NCBI GenBank assembly: GCA_024403555.1
Contig: JAKSRP010000012.1
Coordinates: 1 to 43,685 of the forward strand
Length of the DNA: 43,685 nt
Direction: 5' to 3'
Origin: Lachnospiraceae bacterium
GTDB lineage: Bacteria; Bacillota; Clostridia; Lachnospirales; Lachnospiraceae
This document shows, piece after piece, positions 1-43,685 of this stretch (position 1 is the stretch's first letter; each line of letters opens with the position of its first letter). The position numbers and the translations under genes were made by a program. The notes below the pieces were generated by a model. The model searched no databases and had not been told where the DNA came from. It saw nothing but the letters and a program-made list of their open reading frames with translations.

Positions 1-3
1 ATG

Positions 4-35
4 GTCAGATTCAATAGAGAATCTGGCTTTTTCTT
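4..35 (+). terminator. Rho-independent terminator of an upstream gene
   Basis: The arms at 4-12 and 19-27 (core CAGATTC/GAATCTG) pair around a 6-base loop and are followed by a TTTTTC tract. It should end transcription of a gene lying before the window, so the metallophosphoesterase probably has its own promoter in 36-100, where I see no convincing -35/-10 pair. Confidence 0.7.
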
Positions 36-106
36 AATATATAGGAAAATTATTCGGATTTTCTCATATATGTATGTATACAAAAACCCTCTGGGAGAAT
101 GAGACG

Positions 107-997
107 ATGTTAAAATTTGCAGGAAAGCTTATGAAAGCCGGACTTTTGATTACCGGTCTGGTTGGGCTGATTTCAAAATATGAAAATGAACACATGAAAA
201 CAGAAGAATACGAGATCGTCTCAAAGAAGCTTCCGAAAGCCTTTGATGGATACCGCATTGCCTTTTTATCTGATCTGCATAATAAAGAGTTTGGAAAAGA
301 CAATGAAAGACTGATCAAAAAAATTCAGGAAGAAAATCCGGATTTGATCTTAGTTGGTGGAGATATGGTCGTTGGAAAGGCAGGTTACAGCACCGACATT
401 GCGACGCATTTGCTAAAAGAACTATCAAAAGACTTTCCTGTTATTGCGGCGAATGGCAATCACGAATACAGAATGCAGCTCTATCCCAAAACCTTTGGCA
501 CACAATATGAGGATTATGTGGTACAATTAAAGGGGCTGGGTATTACCTATCTGACGAATGAATCGGTGGAAGTCGTAAAAGACGGCAGACAGATCCATAT
601 CATCGGACTTAGCATTGAAAAACAGTATTATAAACGTGGAAAGAAGATTTTGATGGGATCCCATTATCTAAACAGCGAACTAGGTGTGCCTCCAAAGGGA
701 TTTTCCATACTTTTAGCACACAATCCTTATTATACAAAAGCCTACGTGAAGTGGGGTGCGGATCTTATTTTATCCGGGCATAATCATGGTGGGCTTATTC
801 GCTTTCCTTTTTTAGGAGGTCTGGTATCTCCGAATATCAGTCTGTTTGCAAGATATGATGCAGGCCTTTATAAAGAAGGAAAAAGTCAGGTGATCATAAG
901 CAGAGGACTTGGTACCCACACTTATAAAATCCGTGTCAATAATCGACCGGAATTATCGATGATTACCTTGAAACGAGGAAATACATATGGCGCTTGA
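107..997 (+). CDS. Calcineurin-like metallophosphoesterase, membrane-anchored
   Basis: The calcineurin-like phosphoesterase metal site is complete and in order: SDLHN near residue 57, GGDMV, NGNHE, LLAHNP and SGHNHGG near residue 225, the usual di-metal ligand set. The first ~25 residues are basic and hydrophobic with a short GLLITGLVGLI stretch, which suggests an N-terminal membrane anchor and a catalytic domain held at the membrane, as in the YkoQ/YaeI group. I chose the ATG at 107 because GGGAG at 93-97 is well spaced before it; an ATG at 74 would add 11 residues without a ribosome binding site. The end overlaps scpA by 11 bases, so the genes are probably co-transcribed. The substrate cannot be read from sequence; YaeI-like enzymes act on lipid-linked pyrophosphates such as UDP-diacylglucosamine, but that is family knowledge, not a prediction here. 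Confidence 0.85.
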   Translation: MLKFAGKLMKAGLLITGLVGLISKYENEHMKTEEYEIVSKKLPKAFDGYRIAFLSDLHNKEFGKDNERLIKKIQEENPDLILVGGDMVVGKAGYSTDIATHLLKELSKDFPVIAANGNHEYRMQLYPKTFGTQYEDYVVQLKGLGITYLTNESVEVVKDGRQIHIIGLSIEKQYYKRGKKILMGSHYLNSELGVPPKGFSILLAHNPYYTKAYVKWGADLILSGHNHGGLIRFPFLGGLVSPNISLFARYDAGLYKEGKSQVIISRGLGTHTYKIRVNNRPELSMITLKRGNTYGA

Positions 998-1751
998 ATT
1001 CAAATTAGAGACCTATGAAGGTCCATTGGATGTGCTTTTACAATTAATAGAGAAAAACAAAATTGATATCTATGATATTCCGATTGCTTTGATTACAGAG
1101 CAGTACTTAGAGTATTTAGAGATGATGCGAGAAGCGAATCTTACTATTATGAGTGAGTTTCTCGTCATGGCAACGACTCTTCTTCGTATTAAATCGCAGA
1201 TGTTACTTCCGAAAGTGGTGAATGAAGAAGGCGAAGAGGAAGATCCTAGAGAAGAACTCGTACAGAGACTGATCGAATATAAGATTTATAAGTATGCTTC
1301 CGGAGAATTAAAGGATTTAGAGGTGGAAGCAGGGAAGGCTCTTTATAAAGACAAAGAACTTCCGGAAGAAGTAGAGAAGTTTACCTATCCGGTCGATCCG
1401 GTGAAGGTAATCGAAAATCAGGGGGTAACCATTGACCGCCTGAAGGAAGTATTTGAATTCGTCATGCAAAGACGCGTGGACAAGATTGACCCCGTCCGAA
1501 GCAAATTTGGCGAGATCCATCAGGATGAAGTGCGAATTGAAGATAAGATTGTTCATATCAGCACCAGAATCCGAAAAAAGAGAAAAATTAATTTCAGAAA
1601 TCTGCTGGAGCAGCAGGCAAGCAAAGTGGAAGTGGTCGTAACATTCCTTGCATTGCTTGAACTGATGAAGATGGGTGAGGTAAGAGTCACCCAGCAAGAC
1701 ATTTCCAGTGAAATCATGATAGAAACAACAGGAGAACCGGATGAATCGTAA
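987..1751 (+). CDS. scpA: Segregation and condensation protein A (ScpA)
   Basis: ScpA is the kleisin subunit that bridges the SMC dimer and, with ScpB, forms the condensin that compacts and separates the chromosome. The N-terminus carries the kleisin signature (FEGPLDLLL-type, here YEGPLDVLLQLI) followed by a DIYDIPIALIT segment. The middle is acidic (EEGEEEDPREELVQRLIEY), and the C-terminal winged-helix part has VVVTFLALLELMK and ends in a region that binds the SMC head. At 254 residues it is of normal length. The start overlaps the phosphoesterase end, and the stop overlaps the scpB start, so translation is probably coupled. Confidence 0.95.
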   Translation: MALEFKLETYEGPLDVLLQLIEKNKIDIYDIPIALITEQYLEYLEMMREANLTIMSEFLVMATTLLRIKSQMLLPKVVNEEGEEEDPREELVQRLIEYKIYKYASGELKDLEVEAGKALYKDKELPEEVEKFTYPVDPVKVIENQGVTIDRLKEVFEFVMQRRVDKIDPVRSKFGEIHQDEVRIEDKIVHISTRIRKKRKINFRNLLEQQASKVEVVVTFLALLELMKMGEVRVTQQDISSEIMIETTGEPDES

Positions 1752-2295
1752 TAAAGGAATGATTGAAGGTATCTTATTTTCGATGGGAGGATCAGTGAAG
1801 AAAAAACAGCTGATGGATGTCCTTGGAATCGAAAAAAAGGTGCTTGATGATCTCTTAAGCGAGATGAAGGAAGATTACAAAAGTGAAGAACGTGGAATTC
1901 AGCTGATTGAGCTTGAAGATTCCTGTCAGCTGTGTACAAAGCAGAGCTGTTATGATGTACTGATTCGAGTCGTCAAGCAGCCGAAGAAGTATCGACTGAC
2001 AGAGGTTATGCTTGAGACGCTGTCGATTATTGCATACAAGCAGCCCGTCACAAAGTCTCAGATTGAGGCAATCAGGGGCGTCAAATGCGACCATGCCGTC
2101 AACCGCCTTATGGAATATGGCCTCGTCGAAGAGGCGGGAAGACTTGATGTGGTCGGAAGACCGATACTGCTTCGCACGACTGAAGAATTTTTACGCGCGT
2201 TTGGAGTGGAACATATAGAAGATCTTCCGTCCGTGGATCCAACGATGTTAGAGGAATTCACACAGGAAGCTCAGCAGGAAATTGGAGGATTATAA
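1741..2295 (+). CDS. scpB: Segregation and condensation protein B (ScpB)
   Basis: ScpB dimerises through tandem winged-helix domains and binds the ScpA kleisin. The conserved stretch is visible from about residue 82: LTEVMLETLSIIAYKQPVTK, SQIEAIRGVKCDHAVNRLME and then GRLDVVGRPILLRTTEEFLRAFG. It is 184 residues, which is typical. The ATG lies in the last codons of scpA (11-base overlap) with GGAGAA just upstream. The conserved scpA-scpB pairing supports the assignment. ilvB follows after four bases, with its ribosome binding site inside the scpB tail. Confidence 0.95.
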   Translation: MNRNKGMIEGILFSMGGSVKKKQLMDVLGIEKKVLDDLLSEMKEDYKSEERGIQLIELEDSCQLCTKQSCYDVLIRVVKQPKKYRLTEVMLETLSIIAYKQPVTKSQIEAIRGVKCDHAVNRLMEYGLVEEAGRLDVVGRPILLRTTEEFLRAFGVEHIEDLPSVDPTMLEEFTQEAQQEIGGL

Positions 2296-2299
2296 TAGT

Positions 2300-4054
2300 A
2301 TGAAAAAGATAACAGGAAATCAATTGTTTGTAAAAGCTTTGATTGCAGAAGGTGTTGATCACATTTTTGCTTATCCAGGAGGTTATGCAATTGATGTATT
2401 CGATGCATTATACAAAGCAGAACCAGATACAGACATTGAAATCGTATTACCAAGACATGAACAAGGTCTTATTCACGAAGCAGATGGATACGCTCGTTCT
2501 ACAGGAAACGTTGGCGTTTGTTTAGTAACAAGCGGTCCTGGTGCAACAAACTTAGTGACAGGGATTGCGACAGCAAACTATGACAGCGTTCCGATTGTAT
2601 GTTTTACCGGACAGGTTTCTCTGCCATTAATCGGTAATGATGCTTTCCAGGAAGTGGACATTGTAGGATGTACAAGAAATATCGCAAAATGGGTAATTAC
2701 AGTTCGCGACCGTAAAGATCTCGGCCGCATCATTAAGGAAGCATTTTATATTGCCCGTACTGGAAAACCAGGGGTTGTAGTAGTAGACCTTCCAAAAGAT
2801 GTTATGGCGACCTTAGGGGATGATCACTATCCAGAAGAAGTAAGCATCCGTGGATACAAACCAAATAAAAATGTTAATATCAGACAGTTAAACCGTGCTG
2901 TCGGAATGTTATATAAAGCGAAAAACCCATTATTCTTAGTTGGTGGTGGTGTGAAAATCGCAAATGCTCACAAAGAGATGAGAAAATTTGCAGAAATTAC
3001 AGGAGTTCCTGTTGTTTCTACTGTTATGGGGATTGGCGTAATGCCAACAGACCACCCATTATTTATGGGTAATGCAGGTATGCATGGCCGTTATTCTGCC
3101 AATATGGCAATTTCTGAATGTGATGTGTTATTCTCCATCGGTACAAGATTTTCTGACCGAATTACTGGAGAGCTTGGCGCATTTGCTCCTAATGCAAAGA
3201 TCATCCATATCGATATTGATACAGCAGCAATTTCTAAGAATGTTACGGTTAATGTTCCAATTGTAGGGGATGCAAAAATTGCACTTACCGAACTTGTGGA
3301 AATCGTAAAAGACAAAGAACCAGTTGCTACTGCAGGTGCATTTGCCGACCGCATTCGTGAATGGAATAAAGAATGTCCGCTTACTTTACCAGCATCCGAA
3401 AAGGGCGTAAATCCTCAGAAAATCTTTGAAACAGCAAATGAACTGCTCAAAGATGCGATTGTTGTTACAGACGTTGGACAGCATCAGATGTGGGCAACAC
3501 AGTTTACAACCATGGAATCTGAAACACGCCAGTTCATTACCTCCGGCGGCCTTGGAACCATGGGATTTGGTATTCCTGCAGCCATTGGCGCATGCATGGG
3601 TAACCGTGATACAAAGGTAGTATGCTTCTCTGGTGACGGTGGCGCACAGATGAATATTCAGGAAATGGCAACTGCTGTTCAGGAAGAAACACCAATTATC
3701 ATCTGTATCCTTAATAACCAGTATCTTGGCATGGTTCGTCAGATGCAGGATTTATTCTACGACAGAAGATTTGCAAGTACCTGTCTTTGCAGACGCAGAT
3801 CCTGTCAGTATACCTGTAAAGGACCAGGACCAGACTGCCCACCATATACACCGGATTTCGTAAAACTTGCAGAAAGCTATGGTGCTAAGGGTATCCGTGT
3901 TACAAATGAAGATCAGATTGCTCCGGCATTTGAAGCAGCAATGAAGGAAGATAAGCTTCCAACAATTATTGAATTTATGATTGATGCAGACCGTCTCGTA
4001 CTCCCAATGGTACAGAGTGGAAAAGCATTAGACGATATGATTTTAGAAGGATAG
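2300..4054 (+). CDS. ilvB: Acetohydroxyacid (acetolactate) synthase large subunit
   Basis: This is the thiamine-diphosphate enzyme for the first common step of valine, leucine and isoleucine synthesis (2 pyruvate to acetolactate, or pyruvate + 2-oxobutyrate). Visible are the ThDP-glutamate region (FAYPGGYAIDVFDAL), GPGATNLVTGIATA, FTGQV, the FAD-contact region and the ThDP motif GDGGAQMNIQEMATAVQ with NNQYLGMVRQ. I start at ATG 2300 because GGAGG at 2284-2288 is correctly spaced; the in-frame TTG at 2282 has no such site. The oddity is a Cys-rich insertion at about residues 494-517, five cysteines between YDRRFAST and the conserved YTPDFVKLAESYG. The active-site residues look intact. ilvN follows 11 bases after the stop. 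No T-box or leader peptide precedes the gene. Confidence 0.95.
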   Translation: MKKITGNQLFVKALIAEGVDHIFAYPGGYAIDVFDALYKAEPDTDIEIVLPRHEQGLIHEADGYARSTGNVGVCLVTSGPGATNLVTGIATANYDSVPIVCFTGQVSLPLIGNDAFQEVDIVGCTRNIAKWVITVRDRKDLGRIIKEAFYIARTGKPGVVVVDLPKDVMATLGDDHYPEEVSIRGYKPNKNVNIRQLNRAVGMLYKAKNPLFLVGGGVKIANAHKEMRKFAEITGVPVVSTVMGIGVMPTDHPLFMGNAGMHGRYSANMAISECDVLFSIGTRFSDRITGELGAFAPNAKIIHIDIDTAAISKNVTVNVPIVGDAKIALTELVEIVKDKEPVATAGAFADRIREWNKECPLTLPASEKGVNPQKIFETANELLKDAIVVTDVGQHQMWATQFTTMESETRQFITSGGLGTMGFGIPAAIGACMGNRDTKVVCFSGDGGAQMNIQEMATAVQEETPIIICILNNQYLGMVRQMQDLFYDRRFASTCLCRRRSCQYTCKGPGPDCPPYTPDFVKLAESYGAKGIRVTNEDQIAPAFEAAMKEDKLPTIIEFMIDADRLVLPMVQSGKALDDMILEG

Positions 4055-4065
4055 GAGGGATCGTC

Positions 4066-4575
4066 ATGGGTGAAATGAAAAAAAGATATATTTCTTTATT
4101 TGTAGAAAACAGATGTGGCGTTCTTGCTCGTATCGCAGGTTTGTTCTCTGGAAAGTCCTATAATTTACAGAGCTTAACGGTTGGTGAAACAGATGATCCT
4201 ACGATGTCCCGTATGACCATTACAACCATCAGTGATGATGTGACTTTTGAACAGATCAAAAAGCAGCTTAATCGTATGGTAGAAGTAATCAAGGTTATGG
4301 ACTATACCGCGGTACCAATTCGTATGAAAGAAGCTCTTTTCATTAAAATCAAAGGGATGTCTGAAGCAGAAAAGAATGAAGTATTCCAGGTGGCAAATGT
4401 ATTCCGCTACCGTGTCGTTGATTATGGCAAAAACTCTATGATCATCGAATCCTTCCATACAGAAGGAAAGAATACAAATATCATTAATTTCTTCAAGGAT
4501 AAATTTGGCAACCGAGTAGAAGTCGTACGTGGCGGAAGCGTTGCGATTGAATCCATTTCTATAGTAGAAAGATAA
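4066..4575 (+). CDS. ilvN: Acetolactate synthase small (regulatory) subunit
   Basis: The small subunit activates IlvB and normally carries valine feedback inhibition through an ACT domain. The N-terminal ACT domain begins RYISLFVENRCGVLARIAGL and continues with GKSYNLQSLTVGETDDPTMSR, the IlvH/IlvN signature. The C-terminal half has KGMSEAEKNEVFQVANVFRY and ends in a typical RGGSVAIESI segment. At 169 residues it is full length. The AGGAGGG at 4053-4059 overlaps the ilvB stop, which points to coupled translation. A strong terminator follows 50 bases after the stop, so this closes the transcription unit that begins upstream of scpA. Confidence 0.95.
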   Translation: MGEMKKRYISLFVENRCGVLARIAGLFSGKSYNLQSLTVGETDDPTMSRMTITTISDDVTFEQIKKQLNRMVEVIKVMDYTAVPIRMKEALFIKIKGMSEAEKNEVFQVANVFRYRVVDYGKNSMIIESFHTEGKNTNIINFFKDKFGNRVEVVRGGSVAIESISIVER

Positions 4576-4624
4576 TTTGCGGAAGCGATATATAGAAAAC
4601 GATTGACATATAAAAACACAATCA

Positions 4625-4667
4625 GGAAACCATTGTATAGGCGTTATCAATGGTTTCCTTTCTTTTT
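4625..4667 (+). terminator. Rho-independent terminator after ilvN
   Basis: GGAAACCATTG (4625-4635) and CAATGGTTTCC (4648-4658) form a perfect 11-base-pair stem with a 12-base loop, followed by TTTCTTTTT. Confidence 0.92.
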
Positions 4668-4812
4668 GTCTATAGAGATAGTTATTTTCATAACAAAAAC
4701 TTTAGTGATTGTTTATAGATGTTGCGGTTTTAGCAAGATGTTATTTATGGTTTTATGTGAAAAAAAGTGAAAACGATGGTAAAAAATGGCTTGTTTTCAT
4801 TTGTTCGATATG

Positions 4813-4830
4813 TGTACTTTAAAAAGTACA
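4813..4830. repeat. Perfect palindrome upstream of the butyrate operon
   Basis: TGTACTTT-AA-AAAGTACA is an exact 8+8 inverted repeat with a 2-base centre, lying about 100 bases before the putative thl promoter. The short spacer and exact symmetry fit a dimeric repressor operator better than an RNA hairpin. I do not recognise the regulator. Confidence 0.5.
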
Positions 4831-4850
4831 ATATAGTCACAGGATAAAAG

Positions 4851-4874
4851 AATGGCTTATTTAAGCCATTTTCT
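4851..4874 (+). terminator. AATGGCTTA/TAAGCCATT inverted repeat with short T run
   Basis: AATGGCTTA (4851-4859) and TAAGCCATT (4862-4870) form a perfect 9-base-pair repeat with a 2-base centre, followed by TTCT. It could be a second weak terminator insulating the thl promoter from ilvN read-through, or another palindromic operator. The stem is AT-rich and the loop is too tight for a convincing terminator. Confidence 0.35.
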
Positions 4875-4919
4875 ATGGGCTTCGATTGATTGGTGAAAAT
4901 TATTGTGAAAAAAATAGCA

Positions 4920-4948
4920 TTGCAATGGATAATTCATTGTGATAATAT
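4920..4948 (+). promoter_or_regulatory. Putative promoter of the butyrate operon
   Basis: TTGCAA at 4920-4925 and TAATAT at 4943-4948 are separated by 17 bases, giving a predicted transcript start near 4955. A competing reading of the same site is an extended -10 (TG-T-GATAAT, 4938-4946). Both place initiation in the same few bases, about 75 bases before the thl ATG. The hexamers match the consensus only 4/6 each. Confidence 0.5.
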
Positions 4949-4954
4949 TAACGT
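4937..4954. promoter_or_regulatory. Rex-like operator overlapping the thl -10 region
   Basis: TTGTGATAATATTAACGT resembles the clostridial Rex site TTGTTAA-N4-TTAACAA, with about 10 of 14 conserved positions matching. It sits on the putative -10 hexamer, where a repressor would block transcription. Rex is an NADH-sensing repressor known to control butyrate-pathway genes in clostridia. The right half-site is imperfect, so this is a candidate only. Confidence 0.35.
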
Positions 4955-4991
4955 ATCAAAGATGAGTAATTATAACTTATCTTTCGTGATA
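4954..4991 (+). promoter_or_regulatory. Stem-loop at the predicted 5' end of the butyrate mRNA
   Basis: TATCA (4954-4958) pairs with TGATA (4987-4991). AAGATGAGT then pairs with ACTTATCTT, leaving a small TCG bulge on the 3' side and an AATTATA-type loop. The structure begins at or next to the predicted transcript start and ends about 25 bases before the ribosome binding site (GGAGGT near 5014), leaving it free. A structured 5' terminus of this kind is known to protect Firmicute mRNAs from 5'-dependent decay. Confidence 0.45.
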
Positions 4992-5028
4992 TTTATAGTT
5001 TAATTAATTTTATGGAGGTAACAAGATT

Positions 5029-6216
5029 ATGGCAAAAAAAGTTGTTATTGCAGGCGCATGTCGTACAGCAATCGGTAAAATGGGTGGCGGATTATCCACA
5101 ACTCCAGCTCCAGTATTAGGATCTATCGTTATTAAAGAAGCTCTTAACAGAGCAGGTGTTCCAGCTGAAGCAGTTGATCACGTTTACATGGGTTGTGTAA
5201 TCCAGGCAGGTTTAGGACAGAACGTAGCTCGTCAGGCATCTTTAAAAGCTGGTCTTCCAATCGAAACACCAGCAGTTACAGTTAACGTAGTATGTGGTTC
5301 TGGTCTTAACTGTGTTAACATGGCAGCACAGATGATTCAGGCTGGCGATGCTGATATCGTAGTAGCAGGTGGTATGGAAAACATGTCCATGGCTCCATAC
5401 GCTATGATGAAAGCTCGTTTTGGTTACAGAATGAACAACGCAACAATCATCGATACAATGGTTAACGATGCTTTAACAGACGCATTCAACAACTACCACA
5501 TGATGATCACAGCTGAAAACGTAGCTGATCAGTGGAACTTATCCAGAGAAGATTTAGATGCATTCGCAGCAGCTTCTCAGCAGAAAGCAGTTGCAGCTCA
5601 GGAAGCTGGTATCTTCAAAGAAGAAATCGTTCCTGTAGAAGTAAAACAGCGTAAAGGTACAATCGTAATCGATACAGACGAAGGTCCTCGTGCTGGTACA
5701 ACAGCTGAAGGTTTAGCAAAATTACGTTGCTGCTCCGGTAAAGCTGATGGTGTTGTTACAGCTGGTAACGCTTCCGGTATCAATGATGGTGCTGCAGCAG
5801 TAGTTGTAATGAGCGAAGAAAAAGCTATCGAATTAGGTGTTAAACCTATGGCTACATTCGTAACAGGCGCTTTAGGCGGTGTTGCTCCAGAAATCATGGG
5901 TGTTGGTCCTGTAGCTTCTACAACAAAAGCATTAGCTAAGATCGGCAAAACAATCGACGATATCGACTTAATCGAAGCTAACGAAGCTTTCGCTACACAG
6001 TCCTTAGCAGTAGCTCATGATCTTAAATTCGATATGAGCAAAGTTAACGTAAACGGTGGTGCTATCGCTCTTGGTCATCCAGTAGGTGCTTCCGGTTGTC
6101 GTATTTTAGTAACATTACTCCACGAAATGCAGAGAAGAGAAGACGTTAAGACAGGTCTTGCTACACTTTGTATCGGTGGTGGAATGGGCTGCTCTACAAT
6201 CGTAGAAAAATACTAA
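5029..6216 (+). CDS. thl: Acetyl-CoA acetyltransferase (thiolase)
   Basis: Thiolase condenses two acetyl-CoA to acetoacetyl-CoA, the entry step of butyrate formation in the cytosol. The nucleophile is Cys89 in the VCGSGLNCV motif; the downstream signatures [22 protein letters not shown] (catalytic His) and CIGGGMG (second Cys) are all present. At 395 residues it is of normal length. TGGAGGT precedes the ATG by about 10 bases. Codon use is extremely biased (GCT/GCA, ACA, GTT/GTA, TTA, CAG), as in the rest of the operon and in pnp, which suggests very high expression. The final 24 bases including the stop are duplicated immediately downstream. It is first in a six-gene same-strand run ending at the terminator at 11200. 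Confidence 0.96.
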
Positions 6217-6240
6217 TCTACAATCGTAGAAAAACTACTC
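6193..6240 (+). repeat. Tandem 24-base duplication of the thl 3' end
   Basis: The unit 6193-6216 (the last codons of thl and its stop) is repeated at 6217-6240; the first 17 bases, TCTACAATCGTAGAAAA, are identical and the rest has drifted. The second copy is untranslated because the thl TAA lies between the copies. Each unit contains the small inverted repeat CTAC..GTAG. Confidence 0.85.
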
Positions 6241-6293
6241 AATCACTAATAATAACTTAACTTAGTATATAGATTGAAAGGAGAATCTTTAAA

Positions 6294-7082
6294 ATGGGAT
6301 TCGTTAATTATGAACAGGAAGGATACGTTGGTGTTATCACAATCAACCGTCCAAAAGCATTAAATGCATTAAACAGCGAAGTATTAAAAGACTTAGAAGC
6401 AGTAATCGACGCTGTTGATATTGATACAACAAGATGTTTAATCTTAACAGGTGCTGGCGAAAAATCTTTCGTAGCTGGTGCTGACATCGGAGAAATGAGC
6501 TCCTTAACAAAAGCTGAAGGTGAAGCATTCGGTAAAATTGGTAACGATGTATTCCGTAAACTTGAAACACTTCCAGTTCCAGTAATCGCTGCAATCAACG
6601 GATTCGCTTTAGGTGGCGGATGCGAAATCGCTATGAGCTGTGACATCAGACTTGCTGCTGAAAACGCAATCTTTGGTCAGCCAGAAGTTGGTTTAGGTAT
6701 CACACCTGGATTCGGTGGAACACAGAGATTAGCTCGTATCGTTGGTGTTGGTAAAGCTAAAGAAATCATCTACACAGCATTTAATATCAAAGCTGACGAA
6801 GCTTTAAGAATCGGTTTAGTAAACGCAGTATATCCACAGGAAGAATTAATGGCTAAAGCTCAGAAAATGGCTGCTAAAATCGCTTCCAACGCTCCAATCG
6901 CTGTTCGCAACTGTAAGAAAGCAATCAACGATGGTTTACAGGTAGATATGGATGCTGCTATCGTAATCGAAGAAAAATTATTTGGTGACTGCTTCGAAAC
7001 AGAAGATCAGAAAGCTGGTATGGGTAACTTCTTAGCTCCAAGAGATAAAAAAGTTAAAGTAGTTCCTTTCCAGAACAAATAA
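6294..7082 (+). CDS. crt: 3-hydroxybutyryl-CoA dehydratase (crotonase)
   Basis: Crotonase dehydrates 3-hydroxybutyryl-CoA to crotonyl-CoA. It belongs to the enoyl-CoA hydratase family: the oxyanion-hole segment AGADIGEM near residue 61, then NGFALGGGCEIAMSCDIRLA near 102, and the second catalytic Glu in GQPEVGLGITPGFGGTQRLA. At 262 residues it is full length. AAAGGAG lies ahead of the ATG. It is separated from thl by 77 bases holding the duplicated thl tail and from hbd by 90 bases holding a GC-rich hairpin, so it is probably in one transcript with independently tuned segments. Confidence 0.96.
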   Translation: MGFVNYEQEGYVGVITINRPKALNALNSEVLKDLEAVIDAVDIDTTRCLILTGAGEKSFVAGADIGEMSSLTKAEGEAFGKIGNDVFRKLETLPVPVIAAINGFALGGGCEIAMSCDIRLAAENAIFGQPEVGLGITPGFGGTQRLARIVGVGKAKEIIYTAFNIKADEALRIGLVNAVYPQEELMAKAQKMAAKIASNAPIAVRNCKKAINDGLQVDMDAAIVIEEKLFGDCFETEDQKAGMGNFLAPRDKKVKVVPFQNK

Positions 7083-7105
7083 TTTATAAACAAAGTACAT
7101 TTAAG

Positions 7106-7132
7106 TCAGGTCCGAAGGCGTGTCGGACCTGA
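7106..7132 (+). promoter_or_regulatory. GC-rich hairpin between crt and hbd
   Basis: A 10-base-pair stem (core CAGGTCCGA / TCGGACCTG) closes a 7-base loop AGGCGTG. No U tract follows (the next bases are GCTTTCACAC), so it is not a standard terminator. The position fits a decay barrier or processing element that sets relative levels of the crt and hbd segments. Confidence 0.6.
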
Positions 7133-7172
7133 GCTTTCACACATAACAATATTTTCATAGGAGGAAAATGAA

Positions 7173-8045
7173 ATGAAAGTAGGAGTTATCGGCGCTGGTA
7201 CAATGGGCCAGGGTATCGCTAAAGCATTTGCAATGGTTGACGGATACGAAGTTGCATTATGTGACATCAAACAGGAATGGGCTGAAGGCGGAAAAGCTAA
7301 AATTGAAGCTGGTTATGCTCGTTTAGTATCCAGAGGCAAAATGACACAGGAAAAAGTTGACGCTATCGTTAACTCTATCACTCCTGGTTTAAAAGAAGAT
7401 TTATGTGCTGACTGTGATTTAATCGTAGAAGCTGCATTCGAAAATATGCAGGTTAAACAGGACACATTCCAGGCATTAGACGCAATCTGCAAACCTGAAT
7501 GTATCTTCGCTTCCAACACATCTTCTTTATCTATCACAGAAATCGGAAAAGGTGTTAACCGTCCAGTAATCGGTATGCACTTCTTCAACCCAGCTGACAG
7601 AATGAAATTAATCGAAGTTATCGCTGGTGTTAACACACCTCAGGAAACAGTTGATGCTATCGTAGCTATCTCCAAAGAAATCAACAAAGTTCCTGTACAG
7701 GTTAACGAAGCAGCTGGTTTCGTAGTAAACCGTATCTTAATCCCAATGATCAACGAAGCAGCATTCATCAAGATGGAAGGTGTTTCTGACATCGCTGGTA
7801 TCGATTCCGCTATGAAACTTGGTGCAAACCACCCAATGGGACCATTAGAATTAGGTGACTACATTGGTCTTGACATCTGCTTAGCAATCATGGACGTGCT
7901 TTACAACGAAACAGGCGACAGCAAGTATCGTGCTTGTCCATTACTTCGCAAGATGGTTCGTGGTGGCAACTTAGGATGTAAATCTGGTAAAGGTTTCTAC
8001 ATCTACAATGCTGACCGTACAAAAACAGCAGTAGACGCTCAGTAA
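7173..8045 (+). CDS. hbd: 3-hydroxybutyryl-CoA dehydrogenase
   Basis: This enzyme reduces acetoacetyl-CoA to 3-hydroxybutyryl-CoA with NAD(P)H. The Rossmann motif GVIGAGTMGQGIA opens the protein, followed by the catalytic segments NTSSLSITEIG, GMHFFNPADRMKLIEVI (catalytic His and Asn region) and NEAAGFVVNRILIPMINEA. The C-terminal domain has NHPMGPLELGDYIGLD. At 290 residues it is of standard length. GGAGG precedes the ATG. Hairpins flank the gene on both sides, one in each intergenic gap, and codon bias is as strong as in thl. Confidence 0.96.
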   Translation: MKVGVIGAGTMGQGIAKAFAMVDGYEVALCDIKQEWAEGGKAKIEAGYARLVSRGKMTQEKVDAIVNSITPGLKEDLCADCDLIVEAAFENMQVKQDTFQALDAICKPECIFASNTSSLSITEIGKGVNRPVIGMHFFNPADRMKLIEVIAGVNTPQETVDAIVAISKEINKVPVQVNEAAGFVVNRILIPMINEAAFIKMEGVSDIAGIDSAMKLGANHPMGPLELGDYIGLDICLAIMDVLYNETGDSKYRACPLLRKMVRGGNLGCKSGKGFYIYNADRTKTAVDAQ

Positions 8046-8079
8046 TAGACCCCAATATTACATAAGCATTTAATCTCTT

Positions 8080-8109
8080 GTTCCTCCGGAAATATCCAGC
8101 CGGAGGAAC
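8080..8109 (+). promoter_or_regulatory. GC-rich hairpin between hbd and bcd
   Basis: GTTCCTCCGG (8080-8089) and CCGGAGGAAC (8100-8109) form a perfect 10-base-pair stem with a 10-base loop. The run after it is GTTTATAAAA, too weak for a clear terminator. The right arm contains GGAGGAA, the same string as the true bcd ribosome binding site about 20 bases later, so the stem hides a decoy Shine-Dalgarno sequence. It may be a partial terminator or an RNA-stability element. Confidence 0.6.
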
Positions 8110-8140
8110 GTTTATAAAATATTTATGGAGGAAATAAAAG

Positions 8141-9298
8141 ATGGATTTCACATTAAGTAAGAAACATGAAATGGCAAGATCTTTATTCAAAGAATTTGCT
8201 GAAGTTGAAGTAGCACCTCTTGCTCAGGAAACAGATGAAAATGAACAGTTTCCTTTAGAAACAGTTAAAAAAATGGCAACAGCTGGTTTCATGGGTATTC
8301 CAGTACCTAAAGAATATGGCGGACAGGGCTGTGATCCTTTAACATACACAATGTGTGTAGAAGAATTATCTAAAGTTTGTGGTACAACAGGTGTAGTTGT
8401 ATCTGCTCACACATCTTTATGTATCGACCCTATCATGACATATGGTACAGAAGCTCAGAAACAGAAATACGTTCCAGATTTAGCTTCTGGTAAAAAAATC
8501 GGTGCTTTCGGTTTAACAGAACCAGGTGCTGGTACAGATGCTCAGGGACAGCAGACAAAAGCTGTTTTTGATGAAGAAACAAATGAATGGGTTATCAATG
8601 GTTCCAAATGTTTCATCACAAACGGTAGCTACGCAGACGTTTATATTGTAATCGCTGTAACAGGTATCATCGAAAAACGTGGCCGTAAGATCAAAGAAAT
8701 CTCTTCCTTTATCGTAGAAAAAGGAACTCCTGGTTTCTCCTTCGGTACAAAAGAAAAGAAAATGGGTATCCGTGGATCCGCTACATATGAATTAATCTTT
8801 GAAGATTGTCGTGTACCAGCTGACGCTTTATTAGGTCAGAAAGGTCGTGGATTCGGTATCGCTATGCACACATTAGATGGTGGTCGTATCGGTATCGCTG
8901 CTCAGGCTCTTGGTATTGCTGAAGGTGCTTTAGAAAAAACTATCGCATACGTACAGGAAAGAAAACAGTTTGGTCGTTCTATCTCCGCATTCCAGAATAC
9001 ACAGTTCCAGATTGCTGACATGGCTACAAAAGTACAGGCTGCTCAGTGCTTAGTTTACAAAGCAGCTATGGCTAAAGCTACACAGAAAGTTTATTCCTTA
9101 GAAGCTGCAATGGCTAAATTATTCGCTGCAGAAGTTGCTATGGAAGTAACAACAAAATGTGTTCAGTTACATGGTGGTTATGGTTACATCCGTGAATACG
9201 ATGTTGAACGTATGATGCGTGATGCTAAGATTACAGAAATCTATGAAGGTACATCTGAAGTACAGCGCATGGTTATTTCTGCTAACGTGATTAAATAG
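8141..9298 (+). CDS. bcd: Butyryl-CoA dehydrogenase (short-chain acyl-CoA dehydrogenase)
   Basis: Bcd reduces crotonyl-CoA to butyryl-CoA; with EtfAB it can bifurcate electrons from NADH to crotonyl-CoA and ferredoxin. The acyl-CoA dehydrogenase signatures are present: FGLTEPGAGTDA near residue 125 and WVINGSKCFITNG for FAD and substrate, ERKQFGRSI near 275, LHGGYGYIREYDVERMMRDA, and the catalytic Glu in IYEGTSEVQRM near the C-terminus. At 385 residues it is of usual length. etfB starts 13 bases after the stop, and GGAGGT spans the stop, so the three genes are tightly linked as expected for a complex. Confidence 0.96.
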   Translation: MDFTLSKKHEMARSLFKEFAEVEVAPLAQETDENEQFPLETVKKMATAGFMGIPVPKEYGGQGCDPLTYTMCVEELSKVCGTTGVVVSAHTSLCIDPIMTYGTEAQKQKYVPDLASGKKIGAFGLTEPGAGTDAQGQQTKAVFDEETNEWVINGSKCFITNGSYADVYIVIAVTGIIEKRGRKIKEISSFIVEKGTPGFSFGTKEKKMGIRGSATYELIFEDCRVPADALLGQKGRGFGIAMHTLDGGRIGIAAQALGIAEGALEKTIAYVQERKQFGRSISAFQNTQFQIADMATKVQAAQCLVYKAAMAKATQKVYSLEAAMAKLFAAEVAMEVTTKCVQLHGGYGYIREYDVERMMRDAKITEIYEGTSEVQRMVISANVIK

Positions 9299-9311
9299 GA
9301 GGTACTATAGA

Positions 9312-10097
9312 ATGAAAATCGTTGTATGTGTAAAACAGGTACCTGATACAGCTGGCGGTGTTAAATTTAAGGCAGATGGTACATTAGATAGAGCAGCAAT
9401 GCTTACAATCATGAACCCAGATGATAAAGCTGGTTTAGAAGCAGCTTTAAGAATTAAAGATGAAATCGGTGCTACAGTAGTTGCTGTAACAATGGGTCTT
9501 CCAAAAGCTGAAGAAGTTCTTCGTGAAGCAATGGCTATGGGCGCTGATGAAGGTATCTTAGTAACAGATAGAGTTTTAGGTGGAGCTGATACATGGGCTA
9601 CATCTACAACACTTGCAGGTGCTATCAGAGCTATTCCAGATTATGACTTAATCATCACAGGTCGTCAGGCTATCGATGGTGATACAGCTCAGGTTGGTCC
9701 TCAGATCTCTGAACACCTCAACTTACCAGTTATCTCCTACGCTGAAGATCTTAAAGTTGAAGGCGACAGCGTAATCGTTAAACGTCAGTACGATGACAGA
9801 TACCATATGGTAAAAGCTCAGATGCCATGTTTGGTAACAGCATTAGCTGAATTAAACAAACCACGTTACATGACTCCAGGTGGAATCTTTGATGCATACG
9901 ATACAGAAATCACTGTTATGAACAGAAAAGATTTAGTAGATGTTGAAGATAAAAACCTTGGTTTAGTTGGATCCCCAACACAGATCGCTCGCGCATCCGA
10001 CAAAGTACGTAAAGGTGCAGGCGAAGTTGTTAACCTTGATCCAGCAGAATCCGTTGCATATATCATGGGCAAATTAAAAGAAAAACATGTAATCTAA
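9312..10097 (+). CDS. etfB: Electron transfer flavoprotein, beta subunit
   Basis: EtfB pairs with EtfA to pass electrons between NADH, ferredoxin and Bcd. It opens with MKIVVCVKQVPDT, the classic EtfB start, followed by MNPDDKAGLEAALRIKDE, VTMGLPKAEEVLREAMAMGADEG-type sequence and the signature DLIITGRQAIDGDTAQVGP. At 261 residues it is of normal length. It lies between bcd and etfA with short gaps (13 and 16 bases). Whether the complex is truly bifurcating cannot be settled by eye; the Bcd-EtfB-EtfA arrangement is that of known bifurcating clostridial complexes. Confidence 0.95.
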   Translation: MKIVVCVKQVPDTAGGVKFKADGTLDRAAMLTIMNPDDKAGLEAALRIKDEIGATVVAVTMGLPKAEEVLREAMAMGADEGILVTDRVLGGADTWATSTTLAGAIRAIPDYDLIITGRQAIDGDTAQVGPQISEHLNLPVISYAEDLKVEGDSVIVKRQYDDRYHMVKAQMPCLVTALAELNKPRYMTPGGIFDAYDTEITVMNRKDLVDVEDKNLGLVGSPTQIARASDKVRKGAGEVVNLDPAESVAYIMGKLKEKHVI

Positions 10098-10113
10098 GAA
10101 AGTGGTGAATAAT

Positions 10114-11145
10114 ATGGGATTAGAACAGTATAAAGGCGTATACGTTTATGCTCAGCAGGTAGATAACGAAATCAGCGGTATCGCTTTCGAATTACTTGGT
10201 GAAGCTAACAAATTAGCAAAAGATTTAGATACAGACGTAACAGCAGTTTTAGTAGGTTGTGACGTAGCTCCATTAGTTGACCAGTTAGCAGCTTATGGCG
10301 CAGACAAAGTTATCGTAGTAGACGATCCAGAATTAAAAGAATATAGAACAGAACCATATACACATGCATTAGCATCTGTAATCAATGAATTCAAACCAGA
10401 CATCATGTTAGTTGGTGCTACAGCTATCGGTCGTGACTTAGGTCCTCGTGTATCCGCACGTGTTCAGACAGGTTTAACAGCTGACTGTACAATTCTTGAA
10501 ATCGGCGAATTCAAAGCTCGTGGTGACAAAGAACCTCGTAAAGGACAGTTATTAATGACACGTCCAGCTTTCGGTGGTAACACAATCGCTACAATCGCTT
10601 GTCCAAATCACCGTCCACAGATGGCTACAGTACGTCCAGGTGTAATGCAGGCTCAGGAACCAGTTGAAGGTGCTACTTGTGAAGTAATCAACTACAACCC
10701 TGGTTTCACTCCAGATAACAAATACGTTGAAATTCTTGAAATCGTTAAGAACGTAAACGAAGTAGTAGATATCATGGACGCTAAGATCTTAGTATCTGGT
10801 GGTCGTGGTGTTGGTTCTGCTGAAAACTTTGCTATGCTTCAGGATTTAGCAGATGTTATCGGTGGTACAGTTTCTTGCTCTCGTGCAGTAGTAGATAACG
10901 GCTGGATGCCAAAAGACCTTCAGGTAGGTCAGACAGGTAAAACAGTTCGTCCTAACGTTTACTTTGCAATCGGTATCTCTGGTGCTATCCAGCATACAGC
11001 AGGTATGGAAGAATCTGAAATCATCATCGCTATCAACAAAGACGAAACAGCTCCTATCTTCGATGTAGCTGATTACGGTATTGTTGGTGACTTAAACAAA
11101 ATCGTTCCTGCTTTAACAGAAGCTTTAAAAGCTGCTTTAGCTTAA
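10114..11145 (+). CDS. etfA: Electron transfer flavoprotein, alpha subunit
   Basis: EtfA supplies the C-terminal FAD-binding domain of the electron-transfer flavoprotein. Visible are the N-terminal domain, the central GATAIGRDLGPRVSARVQTGLTADCT-type region, and the FAD signature in the C-terminal half (SGGRGVGSAENF, SRAVVDNGWMP, QVGQTGKTVRPNVYFAIGISGAIQH). I start at ATG 10114; an in-frame GTG at 10102 would add four residues but would overlap the likely ribosome binding site AAGTGGTGA. It is last in the operon, with a strong terminator 55 bases after the stop. No ptb-buk or butyryl-CoA:acetate CoA-transferase gene is in the window, so the final step must be encoded elsewhere. Confidence 0.95.
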   Translation: MGLEQYKGVYVYAQQVDNEISGIAFELLGEANKLAKDLDTDVTAVLVGCDVAPLVDQLAAYGADKVIVVDDPELKEYRTEPYTHALASVINEFKPDIMLVGATAIGRDLGPRVSARVQTGLTADCTILEIGEFKARGDKEPRKGQLLMTRPAFGGNTIATIACPNHRPQMATVRPGVMQAQEPVEGATCEVINYNPGFTPDNKYVEILEIVKNVNEVVDIMDAKILVSGGRGVGSAENFAMLQDLADVIGGTVSCSRAVVDNGWMPKDLQVGQTGKTVRPNVYFAIGISGAIQHTAGMEESEIIIAINKDETAPIFDVADYGIVGDLNKIVPALTEALKAALA

Positions 11146-11199
11146 TTCGGTTTTAAAATTTAGAATTCATGGATTGCCATAATCTATAAATGAAATTTT

Positions 11200-11233
11200 C
11201 GCCTCGTGCATATCATTGCACGAGGCGTTTTTT
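11200..11233 (+). terminator. Strong terminator of the butyrate operon
   Basis: CGCCTCGTGCA (11200-11210) and TGCACGAGGCG (11217-11227) form a perfect 11-base-pair GC-rich stem with a 6-base loop, then TTTTTT. Confidence 0.95.
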
Positions 11234-11263
11234 CGTTATAAAAGGCGTTTTTTGTGATTTTAC

Positions 11264-11292
11264 TTGAAAATTTTAAAATTTTCTGTTAAAAT
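11264..11292 (+). promoter_or_regulatory. Promoter of the secreted-protein gene
   Basis: TTGAAA (11264-11269) and TAAAAT (11287-11292) are spaced by exactly 17 bases, ahead of an ATG at 11335 with GGAGGG. The spacer is almost pure A/T and self-complementary (AAAATTTTAAAATTTT). Confidence 0.7.
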
Positions 11293-11334
11293 GTTAAGGA
11301 AATGTTAACTAAATATTACGGAGGGAATGTAAAA

Positions 11335-12534
11335 ATGAAATATTTTAAAAGAATAGTTGCATTCGCGCTTGCAATGATTATGGCATTTTCCGTTTCTGTT
11401 TTTGCAGAGGAACCAGCAAGCAGTGAATTATTAAAGAGTAAATCGATTTCAATACCAGTGGTTTATTCTTATGAAGATTTTGGTAATATTACTGATGAAA
11501 TCGATCAGGAAAGTATCACAGTAAAAGGAAGCAATTCCTATTTTAAATTTAAAGCAAAAAAGACTGGATTTATTTATCTTGGCATGAAATCAGATGCTGC
11601 TAATAAAAAGACAGTAAAAGTTAAGAAAACAAATAGCAAAGGAAAAAGTGCTTCTACGATTAAAAAATCTTTCAAACCAGGTCATCAGTTTTTTGCAATT
11701 GTACCAGTAACAAAAGATAAAACTTATCGTATTGCTATGAATGGAGCTGCAGCAGGAGAAACTTTCTATATTACCGCAGTGAATGTAGTAGGTGGCGGCA
11801 AAAGATACCTGAAAGAGTATGAGAATGGAAACTGTTCCGTCGCAGCTGGCAAAAAGACAAAGAAAAGTAATTATGTTACCTATTGGAAGGTAGCAGATAT
11901 GCCAAAAGGAGCATTAACTGTTTTTATTTCTGATGTTTATAGCAGCAAGCTTGCTTCAACTTATATCACACTTTGCAATTCTAAGAAAAAAGCAATTTCT
12001 GCAAAAACGAAAGTAACCGGAGTCAAAAAAGACGGTAATGTATATCTTTCTCAGGCAACCTTTGGTGTAGACCAGGGAACCTATTATGTGAAAGTTACGA
12101 CAAAAGCACCAATGTATGGTATCAAGATGAAGATCGATGACAGCTATAATCGCAGAAGCGAAAGCAAGAAATCCAAAGCGGTTACATTAAATGAAGGAGA
12201 AGCAAGAAAGACAGTTCTTGCGGCATCTACAAGCAAAACTTCTCATTACTATAAAGTTGTTCTTGATCAGAAGAAACATGTAAAATTTGATGTGGATGGA
12301 TATATTGCACCAGGAACAAAAATTAACTTAGTAATTTATGATTCTAAAGGCAAAGCTACCAAAACATTAAGCATCAAAGGAGAAGTGAATAAGATTAAGA
12401 CCATCGATTACGGAACAAAAGATGCTTTAAGTGCTGGTACTTATTATCTTGCAATCAAGAAAGATTCTAAGAATACAAGTGCTGCTTACAGTATTTATTA
12501 TCAGACAAGTGATGAATCTATGATTAAAAAATAA
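11335..12534 (+). CDS. Secreted Lys-rich protein with three PPC-like beta domains, function unknown
   Basis: The first 26 residues are a Sec signal peptide (MKYFKRIVAF... hydrophobic core ...SVFA) with likely cleavage between VFA and EEP. The mature ~375 residues are very rich in Lys, Ser and Thr and contain no enzymatic motif I know. Three similar units are visible, each ending in a strand like KTYRIAMNG, GTYYVKVTTK or GTYYLAIKK and opening with an exposed-strand phrase (SYFKFKAKKTG, YVTYWKVADMP, SHYYKVVLDQK). This is the pattern of bacterial pre-peptidase C-terminal (PPC) beta-sandwich domains, which often bind carbohydrate or assist secretion. There is no LPXTG or lipobox, so it is probably released or loosely wall-bound. 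ATG 11335 is chosen over 11302 because GGAGGG and the signal peptide fit only that start. It is monocistronic, with its own promoter and terminator. Confidence 0.75.
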   Translation: MKYFKRIVAFALAMIMAFSVSVFAEEPASSELLKSKSISIPVVYSYEDFGNITDEIDQESITVKGSNSYFKFKAKKTGFIYLGMKSDAANKKTVKVKKTNSKGKSASTIKKSFKPGHQFFAIVPVTKDKTYRIAMNGAAAGETFYITAVNVVGGGKRYLKEYENGNCSVAAGKKTKKSNYVTYWKVADMPKGALTVFISDVYSSKLASTYITLCNSKKKAISAKTKVTGVKKDGNVYLSQATFGVDQGTYYVKVTTKAPMYGIKMKIDDSYNRRSESKKSKAVTLNEGEARKTVLAASTSKTSHYYKVVLDQKKHVKFDVDGYIAPGTKINLVIYDSKGKATKTLSIKGEVNKIKTIDYGTKDALSAGTYYLAIKKDSKNTSAAYSIYYQTSDESMIKK

Positions 12535-12544
12535 AAAGACAGGA

Positions 12545-12574
12545 AAAAAGGATGCGAAAACCGCATCCTTTTTC
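12545..12574 (+). terminator. Terminator after the secreted-protein gene
   Basis: AAAAAGGATGCG and CGCATCCTTTTT pair around AAAAC, followed by CTATTTT. It is symmetric enough to act in both directions. Confidence 0.88.
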
Positions 12575-12585
12575 TATTTTCATAC

Positions 12586-12614
12586 TTGTCATTGCGATTT
12601 TGTGGTGCTATAAT
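12586..12614 (+). promoter_or_regulatory. Strong promoter of pnp
   Basis: TTGTCA (12586-12591), a 17-base spacer, and a consensus TATAAT (12609-12614) preceded by TG-C, an extended -10. This is the best promoter in the window. The predicted start near 12621 gives a leader of about 180 bases to the ATG at 12801. Confidence 0.85.
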
Positions 12615-12625
12615 GTAACGGATTG

Positions 12626-12743
12626 TGCGGATGACATAAGCACCGAGACTACTGAAAAGTACAGGAGATGAAAACTTCTTAAGAATTCCTGTGTTTCTCA
12701 GTTGTTTCGGCAGGCGAAAGATAGCAAATCATATGTCACCGCA
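12626..12743 (+). promoter_or_regulatory. Long folded 5' leader of pnp, candidate autoregulatory element
   Basis: Three nested complementarities build one long arm. TGCGG-a-TGACATA (12626-12638) pairs with TATGTCACCGCA (12732-12743), 12 pairs with one bulge. CCGAGACTACTGA (from 12643) pairs with TCAGTTGTTTCGG in the 3' half with one G-U and one mismatch. ACAGGA pairs with TCCTGT at the tip. It lies between the promoter and the coding region. Bacterial pnp leaders are known targets of RNase III cleavage and PNPase autocontrol, so this is a plausible equivalent. Confidence 0.6.
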
Positions 12744-12800
12744 TAAGGAAAGATTTTAATAATGAATATTGATCAAAAGACATATGAAAGGAAAAAGACT

Positions 12801-14891
12801 ATGACAAAGACATTTACAATGGAACTTGCAGGACGTCCATTAGTTGCTGAAATCGGCCGTGTTGCAGCTCAGGCAAATGGCGCAGTATTATTACACTATG
12901 GTGAAACAGTTGTATTATCCACAGCTACAGCATCTGACAAACCACGTGATGGTATCGATTTCTTCCCATTAGCAGTAGAATATGAAGAAAAGATGTATGC
13001 TGTAGGTAAAATCCCAGGTGGATATTTAAAACGTGAAGGTAAAGCAAGCGAAAACGCAGTTTTAACAGACCGTGTAATCGACCGTCCTATGCGTCCATTA
13101 TTCCCTAAAGATTATAGAAATGACGTTACATTAAACAACTTAGTATTAGCAGTAGATCCAGACTGCAGCCCAGAACTTACAGCTATGATCGGTTCTGCTA
13201 TGGCAACAGCAATCTCTGATATCCCATTTGACGGACCTACAGCTTCCACACAGGTTGGTTTAGTTGACGGAGAATTCGTATTCAACCCAACAGCAGCTCA
13301 GAAAAAAGATTCTGACCTTGCATTAACAGTAGCTTCCACAAAAGAAAAAGTAATCATGATCGAAGCTGGTGCAAATGAAGTAAAAGAAGATGTTATGTTA
13401 GAAGCAATCTTCGCAGCTCACAAAGTAAACCAGTCCATCATCGAATTTACAGAAATGATCGTTGCAGAATGTGGTAAAGAAAAACATGAATATGTTCATT
13501 TCGATACACCTGCTGATATGTATGAAGATATGGTGAACTTCATCACACCAGAAGCAATGGAAGTAGCTGTATTTACAGATGACAAACAGACACGTGAAGC
13601 TAACATCCGTTTAATCAAGGATACATTAGCAGAACGTTATGCTGAAAATGAAGAATGGGCTTCCCATATCGACGAAGCTGTTTATAAATTCCAGAAGATG
13701 ACAGTTCGTAAGATGATCTTAAAAGATCGTAAACGTCCAGATGGTCGTGATATCACAGAAATCCGTCCATTAAGCGCTGAAGTTGATGTTATCCCTCGTG
13801 TACACGGTTCTGGTTTATTCAAACGTGGACAGACACAGGTTCTTACATTAACAACACTCGGTTCTTTATCTGACGCTCAGAGAATCGATGGCATGGATTA
13901 CGAAGAAAAGACAAAACGTTACATGCACCACTACAATTTTCCATCCTACTCTGTAGGGGAAACTCGTCCAAGCCGTGGTCCTGGACGTCGTGAAATCGGT
14001 CATGGCGCATTAGCTGAAAAAGCTTTAGTTCCAGTATTACCAAGCGTAGAAGAATTCCCATACGCAATCCGTACTGTATCTGAAGTATTAGAATCTAATG
14101 GTTCCACATCTCAGGGATCCATCTGTGCTTCTTCCTTATCCTTAATGGCAGCTGGTGTACCAATCAAAGCTCCTGTAGCTGGTATCTCCGTAGGTCTTGT
14201 AACAGGCGAAACAGATGATGATTACTTAGTATTAACAGATATCCAGGGCTTAGAAGACTTCTTCGGCGACATGGACTTCAAGGTAGCTGGTACACACAAA
14301 GGTATCACAGCAATCCAGATGGATATCAAAATTCATGGTTTAACAGACCAGATCATCAAAGAAGCAATTGCAAGAACAAAAGAAGCAAGAACATACATCT
14401 TAGATGAAATCATGAACCCAGCAATCGATGCTCCAAGAGCAGAAGTTGGCAAATATGCTCCAAAGATCCGTCAGATGCAGATCAACACAGATAAGATTGC
14501 AGAAGTAATCGGTAAACAGGGTAAAACAATCAACGCAATCATCGATGAAACAGGTGTTAAAATTGACATCAGCGAAGAAGGTCGCGTAGATATCTTATCC
14601 AACGATTTAGATATGATCGACAGAGCAGAAGAATTAATCCGTTTAATCGTAGAACCAGTTAAAGTTGGTGCTTTCTACGAAGGCGAAGTTGTAAGAATCA
14701 CAAACTTTGGTGCATTCGTACAGTTATCTCCAAACAAAGACGGTATGATTCATATTTCCAAGCTCTCCAAACAGAGAGTAGAAAAAGTAGAAGATGTTGT
14801 AAACATCGGAGACAAAGTACTTGTTAAAGTAATCAAGGTTGACGAAATGCACAGAATCAACCTTCGTTTAGAAGAAAAATTAGAATTCTAA
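12801..14891 (+). CDS. pnp: Polyribonucleotide nucleotidyltransferase (PNPase)
   Basis: PNPase is a phosphorolytic 3'-5' exoribonuclease of mRNA decay. The order is complete: first RNase PH domain (from MELAGRPLVAEIGRVAAQANG), alpha-helical linker, second catalytic RNase PH domain (RPDGRDITEIRPL, RGQTQVL, GDMDFKVAGT), KH domain around IAEVIGKQGKTINAI and a C-terminal S1 domain (GEVVRITNFGAFVQL). The ATG at 12801 has AAAGGA 8 bases upstream and agrees with family N-termini; an upstream ATG at 12762 with AAGGAAAG would add 13 residues and is a real alternative. Codon use is as biased as in the butyrate operon. rpsO, its common upstream neighbour, is absent here. A weak terminator follows. Confidence 0.95.
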   Translation: MTKTFTMELAGRPLVAEIGRVAAQANGAVLLHYGETVVLSTATASDKPRDGIDFFPLAVEYEEKMYAVGKIPGGYLKREGKASENAVLTDRVIDRPMRPLFPKDYRNDVTLNNLVLAVDPDCSPELTAMIGSAMATAISDIPFDGPTASTQVGLVDGEFVFNPTAAQKKDSDLALTVASTKEKVIMIEAGANEVKEDVMLEAIFAAHKVNQSIIEFTEMIVAECGKEKHEYVHFDTPADMYEDMVNFITPEAMEVAVFTDDKQTREANIRLIKDTLAERYAENEEWASHIDEAVYKFQKMTVRKMILKDRKRPDGRDITEIRPLSAEVDVIPRVHGSGLFKRGQTQVLTLTTLGSLSDAQRIDGMDYEEKTKRYMHHYNFPSYSVGETRPSRGPGRREIGHGALAEKALVPVLPSVEEFPYAIRTVSEVLESNGSTSQGSICASSLSLMAAGVPIKAPVAGISVGLVTGETDDDYLVLTDIQGLEDFFGDMDFKVAGTHKGITAIQMDIKIHGLTDQIIKEAIARTKEARTYILDEIMNPAIDAPRAEVGKYAPKIRQMQINTDKIAEVIGKQGKTINAIIDETGVKIDISEEGRVDILSNDLDMIDRAEELIRLIVEPVKVGAFYEGEVVRITNFGAFVQLSPNKDGMIHISKLSKQRVEKVEDVVNIGDKVLVKVIKVDEMHRINLRLEEKLEF

Positions 14892-14916
14892 TTGATTCTT
14901 AACTGATTTGAATAAA

Positions 14917-14954
14917 AAAGACTGTTCCTCTTTCAAGGGACAGTCTTTGTTGTT
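14917..14954 (+). terminator. Terminator between pnp and the DUF445 gene
   Basis: AAAGACTGTTCC (14917-14928) pairs with GGGACAGTCTTT (14937-14948), with one G-U pair, followed by GTTGTTT. The broken U tract suggests partial read-through into the next gene, whose ribosome binding site starts 2 bases later. Confidence 0.7.
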
Positions 14955-14968
14955 TAAGGAGAATGACT

Positions 14969-15871
14969 ATGCATTTAACACTTAGCATGGCTGCAGGCCC
15001 GATCATTGGCGCAGTTATTGGATATTTTACAAATAATATCGCCGTAAAGATGTTATTCCGTCCTCATTATGAAAAGCGTATTGGCAATTTTAAGGTCCCA
15101 TTTACTCCAGGGGTTATTCCAAAGGAAAAACCACGACTTGCAAGAGCGATTGGGGAAGCGGTAGGCAAACAGCTTCTTACGGAAGAAACCCTGACTGCAA
15201 ATCTTATTTCTGAGGGAATCGAAGAAAAAATCAAAGATGAAGTTGGTAAATTTATCGACCGACAGTCTGAGAACGAAGCTTCTATTAGTGAATCCCTTCA
15301 GAATTTTACTACCGTTGATAAAATCGAAATCAAGAAGATTGAACTCGTGCAGGCATGCATGGATAAAATCGAGTATTATATCGATGAGATTTCTTTAGGA
15401 AAGGTGGTTGCGGATAAGGTCGTTATTGCAGCGAATGAATATATTCAGGGAACCCTCCTTGCAATGATGATCACGCCAGAATTTATGGCGCCAATTGCGG
15501 CTAAGGTAGAGCGTGAAGTAAACAGCTATTTAGAAACCGACGGAATCCCGATGCTTACTTCTATCTTAAATCTCGAGGCAGATCATTTGCTGAATCAACA
15601 GATTTCTGTATATGGCAAGCAAATCGCAGGGTCCAAAGAAACGATTCAGAATGCAGTATATCAGGTATATGAAACATTTGTAAAAACACAGATGGAAAGC
15701 TTTATCAAAGAACTCGATATTGCTGGAATTGTCGAAAGTAAGATCAATGAGATGAATGTAGAAGAGCTTGAAGATCTCGTAATGTCTGTTATGAAGAACG
15801 AACTGCGCGCAGTAGTAAACCTTGGCGCAGTCATTGGTTTCGTTCTTGGTCTGGTCAATACATTCATCTAA
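14969..15871 (+). CDS. DUF445 family membrane protein
   Basis: The N-terminus AAGPIIGAVIGYFTNNIAVK followed by MLFRPHYEKRIG and the FTPGVIPKEKPRLARAIG segment is the recognisable signature of DUF445 proteins (B. subtilis YheB-like). There is one hydrophobic helix at each end (GPIIGAVIGYFTNN and LGAVIGFVLGLVNTFI) with a long amphipathic helical middle, so the protein is probably a hairpin in the membrane with a soluble core. The biochemical function of the family is unknown. I start at 14969 because AAGGAG at 14956-14961 is 7 bases away; the ATG at 14963 is too close. It may be read from the pnp promoter by leak through the weak terminator. Confidence 0.82.
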   Translation: MHLTLSMAAGPIIGAVIGYFTNNIAVKMLFRPHYEKRIGNFKVPFTPGVIPKEKPRLARAIGEAVGKQLLTEETLTANLISEGIEEKIKDEVGKFIDRQSENEASISESLQNFTTVDKIEIKKIELVQACMDKIEYYIDEISLGKVVADKVVIAANEYIQGTLLAMMITPEFMAPIAAKVEREVNSYLETDGIPMLTSILNLEADHLLNQQISVYGKQIAGSKETIQNAVYQVYETFVKTQMESFIKELDIAGIVESKINEMNVEELEDLVMSVMKNELRAVVNLGAVIGFVLGLVNTFI

Positions 15872-15874
15872 GTA

Positions 15875-16951
15875 TTAATGAATCAATCGGTATAAAATAT
15901 AATAAAGACAGTCACCCACAAAGGATGTAAGGCCAGCGGCCGTATCGAAAGATGGATGATAAATGGAAAGCCATTCGTAGCAATTGTCTGCGGTGGCTTT
16001 TTCTTTTTCGTTTTTTGGATATGTGGCCGCTAAGGAGCGATGAACTACACGGTCTTCATACGGAAGATAATAATAATCCTTAAAGCCACGTAATGGATGG
16101 CAGTATACATAATCTGAATCATCCTCGCCAGCAAAAACTGGTACGTGAAGGGTGCAAATGCGCCCCTCTAAGGCAAAGGTCATACCCTGGTGGTTCATAG
16201 TGACTGCGATCGGAAAATCGGTGGATAGTTCAAAAGAAAAATCATAAGCACTCGTTCGAGAAACCTGAAGGATCACGCCGTCTTTTCCATCGCGAAGTGC
16301 CGGAAACAGGAGAAGAATTGATAATTTTGTCAAGAGACAAAGGCCTTCTATGTTATGGAAAAGCAGATCTTCCCTGCATTTTTTGCAGTCTTCCTTTAAA
16401 TCATCGCTTAATCGATCACAGATGACCGGGCGGGAAAGCGCCACAAAGTGTTGATAAGAGATAACTAAATCCTTACCGGAGATGTTGCTTTCGCGAGAAA
16501 TCTTAAGTGCTGCCTCCACTTTTTTCTGGCGGCAGGATTGTAAATGTAGAACCCCCTTCATTCGGTGGGCGATTTTATATAAATCTACATGGGAGATGCC
16601 TGCAAAATGATCAAATTCAATGGCAAGTTCACACTGCTTTGCCTTTTTTGCTAAAAAAGGCATGAGAAAATAGCTTCCATAGTAAGTGATCATCGTATGA
16701 AGGTCGTGATTCTTTGTGAAAGCAAACAGAGCTTTTAAGATTTTATCATCTTCAAAGCCGGTTTCATTGAGCCACTGTGTGATAACAAAGCTTTCGTTGT
16801 CAAAATATCCGGCAGATAAGACAGAAATATGACTTTCTTCCGGGGTAAGGCCGGTTGCATCTAAGCACAAAAAGAAAGCCTTAGAAGGCAGCAGATGTGG
16901 CTCGTAGCGATATGAAGTTTGATTATTTACCTGTTCGCATATGATTTTCAT
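15875..16951 (-). CDS. RNase H-like (YprB-type) protein with degenerate active site
   Basis: The layout matches the RNase H-like exonuclease domain of YprB-type proteins: an opening strand with a TG-L motif (residues 27-35, FLCLDATGL), a middle YYGSYFLMPFL (91-100), SHVDLYKIAHRMKG and SGKDLVISYQHFV. In active members these read F-D-x-E-T-T-G-L and F-N-G-x-x-F-D-x-P-F-L. Here the first Asp is Cys29, the Glu is Asp31 and the second Asp is Leu96, so at least two metal-ligating acids are lost and nuclease activity is doubtful. The C-terminal ~170 residues are unfamiliar. The 3' ends of this gene and DUF445 meet within four bases. The start ATG 16951 has no Shine-Dalgarno, and a TATAAT ends six bases before it, suggesting a leaderless mRNA; a TTG at 16966 would overlap that TATAAT. 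Confidence 0.65.
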   Translation of the reverse strand: MKIICEQVNNQTSYRYEPHLLPSKAFFLCLDATGLTPEESHISVLSAGYFDNESFVITQWLNETGFEDDKILKALFAFTKNHDLHTMITYYGSYFLMPFLAKKAKQCELAIEFDHFAGISHVDLYKIAHRMKGVLHLQSCRQKKVEAALKISRESNISGKDLVISYQHFVALSRPVICDRLSDDLKEDCKKCREDLLFHNIEGLCLLTKLSILLLFPALRDGKDGVILQVSRTSAYDFSFELSTDFPIAVTMNHQGMTFALEGRICTLHVPVFAGEDDSDYVYCHPLRGFKDYYYLPYEDRVVHRSLAATYPKNEKEKATADNCYEWLSIYHPSFDTAAGLTSFVGDCLYYILYRLIH

Positions 16952-16957
16952 GGTCTT

Positions 16958-16963
16958 ATTATA
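16958..16963 (-). promoter_or_regulatory. -10 element immediately before the RNase H-like gene
   Basis: Read on the minus strand this is TATAAT, six bases before the ATG. With normal spacing transcription would begin at or within a base of the ATG. No clear -35 hexamer is seen, so it is tentative. Confidence 0.45.
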
Positions 16964-17003
16964 CAATGTGGTATGGGAAAATAAAATACAAATTATCGTA
17001 CAT

Positions 17004-17032
17004 TTGTTTGATTTTTTATGCTATACTAATAT
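17004..17032 (+). promoter_or_regulatory. Promoter of the ruvAB operon
   Basis: TTGTTT (17004-17009) and TAATAT (17027-17032) are 17 bases apart. An overlapping extended -10, TG-C-TATACT (17019-17027), is equally good. It is divergent from the minus-strand gene ending its promoter at 16963. Confidence 0.55.
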
Positions 17033-17065
17033 AGGTATTTTCTATTCTTTAAGGAGAAAAAAGAC

Positions 17066-17668
17066 ATGATCGCATTTGTGAAAGGAATATTAGAAGCCGT
17101 ATATTCTGACGGCGTAATCATAGATCATCAAGGCATTGGCTTTGATATTAAGACACCGTATTTGATGGATCGTCTGCCAAGATGTGGCAGCGAGGTGAAA
17201 CTATTTACTCATATGTATGTAAGAGAGGACGCGATAGGATTATTCGGTTTTCCTACGATGGAAGAATTAGAAGTGTTCCGTCTTCTGATTTCTGTGAATG
17301 GAATCGGGCCTAAGGCAGCGCTTGCCGTACTATCTACCATGACGGTGAAGGATTTAAAATTAGCGGTTATTTCGGATGACGTAAAAGCTATCACCAAGAC
17401 CCCGGGCATTGGACCGAAAGGGGCAAAAAGACTGATTTTAGATTTGAAGGATAAATTAGTCATCGACGATGTGGAAGAGGATGATATGCCGCTTGATGAT
17501 GTATTTGAGCCGGCTCGGGCAGATGCAGTAGCAGAAACTGCCCAGGCTTTAGTCAGTCTTGGATATTCAAATTCCGAAGCCTATGCAGCCATTAAAGGTG
17601 TTGAAGGCAAGGAAGAGATGGATGTTGAGACACTTCTTAAGGCAGCACTTAAGAAGATGGTATTTTAA
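17066..17668 (+). CDS. ruvA: Holliday junction branch migration protein RuvA
   Basis: RuvA binds four-way DNA junctions and loads the RuvB motor. The N-terminal OB-fold begins MIAFVKGILEAVYSDGVIID and has THMYVREDAIGLFGF. Two helix-hairpin-helix motifs follow, VNGIGPKAALAVLS near residue 77 and TPGIGPKGAKRLILDLKDK near 112, and the C-terminal UBA-like domain is QALVSLGYSNSEAYAAI. At 200 residues it is standard. AAGGAG sits before the ATG. The last bases are duplicated in tandem just past the stop, and ruvB begins 27 bases later. Confidence 0.96.
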   Translation: MIAFVKGILEAVYSDGVIIDHQGIGFDIKTPYLMDRLPRCGSEVKLFTHMYVREDAIGLFGFPTMEELEVFRLLISVNGIGPKAALAVLSTMTVKDLKLAVISDDVKAITKTPGIGPKGAKRLILDLKDKLVIDDVEEDDMPLDDVFEPARADAVAETAQALVSLGYSNSEAYAAIKGVEGKEEMDVETLLKAALKKMVF

Positions 17669-17681
17669 CTGGTATTTTACA
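17658..17681 (+). repeat. Tandem 12-base duplication of the ruvA 3' end
   Basis: TGGTATTTTAAC (17658-17669, containing the ruvA stop) is followed at once by TGGTATTTTACA. It is the same kind of event as at the thl tail, on a smaller scale. Confidence 0.75.
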
Positions 17682-17695
17682 GGAGAATGATATAG

Positions 17696-18697
17696 ATGAA
17701 AGATCGCATTATAACTACAGAATTTGTGGAAGAGGACGTAACCATAGAAGGAAGTTTACGACCACAGCTCCTGTCAGAATACATTGGACAGGAAAGGGTT
17801 AAAAACAATTTAAAGATATTTATCGAGGCAGCAAAGAGTCGAGGAGAATCCTTAGACCATGTTTTATTATTTGGACCTCCCGGACTTGGAAAGACAACAC
17901 TTGCAGGTATTGTGGCCAATGAGATGGGAACGAATCTAAAGATTACATCAGGACCTGCCATTGAAAAACCAGGTGAGCTGGCAGCAATTTTAAACAGCCT
18001 ACAGGAGGGGGATGTGCTCTTTATTGACGAGATTCACCGATTGAATCGTCAGGTGGAAGAGACGATGTATCCGGCGATGGAGGATTTTGCAATCGATATC
18101 ATCATTGGAAAAGGACAGGGAGCAAGATCTATCAGACTTGATCTCCCGAGATTTACCCTGATTGGCGCCACAACGAGAGCCGGAATGTTAACCGCGCCGC
18201 TTCGTGATCGTTTTGGAGTGGTCAACAGACTGGAATTTTATACAGAGAAGGAACTCTCTCGTATTGTGACTAGATCCTGCGAAGTTCTTGGCGTGGAAAT
18301 TGATGAGAAGGGAGCAGCAGAAATTGCAAGAAGATCCCGTGGAACACCAAGACTTGCGAACCGTTTGTTAAAGAGAGTAAGAGATTTTGCCGAAGTTCAG
18401 TTTGATGGAAAAATCGATGAACTCGTTGCAAAAGTAGCATTAGACCGTTTAGAAGTGGACGCATTAGGACTTGATCAGGTAGACCGAAACATTTTACTCA
18501 CCATGATTGAAAAGTTTGATGGAAGACCGGTAGGACTTGATACCTTAGCGGCAGCAATCAGTGAGGATGCAGGAACGATCGAGGATGTGTATGAACCATA
18601 CCTCTTGCAGAATGGCCTAATTCAAAGAACCCCAAGAGGACGTATGGTAACAAAGCGAGCATATGAGCATTTTGGCATGAAGATGCCACAAGAATAG
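17696..18697 (+). CDS. ruvB: Holliday junction branch migration helicase RuvB
   Basis: RuvB is the AAA+ motor that drives branch migration with RuvA. Walker A is [11 protein letters not shown] near residue 61, Walker [10 protein letters not shown] near 110, sensor 1 [20 protein letters not shown], and the C-terminal winged helix holds [21 protein letters not shown]. At 333 residues it is full length. GGAGAA precedes the ATG. zapA follows 8 bases after the stop, so the recombination pair is transcribed together with cell-division genes. RuvC is not in the window, as is usual for Firmicutes that use RecU. Confidence 0.97.
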
Positions 18698-18705
18698 GAG
18701 AAGGC

Positions 18706-19104
18706 ATGGCAAAGAACACCATTGAAGTTGTAATTAATAAAAAAGTATATTCTTTAAGCGGTGCAGAAAGTGAAGAGTATTTACAGCAGCTTGCCCGCTA
18801 TATTGACCAGAAAACAAGAGAACTGGTGCGCTCCGGTGGATATGACAGACTTCCACAGGACTATCAGAACCTGCTTTTAGCTATCAACCTTGCAGATGAT
18901 TATTTTAAATGTAAGGATGAGCTTGAGATGATGGACCGAGAAGCAGCACAGAGAGAACGCCAGCTTTACGAAATCAAGCATGAGATGATTGATGCCAAAA
19001 TTCAGGCGGAATCCCTTGGGAAGATGGTTGCTGAGTACAAAAAATTAGTGCAGCAGCTTCAAAAAGAGGTAATCCGTTTAGAACAGAGGAAAGACGATGA
19101 GTAA
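18706..19104 (+). CDS. zapA: Cell division protein ZapA
   Basis: ZapA binds FtsZ and bundles its filaments at midcell. The N-terminal globular domain shows EVVINKKVYSLSGAESEEYL, followed by ARYIDQKTREL and the hallmark LLLAINLADDYFKCKDEL. The C-terminal half (from about residue 75) is a charged coiled coil rich in E, K, Q and R with heptad spacing. At 132 residues it is longer than the ~85-110 of many ZapA proteins because of this coil. GGAGAAGG precedes the ATG. The 3' end overlaps the U32 peptidase start by 8 bases. Confidence 0.88.
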   Translation: MAKNTIEVVINKKVYSLSGAESEEYLQQLARYIDQKTRELVRSGGYDRLPQDYQNLLLAINLADDYFKCKDELEMMDREAAQRERQLYEIKHEMIDAKIQAESLGKMVAEYKKLVQQLQKEVIRLEQRKDDE

Positions 19105-19453
19105 TTTAATCGAAGTATTGTCGCCGGCAGGCTCATTTGACTGTCTGAAAGCAGCCGTAGGCGCTGGTGCAGATGCCATCTATCGTGGCGGAAGTAAGTT
19201 CGGTGCAAGAGCATTTGCGGGGAATTTTGAGCAGGAAGAGCTTCTTCGTGGAATCGATTATGCACATTTACACGACCGCAGAATCTTTCTGACCATCAAC
19301 ACGCTTTTTAAAGAAGCGGAATTTGAAGAATTATATGATTATCTGCTGCCTTATTACAAAGAAGGCTTAGATGCGGTAATCGTTCAGGACGTTGGCGTGG
19401 CAAAATATGTGAAAGAAGCATTTCCTTTGATGGACCTGCACGCGAGCACGTAG
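19097..19453 (+). CDS. U32 family peptidase, N-terminal fragment ending at an in-frame TAG
   Basis: The sequence opens with EVLSPAGSFDCLKAAVGAGA and continues YRGGSKFGARAFAGNF, the standard start of U32 (collagenase-like, YrrO/RlhA group) proteins. It runs to VAKYVKEAFPLMDLHAST and then meets TAG at 19451-19453. In intact family members HAST is followed by Gln-Met, so the TAG stands exactly where a CAG would encode that Gln: one C-to-T change. The reading frame continues without a shift into the next entry. At 118 residues this piece alone would be an incomplete barrel and is unlikely to work. TAG is used as a true stop elsewhere in the window (for example ilvB and ruvB), so reassignment is unlikely. 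Confidence 0.8.
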   Translation: MSNLIEVLSPAGSFDCLKAAVGAGADAIYRGGSKFGARAFAGNFEQEELLRGIDYAHLHDRRIFLTINTLFKEAEFEELYDYLLPYYKEGLDAVIVQDVGVAKYVKEAFPLMDLHAST

Positions 19454-21481
19454 ATGACGGCAATGGGTGTGGAAAGTGCGAAGTTTTTAGAAGAGCTTGG
19501 CTTTGATCGTATTGTGCCGGCAAGAGAGCTTTCTCTTGAAGAAATTGCGCAGATCAAGGCAGAAACGAATTTGGAAATCGAGACATTTGTCCATGGGGCG
19601 TTGTGCTTTTCTTATTCCGGACAGTGTCTGATTTCTAGTATGCTCGGAGGAAGAAGTGGCAACAGAGGACGCTGTGCGCAGCCATGCAGACTTCCATATG
19701 AGCTTTATAAAGGCAGTCAGAAAATCAATAAAAAAGAGGAGCAGTATGTCTTAAGTCCGAAAGATATGTGTTCCATTGAGATTCTTCCTGACATTTTACG
19801 CGCAGGAACGAATTCCTTAAAAATTGAAGGACGTATGAAGAGACCACAGTATGTGGCGGCTGTCACGAGACAGTATCGCAGATATGTGGATCTTTTTTTG
19901 GAAAATCCAGATCATTATAGGGTCCAAAGTGAAGATTTTCAGGAATTGATGGAGCTTTATAACCGTGGTGGATTTACAAAGGGATATTATATTAAGCACA
20001 ATGGCAAGGATATGATGTCTATGAAGCGTCCAAACCACATGGGTTACTATGTGGGCAAAATTGAAAGCATTAAGAAGAATCAGATTGGATTTACGGCCCA
20101 GACAGACATCCATAAAAAGGATATTTTAGAGATTTCTCTTGGAAGCCCGGCAAAGGAAGAAAAAGTGGAATTAACTTCTCCTGTGGATGGAAAAGCCGGA
20201 ACAAAGATCTGGCTTAATGCGAATAAGCTTAAGCGATTACGTGCTGGGATGCCAATTTATCGAACCCGTAACGAAAGCTTAATAAATGAGATACAAAAAG
20301 AAACAATTGACATAGAAATAAAAGAAAATCTTAAGGGAAATATAAGATTCGAAATCGGAAAATCTGCTATGATTAGGTTAGCTTATAAGGATTTATCCGT
20401 AACAGTAGAAGGCGATATTGTTATGGAAGCCGAGAAGGCTCCAGTGACAAAAGAAAAGCTTCTTGGCAGACTGTTAAAGACAGGGAATACGCCATTTACT
20501 CTTGAAATCGATGAAGTAGTAATGGATAAGAATGCGTTCCTTCCTATGGGAGCAATCAATGCCTTAAGACGAGATGCACTTCTTGCTATGGAAGAGGTGA
20601 TCATTTCCCGTGGGTATCGAAAAGAGTTTGACCTGCCTGTGAAGAACAATCCGGTTAAGCAAAAAGATACAGACACATGTTTTGAAAAAAGAATCCAGGA
20701 AGAAAACATTTGCTATGCGACGACCTTAGAACAGGCCAAAGCAGCTATGAAGATTCCTGATGTGGCAGCGATTTATCTGCAGGCAGAAAGCCTTCCTTTT
20801 GATAAATGGGACGATTTTTCAAAGAGATGTCACGAATATGGCAAAGAGATCTACTATTCTCTGCCACTCGTTTTTCATAAAAAAGCCCGTGAGGAATACA
20901 GAAATCATAAGGAACTTCTATGTTTGGGACAACAGGATGGTTTATTGATTCATACTCTGGATGAATATGCGATGCTTCATTTTATGGATTATCGCAAAAA
21001 ACTTGTATTAGACAGCTCCTTGTATGTGTATCATAAGTCTTCGCTTGATTTTTACAAGAAGCATGTCAACTGTCCGGTAAGATGTATTCTGCCGGTTGAA
21101 TTAAATGATGAAGAACTTAAAAAGCTTCACATAAAGGACGCCGATATGGTTGTGTATGGAAGACAGCCTTTGATGATTTCTGCACAGTGTCAGGTGAAAA
21201 ATCATATGGGCTGCCAGAAAAAAGGGGAATTGCTCTTTTTGAAGGATCGAAGAGATGTCCGATTCCCAGTCAAAAACTTTTGCAAGTACTGTTATAATGT
21301 CATCTACAATGGTGCCTGCTTAAATCTGCTTGATTATGAAGAAGAACGTAAAAAAATCAATGCATACGGCTGTATCTATCGTTTTACGATCGAAACAGGA
21401 GATGAGGTGAAAGATATTTTATCCGGTCGTCTCCCAAATCAAAAATATACGAAAGGACATTTCAAAAGAGGAATTGAATAG
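19454..21481 (+). CDS. U32 family peptidase, C-terminal fragment (same frame after the TAG)
   Basis: This continues the U32 protein in frame from the codon after the TAG, which is itself ATG. It contains the family signature: HGALCFSYSGQCLISSMLGG, RSGNRGRCAQPCRLPYEL, LSPKDMCSIEILPDI and the KIEGRMKRPQYVAAVTRQYR box, followed by a DUF3656-like middle and a C-terminal part with CKYCYNVIYNGACLNLL. Joined, the protein would be about 794 residues, the length of long Lachnospiraceae-type U32 proteins. Members are linked to 23S rRNA C2501 hydroxylation (RlhA) or collagenase-like activity; the role here is unknown. There is no Shine-Dalgarno before 19454, so separate translation would need stop-restart coupling at TAGATG. 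It sits between zapA and an ftsW/rodA gene. Confidence 0.8.
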   Translation: MTAMGVESAKFLEELGFDRIVPARELSLEEIAQIKAETNLEIETFVHGALCFSYSGQCLISSMLGGRSGNRGRCAQPCRLPYELYKGSQKINKKEEQYVLSPKDMCSIEILPDILRAGTNSLKIEGRMKRPQYVAAVTRQYRRYVDLFLENPDHYRVQSEDFQELMELYNRGGFTKGYYIKHNGKDMMSMKRPNHMGYYVGKIESIKKNQIGFTAQTDIHKKDILEISLGSPAKEEKVELTSPVDGKAGTKIWLNANKLKRLRAGMPIYRTRNESLINEIQKETIDIEIKENLKGNIRFEIGKSAMIRLAYKDLSVTVEGDIVMEAEKAPVTKEKLLGRLLKTGNTPFTLEIDEVVMDKNAFLPMGAINALRRDALLAMEEVIISRGYRKEFDLPVKNNPVKQKDTDTCFEKRIQEENICYATTLEQAKAAMKIPDVAAIYLQAESLPFDKWDDFSKRCHEYGKEIYYSLPLVFHKKAREEYRNHKELLCLGQQDGLLIHTLDEYAMLHFMDYRKKLVLDSSLYVYHKSSLDFYKKHVNCPVRCILPVELNDEELKKLHIKDADMVVYGRQPLMISAQCQVKNHMGCQKKGELLFLKDRRDVRFPVKNFCKYCYNVIYNGACLNLLDYEEERKKINAYGCIYRFTIETGDEVKDILSGRLPNQKYTKGHFKRGIE

Positions 21482-21490
21482 GTAATTTGT

Positions 21491-22900
21491 ATGGTTAGTT
21501 TGATTACAATCGTATCAAAATACGTGATTTTAATTTTATGTCTCATTTATACGTTATCTAGTTTTACCATTTATATTGGAAGAAAATCTGCATTACAGAA
21601 AACCGCCATTTTAGATAACCAGGTATGGTATCTCTTTGCGTTTCACTTTGTATGCTATTTTGTCCTGTTTATTCAGACGTGGGATTTGAATGTTTTGTTT
21701 TTCTTTGCCGCACAGATTATTTTCTTTGAGATGATTATGATCTTTTATCCAAGAATTTACCGGCATTGTTCGAGAAAGTTAGTAAATAATGTCTGCTTTT
21801 TGATGGGCATTGGTTTTATCATGCTGACAAGACTTTCCTTTTCCCTGGCAATTCGTCAGTTTGGAATTGTAGCAGTTACGTTTCTTCTTACGATGATCAT
21901 CCCGCTGATGATTGAAAAGCTGTTTTTCTTAAATAAGCTTGGATGGTTTTATGCGGTCAGTGGATTTGCTGTATTAGCAACGGTATTTGTTTTTGGTACC
22001 AACAAGAACGGTGCAACCAACTGGATTAGCATTGGCGGAATTACATTCCAGCCATCGGAAGTAGCCAAAATTATCTTTGTATTCTTTATGGCAGCGATGC
22101 TTGCAAAGGCGAAGAATTTTAAGAATCTTTTAACCATTTCTGTCATTGCGGCTATGTACGTATGCGTATTAGTCGTGGAGAAGGACTTAGGTGCTGCGCT
22201 GATTTTCTTTGTGGTATATCTTACTATGGTATATGCGGCGACTGCGAAGTTTACTTATCTTCTCGCAGGAGTCGGCGGAGGATCTTTGGCATCAGTCATT
22301 GCATATTTTCTTTTTAACCATGTAAGAGTACGAGTGCTTGCCTGGAAAGATCCATTTGCAATGATTGATGGTGGCGGATATCAGGTATGCCAGTCCTTAT
22401 TTGCCATTGGTACTGGAAGCTGGTTTGGACTTGGGTTAAATCAGGGAAGACCAACCGATATCCCGGTTTATGAATCTGACTTTATTTTCTCCGGAATCTG
22501 CGAAGAATTCGGTGTGTTATTTGGATTATGCGTGATTTTAATCTGCGTCAGCATCTTCCTTTCCTTTATGCAGATTTCCACTAAGATCAAAGGACTTTTC
22601 TATAAACTCCTTACCTTAGGATTTGGTGTGACTTTTATTTTCCAGGTATTATTAAATGTCGGTGGAGTAACGAAATTTATTCCATCCACAGGAGTTACTC
22701 TGCCGTTAGTAAGCTATGGTGGTAGCTCGGTTATTTGTACCTTGATCATGTTTTCCATTGTTCAGGGACTTTACATGCTTTCTAATCAGAAGGAGGAGGT
22801 GACAGAGGATGAGTTTGTTTCGGAAGAAGAATATGAAGACTACAGAGGATATGATCGATACAATGGACTCACCGGTGAGTCTGAATTCGACGACCAATAA
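21491..22900 (+). CDS. FtsW/RodA/SpoVE-family peptidoglycan polymerase
   Basis: SEDS-family proteins polymerise lipid II and act with a class B penicillin-binding protein. There are about ten hydrophobic segments, and the family box near residue 415 reads GVTLPLVSYGGSSVICTLIM. Other conserved parts are GATNWISIGGITFQPSEVAKI near 175 and VEKDLGAALIFF near 220 with an Asp preceding LG. At 469 residues it is long because of an extra acidic tail (EEEYEDYRGYDRYNG region) that is encoded in the overlap with the next gene. The ribosome binding site is weak. With the downstream PBP it forms a classical SEDS-PBP pair; the choice between FtsW (division) and RodA (elongation) is not settled by sequence, though zapA upstream favours a division context. 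Confidence 0.9.
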   Translation: MVSLITIVSKYVILILCLIYTLSSFTIYIGRKSALQKTAILDNQVWYLFAFHFVCYFVLFIQTWDLNVLFFFAAQIIFFEMIMIFYPRIYRHCSRKLVNNVCFLMGIGFIMLTRLSFSLAIRQFGIVAVTFLLTMIIPLMIEKLFFLNKLGWFYAVSGFAVLATVFVFGTNKNGATNWISIGGITFQPSEVAKIIFVFFMAAMLAKAKNFKNLLTISVIAAMYVCVLVVEKDLGAALIFFVVYLTMVYAATAKFTYLLAGVGGGSLASVIAYFLFNHVRVRVLAWKDPFAMIDGGGYQVCQSLFAIGTGSWFGLGLNQGRPTDIPVYESDFIFSGICEEFGVLFGLCVILICVSIFLSFMQISTKIKGLFYKLLTLGFGVTFIFQVLLNVGGVTKFIPSTGVTLPLVSYGGSSVICTLIMFSIVQGLYMLSNQKEEVTEDEFVSEEEYEDYRGYDRYNGLTGESEFDDQ

Positions 22901-24371
22901 TGAAAATCTTGTCATCTATGAGACCGAAAAGGATGAACGAAGCCACAAAAAGAAAAAAAGAGCGAATCGTCAGATTATGCACATCACCTTTTTCTTTGTG
23001 CTCGTATTCTTAGGGCTCATTGCTTATATGATCAAGTTCACTTACCTTGATTCTCCTGCTATTATTGTCAATTCTCGCAATAAACGTCAGGCATCCTTTG
23101 CACAGAAAACCATCCGTGGAAAGATTTACAGCAGCGATGGAAAAGTACTTGCCCAGACAGAAGATGGCGGAACAGATTCCGAGCATCGAGTTTATCCTTA
23201 TGGAAGAGAATTTGCGCATGTCGTAGGATATAACAAAAAAGGTATGTCCGGGCTTGAGAGCAAATATAATTATCAATTGTTAACCTCTAATTCCGGTCTT
23301 GGTACACAGATTAAGAATGCACTTTTAGATCACAATAATGAGGGTGACAGCTTATATACAACATTAAATACCCGTGTTCAGGAAGCAGCATATGATGCTC
23401 TAGGCAATCGTAAAGGCGCTGTTCTGGCAATTGAACCATCCACTGGTAAAATCCTTGCGATGGTATCAAAACCAGATTTTAACCCGAATGCGATTGAAGA
23501 CAGCTGGGAAGAACTCAATACTTCCACGGGTTCTTCTTTGGTAAACCGTGCTACACAGGGATTGTATCCTCCGGGATCTACTTTTAAAATCATCACTGCA
23601 ATTGAATATATGCGTGATCATAAAAACTATGAAGATTTCAGCTATACCTGTAATTCTACTATTACAAAAAATAGTGTAAAGGTAAGCTGTTATCATGGAA
23701 GCACTCATGGAAAAGTGAATTTAAGACAGGCGATTGCAAAATCCTGCAACACAGCATTTGTTGAATTAGGAAGCGATTTAAGTAAATCCAAGCTTCGAAA
23801 GCTTGCAGAGAATTTCCTGTTAAATCAGGATACCGGTGTGGATATTGCAAATAAGAAGAGCAGTATGAAGCTTTCTGCGAAAACGCAAAATTCCCAGATG
23901 CCACAGACCGTCATTGGACAGGGCGATACTTTGATGACTCCGCTTAACAATGCCTTGATTATGTGTGCCATTGCAAATGATGGAATCATCATGAAGCCTT
24001 ACCTGGCAGAACGAATCGAAAGCGCCGGTGGCAATATCATCAAAGAATATTCTTCTACAGAATATCAGGAAGCAATCAGCAAAAAAGAAGCTGCAACCAT
24101 GAAAGAGATGTTACAGGAAGTTATTGAGAACGGAACTGGATCTAGATTAAAGAATTCCCGTTACAGCGTGGCTGGTAAGACTGGATCAGCAGAATACAAT
24201 TCTAATAAGGATTCTCATGCATGGTTTGTCGGAATGTCGAATGTTGAAAATCCGGACCTTGTAGTATGTGTTATTGTAGAAGGTGGCGGTGCTGGCGGAA
24301 GCACAGCAGCTCCAGTTGCAAAACAGGTTTTTGATGCTTACTACGACGCAGGGCTTGGAAGTATCGAATAA
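22809..24371 (+). CDS. Class B penicillin-binding protein (transpeptidase)
   Basis: This D,D-transpeptidase cross-links glycan strands made by the SEDS partner. The N-terminus is cytoplasmic and basic (HKKKKRANRQ), then one membrane helix (ITFFFVLVFLGLIAYMI, residues ~58-76), a short dimerisation/pedestal domain, and the transpeptidase domain with the three active-site motifs: STFK in PPGSTFKIITA near 254 (Ser nucleophile), SCN in KSCNTAF and KTG in AGKTGSAEYN near 458. No glycosyltransferase domain is present. The ATG at 22809 follows AAGGAGGAGGTG and lies 92 bases inside the ftsW/rodA gene in another frame, an unusually long overlap. At 520 residues it is short for the class, lacking the C-terminal PASTA domains. 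Confidence 0.92.
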   Translation: MSLFRKKNMKTTEDMIDTMDSPVSLNSTTNNENLVIYETEKDERSHKKKKRANRQIMHITFFFVLVFLGLIAYMIKFTYLDSPAIIVNSRNKRQASFAQKTIRGKIYSSDGKVLAQTEDGGTDSEHRVYPYGREFAHVVGYNKKGMSGLESKYNYQLLTSNSGLGTQIKNALLDHNNEGDSLYTTLNTRVQEAAYDALGNRKGAVLAIEPSTGKILAMVSKPDFNPNAIEDSWEELNTSTGSSLVNRATQGLYPPGSTFKIITAIEYMRDHKNYEDFSYTCNSTITKNSVKVSCYHGSTHGKVNLRQAIAKSCNTAFVELGSDLSKSKLRKLAENFLLNQDTGVDIANKKSSMKLSAKTQNSQMPQTVIGQGDTLMTPLNNALIMCAIANDGIIMKPYLAERIESAGGNIIKEYSSTEYQEAISKKEAATMKEMLQEVIENGTGSRLKNSRYSVAGKTGSAEYNSNKDSHAWFVGMSNVENPDLVVCVIVEGGGAGGSTAAPVAKQVFDAYYDAGLGSIE

Positions 24372-24442
24372 CTACAAAAAAATACAATTAATAAAACTTT
24401 TATAAAATAATCGGTCAATCTATATAAAAAGGTGTTGTCAAG

Positions 24443-24456
24443 TGCTATACTATAAT
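24443..24456 (+). promoter_or_regulatory. Extended -10 promoter of the Nudix gene
   Basis: TG-C-TATACT runs into TATAAT, giving two overlapping -10 hexamers 35-48 bases before the ATG. A TTGTCA at 24435-24440 is too near to act as the -35. The TGC-TATA form also appears ahead of pnp and ruvA. Confidence 0.4.
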
Positions 24457-24490
24457 TAAGAAATACTTGGAACACAGGAGGTATTTTGCT

Positions 24491-24943
24491 ATGACCGAAG
24501 CAATTAGCTGTGGCGGAGTAGTTATTTATCGAGGCAAGATTCTCTTACTCTATAAGAACTACAAACACAAGTATGAAGGCTGGGTGTTACCGAAAGGAAC
24601 TGTTGAAGAGGGCGAAGAATTTCAGGAAACAGCCCTTCGAGAAGTGAAGGAAGAAACGGGCGCAGATGCTTCAATCATCAAGTATATTGGAAAGAGCCAG
24701 TATTCTTTCCGTACATATAATGATGTCATTGTAAAGGACGTGCATTGGTATCTGATGATGGGCAGAAGCTATTATTCCAAACCTCAGCGTGAAGAATATT
24801 TCATGGATTCTGGTTACTACAAGTATCACGAAGCCTATCATATGTTAAAATTCCCGAACGAACGCCAAATTCTTGAAGATGCATATCGAGAATATACAGA
24901 ACTCAAGAAAAGTAATTTATGGGGAAACAAGAAGTATTATTAA
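24491..24943 (+). CDS. Nudix hydrolase
   Basis: The Nudix box is intact at about residues 37-59: G-x5-E-x7-REVKEETGA (GTVEEGEEFQETALREVKEE), which binds Mg2+ and cleaves nucleoside diphosphate-linked compounds. The preceding WVLPKG and the start ISCGGVVIYRGKILLLYKN are typical of MutT/Ap4A-hydrolase-like members. At 150 residues it is one domain. ATG 24491 follows AGGAGGT at 24477-24483 with 7 bases; a TTG at 24467 would place that site inside the gene. The substrate is not predictable; the dinucleotide polyphosphate hydrolase group is the nearest resemblance. It has its own promoter and terminator. Confidence 0.9.
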   Translation: MTEAISCGGVVIYRGKILLLYKNYKHKYEGWVLPKGTVEEGEEFQETALREVKEETGADASIIKYIGKSQYSFRTYNDVIVKDVHWYLMMGRSYYSKPQREEYFMDSGYYKYHEAYHMLKFPNERQILEDAYREYTELKKSNLWGNKKYY

Positions 24944-24958
24944 CGAAACACTAGAAAG

Positions 24959-24987
24959 CTTCAGAGCAGGACACTCTGAAGTTTTTC
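24959..24987 (+). terminator. Terminator after the Nudix gene
   Basis: CTTCAGAG (24959-24966) and CTCTGAAG (24974-24981) pair around a 7-base loop, followed by TTTTTC. Confidence 0.88.
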
Positions 24988-25025
24988 TAATTTAAGCAGG
25001 CAACTTTTGTTGCCGGTTTAAATTA
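24988..25025. repeat. Second hairpin directly after the Nudix terminator
   Basis: TAATTTAA..GGCAAC (24988-25004) and GTTGCC..TTTAAATTA (25009-25025) form a long stem with a 3-base internal mismatch and a TTTT loop, followed by AAAAAA. It abuts the terminator and precedes dnaG by about 100 bases. It may back up termination or lie in the dnaG leader. The rest of the gap (25026-25110) is AT-rich, with no promoter I can support. Confidence 0.6.
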
Positions 25026-25126
25026 AAAAAACTATAAAAAATATGCAAATAAAAAAAGGAATTTATCGATATTTGTAGAATTATATATTGTGGGGGAAAC
25101 TCGGAAGTAAAAGGAGGTATAAGAGT

Positions 25127-26890
25127 ATGTTCTATTCAGACGAAATAGTGGAAGAAGTACGAAGCAGTAATGATATTGTAGATGTGATTTCAAGCTATGT
25201 TTCTTTAAAGAAGAAGGGCAGCTCTTATTTTGGTTTATGTCCTTTTCACAACGAAAAATCTCCATCCTTCTCGGTAAGCAGGGACAAGCAGATGTATTAT
25301 TGCTTTGGCTGCGGGGCTGGTGGAAGTGTCTATACTTTCTTGATGGAATATGAGAATATGACCTTCCCGGAAAGTATTCAGGAGCTGGCAAAGAGAGCTG
25401 GGATTGATCTGCCACAGCAGGAGATGTCAGCAGATGCGAGAAAAGAAGCCGATGAAAAAGCCAGACTTCGTGAGATGAATAAGCTTGCAGCAAAGTATTT
25501 TTATGTCTTACTTCAGAGAGAACGTGGCAAGAGAGGCCTTGAATATTTTGAAAAACGTGGCATAACAAAAGAGACCATCAGACATTGGGGACTTGGTTTT
25601 TCTGATATATACAGAGATGATCTGTATCAGTTTTTAAAAGCCAAAGGTTATACTGATGAAGAGATGAAGGACTCTGGTTTAGTATCCATTGATGAAAGAC
25701 ATGGCGGAAGTGATAAATTCTGGAATCGTGTTATGTTTCCGATCATGGATGTGAATAACCGTGTGATTGGCTTCGGCGGACGTGTCATGGGAGATGGTAA
25801 TCCAAAGTATTTAAACTCTCAGGAAACCAGACTGTTTGATAAAAGCCGTAATCTTTATGGACTTAATTTTGCCAGAAAGAGTCGCAGAAAAGAGATTATT
25901 CTGTGTGAAGGGTATCTCGATGTCATTTCCATGCATCAGGCAGGATTTGATAATGCAGTCGCTTCTCTTGGAACCGCATTTACGCCGGGACATGGAATTT
26001 TATTAAAACGATATACGGATAAAGTGATTCTCTCCTTTGATAGTGATGAGGCAGGAATTCGCGCAGCAAACCGTGCAATTCCAATTTTAGAAGAAGCAGG
26101 ATTATCTCTTCGTGTATTGAATTTAAGTCCGTATAAGGATCCGGATGAATTTATCAAGGCTGAGGGCGTAGAGGCGATGGAACAGCGAATCAGAGAAGCA
26201 AAAAGCAGCTTTATGTTCCAGATTGAGCAGATTGCAAAGCAGTTTAACCGCTCCGATCCTCAGGAAAAAACAAAGTGTGATCATGAGATGGCAAAAAAAT
26301 TAGCAGAAATCGAAGATCCACTAGAACGTGCCAATTATATTGATGCAGTTGCCAGAGAATATATGATTTCCGGCAAGCAGTTAGATTCCCTTGTAACAAG
26401 CTACGGCATAGGAAACTATCAAAAGAAAAAAGAACCAGAGATGCCTGTGGCAAGACAAAATAAGAAGGAATCTGCACAAGAATCCAAAAGACAGCCACAA
26501 AAGCTTTTGCTTACCTGGTTAGTGAACGAACCTGTGTTATTTGAACGAACCGAAGGGATTATTTCACCAGAGGATTTCTTAGAACCGCTGTATCACAGTG
26601 TGGCATTATTGATGTACGAACAGTACGAACGAGACGGATTCGTCTCGCCGGCACCGATTATCAACCAGTTTATTGATTCAGAAGATCAAAAGAAAGTTGC
26701 CGGATTATTTAATACAAAATTAAAGTATGCACCGCTGCCTGAAGATAATAATAAGGCCATTACGGACGTCGTCCGCAAAGTAAAGCAGGCAAGCGTTGAA
26801 TATAAGATGAGCCATTCCAATGATATTTTAGAGTGGCAGAATTTCATTAATGAAAAGGCGAATATCAGAAAAATTAAGATTGAGCTTTAG
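25127..26890 (+). CDS. dnaG: DNA primase DnaG
   Basis: DnaG makes RNA primers at the replication fork. The N-terminal zinc finger is complete (CPFHNEKSPSF ... YYCFGCGAGG: C-x2-H ... C-x2-C, residues ~38-62), followed by the TOPRIM catalytic core with CEGYLDVISMHQAGF near 265 and SFDSDEAGIRAANRA near 305. The C-terminal DnaB-helicase-binding domain is divergent, as usual. 587 residues is normal. The start is ATG 25127 because AAGGAGGT at 25111-25118 fits it; the ATG at 25088 has no site. rpoD follows after 18 bases in the conserved dnaG-rpoD order of the macromolecular synthesis operon (without rpsU here). Confidence 0.96.
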   Translation: MFYSDEIVEEVRSSNDIVDVISSYVSLKKKGSSYFGLCPFHNEKSPSFSVSRDKQMYYCFGCGAGGSVYTFLMEYENMTFPESIQELAKRAGIDLPQQEMSADARKEADEKARLREMNKLAAKYFYVLLQRERGKRGLEYFEKRGITKETIRHWGLGFSDIYRDDLYQFLKAKGYTDEEMKDSGLVSIDERHGGSDKFWNRVMFPIMDVNNRVIGFGGRVMGDGNPKYLNSQETRLFDKSRNLYGLNFARKSRRKEIILCEGYLDVISMHQAGFDNAVASLGTAFTPGHGILLKRYTDKVILSFDSDEAGIRAANRAIPILEEAGLSLRVLNLSPYKDPDEFIKAEGVEAMEQRIREAKSSFMFQIEQIAKQFNRSDPQEKTKCDHEMAKKLAEIEDPLERANYIDAVAREYMISGKQLDSLVTSYGIGNYQKKKEPEMPVARQNKKESAQESKRQPQKLLLTWLVNEPVLFERTEGIISPEDFLEPLYHSVALLMYEQYERDGFVSPAPIINQFIDSEDQKKVAGLFNTKLKYAPLPEDNNKAITDVVRKVKQASVEYKMSHSNDILEWQNFINEKANIRKIKIEL

Positions 26891-26908
26891 TAAGGAGAAT
26901 ATTGTAGG

Positions 26909-28126
26909 ATGAAAAATACAGACGACAGAATGTTAGTATTTACTCAGAAACTTGAAGAACTTGTAGAATATGGCAAGAAGAATAAGAACATGATCGAATT
27001 CGAGCAGGTTCAGAAAATCTTTGAAGGATTTGAATTAACACCGGATTTAGAAGAATCCATCAGTGCTTATTTAGAAGAAAAAGGCATTGATATGCTCAAA
27101 ATCACAGAAGAAGATGATGACCTTGCTGCAGAAGTAGAAGAAGAAAGCAATGAAGACATTGATCTTTATGTTCCAGATACAGTAAGCATCGAAGACCCAG
27201 TACGTATGTACTTAAAGGAAATTGGTAAAGTTCCACTTCTTAATGCAGAACAGGAAAAAGAACTTGCAAAAGCAATGGAAGCAGGGATCAAAGCACAGGA
27301 AGAAGTAGAACGTTTAGAAGAACTCATTTCCATGGCTACTGATGAACAGAAAGTAGTATATGAAGCAGATTTAGCAGCTGCAAAACGTCTTGTAAAAGAA
27401 GGCGAAGATTCCAAGAAAAAGCTTGCGGAAGCAAACCTTCGATTAGTAGTAAGTATCGCAAAGCGTTATGTTGGACGAGGTATGTTATTCCTTGATTTAA
27501 TTCAGGAAGGAAACTTAGGTCTCATTAAAGCAGTTGAAAAGTTTGATTATGATAAAGGATTTAAGTTCTCCACCTATGCTACATGGTGGATCCGCCAGGC
27601 AATTACAAGAGCAATTGCTGACCAGGCTAGAACAATCCGTATCCCAGTACATATGGTTGAGACAATCAACAAACTCATCCGCGTTTCAAGACAGTTACTT
27701 CAGGAACTTGGTCGTGAACCGACGCCAGAAGAGATTGCAGAAGAGCTTGATATGCCAGTAGAAAGAGTACGTGAGATCCTTAAGATTTCTCAGGAACCAG
27801 TTTCTCTTGAAACACCAATCGGTGAAGAGGAAGATAGTCATCTTGGTGACTTCATCCAGGATGATAATGTTCCAGTACCTGCTGAGGCTGCTGCAGCTAC
27901 ACTTCTGAAAGAACAGTTGAATGAAGTACTTGATACTTTGACAGAAAGAGAACAGAAAGTATTATGCTTACGTTTTGGTTTAGAAGACGGACGTGCACGT
28001 ACTCTTGAAGAAGTTGGTAAAGAATTCAATGTAACAAGAGAACGTATCCGTCAGATCGAAGCAAAAGCGTTAAGAAAATTACGTCATCCAAGCCGCAGCC
28101 GTAAATTAAAAGACTACTTAGACTAG
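26909..28126 (+). CDS. rpoD: RNA polymerase primary sigma factor (sigma-A/RpoD)
   Basis: This is the housekeeping sigma factor. After an N-terminal region 1.1-like acidic segment come region 1.2 ([20 protein letters not shown]), regions 2.1-2.4 ([39 protein letters not shown], the -10 recognition helix), region 3 ([20 protein letters not shown]) and region 4 ([20 protein letters not shown], the -35 recognition helix). At 405 residues it has the short sigma-A form of Firmicutes, without the large non-conserved insertion of proteobacterial sigma-70. GGAG precedes the ATG at 26909. The promoters I find in the window match what this sigma factor would read. Confidence 0.97.
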
Positions 28127-28137
28127 GATTTTGCTTT

Positions 28138-28839
28138 ATGGAATTATCAAAACGTTTGACGATGATCGCAGATCTGGTAAGTCCCTGCGACTGTATGGCC
28201 GACATTGGGACAGACCATGGATTTATCCCGATCAAGCTAGTCAAAGAAGGCAGATGTAAGCATGCCTTTGCTATGGACGTAGGAGTTGGGCCACTAGAAC
28301 GTGCAAAAGAGCATATCAAAAGTCACGGCTTAGAAGAACGCATCGAATGTCGACTTTCAGATGGCTATGAAAAATTAGAAGCTGAAGAAGCAGATAGTAC
28401 GGTTATTGCCGGTATGGGTGGAGATCTCATGGTGCGTATCTTATCGGCAGGCTTAAAAAGAGACGTTCTTACGAAGGAATTGATTCTTTCTCCACACTCT
28501 GAATGGCATAAAGTGAGAGAGTTCTTACGTTTGCACGGGTATAAGACCGAAAAAGAGGCTATGGTATGGGAAGATCGCAAATATTATGTGGCGATCAAGG
28601 CAAAAAAAGCAGAAAGTACAGATGTTTCTGACCCGGTGGAGGATGCATTTGGCACTTATTTATTAGAAGAGAAGAATGAAGTATTAAAAGACTACTTATT
28701 ATTCTTAAAAAATCGCTATGAAAAAATTCTGGCAAATTTAGAAAAAATTGATTCTGACTCAGCTGCAAAGAGCAGATTAGAGAATATCGGCCAGTTAGAA
28801 CTGGTGAAAGGAGCTTTGTCTCGTTATGAAAATGTTTGA
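28138..28839 (+). CDS. trmK: tRNA (adenine(22)-N1)-methyltransferase TrmK
   Basis: TrmK methylates A22 of tRNA using S-adenosylmethionine. Motif I of the class I methyltransferase fold is MADIGTDHGFIPI near residue 20, then GVGPLERAKEHI, the catalytic-region segment VIAGMGGDLMVRIL near 89 and LILSPHSEWHKVREFL. The C-terminal ~80 residues form a coiled-coil-like helix (NRYEKILANLEKI). At 233 residues it is typical. It starts 11 bases after rpoD and overlaps the nif3-like gene by 14 bases, the order known from B. subtilis (sigA-trmK-yqfO). Confidence 0.9.
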   Translation: MELSKRLTMIADLVSPCDCMADIGTDHGFIPIKLVKEGRCKHAFAMDVGVGPLERAKEHIKSHGLEERIECRLSDGYEKLEAEEADSTVIAGMGGDLMVRILSAGLKRDVLTKELILSPHSEWHKVREFLRLHGYKTEKEAMVWEDRKYYVAIKAKKAESTDVSDPVEDAFGTYLLEEKNEVLKDYLLFLKNRYEKILANLEKIDSDSAAKSRLENIGQLELVKGALSRYENV

Positions 28840-29608
28840 GTTAATGGAGCTTCTTGAAAGCTTTGCTCCACAAAGATATGCCTGCTCCTGGGATAATGTG
28901 GGACTTTTGGTAGGCCGAAAAGATCAGGAGATTAAAAAAGTAATCGTTGCACTTGATGCAACGAATGATGTGGTGGCTCGTGCCATCGAAGAAAAAGCAG
29001 ATTTGATCATTACCCATCATCCGATGATCTTTTCTTCCATGAAGAGAGTCAATGACGACGGATTTCTTGGAACAAAGATTATGGATTTAGTGGAACATCA
29101 CATTGCTGAATTTGCAATGCACACAAACTTTGATGTAATCGGTATGGCCGATTTAGCTGGCAGATATCTTGGCTTTCCAGAGGATGCCGAAGTCTTTGAA
29201 GTGACAGAATGCGTTGATGGAAAAGAAGAAGGGATTGGCCGAATGGCAGATCTTGAATGTGAGATGACCTTAGCAGAATGCGCAGAGTTTGTAAAAAAAG
29301 CCTTAAAGCTTGAACAGGTTCTCGTTTTCGGAAATGAAAAGAAGATGGTAAAAAAAGCCGTTATTTCTCCAGGGTCCGGAAGAAGTATGTTTGAGTTAGC
29401 AGCCGAAAAAGGGGCTGATGTTCTCATTACTGGTGACATCGGTCATCATGAAGGACTCGATGCCATGGATATGGGACTTACGATTATTGAAGCAGGCCAT
29501 TATGGCACAGAATATATTTTTATTGATTATGTGACGGATTTCCTCAAAGAGCATACGAATCTTGAGGTGATTCCGGTGAAATCCGGAAGTCCGTACAAAG
29601 TGATTTAA
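28826..29608 (+). CDS. Nif3-like dinuclear metal-center protein (YqfO/GTP cyclohydrolase I type 2 family)
   Basis: The Nif3 signature is WDNVGLLVGRKDQ near residue 22, then ITHHPMIFSSMKRV with paired His ligands, HTNFDVIGMADL with His/Asp, and the C-terminal GDIGHHEGLDAMDMG and EAGHYGTEYIF. These supply the five or so ligands of the dinuclear metal site. At 260 residues it is the short form without the long YqfO insertion domain. GAAAGGAG is present upstream inside trmK. The family forms hexameric toroids; the physiological function is unsettled, so I do not give one. Confidence 0.88.
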   Translation: MKMFELMELLESFAPQRYACSWDNVGLLVGRKDQEIKKVIVALDATNDVVARAIEEKADLIITHHPMIFSSMKRVNDDGFLGTKIMDLVEHHIAEFAMHTNFDVIGMADLAGRYLGFPEDAEVFEVTECVDGKEEGIGRMADLECEMTLAECAEFVKKALKLEQVLVFGNEKKMVKKAVISPGSGRSMFELAAEKGADVLITGDIGHHEGLDAMDMGLTIIEAGHYGTEYIFIDYVTDFLKEHTNLEVIPVKSGSPYKVI

Positions 29609-29639
29609 CAAGTATTTTAGAAAAAAACAGGAGGGTGCT

Positions 29640-31289
29640 ATGCGAAATGTAAAAGTTGCAGGAAGAAGCTATCAGATTGATGAAGAGATGACCTATGATG
29701 AATTAAGAGCAGAGATTGGCCTTCCTGATACAATTATGCTTGCGGAATCTAATTATCAGCTTCGCGAACTGAATCAGAAGATATCCGATGGCGATGATAT
29801 CACCTTTATGGATATCTATTATGCTCCAGCTTATCGTACGTATATGCGAAGCGCGAACCTATTATTTTACACTGCAATTTATGATTTGTTAGGCAATCAG
29901 GGTGTAAATCAGGTCATTCTTCGTCACAATTTAGAGAATGCCTTTTATTATGAATATGCACTAGAAGATTGTCCGCTAACTTGCGAGATGGTTGCTAAGA
30001 TAGAAAGCTGCATGAGAGATATGGTAGAAAAAGATCTTCCAATCAGAAAATTCAGCATGTCTACTGACCAGGCTATAAACTATTTCAAAGAGACGGGCAG
30101 AGAAGATAAAGTAAAGCTGTTTAAATACCGCAGAAACTCCAGAACCAATGTCTATCAGATTGGTGCCTACATGGACTATTATTACGGCTATATGGTGCCA
30201 AATACGGGCCGTATTAAGAACTTTTCCATAAAGAAAGAGGATAAATATATTGTCATGACGCTTCCAAAGAAATTTACTCTCGAGGATGTGAATGATATCA
30301 AGCCACAGCCTAAGCTTTTAAATGTATTAGACCTTTCGAAGCGCTGGTCAAAAACCTTAGAAGTTGCATATGTGGGTGATATCAATAATAAGATCACAAA
30401 TGGCGACATACATGAGCTCGTATTAATACAGGAAGCTCTCCAGGAAAACTTTTTAAGCAGGATTGCTGACAGAATTATTGAAGGAGATAAGCAGATTGTC
30501 CTGATTGCGGGACCATCCTCCTCCGGTAAGACAACATTTTCTAACCGACTTTCCATTCAGCTTAAGATTCATGGTCTGCATCCACATCCAATTGCATTAG
30601 ATGACTTTTTTGTGGATCGTGAGAAGTGTCCAAAGCTTCCAAATGGCGAATATGATTTTGAGAGTATCGAATGTGAAAACATTGAGCTGTTCCAGGAATG
30701 CATGAATGGATTACTTAGCGGCGAAGAAGTTGTTATGCCATACTATGATTTCATCGAAGGAAAGAGCATGCGTCATTCCAAACCATTAAAGATTGGTCCT
30801 AAGGATGTACTCATCATTGAAGGAATTCATGGATTAAATCCAAAGATGAGTGCTATGCTTCCAGAAGAAAGCATTTATAAGATTTATGTGAGTGCATTGT
30901 CTATGTTAAGCATCGACCTTCATAACCAGATTCAATCCACCGATGGCAGATTGCTTCGCCGTATCGTAAGAGATGCGAGACTTCGTGGTCATGATGCACG
31001 TGGAACGATCAAGCGCTGGCCATCTGTATTAGATGGAGAAGAAGCGAATATCCTTCCATATCAGGAAGAAGCAGATGTGATGTACAATTCTTCACAGGTT
31101 TATGAGCTGGCAGTTTTAAAACAGTATGTAGAACCACTATTATTTGCAATTCCAAGGAATTGTCCGGAACACAAGGAAGCGAAACGTCTTTTGAAGTTTT
31201 TAGATTATTTCTTAAATATTGACGATAATGATATTCCTATGCATTCCATTGTTAGAGAATTTATTGGTGGAGGCTGCTTCAAGGTATAA
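29640..31289 (+). CDS. Nucleoside kinase with TGS and ThrRS-like domains (uridine kinase-like)
   Basis: The N-terminus is a TGS-like domain (MRNVKVAGRSYQIDEEMTYD) followed by a threonyl-tRNA-synthetase-like second additional domain (DVQ-type YMRSANLLFYTAIYDLLGNQ region). The C-terminal half is a P-loop kinase of the uridine kinase/phosphoribulokinase family: Walker A GPSSSGKTTFSNRLS near residue 290, DDFFVDRE near 322 and DVLIIEGIHGLNPKM near 387. At 549 residues this is the standard length of the Clostridia/Thermotoga-type fused kinase. AGGAGGG precedes the ATG. It probably phosphorylates a nucleoside (uridine/cytidine salvage), but members differ in specificity. It is the last gene before rnpB. 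Confidence 0.88.
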   Translation: MRNVKVAGRSYQIDEEMTYDELRAEIGLPDTIMLAESNYQLRELNQKISDGDDITFMDIYYAPAYRTYMRSANLLFYTAIYDLLGNQGVNQVILRHNLENAFYYEYALEDCPLTCEMVAKIESCMRDMVEKDLPIRKFSMSTDQAINYFKETGREDKVKLFKYRRNSRTNVYQIGAYMDYYYGYMVPNTGRIKNFSIKKEDKYIVMTLPKKFTLEDVNDIKPQPKLLNVLDLSKRWSKTLEVAYVGDINNKITNGDIHELVLIQEALQENFLSRIADRIIEGDKQIVLIAGPSSSGKTTFSNRLSIQLKIHGLHPHPIALDDFFVDREKCPKLPNGEYDFESIECENIELFQECMNGLLSGEEVVMPYYDFIEGKSMRHSKPLKIGPKDVLIIEGIHGLNPKMSAMLPEESIYKIYVSALSMLSIDLHNQIQSTDGRLLRRIVRDARLRGHDARGTIKRWPSVLDGEEANILPYQEEADVMYNSSQVYELAVLKQYVEPLLFAIPRNCPEHKEAKRLLKFLDYFLNIDDNDIPMHSIVREFIGGGCFKV

Positions 31290-31296
31290 AATGCTC

Positions 31297-31325
31297 TTGT
31301 AACAGGCTTTTACTTATGATAAAAT
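31297..31325 (+). promoter_or_regulatory. Promoter of RNase P RNA
   Basis: TTGTAA (31297-31302), a 17-base spacer, and TAAAAT (31320-31325). The predicted transcript start (~31332) falls within two bases of the first paired base of the RNA, which supports both calls. Confidence 0.75.
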
Positions 31326-31333
31326 GTTTATTC

Positions 31334-31673
31334 GAGTCAGACAAATGGTCGCGCCGGTTTTTACCGGTGAGGAAAGTCCGGGCTTCACAGGGCAGGATGC
31401 CGGATAACGTCCGGTGGGAGTGATCCCAAGGCCAGTGCAACAGAGATATACCGCGTAAGCATCCATTGCTTACGTAAGGGTGGAAAGGCGAGGTAAGAGC
31501 TCACCGCCTGGCTGGTAACAGGCAGGGCACATGTAAACCCCATCCGAAGCAAGACCAAAACGAAAACGATGGCTTGCCCGGCTAGTTTTCAGGTGGGTCG
31601 CTTGAGCTTACTGGCGACAGTAAGTCGAGACAGATGATCATTCAACGACATAACCCGGCTTATCGTCTGGCTC
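31334..31673 (+). ncRNA. rnpB: RNase P RNA (M1/rnpB)
   Basis: RNase P RNA is the ribozyme that trims 5' leaders from pre-tRNA. The conserved core is clear: GAGGAAAGTCCGGGC at the P4/CR-I region, ACAGAGATATACCGC, AAGGGTGGAAAGGCGAGGTAAG with the GGTAAGAGCTCACCG hairpin, and the closing ACATAACCCGGCTTA that completes P4. The ends pair as P1 (GAGTCAGAC at 31334-31342 with GTCTGGCTC at 31665-31673, one G-U). The length of about 340 bases and the overall shape fit a bacterial RNase P RNA, most likely class A. The 5' end also agrees with the promoter, and a small terminator follows. Confidence 0.96.
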
Positions 31674-31674
31674 T

Positions 31675-31712
31675 GATAGTGCGAAAGCACACATAGAACT
31701 GACTATCTTTTA
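31675..31712 (+). terminator. Terminator of rnpB
   Basis: GATAGT (31675-31680) pairs with ACTATC (31702-31707), followed by TTTTATTT. An inner GTGC-GAAA-GCAC tetraloop hairpin (31679-31690) partly competes with it. It is a modest terminator. Confidence 0.55.
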
Positions 31713-31742
31713 TTTGCTGATTGAGATAGAAGAACATACGTG

Positions 31743-31786
31743 AAAAAAACTACATGTCCGTCAACGTTAGACGGACATGCAGTTTA
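31743..31786 (-). terminator. Terminator of the minus-strand transporter operon
   Basis: AAACT-a-CATGTCCGTC (31747-31762) pairs with GACGGACATG-c-AGTTT (31770-31785) around AACGTTA. Read on the minus strand the stem is followed by a run of T (the A tract at 31743-31749), which makes this the end of the solute-binding protein gene about 60 bases downstream of its stop. It may also stop rnpB read-through. Confidence 0.85.
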
Positions 31787-31846
31787 TATTCGAAAACAAA
31801 AACACCGAAGATGAGATCGAGCTTCTCGCCAATGCTTTCGTAAATA

Positions 31847-32713
31847 TTAATAATTATTTTCTTCAATAACCACGTTAACAGCTTTTACAAGACCTTCGTC
31901 GGATTTGTTCGCTGCAGCACCGTATTTCTGTTCAGAGAAGCGGTCTGGAAGGATGGTTAAGGAATCATCTAAGTAACCGTTTAAGATGCTTGTATCAACG
32001 GCAAATGCGTCGATTTCGCCCTTCTTTAATGCTTTATAAAGCTCTGGATAAGTCGCAAAGTTCATAAAACGAGGGGAGATTTCGTAGTCGTTCTGGTCGA
32101 TGTAAGCAAGCATGTGAGTTCTTGTATCAGCGCTCTGAGCTACGCCGACATTCTTGCCATCTAAGTTTGTGATGGAAGTGATGGCATCAGATCCTAAGCT
32201 TTCTGTATCGGCTTTGGATTTTTTAACCATGATACCGATATAGTCGGAATAATAGGAATCAGAGAATGCAAACATCTCTTTACGTTCATCCGTAATTGTG
32301 AAAGTAGCAATTACTAAGTCAACCGTATCTTCCACTAATAAAGTAGAACGGTTTTCAACAGTTGCCTGAACAAATTCTACAAGATTCTGGGATTTTGCTT
32401 CATCTACAGTAGTATCAAAGATTTTTGCAGCAATCTGATAGGAAAGATCAATCTCTTTACCAGAGTATTCTTTTGTTTCCTTATCGTAATAACCAAAGCC
32501 AGGAACGTCAGTTTTAACACCAACGATTAACTGTCCACGGTCGATGATTGCCTGAATATCGTCTGTAATCTCAATGGAATAATCTTTTTCACCGGAAGCA
32601 GCATCCTTAGAATCAGCCTCGTCTTTTGAAGAGGAGCATCCTGTAAGCATGGAAACTGCAAATACCAGAACAAGCATCAATGCAAAGAGACGACGGAATT
32701 TCATGTTATTCAT
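31847..32713 (-). CDS. Family 3 extracellular solute-binding lipoprotein (amino acid type)
   Basis: The N-terminus is a lipoprotein signal peptide ending in LTGC, with acylation at Cys26. The mature part follows the family 3 amino-acid-binding fold: IDRGQLIVGVKTDVPGFGYY, GKEIDLSYQIAAKIF, ENRSTLLVEDTVDLVIATFTITDERKEMFAFSDSYY, DGKNVGVAQSADTRTHM and KKGEIDAFAVDTSIL. At 288 residues it is of usual length. AGGAGG with a 7-base gap fixes the ATG at 32713. It is 11 bases downstream of a DAACS-family symporter gene and no ABC permease or ATPase is nearby, which is unusual: this class normally serves ABC importers. The ligand is probably an acidic or polar amino acid. Confidence 0.9.
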   Translation of the reverse strand: MNNMKFRRLFALMLVLVFAVSMLTGCSSSKDEADSKDAASGEKDYSIEITDDIQAIIDRGQLIVGVKTDVPGFGYYDKETKEYSGKEIDLSYQIAAKIFDTTVDEAKSQNLVEFVQATVENRSTLLVEDTVDLVIATFTITDERKEMFAFSDSYYSDYIGIMVKKSKADTESLGSDAITSITNLDGKNVGVAQSADTRTHMLAYIDQNDYEISPRFMNFATYPELYKALKKGEIDAFAVDTSILNGYLDDSLTILPDRFSEQKYGAAANKSDEGLVKAVNVVIEENNY

Positions 32714-32724
32714 AGGAGCACCTC

Positions 32725-34011
32725 CTATTCATCATCATCGCTGTTAGAATCAGAGTTGAATATGTCTTTGTCGAAGGATTTGTCCTGGAATGCAACGATT
32801 GTTGTACAAACAGCATCACCAGTGATATTAACAGCTGTACGAGTCATATCGAGGATTCGGTCGATACCCATGATTAAAGCGATACCTTCTACAGGAAGAC
32901 CTACAGAAGCAAATACCATGGATAATGTGATAAGACCTACACCAGGAACACCGGCTGTACCGATACTAGCTAATGTAGCAGTTGCGATTACTGTTAAGAA
33001 ACCAGTCATACCTAAATGGATACCGTATACCTGGGAAGCAAATACTACGGCAACACCCTGCATGATTGCTGTACCGTCCATGTTGATGGTAGCACCAAGA
33101 GGGATTGTGAAAGAAGAAATCTTTTTGGAAACACCGATTTTTTCTGTTAATGTTTCGATGGATAATGGAATAGTTGCATTAGAAGTAGCTGTAGAGAATG
33201 CGAACATCATTACAGGGAAGAACTTCTTAAGGAACTTGAATGGGTTTAATCTTGTAAAGATGAAAAGTAATGCCATGTAAACAACGAGACACTGAACAGC
33301 TAAAGCACCGAATACAGTTGCCATGTATTTTAACATTGGGATAAATGCATCAAAACCAACCTGACAGAATGTTCTTGCAATAAGAGAGAATACACCGATA
33401 GGTGCAACCTTCATAACTAAGACTGTCATTTCCATCATTAAGTCATTAAACTGAGCGAAGAAGGAAGATACAACGTCTGCTTTTTCACCCATTTTTGCAA
33501 GAAGGATACCAACGATCATAGCGAATAAGATGATCTGTAACATGTTACCTTCTGCAAGACCACCGATAGGGTTCTTAGGAATGATATTAAGTAATGTGTC
33601 AGCAAATGATGTTGCTTCAGCGATTGTAGCATCACCAGCCTGTACGGAAGAAATATCAAGACCACGTCCAGGATTTGTAAGAGTAGCTAAACCTAAAGCA
33701 ACGGAAATAGCTAAAGCAGTTGTACAAAGGTAGAATACAAGTGTTTTGATACCTACCTTACCAAGAGTTTTTGTATCACCGATTGCGGAAGAACCACAAA
33801 CGAGGGAACAAAATACTAAAGGTACAACGAGCATCTGCATGAGACGGATGAAGCCCTGTCCACATACATAGAAGATACCATCAACGATAATTGTATCTCT
33901 TAAGTATCCGGCAGGCATTGCATAGTGGAGAACTGCACCAAATAATGCACCGCAAACAAGAGCGATTAAGATTATGGTGGTGAGGCCCAGTTTTTTCTTT
34001 TCTTTCTGCAT
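32725..34011 (-). CDS. Dicarboxylate/amino acid:cation symporter (DAACS; GltP/GltT/SstT-like)
   Basis: This is an elevator-type secondary transporter that brings in glutamate, aspartate, serine/threonine or C4-dicarboxylates with Na+ or H+. Visible signatures are LMQMLVVPLVFCSLVCGSSA near residue 57, the re-entrant hairpin region FAFSTATSNATIPLS near 275 (the SSSS-type loop is here S-T-A-T-S), the NMDGT motif in TINMDGTAIMQGVAVVF and IGTAGVPGVGLITLSMVF in HP2. It has about eight membrane helices and 428 residues. AGGAGG precedes the ATG at 34011. It lies between an rmlD-like gene and the solute-binding lipoprotein, and divergently from a GlnK/GlnL-type two-component system, which is the probable regulator. 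Confidence 0.93.
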   Translation of the reverse strand: MQKEKKKLGLTTIILIALVCGALFGAVLHYAMPAGYLRDTIIVDGIFYVCGQGFIRLMQMLVVPLVFCSLVCGSSAIGDTKTLGKVGIKTLVFYLCTTALAISVALGLATLTNPGRGLDISSVQAGDATIAEATSFADTLLNIIPKNPIGGLAEGNMLQIILFAMIVGILLAKMGEKADVVSSFFAQFNDLMMEMTVLVMKVAPIGVFSLIARTFCQVGFDAFIPMLKYMATVFGALAVQCLVVYMALLFIFTRLNPFKFLKKFFPVMMFAFSTATSNATIPLSIETLTEKIGVSKKISSFTIPLGATINMDGTAIMQGVAVVFASQVYGIHLGMTGFLTVIATATLASIGTAGVPGVGLITLSMVFASVGLPVEGIALIMGIDRILDMTRTAVNITGDAVCTTIVAFQDKSFDKDIFNSDSNSDDDE

Positions 34012-34037
34012 ATTTTAACCTCCTATATAATATATAA

Positions 34038-34898
34038 TTATTTTTTAATGCTCTGCATATATTCAGCAAGTGCAATTTCCCAGTTTGGCATTTCGTATGC
34101 ACCTGTTAATTTAAGCATCATGTTGTCTAAGATTGTATAACGGCTGCGGTTTGCAATACCAGTATCCATAGCAGTAGCAAGTACTGGTTCAACGGTTACT
34201 TTATCACTTAATCCAGCGTATTCAATAATCTTTCTTGCAAACTGATAACGGCTTACTACACCTTCACAGGAAGCATGGAATACACCATATTCATTTGTTT
34301 CGATTAATTTTAAGATACATTTGGAAAGTTCAGCAGCACTTGTTGGGCAAGAGAACTGATCGTTAGGAATCTGAATTACAGATTCTGTTTTTGCACGATC
34401 TAATAACTTGGAAACATAGCAGTTAGGGGCACTTCCGTAAACCCAGGAACTTCTAACGATGATGTGTTTTGGAGTTAATTCACGTACTAAGTTTTCTCCT
34501 GCTAATTTAGATTTACCATATACTGTGTATGGATTTACAGGTTCGAATTCATTCAATGCATTTGGGGATTTGCCGTCAAATACATCGTCAGTGGATACCT
34601 GAATGAATTTTGCGCCGATAGACTGAGCAGCTGCAGCTAAGTTTCTTGCACCAATTGCATTGATGCGGAAAGCTTCGTATGGATTTTCTTCACAATAAGT
34701 AAGATCAGTAATACCTGCACAGTTAACGATTACATTTGGACGATAAACCTTAACATAAGAGTTAACATCTTCAACAACAGAGATGTCTAAATCTTTGTCA
34801 GAGGTATATACGCTGTAGCCTTTTGCTTTTGCAAGTTTGCGAAGAGCTCTACCAACTCTGCCTTTTGATCCGGTAATCCAGATTTTTGTTTTTGTCAT
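34038..34898 (-). CDS. RmlD-like NAD(P)-dependent sugar reductase (dTDP-4-dehydrorhamnose reductase family)
   Basis: This short-chain dehydrogenase of the RmlD substrate-binding group has the Rossmann motif WITGSKGRVGRAL at residues 6-18, then DLDISVVEDVNSYVKVYRPN, VNCAGITDLTYCEENPYEAFRINA, the conserved FIQVSTDDVFDG and the YGKSKLAGE catalytic Tyr-x3-Lys motif. At 286 residues it is of the expected length. AGGAGG fits ATG 34898; the ATG at 34940 has no site. No other rhamnose genes (rmlA, B, C) are here, so dTDP-rhamnose synthesis is not implied; an orphan reductase of this family in front of a transporter is odd. It is first gene of the minus-strand operon, 26 bases before the symporter gene. 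Confidence 0.82.
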   Translation of the reverse strand: MTKTKIWITGSKGRVGRALRKLAKAKGYSVYTSDKDLDISVVEDVNSYVKVYRPNVIVNCAGITDLTYCEENPYEAFRINAIGARNLAAAAQSIGAKFIQVSTDDVFDGKSPNALNEFEPVNPYTVYGKSKLAGENLVRELTPKHIIVRSSWVYGSAPNCYVSKLLDRAKTESVIQIPNDQFSCPTSAAELSKCILKLIETNEYGVFHASCEGVVSRYQFARKIIEYAGLSDKVTVEPVLATAMDTGIANRSRYTILDNMMLKLTGAYEMPNWEIALAEYMQSIKK

Positions 34899-34989
34899 TT
34901 TTTTATCCTCCTTTTTAAAGTAAAAATGGCCTTGTACCATGAGGGTATAAGACCAGCTTCTTTGCCATGGGCTATTTGTTTTGTAAAGC

Positions 34990-35018
34990 TTGAAAAATTA
35001 CAGAAAACTATCTATAAT
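34990..35018 (+). promoter_or_regulatory. Promoter of the two-component system
   Basis: TTGAAA (34990-34995) and consensus TATAAT (35013-35018) are 17 bases apart, and the kinase ATG is 70 bases downstream. The 189-base divergent gap should also hold the minus-strand promoter, but I find no clear one there. Confidence 0.75.
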
Positions 35019-35087
35019 TGTTTCGGCACTAAATAAATTATATTCATAACATACATAATACTACAAAAAGATACAAAAGGAAACACT

Positions 35088-36329
35088 ATGAACACACAAT
35101 TATCGTTAAAATATAAAAGAATTTTTATGCATGCTTTTATGGTTGGACTCTTAGGCCAGCTTTATGTTATGCTAGACCCTGCAGAACCATTTTTTGTCAC
35201 CATTTTTGGTGTGGCGCTGCTTGGATATTTCATATTACATATGCAGGATATTCAGGAATATCTGATACTTCCAATTGTATCCGGTCTTTTTGTAGTTGCA
35301 TTTCGAATGATCTTTGACTTTATCTTTCATTTGGCACCGAATACCATTGTTTTAGCGGAAACAGCCTTTGTCTATTATTTATGCTATGGTATTCTGGCTG
35401 TGCTCCTTCTTCCTTTGGTTAAATCGTTTAAGAGTTCTCACAAACGGGAATATCTGATTCTTAGCATCGGAATGCTTGATTTTTTCAGTAATATGGTGGA
35501 ACGGTTTTTCTTTTCCGATGATCTGCATATCTCCATTCAGGAATTGATCATCATTGCGATTATTAGAAGCTTTCTTATTTGGGCGTTTGATCTTATTATG
35601 GAGCGACAGAGAATGCTTACCATCCGAGAGGAACATGAAAAGCGTTATGCAAGACTTAATGATTTCTTAGTCAATATTTATTCGGAAGTATTCTATTTGA
35701 AAAAATCGCAGGCAGACTTAGAACATGCAATGAAAGAGGCGCATAGAATCTATGATGAAAGCCAGAATCCGGATGCACTAAATCTTGCGATTGCCATTCA
35801 TGAAATTAAAAAAGATTACTACCGTTTGGTCAGTGGACTTTCTAATCTGGTGGATAATGTCGATGACAACCACAGGATGTCGGTAAGAGACATTTTTGCA
35901 ATTATAGAAGAAAATATGGAACATCAGAAAAAGGACAGTGGAAAAGATATTACACTTAATTTTATTTGTTATAAGGATGGAATTATTGACCAATGTTATG
36001 ATATATTTATAGTGGTGAACAATCTGATTGTAAATGCAATGGATGCCTGTGGGGAAAAAGGCAGAATCCTCGTAACTTATGAATCTAATGGTGACTATGA
36101 TATTTTCACCGTAATAGATAATGGAAGTGGAATGGAAGAGGAGGTAAAAGAGTGTATCTTTCTTCCAGGTTTTTCTACGAAATTTGATCCACATACCGGA
36201 GAGATGTCAAGTGGTATTGGGCTGTGTCACGTAAAGGATGTGGTTACAAAAAGAGGCGGCGATATTTTGTGTACCTCTCAGATTGGGAAAGGAACGGAAT
36301 TTGTCATTTCCTTTCCAAAAACAATTTAA
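35088..36329 (+). CDS. Sensor histidine kinase, GlnK/YcbA type
   Basis: The N-terminal ~165 residues are a hydrophobic membrane sensor with about six segments. They are followed by a coiled-coil linker and the phosphoacceptor box AIHEIKKDYYRLV with His238. The GHKL ATPase domain has the N box VVNNLIVNAMDACGEKG near 305, G1 DNGSGMEE and G2 SSGIGLCHVKDVV. The H-box form (HEIKKDY) and pairing with a YcbB-type regulator match the glutamine-responsive GlnK of B. subtilis. The stop overlaps AAGGAG of the response regulator, so the two are translationally linked. Expression is likely from the promoter at 34990-35018. Ligand: glutamine or glutamate by analogy (inference). Confidence 0.86.
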   Translation: MNTQLSLKYKRIFMHAFMVGLLGQLYVMLDPAEPFFVTIFGVALLGYFILHMQDIQEYLILPIVSGLFVVAFRMIFDFIFHLAPNTIVLAETAFVYYLCYGILAVLLLPLVKSFKSSHKREYLILSIGMLDFFSNMVERFFFSDDLHISIQELIIIAIIRSFLIWAFDLIMERQRMLTIREEHEKRYARLNDFLVNIYSEVFYLKKSQADLEHAMKEAHRIYDESQNPDALNLAIAIHEIKKDYYRLVSGLSNLVDNVDDNHRMSVRDIFAIIEENMEHQKKDSGKDITLNFICYKDGIIDQCYDIFIVVNNLIVNAMDACGEKGRILVTYESNGDYDIFTVIDNGSGMEEEVKECIFLPGFSTKFDPHTGEMSSGIGLCHVKDVVTKRGGDILCTSQIGKGTEFVISFPKTI

Positions 36330-36343
36330 GGAGAAGAGAAACT

Positions 36344-37222
36344 ATGAATTTTGTGATTATTGATGATGATAAGAGCATTCGCACAATTCTTGGCATGCTG
36401 ATTAGACAAGCAGAATTGGGGAACGTTGTCGCTCAGCTTGAAAGTGGGGAGAATGCGGTGGATGATGTTATGTTTTATCATCCTGACATTTTGCTCGTCG
36501 ATCTTTTGCTGCCAGGCAAAGATGGAGTGCAGATTGTGACAGAGCTCGTTTCAAGAGGCTTTAAAGGAAAGATTATTATGATCTCCTGCGTGGAAGATAC
36601 AGAGATGGTATCAAAAGCGTATGAAGCAGGGGTTATGTTTTATATTAATAAACCAATCAATGCAATCGAGACAACAACCGTACTTACGAATGTAAAACAT
36701 ATGATTGAATTAGAAGAATCCATGTATAAGATTCGTAACGTATTATTTGAAACGGAAACTTCTCAGACACCAAAACCAAGCTCTGGCAATCATGACCTCG
36801 GTAACAAGATTGACAAAGTATTTTCTGATATTGGGCTGATTGGTCTTTCCGGTACGGATGAAATCCGCGAGGTTCTCCTTGAGATTTATCGCATCCAGAA
36901 GATGGAACATCACAAATCCTACCGATTAAAGGATATTTATGCGAAGATTGTAAAGGATAAATACGGAGAAGAAGGTGCGGATATCAACCAGAAGAATATG
37001 GAACAGCGCATTAGACGTGCCATCCAGAAAGCTTTAGCGAATTTAGCAGAGATTGGCTGCGAGGATTATTACGATCCGGTATTTACCCGTTATGCGAACA
37101 TTTTATTTGATTTTAAGCAGGTCCGTCAGGAGATGGCTCACATTAAGGATCCGGAAACCTATGCGGGTAAGGTAAATACAAAGAAATTCATGGAAGGTAT
37201 TCTTACAAAGATTGATAAGTAA
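36344..37222 (+). CDS. Response regulator, GlnL/YcbB type
   Basis: The receiver domain has the acidic pocket IIDDDKS at 5-11, the phosphorylation Asp53 in ILLVDLLLPGKDG, the conserved Ser/Thr in MISC near 81 and Lys103 in YINKPI. The output half (about 135-292) is the YcbB domain (IGLIGLSGTDEIREVLLEIY, EQRIRRAIQKALANLAEIG, NILFDFKQVRQEM), a DNA-binding module seen in the GlnL regulator of glutaminase and glutamine transporter genes of B. subtilis. ATG 36344 is chosen because AAGGAGAAG at 36328 fits; an open frame from 36224 overlaps the kinase and is not the start. At 292 residues it is a little short of the family. It probably controls the divergent symporter-lipoprotein operon. Confidence 0.88.
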   Translation: MNFVIIDDDKSIRTILGMLIRQAELGNVVAQLESGENAVDDVMFYHPDILLVDLLLPGKDGVQIVTELVSRGFKGKIIMISCVEDTEMVSKAYEAGVMFYINKPINAIETTTVLTNVKHMIELEESMYKIRNVLFETETSQTPKPSSGNHDLGNKIDKVFSDIGLIGLSGTDEIREVLLEIYRIQKMEHHKSYRLKDIYAKIVKDKYGEEGADINQKNMEQRIRRAIQKALANLAEIGCEDYYDPVFTRYANILFDFKQVRQEMAHIKDPETYAGKVNTKKFMEGILTKIDK

Positions 37223-37246
37223 TCAATAAGTAAGAGAAGAGAAAAG

Positions 37247-38425
37247 ATGATGGAATCAACATTAGAAAGAACCTGGGCAGAGATTGATCTTGACAAGGTC
37301 GTCCATAATTATAGAACCTTAAAGGCAAGAATCGGCGAAAACTGCAAGTTTTTAGGCGTGGTAAAAGCGGATTCCTATGGAAGTGGCTCCATTCCGGTAA
37401 GCAAAGTGCTTCAGGAAGAGGGCGCAGATTATCTGGCTGTCAGCAGCATTGATGAAGCCATTGAGCTTCGCAAGCATGATATCACACTTCCAATTTTAAT
37501 CCTTGGTCATACTCCAAAGGAAGAAGTGAAAAATCTCATCAAATATCAGATTACACAGGCTGTATCCTGCATAGAAGATGCTTATGATTACAGTGAAGAA
37601 GCAGGAAAAGCAAATGGTACCTTAACCATTCACATCAAAGCAGACACTGGGATGTCCCGTATCGGTTTTTTATGTAATGATGAAGAATTAGATGCATCTG
37701 TGAACCAGATTGTGGAAGCGATGGCACTTCCTGGTCTTTTGACCGAAGGTATTTTTACTCACCTGGCAGTTTCTGATGAACCTGGAGAATTCTGCAAAGA
37801 TTATACAAACCATCAGATTGCAAACTTTAAAGAAGCAATCGTTAAAGCAGAAGCACGTTCCGGCAAGAAATTTGCCATCAGACATTGTGCAAATACAGGT
37901 GGTGTTGCCAGATATCCGGAAACCTGGCTTGATTTTGATATGGTAAGACCAGGGCTGTTATTATATGGTTACGGCGAATTTGCCGAAGAACTTGGTTTAA
38001 AACCAGTCATGGCTTTAAAGAGCAAGGTGTATGGCATCAAACATTATCCAGCGGATACAAGAATCAGTTATGGCGGTATCTTTACAACAAAAAGACCAAC
38101 CAGAATGGGTATCATTCCATATGGCTATGCAGATGGATTTTTCCGCTGTCTTTCTAACCGTGTGGAAGTCTATACAGAGTCTGGTCTGGTAAATCAGCGT
38201 GGCAAGATCTGCATGGATATGTGCATGATCGACTTGACAGACGTTCCTGAAGTTGGCGAAGGAAGCACAGTTGAGATTTTTGGTAATCTCCAGTCCATTA
38301 ATGATATTGCGGCACTTGCAGGCACGATTCCTTATGAAATTGCCTGTGCAGTCAGCAAGCGTGTTCCACGTATTTATTATCGTAATGGGGAAATTGTTGG
38401 CAAAGAATTGATGTTACGTGGATAA
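37247..38425 (+). CDS. alr: Alanine racemase (PLP-dependent)
   Basis: The racemase interconverts L- and D-alanine for peptidoglycan. The PLP lysine is in GVVKADSYGSG near residue 40; most family members read AVVKANAYGHG, so the conserved His is Ser here. HIKADTGMSRIGF and RHCANTGGVARYP follow. The C-terminal beta domain begins with the catalytic Tyr in RISYGGIFTTKRPTRMGII, then YGYADGFFR and GKICMDMCMIDLT. At 392 residues it is of normal length. There is no strong Shine-Dalgarno, and ATG 37250 is possible. It is 24 bases after the response regulator, so it is probably in that operon. A terminator/riboswitch region follows, separating it from queD. Confidence 0.92.
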   Translation: MMESTLERTWAEIDLDKVVHNYRTLKARIGENCKFLGVVKADSYGSGSIPVSKVLQEEGADYLAVSSIDEAIELRKHDITLPILILGHTPKEEVKNLIKYQITQAVSCIEDAYDYSEEAGKANGTLTIHIKADTGMSRIGFLCNDEELDASVNQIVEAMALPGLLTEGIFTHLAVSDEPGEFCKDYTNHQIANFKEAIVKAEARSGKKFAIRHCANTGGVARYPETWLDFDMVRPGLLLYGYGEFAEELGLKPVMALKSKVYGIKHYPADTRISYGGIFTTKRPTRMGIIPYGYADGFFRCLSNRVEVYTESGLVNQRGKICMDMCMIDLTDVPEVGEGSTVEIFGNLQSINDIAALAGTIPYEIACAVSKRVPRIYYRNGEIVGKELMLRG

Positions 38426-38426
38426 G

Positions 38427-38455
38427 TTGACGCACAATAACCTATCTGATAAAAT
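38427..38455 (+). promoter_or_regulatory. Promoter of the queuosine operon
   Basis: TTGACG (38427-38432), a 17-base spacer, and TAAAAT (38450-38455). The predicted start (~38462) is about 10 bases ahead of the riboswitch aptamer, as expected for a leader RNA. Confidence 0.75.
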
Positions 38456-38471
38456 AATATATTGTGATATA

Positions 38472-38514
38472 AGACAGTTCGCTTGTACCATCCTGTCTAT
38501 AAATAAAACCAGGA
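38472..38514 (+). promoter_or_regulatory. preQ1-I type riboswitch aptamer
   Basis: The layout matches the class I preQ1 riboswitch (type II, like T. tengcongensis): stem AGACAG..CTGTCT, loop UUCGC-UU-GUACC carrying the ligand-binding C, then an A-rich tail AUAAAUAAAAC with CAGG at the end, whose GG can pair with the loop CC (the H-type pseudoknot). The genes that follow (queD, queE, folE, queC) make preQ1, the metabolite sensed. It is a small motif and I did not run a covariance model, but the structure, place and gene context agree. Confidence 0.82.
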
Positions 38515-38534
38515 CTACGTAATGGATTTTATAG

Positions 38535-38566
38535 TGGGGCAAGCATGTATGCTTGCCCCATTTTTT
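38535..38566 (+). terminator. Riboswitch-controlled terminator before queD
   Basis: TGGGGCAAGCAT (38535-38546) and ATGCTTGCCCCA (38549-38560) form a 12-base-pair stem with a 2-base centre (likely a 4-base loop with 11 pairs), followed by TTTTTT. It ends about 10 bases before the queD ribosome binding site, so it must be controlled rather than a plain end of alr. Confidence 0.92.
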
Positions 38567-38588
38567 CCACTAAAAGGAGAAGATTTAG

Positions 38589-39014
38589 ATGTATATTTTA
38601 AAAACACAGAAAGAATTTGATGCGGCGCATTTCTTAAAGGGTTATGACGGCAAATGCAGCAACATCCACGGACATCGCTGGAAGGTCGTTGCAGAAGTTG
38701 GCAGTGAAACTTTACAAAGCGAAGGCAACACTCGCGGAATGGTTGTGGATTTTTCTGAACTAAAAAATGATTTAAAAGCAATGGTTGATTGCTTTGATCA
38801 TAAATTGATTATCGAAACAGGAAGCTTAAAAGAAAGCACGATGGCTGCACTTATGGACGAAGCATTTGCTATCATCGAACTTCCGATGCGTCCGACGGCA
38901 GAAAACTTTGCCAAGTATTTTTACGACGAGTTAAAGAAACTTGGATACATGGTTGTCTCCATGACCGTCTATGAAACACCAAAAAACTGTGCAACCTACA
39001 GGGAGATGTTCTAA
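38589..39014 (+). CDS. queD: 6-carboxy-5,6,7,8-tetrahydropterin synthase QueD
   Basis: QueD converts 7,8-dihydroneopterin triphosphate to 6-carboxytetrahydropterin, an early step to the modified tRNA base queuosine. The zinc ligands are FDAAHFL (His16) and NIHGHRW (two His near 32), and the catalytic Cys is in GKCSNIHGH near 27. FDHKLI and the Glu in VYETPKNCATY near the C-terminus complete the active site. At 141 residues it is full length. AAAGGAGAAG lies before the ATG. Its stop is one base before the queE start. The folE gene two positions later makes its substrate precursor. Confidence 0.95.
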   Translation: MYILKTQKEFDAAHFLKGYDGKCSNIHGHRWKVVAEVGSETLQSEGNTRGMVVDFSELKNDLKAMVDCFDHKLIIETGSLKESTMAALMDEAFAIIELPMRPTAENFAKYFYDELKKLGYMVVSMTVYETPKNCATYREMF

Positions 39015-39015
39015 G

Positions 39016-39684
39016 ATGGCGACATATAAAGTTGTAGAAACCTTCTTAAGCATCAATGGGGAAGGACGAAAGGCTGGTCAGTTAGCTACTTTTGTGCGCA
39101 TGAAAGGGTGCAATTTAAACTGCGCTTACTGTGATACAAAGTGGGCGAATGAGGCGGATGCGTCCTTTACGGAGATGACAAAAGAAGAAATTAAGGCCGT
39201 TGTGGTAGCAAATGGTGCGAAGAACGTAACTTTAACCGGCGGGGAGCCGCTTTTACGAGAAGGCATTGATGAATTATTAGAAGAGTTATTGACGATTCCC
39301 GGTCTTACAATTGAAATTGAGACAAATGGTTCCGTCGATGTTCGTCCGTACTTAATTTACGGGGACAGGGTGACGATGACCTTAGATTATAAATTAGGAG
39401 CAAGTGAGATGGAGCATCTCATGTTTGAACCGAACTTTGACGCTGTGCGTGAATGTGATACCGTAAAATTTGTATCAGGAAGTATCAAAGATTTAGAGCG
39501 TGCAGTGGAAGTGATGAATACACATAGTCTCATCGGAAGATGTGGCTGTTATTTAAGCCCTGTGTTTGGCAGCATCACACCTGCTGACATGGTGGAATTT
39601 ATGAAGGATAAAATGTTAAATGGAGTAAATCTTCAGATTCAGATGCACAAAGTCATCTGGGATCCTGAGGAGAAAGGAGTATAA
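39016..39684 (+). CDS. queE: 7-carboxy-7-deazaguanine synthase QueE (radical SAM)
   Basis: QueE rearranges 6-carboxytetrahydropterin to 7-carboxy-7-deazaguanine by radical SAM chemistry. The substrate/cofactor start is [20 protein letters not shown], then the iron-sulfur triad [10 protein letters not shown] (C-x3-C-x2-C, near 33), and the GGEPLLR SAM-binding motif near 75. At 222 residues it is normal. ATG 39016 has GGGAG at 39001; a longer open frame from 38971 lies inside queD and is not the start. It abuts queD (1 base) and folE (1 base), so the three are translationally linked. Confidence 0.95.
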
Positions 39685-39685
39685 G

Positions 39686-40273
39686 ATGGCAATTGACAGT
39701 GCAGCAATCAAAGAACATATTCGTGGCATCTTAATTGCGCTCGGTGACGATCCGGACCGTGAAGGCTTAAAGGAAACACCGGACCGCGTGGCAAGAATGT
39801 ACCAGGAAGTATTTGAAGGCATGAACTATACGAATGATGAAATCGCGCAGATGTTTGGCAAGGTATTTTTTGAAGATACGACCGACAAAGGCACGAATGA
39901 CATCGTATTAGTAAAAGATATTGAGATTTTTTCTTACTGTGAGCACCATATGGCGCTGATGTATGATATGAAGGTTTCGGTTGCCTATACTCCTGCAGAT
40001 AAAGTGATTGGACTTAGCAAAATCGCAAGAATTGCAGAGATGGTTGGAAAGCGTCTCCAGATTCAGGAACGCATCGGAAGTGATATTGCAGAAATTATTT
40101 CTAAGGTAACTGGCTCAGCAAATGTTGCCGTTATGATTGAAGGCTGTCACAGCTGTATGACGGCTCGCGGCGTGAAAAAGCCTGGTTCAAAAACTTATAC
40201 AGCAACGATGAGAGGAAGATTTGATACCGATCCTGCTCTTTTGAATAAATTAATGATGATGGTAAATCACTAA
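39686..40273 (+). CDS. folE: GTP cyclohydrolase I FolE
   Basis: FolE opens GTP to 7,8-dihydroneopterin triphosphate, the shared precursor of folate and queuosine. Active-site signatures are [15 protein letters not shown] near residue 75 (zinc Cys and His), [18 protein letters not shown] and the C-terminal [19 protein letters not shown], which carries the second zinc Cys. At 195 residues it is a full type I enzyme. AGGAG precedes the ATG. Its place between queE and queC indicates that in this organism the copy is dedicated to queuosine, under the same preQ1 control. Confidence 0.96.
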
Positions 40274-40285
40274 AAGGAGATTCGT

Positions 40286-40945
40286 ATGGCAAAACATAAT
40301 AAAGCTGTGGTCGTATTTTCCGGTGGACAGGATTCGACAACCTGTTTATTCTGGGCAATGAAGAAATATGACGAAGTAATCGCAATTTCGTTTGATTACG
40401 GCCAGAGACATGTACTTGAACTTGAGTGTGCCAAAGATATTGCGAAAAAATATGGCGTAGAGCATCACATCTTAGATATGAGCCTGCTTGGACAGTTAGC
40501 GCCAAACAGCCTTACAAGAACGGATATGGAAGTGGATCATGATGCGCCGGAAGTTGGCACTCCAAACACTTTTGTGGATGGAAGAAATATGATATTTTTA
40601 ACCTTTGCAGCAGTATTTGCAAAGCAGAGAGACATCCATGTATTAGTAACGGGTGTATCTCAGAGCGATTTTTCCGGTTATCCGGACTGTCGTGATGTAT
40701 TTATCAAATCGTTAAATGCGTCCTTAACGCTTGCAATGGACTATGAATTTGATATCATCACTCCGATGATGTGGATTGATAAGAAGGAAACCTGGGCAAT
40801 GGCAGATGAACTTGGGGTACTTGATATTATCCGTAATGAGACCCTTACCTGCTACAATGGTGTTCTTGGAGATGGATGCGGGGACTGCCCGGCCTGCAAG
40901 TTAAGAAGAAGAGGCTTAGAGCAGTATTTATCGACAAAAGAATAA
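40286..40945 (+). CDS. queC: 7-cyano-7-deazaguanine synthase QueC
   Basis: QueC uses ATP and ammonia to turn 7-carboxy-7-deazaguanine into preQ0. The PP-loop is [17 protein letters not shown] at residues 7-23; the zinc-binding Cys motif near the C-terminus is [20 protein letters not shown]. The central [20 protein letters not shown] is the family signature. 219 residues is normal. AAAGGAG precedes the ATG. It is the last que gene; queF and the tgt/queA genes are not here, so the operon makes preQ0, not preQ1, and the later steps must be elsewhere. No terminator directly follows, so the lipoprotein gene may be read along. Confidence 0.95.
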
Positions 40946-40964
40946 GAAACGAGGAAAGATGAGA

Positions 40965-41837
40965 ATGAAAAAGCAGATGGTAACATTTGCCCTTGCAGCA
41001 GTACTTGCGTGCTCCCTTTGCGCATGTGGCGGTTCTGATGGCAAGGATGCAAAGAAAGAAGAGACAAAGCAGGAAACAGCTGCGAAAGATGAAGCAAAAC
41101 AGGAAGTAAAATATGTAGCTACCAAGCAGGAAATCACTTACGAAGGCGGCACGAATGATGGTATTACGGTGACTTATGATTATACCTACAATGATAAAGG
41201 TGTTCAGATGTCTATGAAGCAGAGCGCAGTTGATAAAGATGGCAAAGCTTTATCCGAAGGCTATGGTAACAGTGATTATGAGCTCAAGGAAGAAAAGGGT
41301 GCATACAAGATGTATCCAGCCGGCAGCAAGGAAGCAACTGCTACTTATACTTATGATGAGGAAGGCAGAAGAAGCACTGTAGAAAGTACAGATTCTAACG
41401 GCAATCCTACAACCACAAAGTATGAATATCAGGATAACGGAAAGCTTGATAAGGTTGTTACAAAGGATAAAGATGGCAATGAAGTAAAAGTGCTTACTTA
41501 TGATAATGCGGATGAGTATGAAACAAACTTCCTTTGCAAGACAGAATATGACGGCCAGGTAGAACGTGAATATAAGAAAAAATATGACGCTGAAAATGGA
41601 GTAGTTACTTATATTCTGACAAAGGGTCAGCAGGACTATTACGCATATCAGGTAGTATTTATTCTTCATGGAGATAAAGGTGTAGATACCGTAGAACAGT
41701 ATGATAAGGATGGCAATATCTTATCTAAGTCCACCAGCAAATGGGATGAAAAGATCGGACATATCGTAGAATCTTATATGGAAAATAATAAAGGAATGAA
41801 ATCTACAACCGTTACTACTTGGGAAGAATTAAAATAA
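40965..41837 (+). CDS. Predicted lipoprotein with YD-like repeats, function unknown
   Basis: The N-terminus is a lipoprotein signal peptide (MKKQMVTFAL..., lipobox L-C-A-C, Cys21 acylated), then a flexible charged linker of E, K and Q (KEETKQETAAKDEAKQEVK). The remaining ~220 residues carry short recurring phrases of the kind YxYDxxGR / TDSNGNPT / TKDKDGNEV, typical of loose YD/RHS-type beta repeats that form extracellular beta sheets. I do not recognise a function. ATG 40965 is preferred over 40959 because the GAGG at 40951 is better spaced. It follows queC by 19 bases, but its role is not linked to queuosine. A bidirectional terminator closes it. Confidence 0.65.
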   Translation: MKKQMVTFALAAVLACSLCACGGSDGKDAKKEETKQETAAKDEAKQEVKYVATKQEITYEGGTNDGITVTYDYTYNDKGVQMSMKQSAVDKDGKALSEGYGNSDYELKEEKGAYKMYPAGSKEATATYTYDEEGRRSTVESTDSNGNPTTTKYEYQDNGKLDKVVTKDKDGNEVKVLTYDNADEYETNFLCKTEYDGQVEREYKKKYDAENGVVTYILTKGQQDYYAYQVVFILHGDKGVDTVEQYDKDGNILSKSTSKWDEKIGHIVESYMENNKGMKSTTVTTWEELK

Positions 41838-41841
41838 CGTT

Positions 41842-41880
41842 AAAAAAGTGTGCTTCGCTTTGGTGCGAAGCACACTTTTT
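41842..41880. terminator. Bidirectional terminator
   Basis: AAAAAGTGTGCTTCGC (41843-41858) and GCGAAGCACACTTTTT (41865-41880) are an exact 16-base inverted repeat around a 6-base loop. A T run follows on the plus strand and an A run precedes it, so the minus-strand gene whose stop is at 41879-41881 also ends here. Confidence 0.92.
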
Positions 41881-42382
41881 ATTCTTTTACTAATCTGTTT
41901 CCGGTAAAATTACTGATGCAGTGAAGCATCTCTTCATCCGGGTCAAATAATAGACAATGAAGCTTTTCATCTTTTTTTAAGAGAATCGCATAAGTCTTAG
42001 ATTCATCAACAAGCGGTGAATAGATATAAAAATGATCCGGTTTGACATCCGCAATTTTTGAAGAATTTTTCGGTGCAATGATATCTGCATCGATGACTAG
42101 ATTAATGGAGATGACATTCTCTCTTCCCTGACCGTTTCTGATTGTACTGAACGTAAGATTCTGGTTGTGCAATTCGTAATCATAATCCAGTTCAATCTTT
42201 TTGAAATATAAGCGGTCGATCAAAATCCAGACAACCAGAGCGATCAAGGAAGCAAGATAACCGATGAAGAAGGCTCCAAGCATCATGAATGCAAACATGA
42301 TGACGATGGAAATGATTCTCATGGTTTTGTCACCTTTTGTCATTCTCCTTTGTACAATTTGTTCGTAAATAATATCATGCAT
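41879..42382 (-). CDS. Small two-helix membrane protein (resembles DUF6106)
   Basis: The N-terminal phrase YEQIVQRRMTKGDKT leads into two adjacent hydrophobic segments (ISIVIMFAFMMLGAFFIGYL and ALVVWILIDRLYF), followed by a ~100-residue soluble domain with ELDYDYELHNQNLTFSTI and acidic strands. This is the shape of a Lachnospiraceae family I recall as DUF6106; the function is unknown. At 167 residues it is complete. Its ATG at 42382 shares bases with the stop of the permease upstream (TAATG), giving coupled translation; later ATGs at about 42340 also have ribosome-binding-site-like sequence and are alternatives. Co-transcription with an ABC sugar importer suggests, but does not show, a link to it. 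Confidence 0.68.
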   Translation of the reverse strand: MHDIIYEQIVQRRMTKGDKTMRIISIVIMFAFMMLGAFFIGYLASLIALVVWILIDRLYFKKIELDYDYELHNQNLTFSTIRNGQGRENVISINLVIDADIIAPKNSSKIADVKPDHFYIYSPLVDESKTYAILLKKDEKLHCLLFDPDEEMLHCISNFTGNRLVKE

Positions 42383-43248
42383 TATCCTTTTACACCACCA
42401 ACTGTAAGACCGCCAATGATATGTTTAGATAAGATTAAATAAACAACAATAACTGGTGCGATGGAGAAGAGGATCATTACGTAAACCTGGCCCATATCGA
42501 ACTTTAAGAAGTCTGCGGAACGAAGCTGAGCAATTAAGATTGGTAATGTCTTCATTCTGTCTTTGTGAAGGACAAGTGCTGGTACGAAGTAATTGTTCCA
42601 GCTTGCAACGAATGAGAAAATAGCCTGAACAGCGATTGCCGGTTTCATCAGTGGAAGGGCAATGGTGTTAAAGGTTCTGAATTCGCTTGCGCCATCAATT
42701 CTGGCTGCCTCAATTAAGGAATGAGGTAAGCTAGAGTCCATGTACTGTTTCATATAGAAGAAAACAGCAGGAGCGGCAATGGATGGAAGTACTAATGGAA
42801 GATAGGAATCCATCAAGCCGGCATTAGAAATCATCTGGACGAAACCTAAAGCGGTAACCTGAGTAGGAATGGTCATGATTCCAAGGATAAATGTGAAAAT
42901 AAGCTTTCTGCCTTTGAAACGATATGCATGGATTGCATAAGCAGTCATAGTAGAGAAATATACGCTTAAGGTAGCAGAAAGAGTTGCGATTACGATACTG
43001 TTAATCATACCTCGAACGATTGGAAGACCGGAGGTATCTCTAAGATTGATAAAGTTCTTAATCAGGTAAGTACTTGGAATTGGTGTGAAACCAGCTGTTA
43101 ACTCGCCACGAGAACGAGTGGAGTTGATGATTAAGATGTAGAACCATACGAGACACATCACACACATCATTGCTAAAACAATATAAGAAATGGTACGTCT
43201 GACACCAATTGGAAGACCTTTATTTAAGCCTTGTTCTGTTTTTCTCAT
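42382..43248 (-). CDS. Carbohydrate ABC transporter permease (MalG/LacG type)
   Basis: This is one of the two membrane subunits of a CUT1-family sugar importer. Six hydrophobic segments are visible, and the EAA loop that contacts the ATPase is EAARIDGASEFRTFNTIALP near residue 190, with the usual G at the seventh position after it. At 288 residues it is of normal length. AAAGGAGG with 9 bases of spacing fits ATG 43248; the ATG at 43284 has no site. The partner permease (next entry) ends 17 bases upstream, the standard order, but the substrate-binding protein is missing because the contig breaks. The sugar cannot be deduced. Confidence 0.92.
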   Translation of the reverse strand: MRKTEQGLNKGLPIGVRRTISYIVLAMMCVMCLVWFYILIINSTRSRGELTAGFTPIPSTYLIKNFINLRDTSGLPIVRGMINSIVIATLSATLSVYFSTMTAYAIHAYRFKGRKLIFTFILGIMTIPTQVTALGFVQMISNAGLMDSYLPLVLPSIAAPAVFFYMKQYMDSSLPHSLIEAARIDGASEFRTFNTIALPLMKPAIAVQAIFSFVASWNNYFVPALVLHKDRMKTLPILIAQLRSADFLKFDMGQVYVMILFSIAPVIVVYLILSKHIIGGLTVGGVKG

Positions 43249-43264
43249 AGATGAATCCTCCTTT

Positions 43265-43444
43265 CTAATATTCTTCCTCTCCATGTCCCTGCATCTTAAA
43301 TACGATAAAGCTTAAGATACCGGTAATGAAGAACATGAGAACGGAAATGGCACCTGCCATACCGTAGTTTTTACTGAATAACTGACGGTTGAGCCACATG
43401 ATTAAAGTCATAGTGGAACGAACCGGATTACCTTTACCATTTGT
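43265..43444 (-). CDS. Carbohydrate ABC permease (MalF/UgpA type), C-terminal fragment only
   Basis: Only the last ~60 codons are present, ending at 43265-43267. They read T-N-G-K-G-N-P-V-R-S-T followed by MTLIMWLNRQLFSKNYGMAG and a final membrane helix, the recognisable C-terminus of the second CUT1 permease (T-N-G-G-P-x-x-x-T-T in many members). It is the natural partner of the permease downstream. The reading frame runs upstream to about 43444-43447 and then enters foreign sequence, so the rest of the gene is absent for technical rather than biological reasons. Confidence 0.75.
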   Translation of the reverse strand, partial: TNGKGNPVRSTMTLIMWLNRQLFSKNYGMAGAISVLMFFITGILSFIVFKMQGHGEEEY

Positions 43445-43541
43445 TAGTTACGGTGGAAGTTCTTTAATTACAAATTTTATTTGTGTAGGAATCTTACTTA
43501 ATATTAGCAGTAAAAGACAAAAAACAATATTTGTTAAATAG
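43431..43541 (+). pseudogene. FtsW/RodA/SpoVE C-terminal fragment from a different sequence context
   Basis: The frame reads P-L-P-F-V-S-Y-G-G-S-S-L-I, the hallmark near the end of SEDS proteins, and stops after ~24 more residues (SSKRQKTIFVK-stop, 43539-43541). It has no upstream part. Codon use is AT-rich (TTA, ATA, AAA), unlike the neighbours. It looks like the tail of a gene from another genome or distant locus joined here, not a decayed local gene: the intact ftsW/rodA of this organism is at 21491-22900 with different wording at the same motif. Confidence 0.72.
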
Positions 43542-43559
43542 AAAGGTTATGTGATAATA

Positions 43560-43685
43560 ATGTATTTGCATCCTCTAAAAATAGGAAATGTATCATTAGA
43601 AAATAATATAATATTAGCACCAATGGCAGGTATAACAAACCTGCCTTTTCGAACTATATGCAAAAAATTTGGTCCAGGATTGGTT
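43560..43685 (+). CDS. dusB: tRNA-dihydrouridine synthase DusB, N-terminal fragment (runs off the window)
   Basis: The 42 visible residues begin MYLHPLKIGNVSLENN and contain LAPMAGITNLPFR and CKKFGPGL, the opening FMN-binding strand of DusB-type flavoenzymes that reduce uridine in tRNA. The gene is cut by the window end. It is on the foreign side of the junction at ~43440 and shares its AT-rich codon use, so it should not be assigned to the main genome without checking. AAAGG about 13 bases upstream is a distant but possible ribosome binding site. Confidence 0.75.
   Translation, partial: MYLHPLKIGNVSLENNIILAPMAGITNLPFRTICKKFGPGLV

Follow-up and report, generated by a model that had tools for sequence, protein, structure and literature searches.

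A predicted preQ1-I-type riboswitch ahead of queD in a Lachnospiraceae bacterium and the candidate role of its 15-base loop in antitermination

The leader of the queuosine operon and the class of its aptamer

Is the leader of the queuosine genes in this Lachnospiraceae bacterium a preQ1 switch, and if so, which strand of the RNA holds back its terminator? The leader comes from a gut bacterium and lies in a stretch of 43,685 nucleotides (contig JAKSRP010000012.1), which is called the window here. All features described below are on the forward strand. The element is very probably a preQ1-I-type switch predicted to terminate transcription.

The leader contains, in this order, a promoter-like sequence, a hairpin, an A-rich tail, a 13-bp terminator with T6 and a ribosome-binding site. 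The promoter-like sequence, seen by inspection and in a promoter scan, is TTGACG followed after 17 bases by TAAAAT (38427–38455), with TG before the -10 hexamer. The preliminary description called this promoter well formed. Its elements are present, but a scan of 38300–38700 finds two such sites against 1.3 in shuffled sequences, and the site is therefore weak evidence alone. AGGAGA (38575–38580), the probable ribosome-binding site of queD, is outside both aptamer and terminator. Four genes follow, all above the NCBIfam cut-offs: queD (38589–39014; TIGR03367), queE (listed open reading frame 38971–39684, with the true start probably further in; TIGR03963), folE for GTP cyclohydrolase I (39686–40273; TIGR00063) and queC (40286–40945; TIGR00364). 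These four genes constitute the route to preQ0. Upstream, an alanine racemase gene (37247–38425) is located between a response-regulator-like gene (36224–37222) and the riboswitch. Two sister loci, L010 and L011, apparently have the end of a similar regulator gene directly before the riboswitch promoter, as judged by eye.

The aptamer spans 38472–38515. Folding and alignment place the strands of P1 at 38472–38477 (AGACAG) and 38493–38498 (CUGUCU), and the alignment places between them a hairpin loop of 15 bases, UUCGCUUGUACCAUC (38478–38492). The A-rich linker L3 is assigned by alignment to 38499–38511. Covariation defines the pseudoknot helix P2. Its loop strand is GUACC with the A bulged (38485–38489), and its tail strand is GGAC (38512–38515), whose partners are 38489, 38488, 38486 and 38485.

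Aptamers of preQ1-I type I bind two molecules of preQ1. In the published criteria, as excerpted from PMC11625349, type I is recognized by three features, namely UU atop the 5' strand of P1, UC ahead of its 3' strand and a tail C, while type II has AC ahead of that 3' strand. The window has U38478 and U38479, and U38491 and C38492 before the P1 3' strand, and these are invariant in 41 of 41 rows of the first alignment (A1, described below), where the row selection itself had required the first T and the last C of the loop. The tail C is C38509, which follows AAAA and is also invariant in A1, although an A-run plus C in the tail was part of that selection. The covarying P1 and P2 point to the H-type pseudoknot topology, and queD, queE, folE and queC supply the queuosine-gene context of type I. 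The preliminary description had recognized a preQ1-I aptamer, which is borne out by the recurrence of the motif in queD leaders of relatives with covarying P1 and P2. It had also called the aptamer type-II-like. This assignment was rejected, because the window has UC rather than AC, and UU, UC and the tail C are type I features by the same criteria.

The type I pocket bases include U6, U7, U16, C17, A30 and C31 (PMC8752633 and PMC11625349, both as excerpts). Based on the alignment, their likely counterparts are U38478, U38479, U38491, C38492, A38508 and C38509, and these bases (U, U, U, C, A, C) are invariant in A1. The type I aptamer of Carnobacterium antarcticus, in the excerpt of PMC8752633, shares with the window the UU, the UC, the A-rich L3, the tail C, C8 and, by alignment, the six pocket bases. 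Its loop has 12 bases, not 15, and its control works by occlusion of the Shine-Dalgarno sequence instead of a terminator. The crystal structure contains A12-U32, G9-A33 and a proposed C10-G34, while the window has a 4-bp GYRCC/GGRC helix. Compared with the crystal register from the text of that paper, the window keeps C8, has C at the position of U32 and contains three extra loop bases, and covariation favours another register.

Distribution of the element and covariation of P2

The motif was first seen by eye in queD leaders, and it recurs across Lachnospiraceae and Ruminococcus. The relatives are loci with a queD relative (the best 80 of 219). A pattern search of 81 leaders returned 67 matches, three of them spurious, and from these came the 52 sequences with a 15-base loop and GACAG whose 41 distinct rows constitute A1. 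A covariance model was trained on these 41 rows, P1 being the sole structure given to it. At E<=0.001 it finds the window and 72 of the 80 queD loci (the best 80 of 219), as well as 160 of 397 genomes of the family, relatives with 12-base loops being counted in both figures. The 49-base span is seen in 68 of the 160 genomes by our own count among the matches listed, and all five genomes of the genus of the window have the 49-base form (E<=0.01). The genome of the window has one copy, and its other matches have E-values of 0.47 or worse. In three genomes (G051, G166 and G210), a 49-base match and a shorter match occur together.

About 59 of 73 aligned rows have the 15-base loop by our own reading. 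Weaker matches of the model are often shorter, with 12-base loops. Among 40 regions around weaker matches in the family, most show the 12-base loop, and two (L179 and L181) show 15 bases. An intermediate series links the two forms. By eye, preQ1-I elements with 12-base loops occur in many members of the family (L166–L205); some of them have a terminator-like hairpin, and some have a Shine-Dalgarno-like sequence in the tail. One 12-base-loop element (L083:949-994), with the tail CUAGGAC, is located some 2 kb ahead of queD instead of immediately preceding it. Another is followed just downstream by a TwoAYGGAY RNA (RF01731, 104.1 bits; L172:224-388).

The preliminary description looked to the Rfam preQ1 models for confirmation, which they did not give. 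No PreQ1 match is found at the gathering cut-off in the window, and at E<=10 over 38400–38700 the nine matches include no preQ1 family (preQ1-I, preQ1-II or preQ1-III) and look like chance. The only gathering-level match in the window is RNase P RNA of bacterial class A (RF00010, 300.2 bits; 31333–31678). RF00522, whose gathering cut-off is 39 bits, gives seven matches of 12.7–18.1 bits over the genome, none in the window, and at the same loose cut-off it matches in 14 of 14 control genomes too. The window shares the general layout of RF00522, but the consensus loop of that model has 12 bases. None of 20 loci with 49-base-span matches reaches 39 bits. Among 20 loci with 12-base loops, 11 score 26.6–31.3 bits at E<=0.05, below the cut-off; overall, 12-base-loop elements in 12 loci score 22–31 bits. 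Given these scores and the 12-base consensus loop, the window element is a loop-expanded sibling. In the open-licence literature searched, neither a 15-base-loop subgroup nor a loop-to-terminator model was found, and the type I set of McCown 2014 may already hold such sequences.

The loop sequence GYRCC and the tail sequence GGRC form a covarying helix of 4 bp in which R is bulged. All 410 of the 410 P1 and P2 cells in the 41 rows of A1 are paired. The rows of a second alignment (A2) were chosen by a model trained on the A1 consensus, and A2 was not fitted to P2. Here 99.1% of P1 cells and 98.2% of P2 cells are paired, with changes on both sides in five of six P1 pairs and three of four P2 pairs. 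For P1 and P2 together in 60 distinct rows, 98.8% of 572 cells are paired against 89.6% after shuffling, and eight of ten pairs change on both sides. With the partners shifted out of register by one to three columns, just 27.8–40.2% of all cells in the structure still pair.

In A2, the P2 pair 16-56 is UA in 27 rows, CG in 12, UG in nine, AU in seven and unpaired in three. The pairs 19-55 and 20-54 show one C-G to U-A change each, and 20-54 also shows one mispair. Over 116 leaders, C16 is never opposite A44 (28 CG, 61 UA, 27 UG), though the pattern used for these leaders requires purines at tail columns 42–44 and C at 45, and so excludes pyrimidine mispairs there beforehand. A tree-based test of 16-56 was underpowered for counting independent events (6 and 12 changes); it gave no opposite cases and one to two supported pairs, which is not significant. 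The alignment suggests that the three additional loop bases and the RC of the tail together extend P2. Such a variant register would allow the limits that the type I pocket sets on the pseudoknot to be tested directly.

The P1 stem GACAG/CUGUC is identical in 111 of 116 leaders. Among 11 leaders picked by eye in which a 12-base-loop element runs straight into the start codon, eight have other P1 stems. P1 seems to be fixed by something beyond pairing, perhaps because CCUG can pair alternatively with YAGG of the tail.

Terminator and predicted antiterminator in the window

The preliminary description had placed a terminator before queD, and folding agrees. A 13-bp stem of 38533–38545 with 38550–38562 encloses the loop 38546–38549, with T6 behind (38561–38566). 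The minimum-energy fold contains all 13 bp, and the inner 12 bp account for -21.4 kcal/mol. A simple terminator scan of 38300–38700 did not list this hairpin, its sole match being 38359–38371, so the call rests on folding.

The loop sequence GCTTGTACCA (38481–38490) faces TGGGGCAAGC (38535–38544) in the 5' arm of the terminator. The duplex has eight Watson-Crick pairs, one wobble (38486-38539) and one mismatch (38487-38538); the coordinates, the bases and the proposed complementarity at nine of ten positions are therefore all correct. By folding, the antiterminator extends further than had been proposed. Its predicted 5' strand (38481–38503) pairs 38481–38486 and 38488–38490 with 38535–38544 and also 38497–38503 with 38528–38534. 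Its predicted 3' strand is 38528–38544, of which 38533–38544 is also the 5' arm of the terminator.

Before the 3' arm of the terminator exists, the best fold is this antiterminator of 16 pairs, with a minimum energy of -18.0 kcal/mol for a transcript ending at 38546, against -11.1 kcal/mol when P1 is forced instead. The probability of loop-to-arm pairing is 0.91–0.99 for transcript ends 38544–38552, 0.43 at 38554 and 0.001 at 38556, by which end the antiterminator has yielded to the terminator. When the bound aptamer is masked, the terminator forms (-28.0 kcal/mol). The full-length terminator fold is far more stable (-33.6 kcal/mol), and antitermination must therefore be kinetic. These are thermodynamic energies of nested structures only. 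The loop-arm pairing uses 38485–38489, the loop strand of P2, and hence cannot coexist with the pseudoknot. In this model, folding on the ligand would exclude the loop-arm pairing.

The following mechanism can be considered. In the bound state, preQ1 would complete the H-type pseudoknot between 38485–38489 and 38512–38515, the terminator arm would be left free, and the terminator would form and stop transcription. In the free state, the emerging 38528–38544 would pair with the loop (38481–38490) and the linker (38497–38503), and the 5' arm would be kept from the 3' arm long enough for the polymerase to pass. What the analysis supports directly is the aptamer motif, P1 and P2 with their covariation, the terminator hairpin, the operon and an energetic preference of the 5' arm for the loop as long as the 3' arm is absent. 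The whole reading, a type-I-like preQ1 switch with a 15-base loop that represses queD-queE-folE-queC by premature termination with loop capture, is somewhat favoured. For the loop as the main antiterminator strand, the case is evenly balanced.

Partners of the terminator arm in the genus and in the family

The arm is GGGACAGGC in the four sister leaders and GGGGCAAGC in the window. Both pair with the loop at eight of nine positions, so that five of five members of the genus keep the pairing, and the loop is invariant among them. Two bases set the window arm apart from that of the sisters, and for each of them the 3' arm of the window hairpin has the matching base. We estimate that a pair of random transitions would leave the pairing intact in about one case in six. 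Since the five arms are homologous, they amount to roughly a single event. The chance that a 9-mer arm of matched composition pairs at eight or more of nine positions is 0.8% at the exact register, 5.6% at any register of the loop and 13.8% at any place in the aptamer. Taken alone, the complementarity is only modestly beyond chance.

Loop capture in the fold-based test is 0.66 in the window, 0.71 in L009, 0.80 in L010, 0.68 in L011 and 0.35 in L008, and tail capture is 0.00–0.03 in all five. In a slightly different fold set-up, shuffled arms reach the loop capture observed there in 5 of 300 cases for the window, and in 38, 34, 108 and 242 of 300 for L009, L010, L011 and L008, respectively. By duplex energy, four of 105 other arms beat the window arm (-13.6 kcal/mol) on its loop, and all four are those of the sisters (-13.7 to -15.0).

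A terminator of -10 kcal/mol or better follows the aptamer in 95 of the 116 leaders; two sets of shuffled copies gave 8 and 11. Of the 116 leaders, 106 were used for duplex tests, 105 for a control with swapped downstream regions and 96 for fold-based capture. Over the 96 leaders, loop capture exceeds 0.4 in nine against 7.9 in shuffles (z -0.3), which is chance level. With swapped arms, the loop duplex has a mean rank of 0.488, and 9.4% of 106 leaders fall below 0.05. With shuffled arms, 11 of the 106 pass p<0.05 for the loop, and five of these 11 are from the genus of the window. These results are read as no family-wide effect of the loop, the slight excess in the duplex tests being largely due to that genus. 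The loop-to-terminator switch of the preliminary description is partly supported for the window, where the pairing is the preferred fold before the terminator, excludes the pseudoknot and keeps eight of nine pairs throughout the genus; as a general feature of the family it is not supported. The control with swapped downstream regions (whole-aptamer capture 0.399 against 0.368) was uninformative because all arms came from related leaders, and it was dropped in favour of shuffling the arm letters only.

The same riboswitch could use the 3' strand of P1 (CCUGUC) as the antiterminator partner. The loop match would then be a by-product, since the loop and the P1 3' segment resemble each other. The arms of L008–L011 contain GACAGG, which complements CCUGUC exactly, and the resulting duplexes have energies of -11.2 to -13.3 kcal/mol. 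In the slightly different one of the two fold set-ups, before the terminator is formed, the P1 3' strand catches the arm of L008 wholly (0.77 against 0.11 for the loop) and that of L011 partly (0.48 against 0.36). By duplex energy, this strand also has the most arms at p<0.05 (19 of 106, against 13 for the tail and 11 for the loop). However, L009 and L010 prefer the loop in the same set-up, the pairing in the window is weak (-5.2 or -5.9 against -13.6 for the loop), and in the fold-based test the P1 3' strand does no better than chance (1 of 96 leaders against 2.0 in shuffles). The ranking of segments by duplex energy differs from the fold-based ranking. The P1 3' strand is an unlikely main partner.

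Control through the tail strand or the linker, as in relatives with a tail signal, is likewise improbable in the window. Here the tail would form a hairpin with 38525–38533, preQ1 would act through pseudoknot formation or pausing, and the loop match would be chance. In the fold-based test over 96 leaders, the tail captures 27 arms above 0.4 against 11.45 in shuffles (z 6.8), and no other segment of the aptamer exceeds chance; the region separating aptamer and arm captures 21 against 7.05 (z 5.7). The queC switch of Bacillus subtilis, in the excerpt of PMC11625349, has its A-rich L3 tail in the antiterminator, not the loop as proposed for the window. That switch resembles the predicted one in repressing queuosine genes by ligand-dependent termination, although its aptamer is type II with AC before the P1 3' strand. 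In the full-length minimum-energy fold of the window, the A-rich tail does form a hairpin with U-rich sequence downstream. Yet this hairpin does not compete with the terminator, and the values for capture of the arm by the tail are 0.00 in the window and 0.00–0.09 in the four sisters over the two set-ups, even though the tail duplex of L010 has p 0.022. That there is no ligand switch at all, only a conserved hairpin with a constitutive attenuator, is very improbable: preQ1 binding is only predicted and neither the window nor 60 loci of relatives have a PreQ1 match at the Rfam cut-off, but the pocket bases are invariant in A1, the pseudoknot covaries, a queuosine operon follows and the intermediate series leads to the 12-base-loop elements scored by RF00522.

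The 15-base-loop leaders of other Lachnospiraceae have the same aptamer and mostly terminators, and those fetched through queD precede queD, but pairing of their arms with the P2 tail strand is above chance, whereas the arms in the genus of the window pair with the loop strand. Where the family shows a folding signal, it is plausible that the P2 tail strand is what the terminator arm competes for; in this genus, the folds seem to point to the loop strand instead. It can be speculated, with some doubt, that a large uncatalogued preQ1-I subgroup of Clostridia combines the 3-base loop insertion, a re-registered and fully Watson-Crick P2 and terminators, and that the genus of the window swapped strands, its arm mimicking the tail strand of P2. 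If so, the loop that binds the ligand would also catch the arm, and the ligand and the terminator arm would compete for the same loop bases.

The element would thus do an ordinary job, repression of queuosine genes by termination, with an unusual version of a known aptamer. Loop capture is a partly supported and reasonable local model, not a rule. Since the element stays under the Rfam PreQ1 cut-off in the window and in all 60 loci scanned, Rfam would leave queuosine regulation in the family unannotated. Should the loop pairing prove real, the competition of ligand and terminator for the same bases would make a very short switch, and the relatives would show that an expression platform can change its strand while the aptamer stays fixed.
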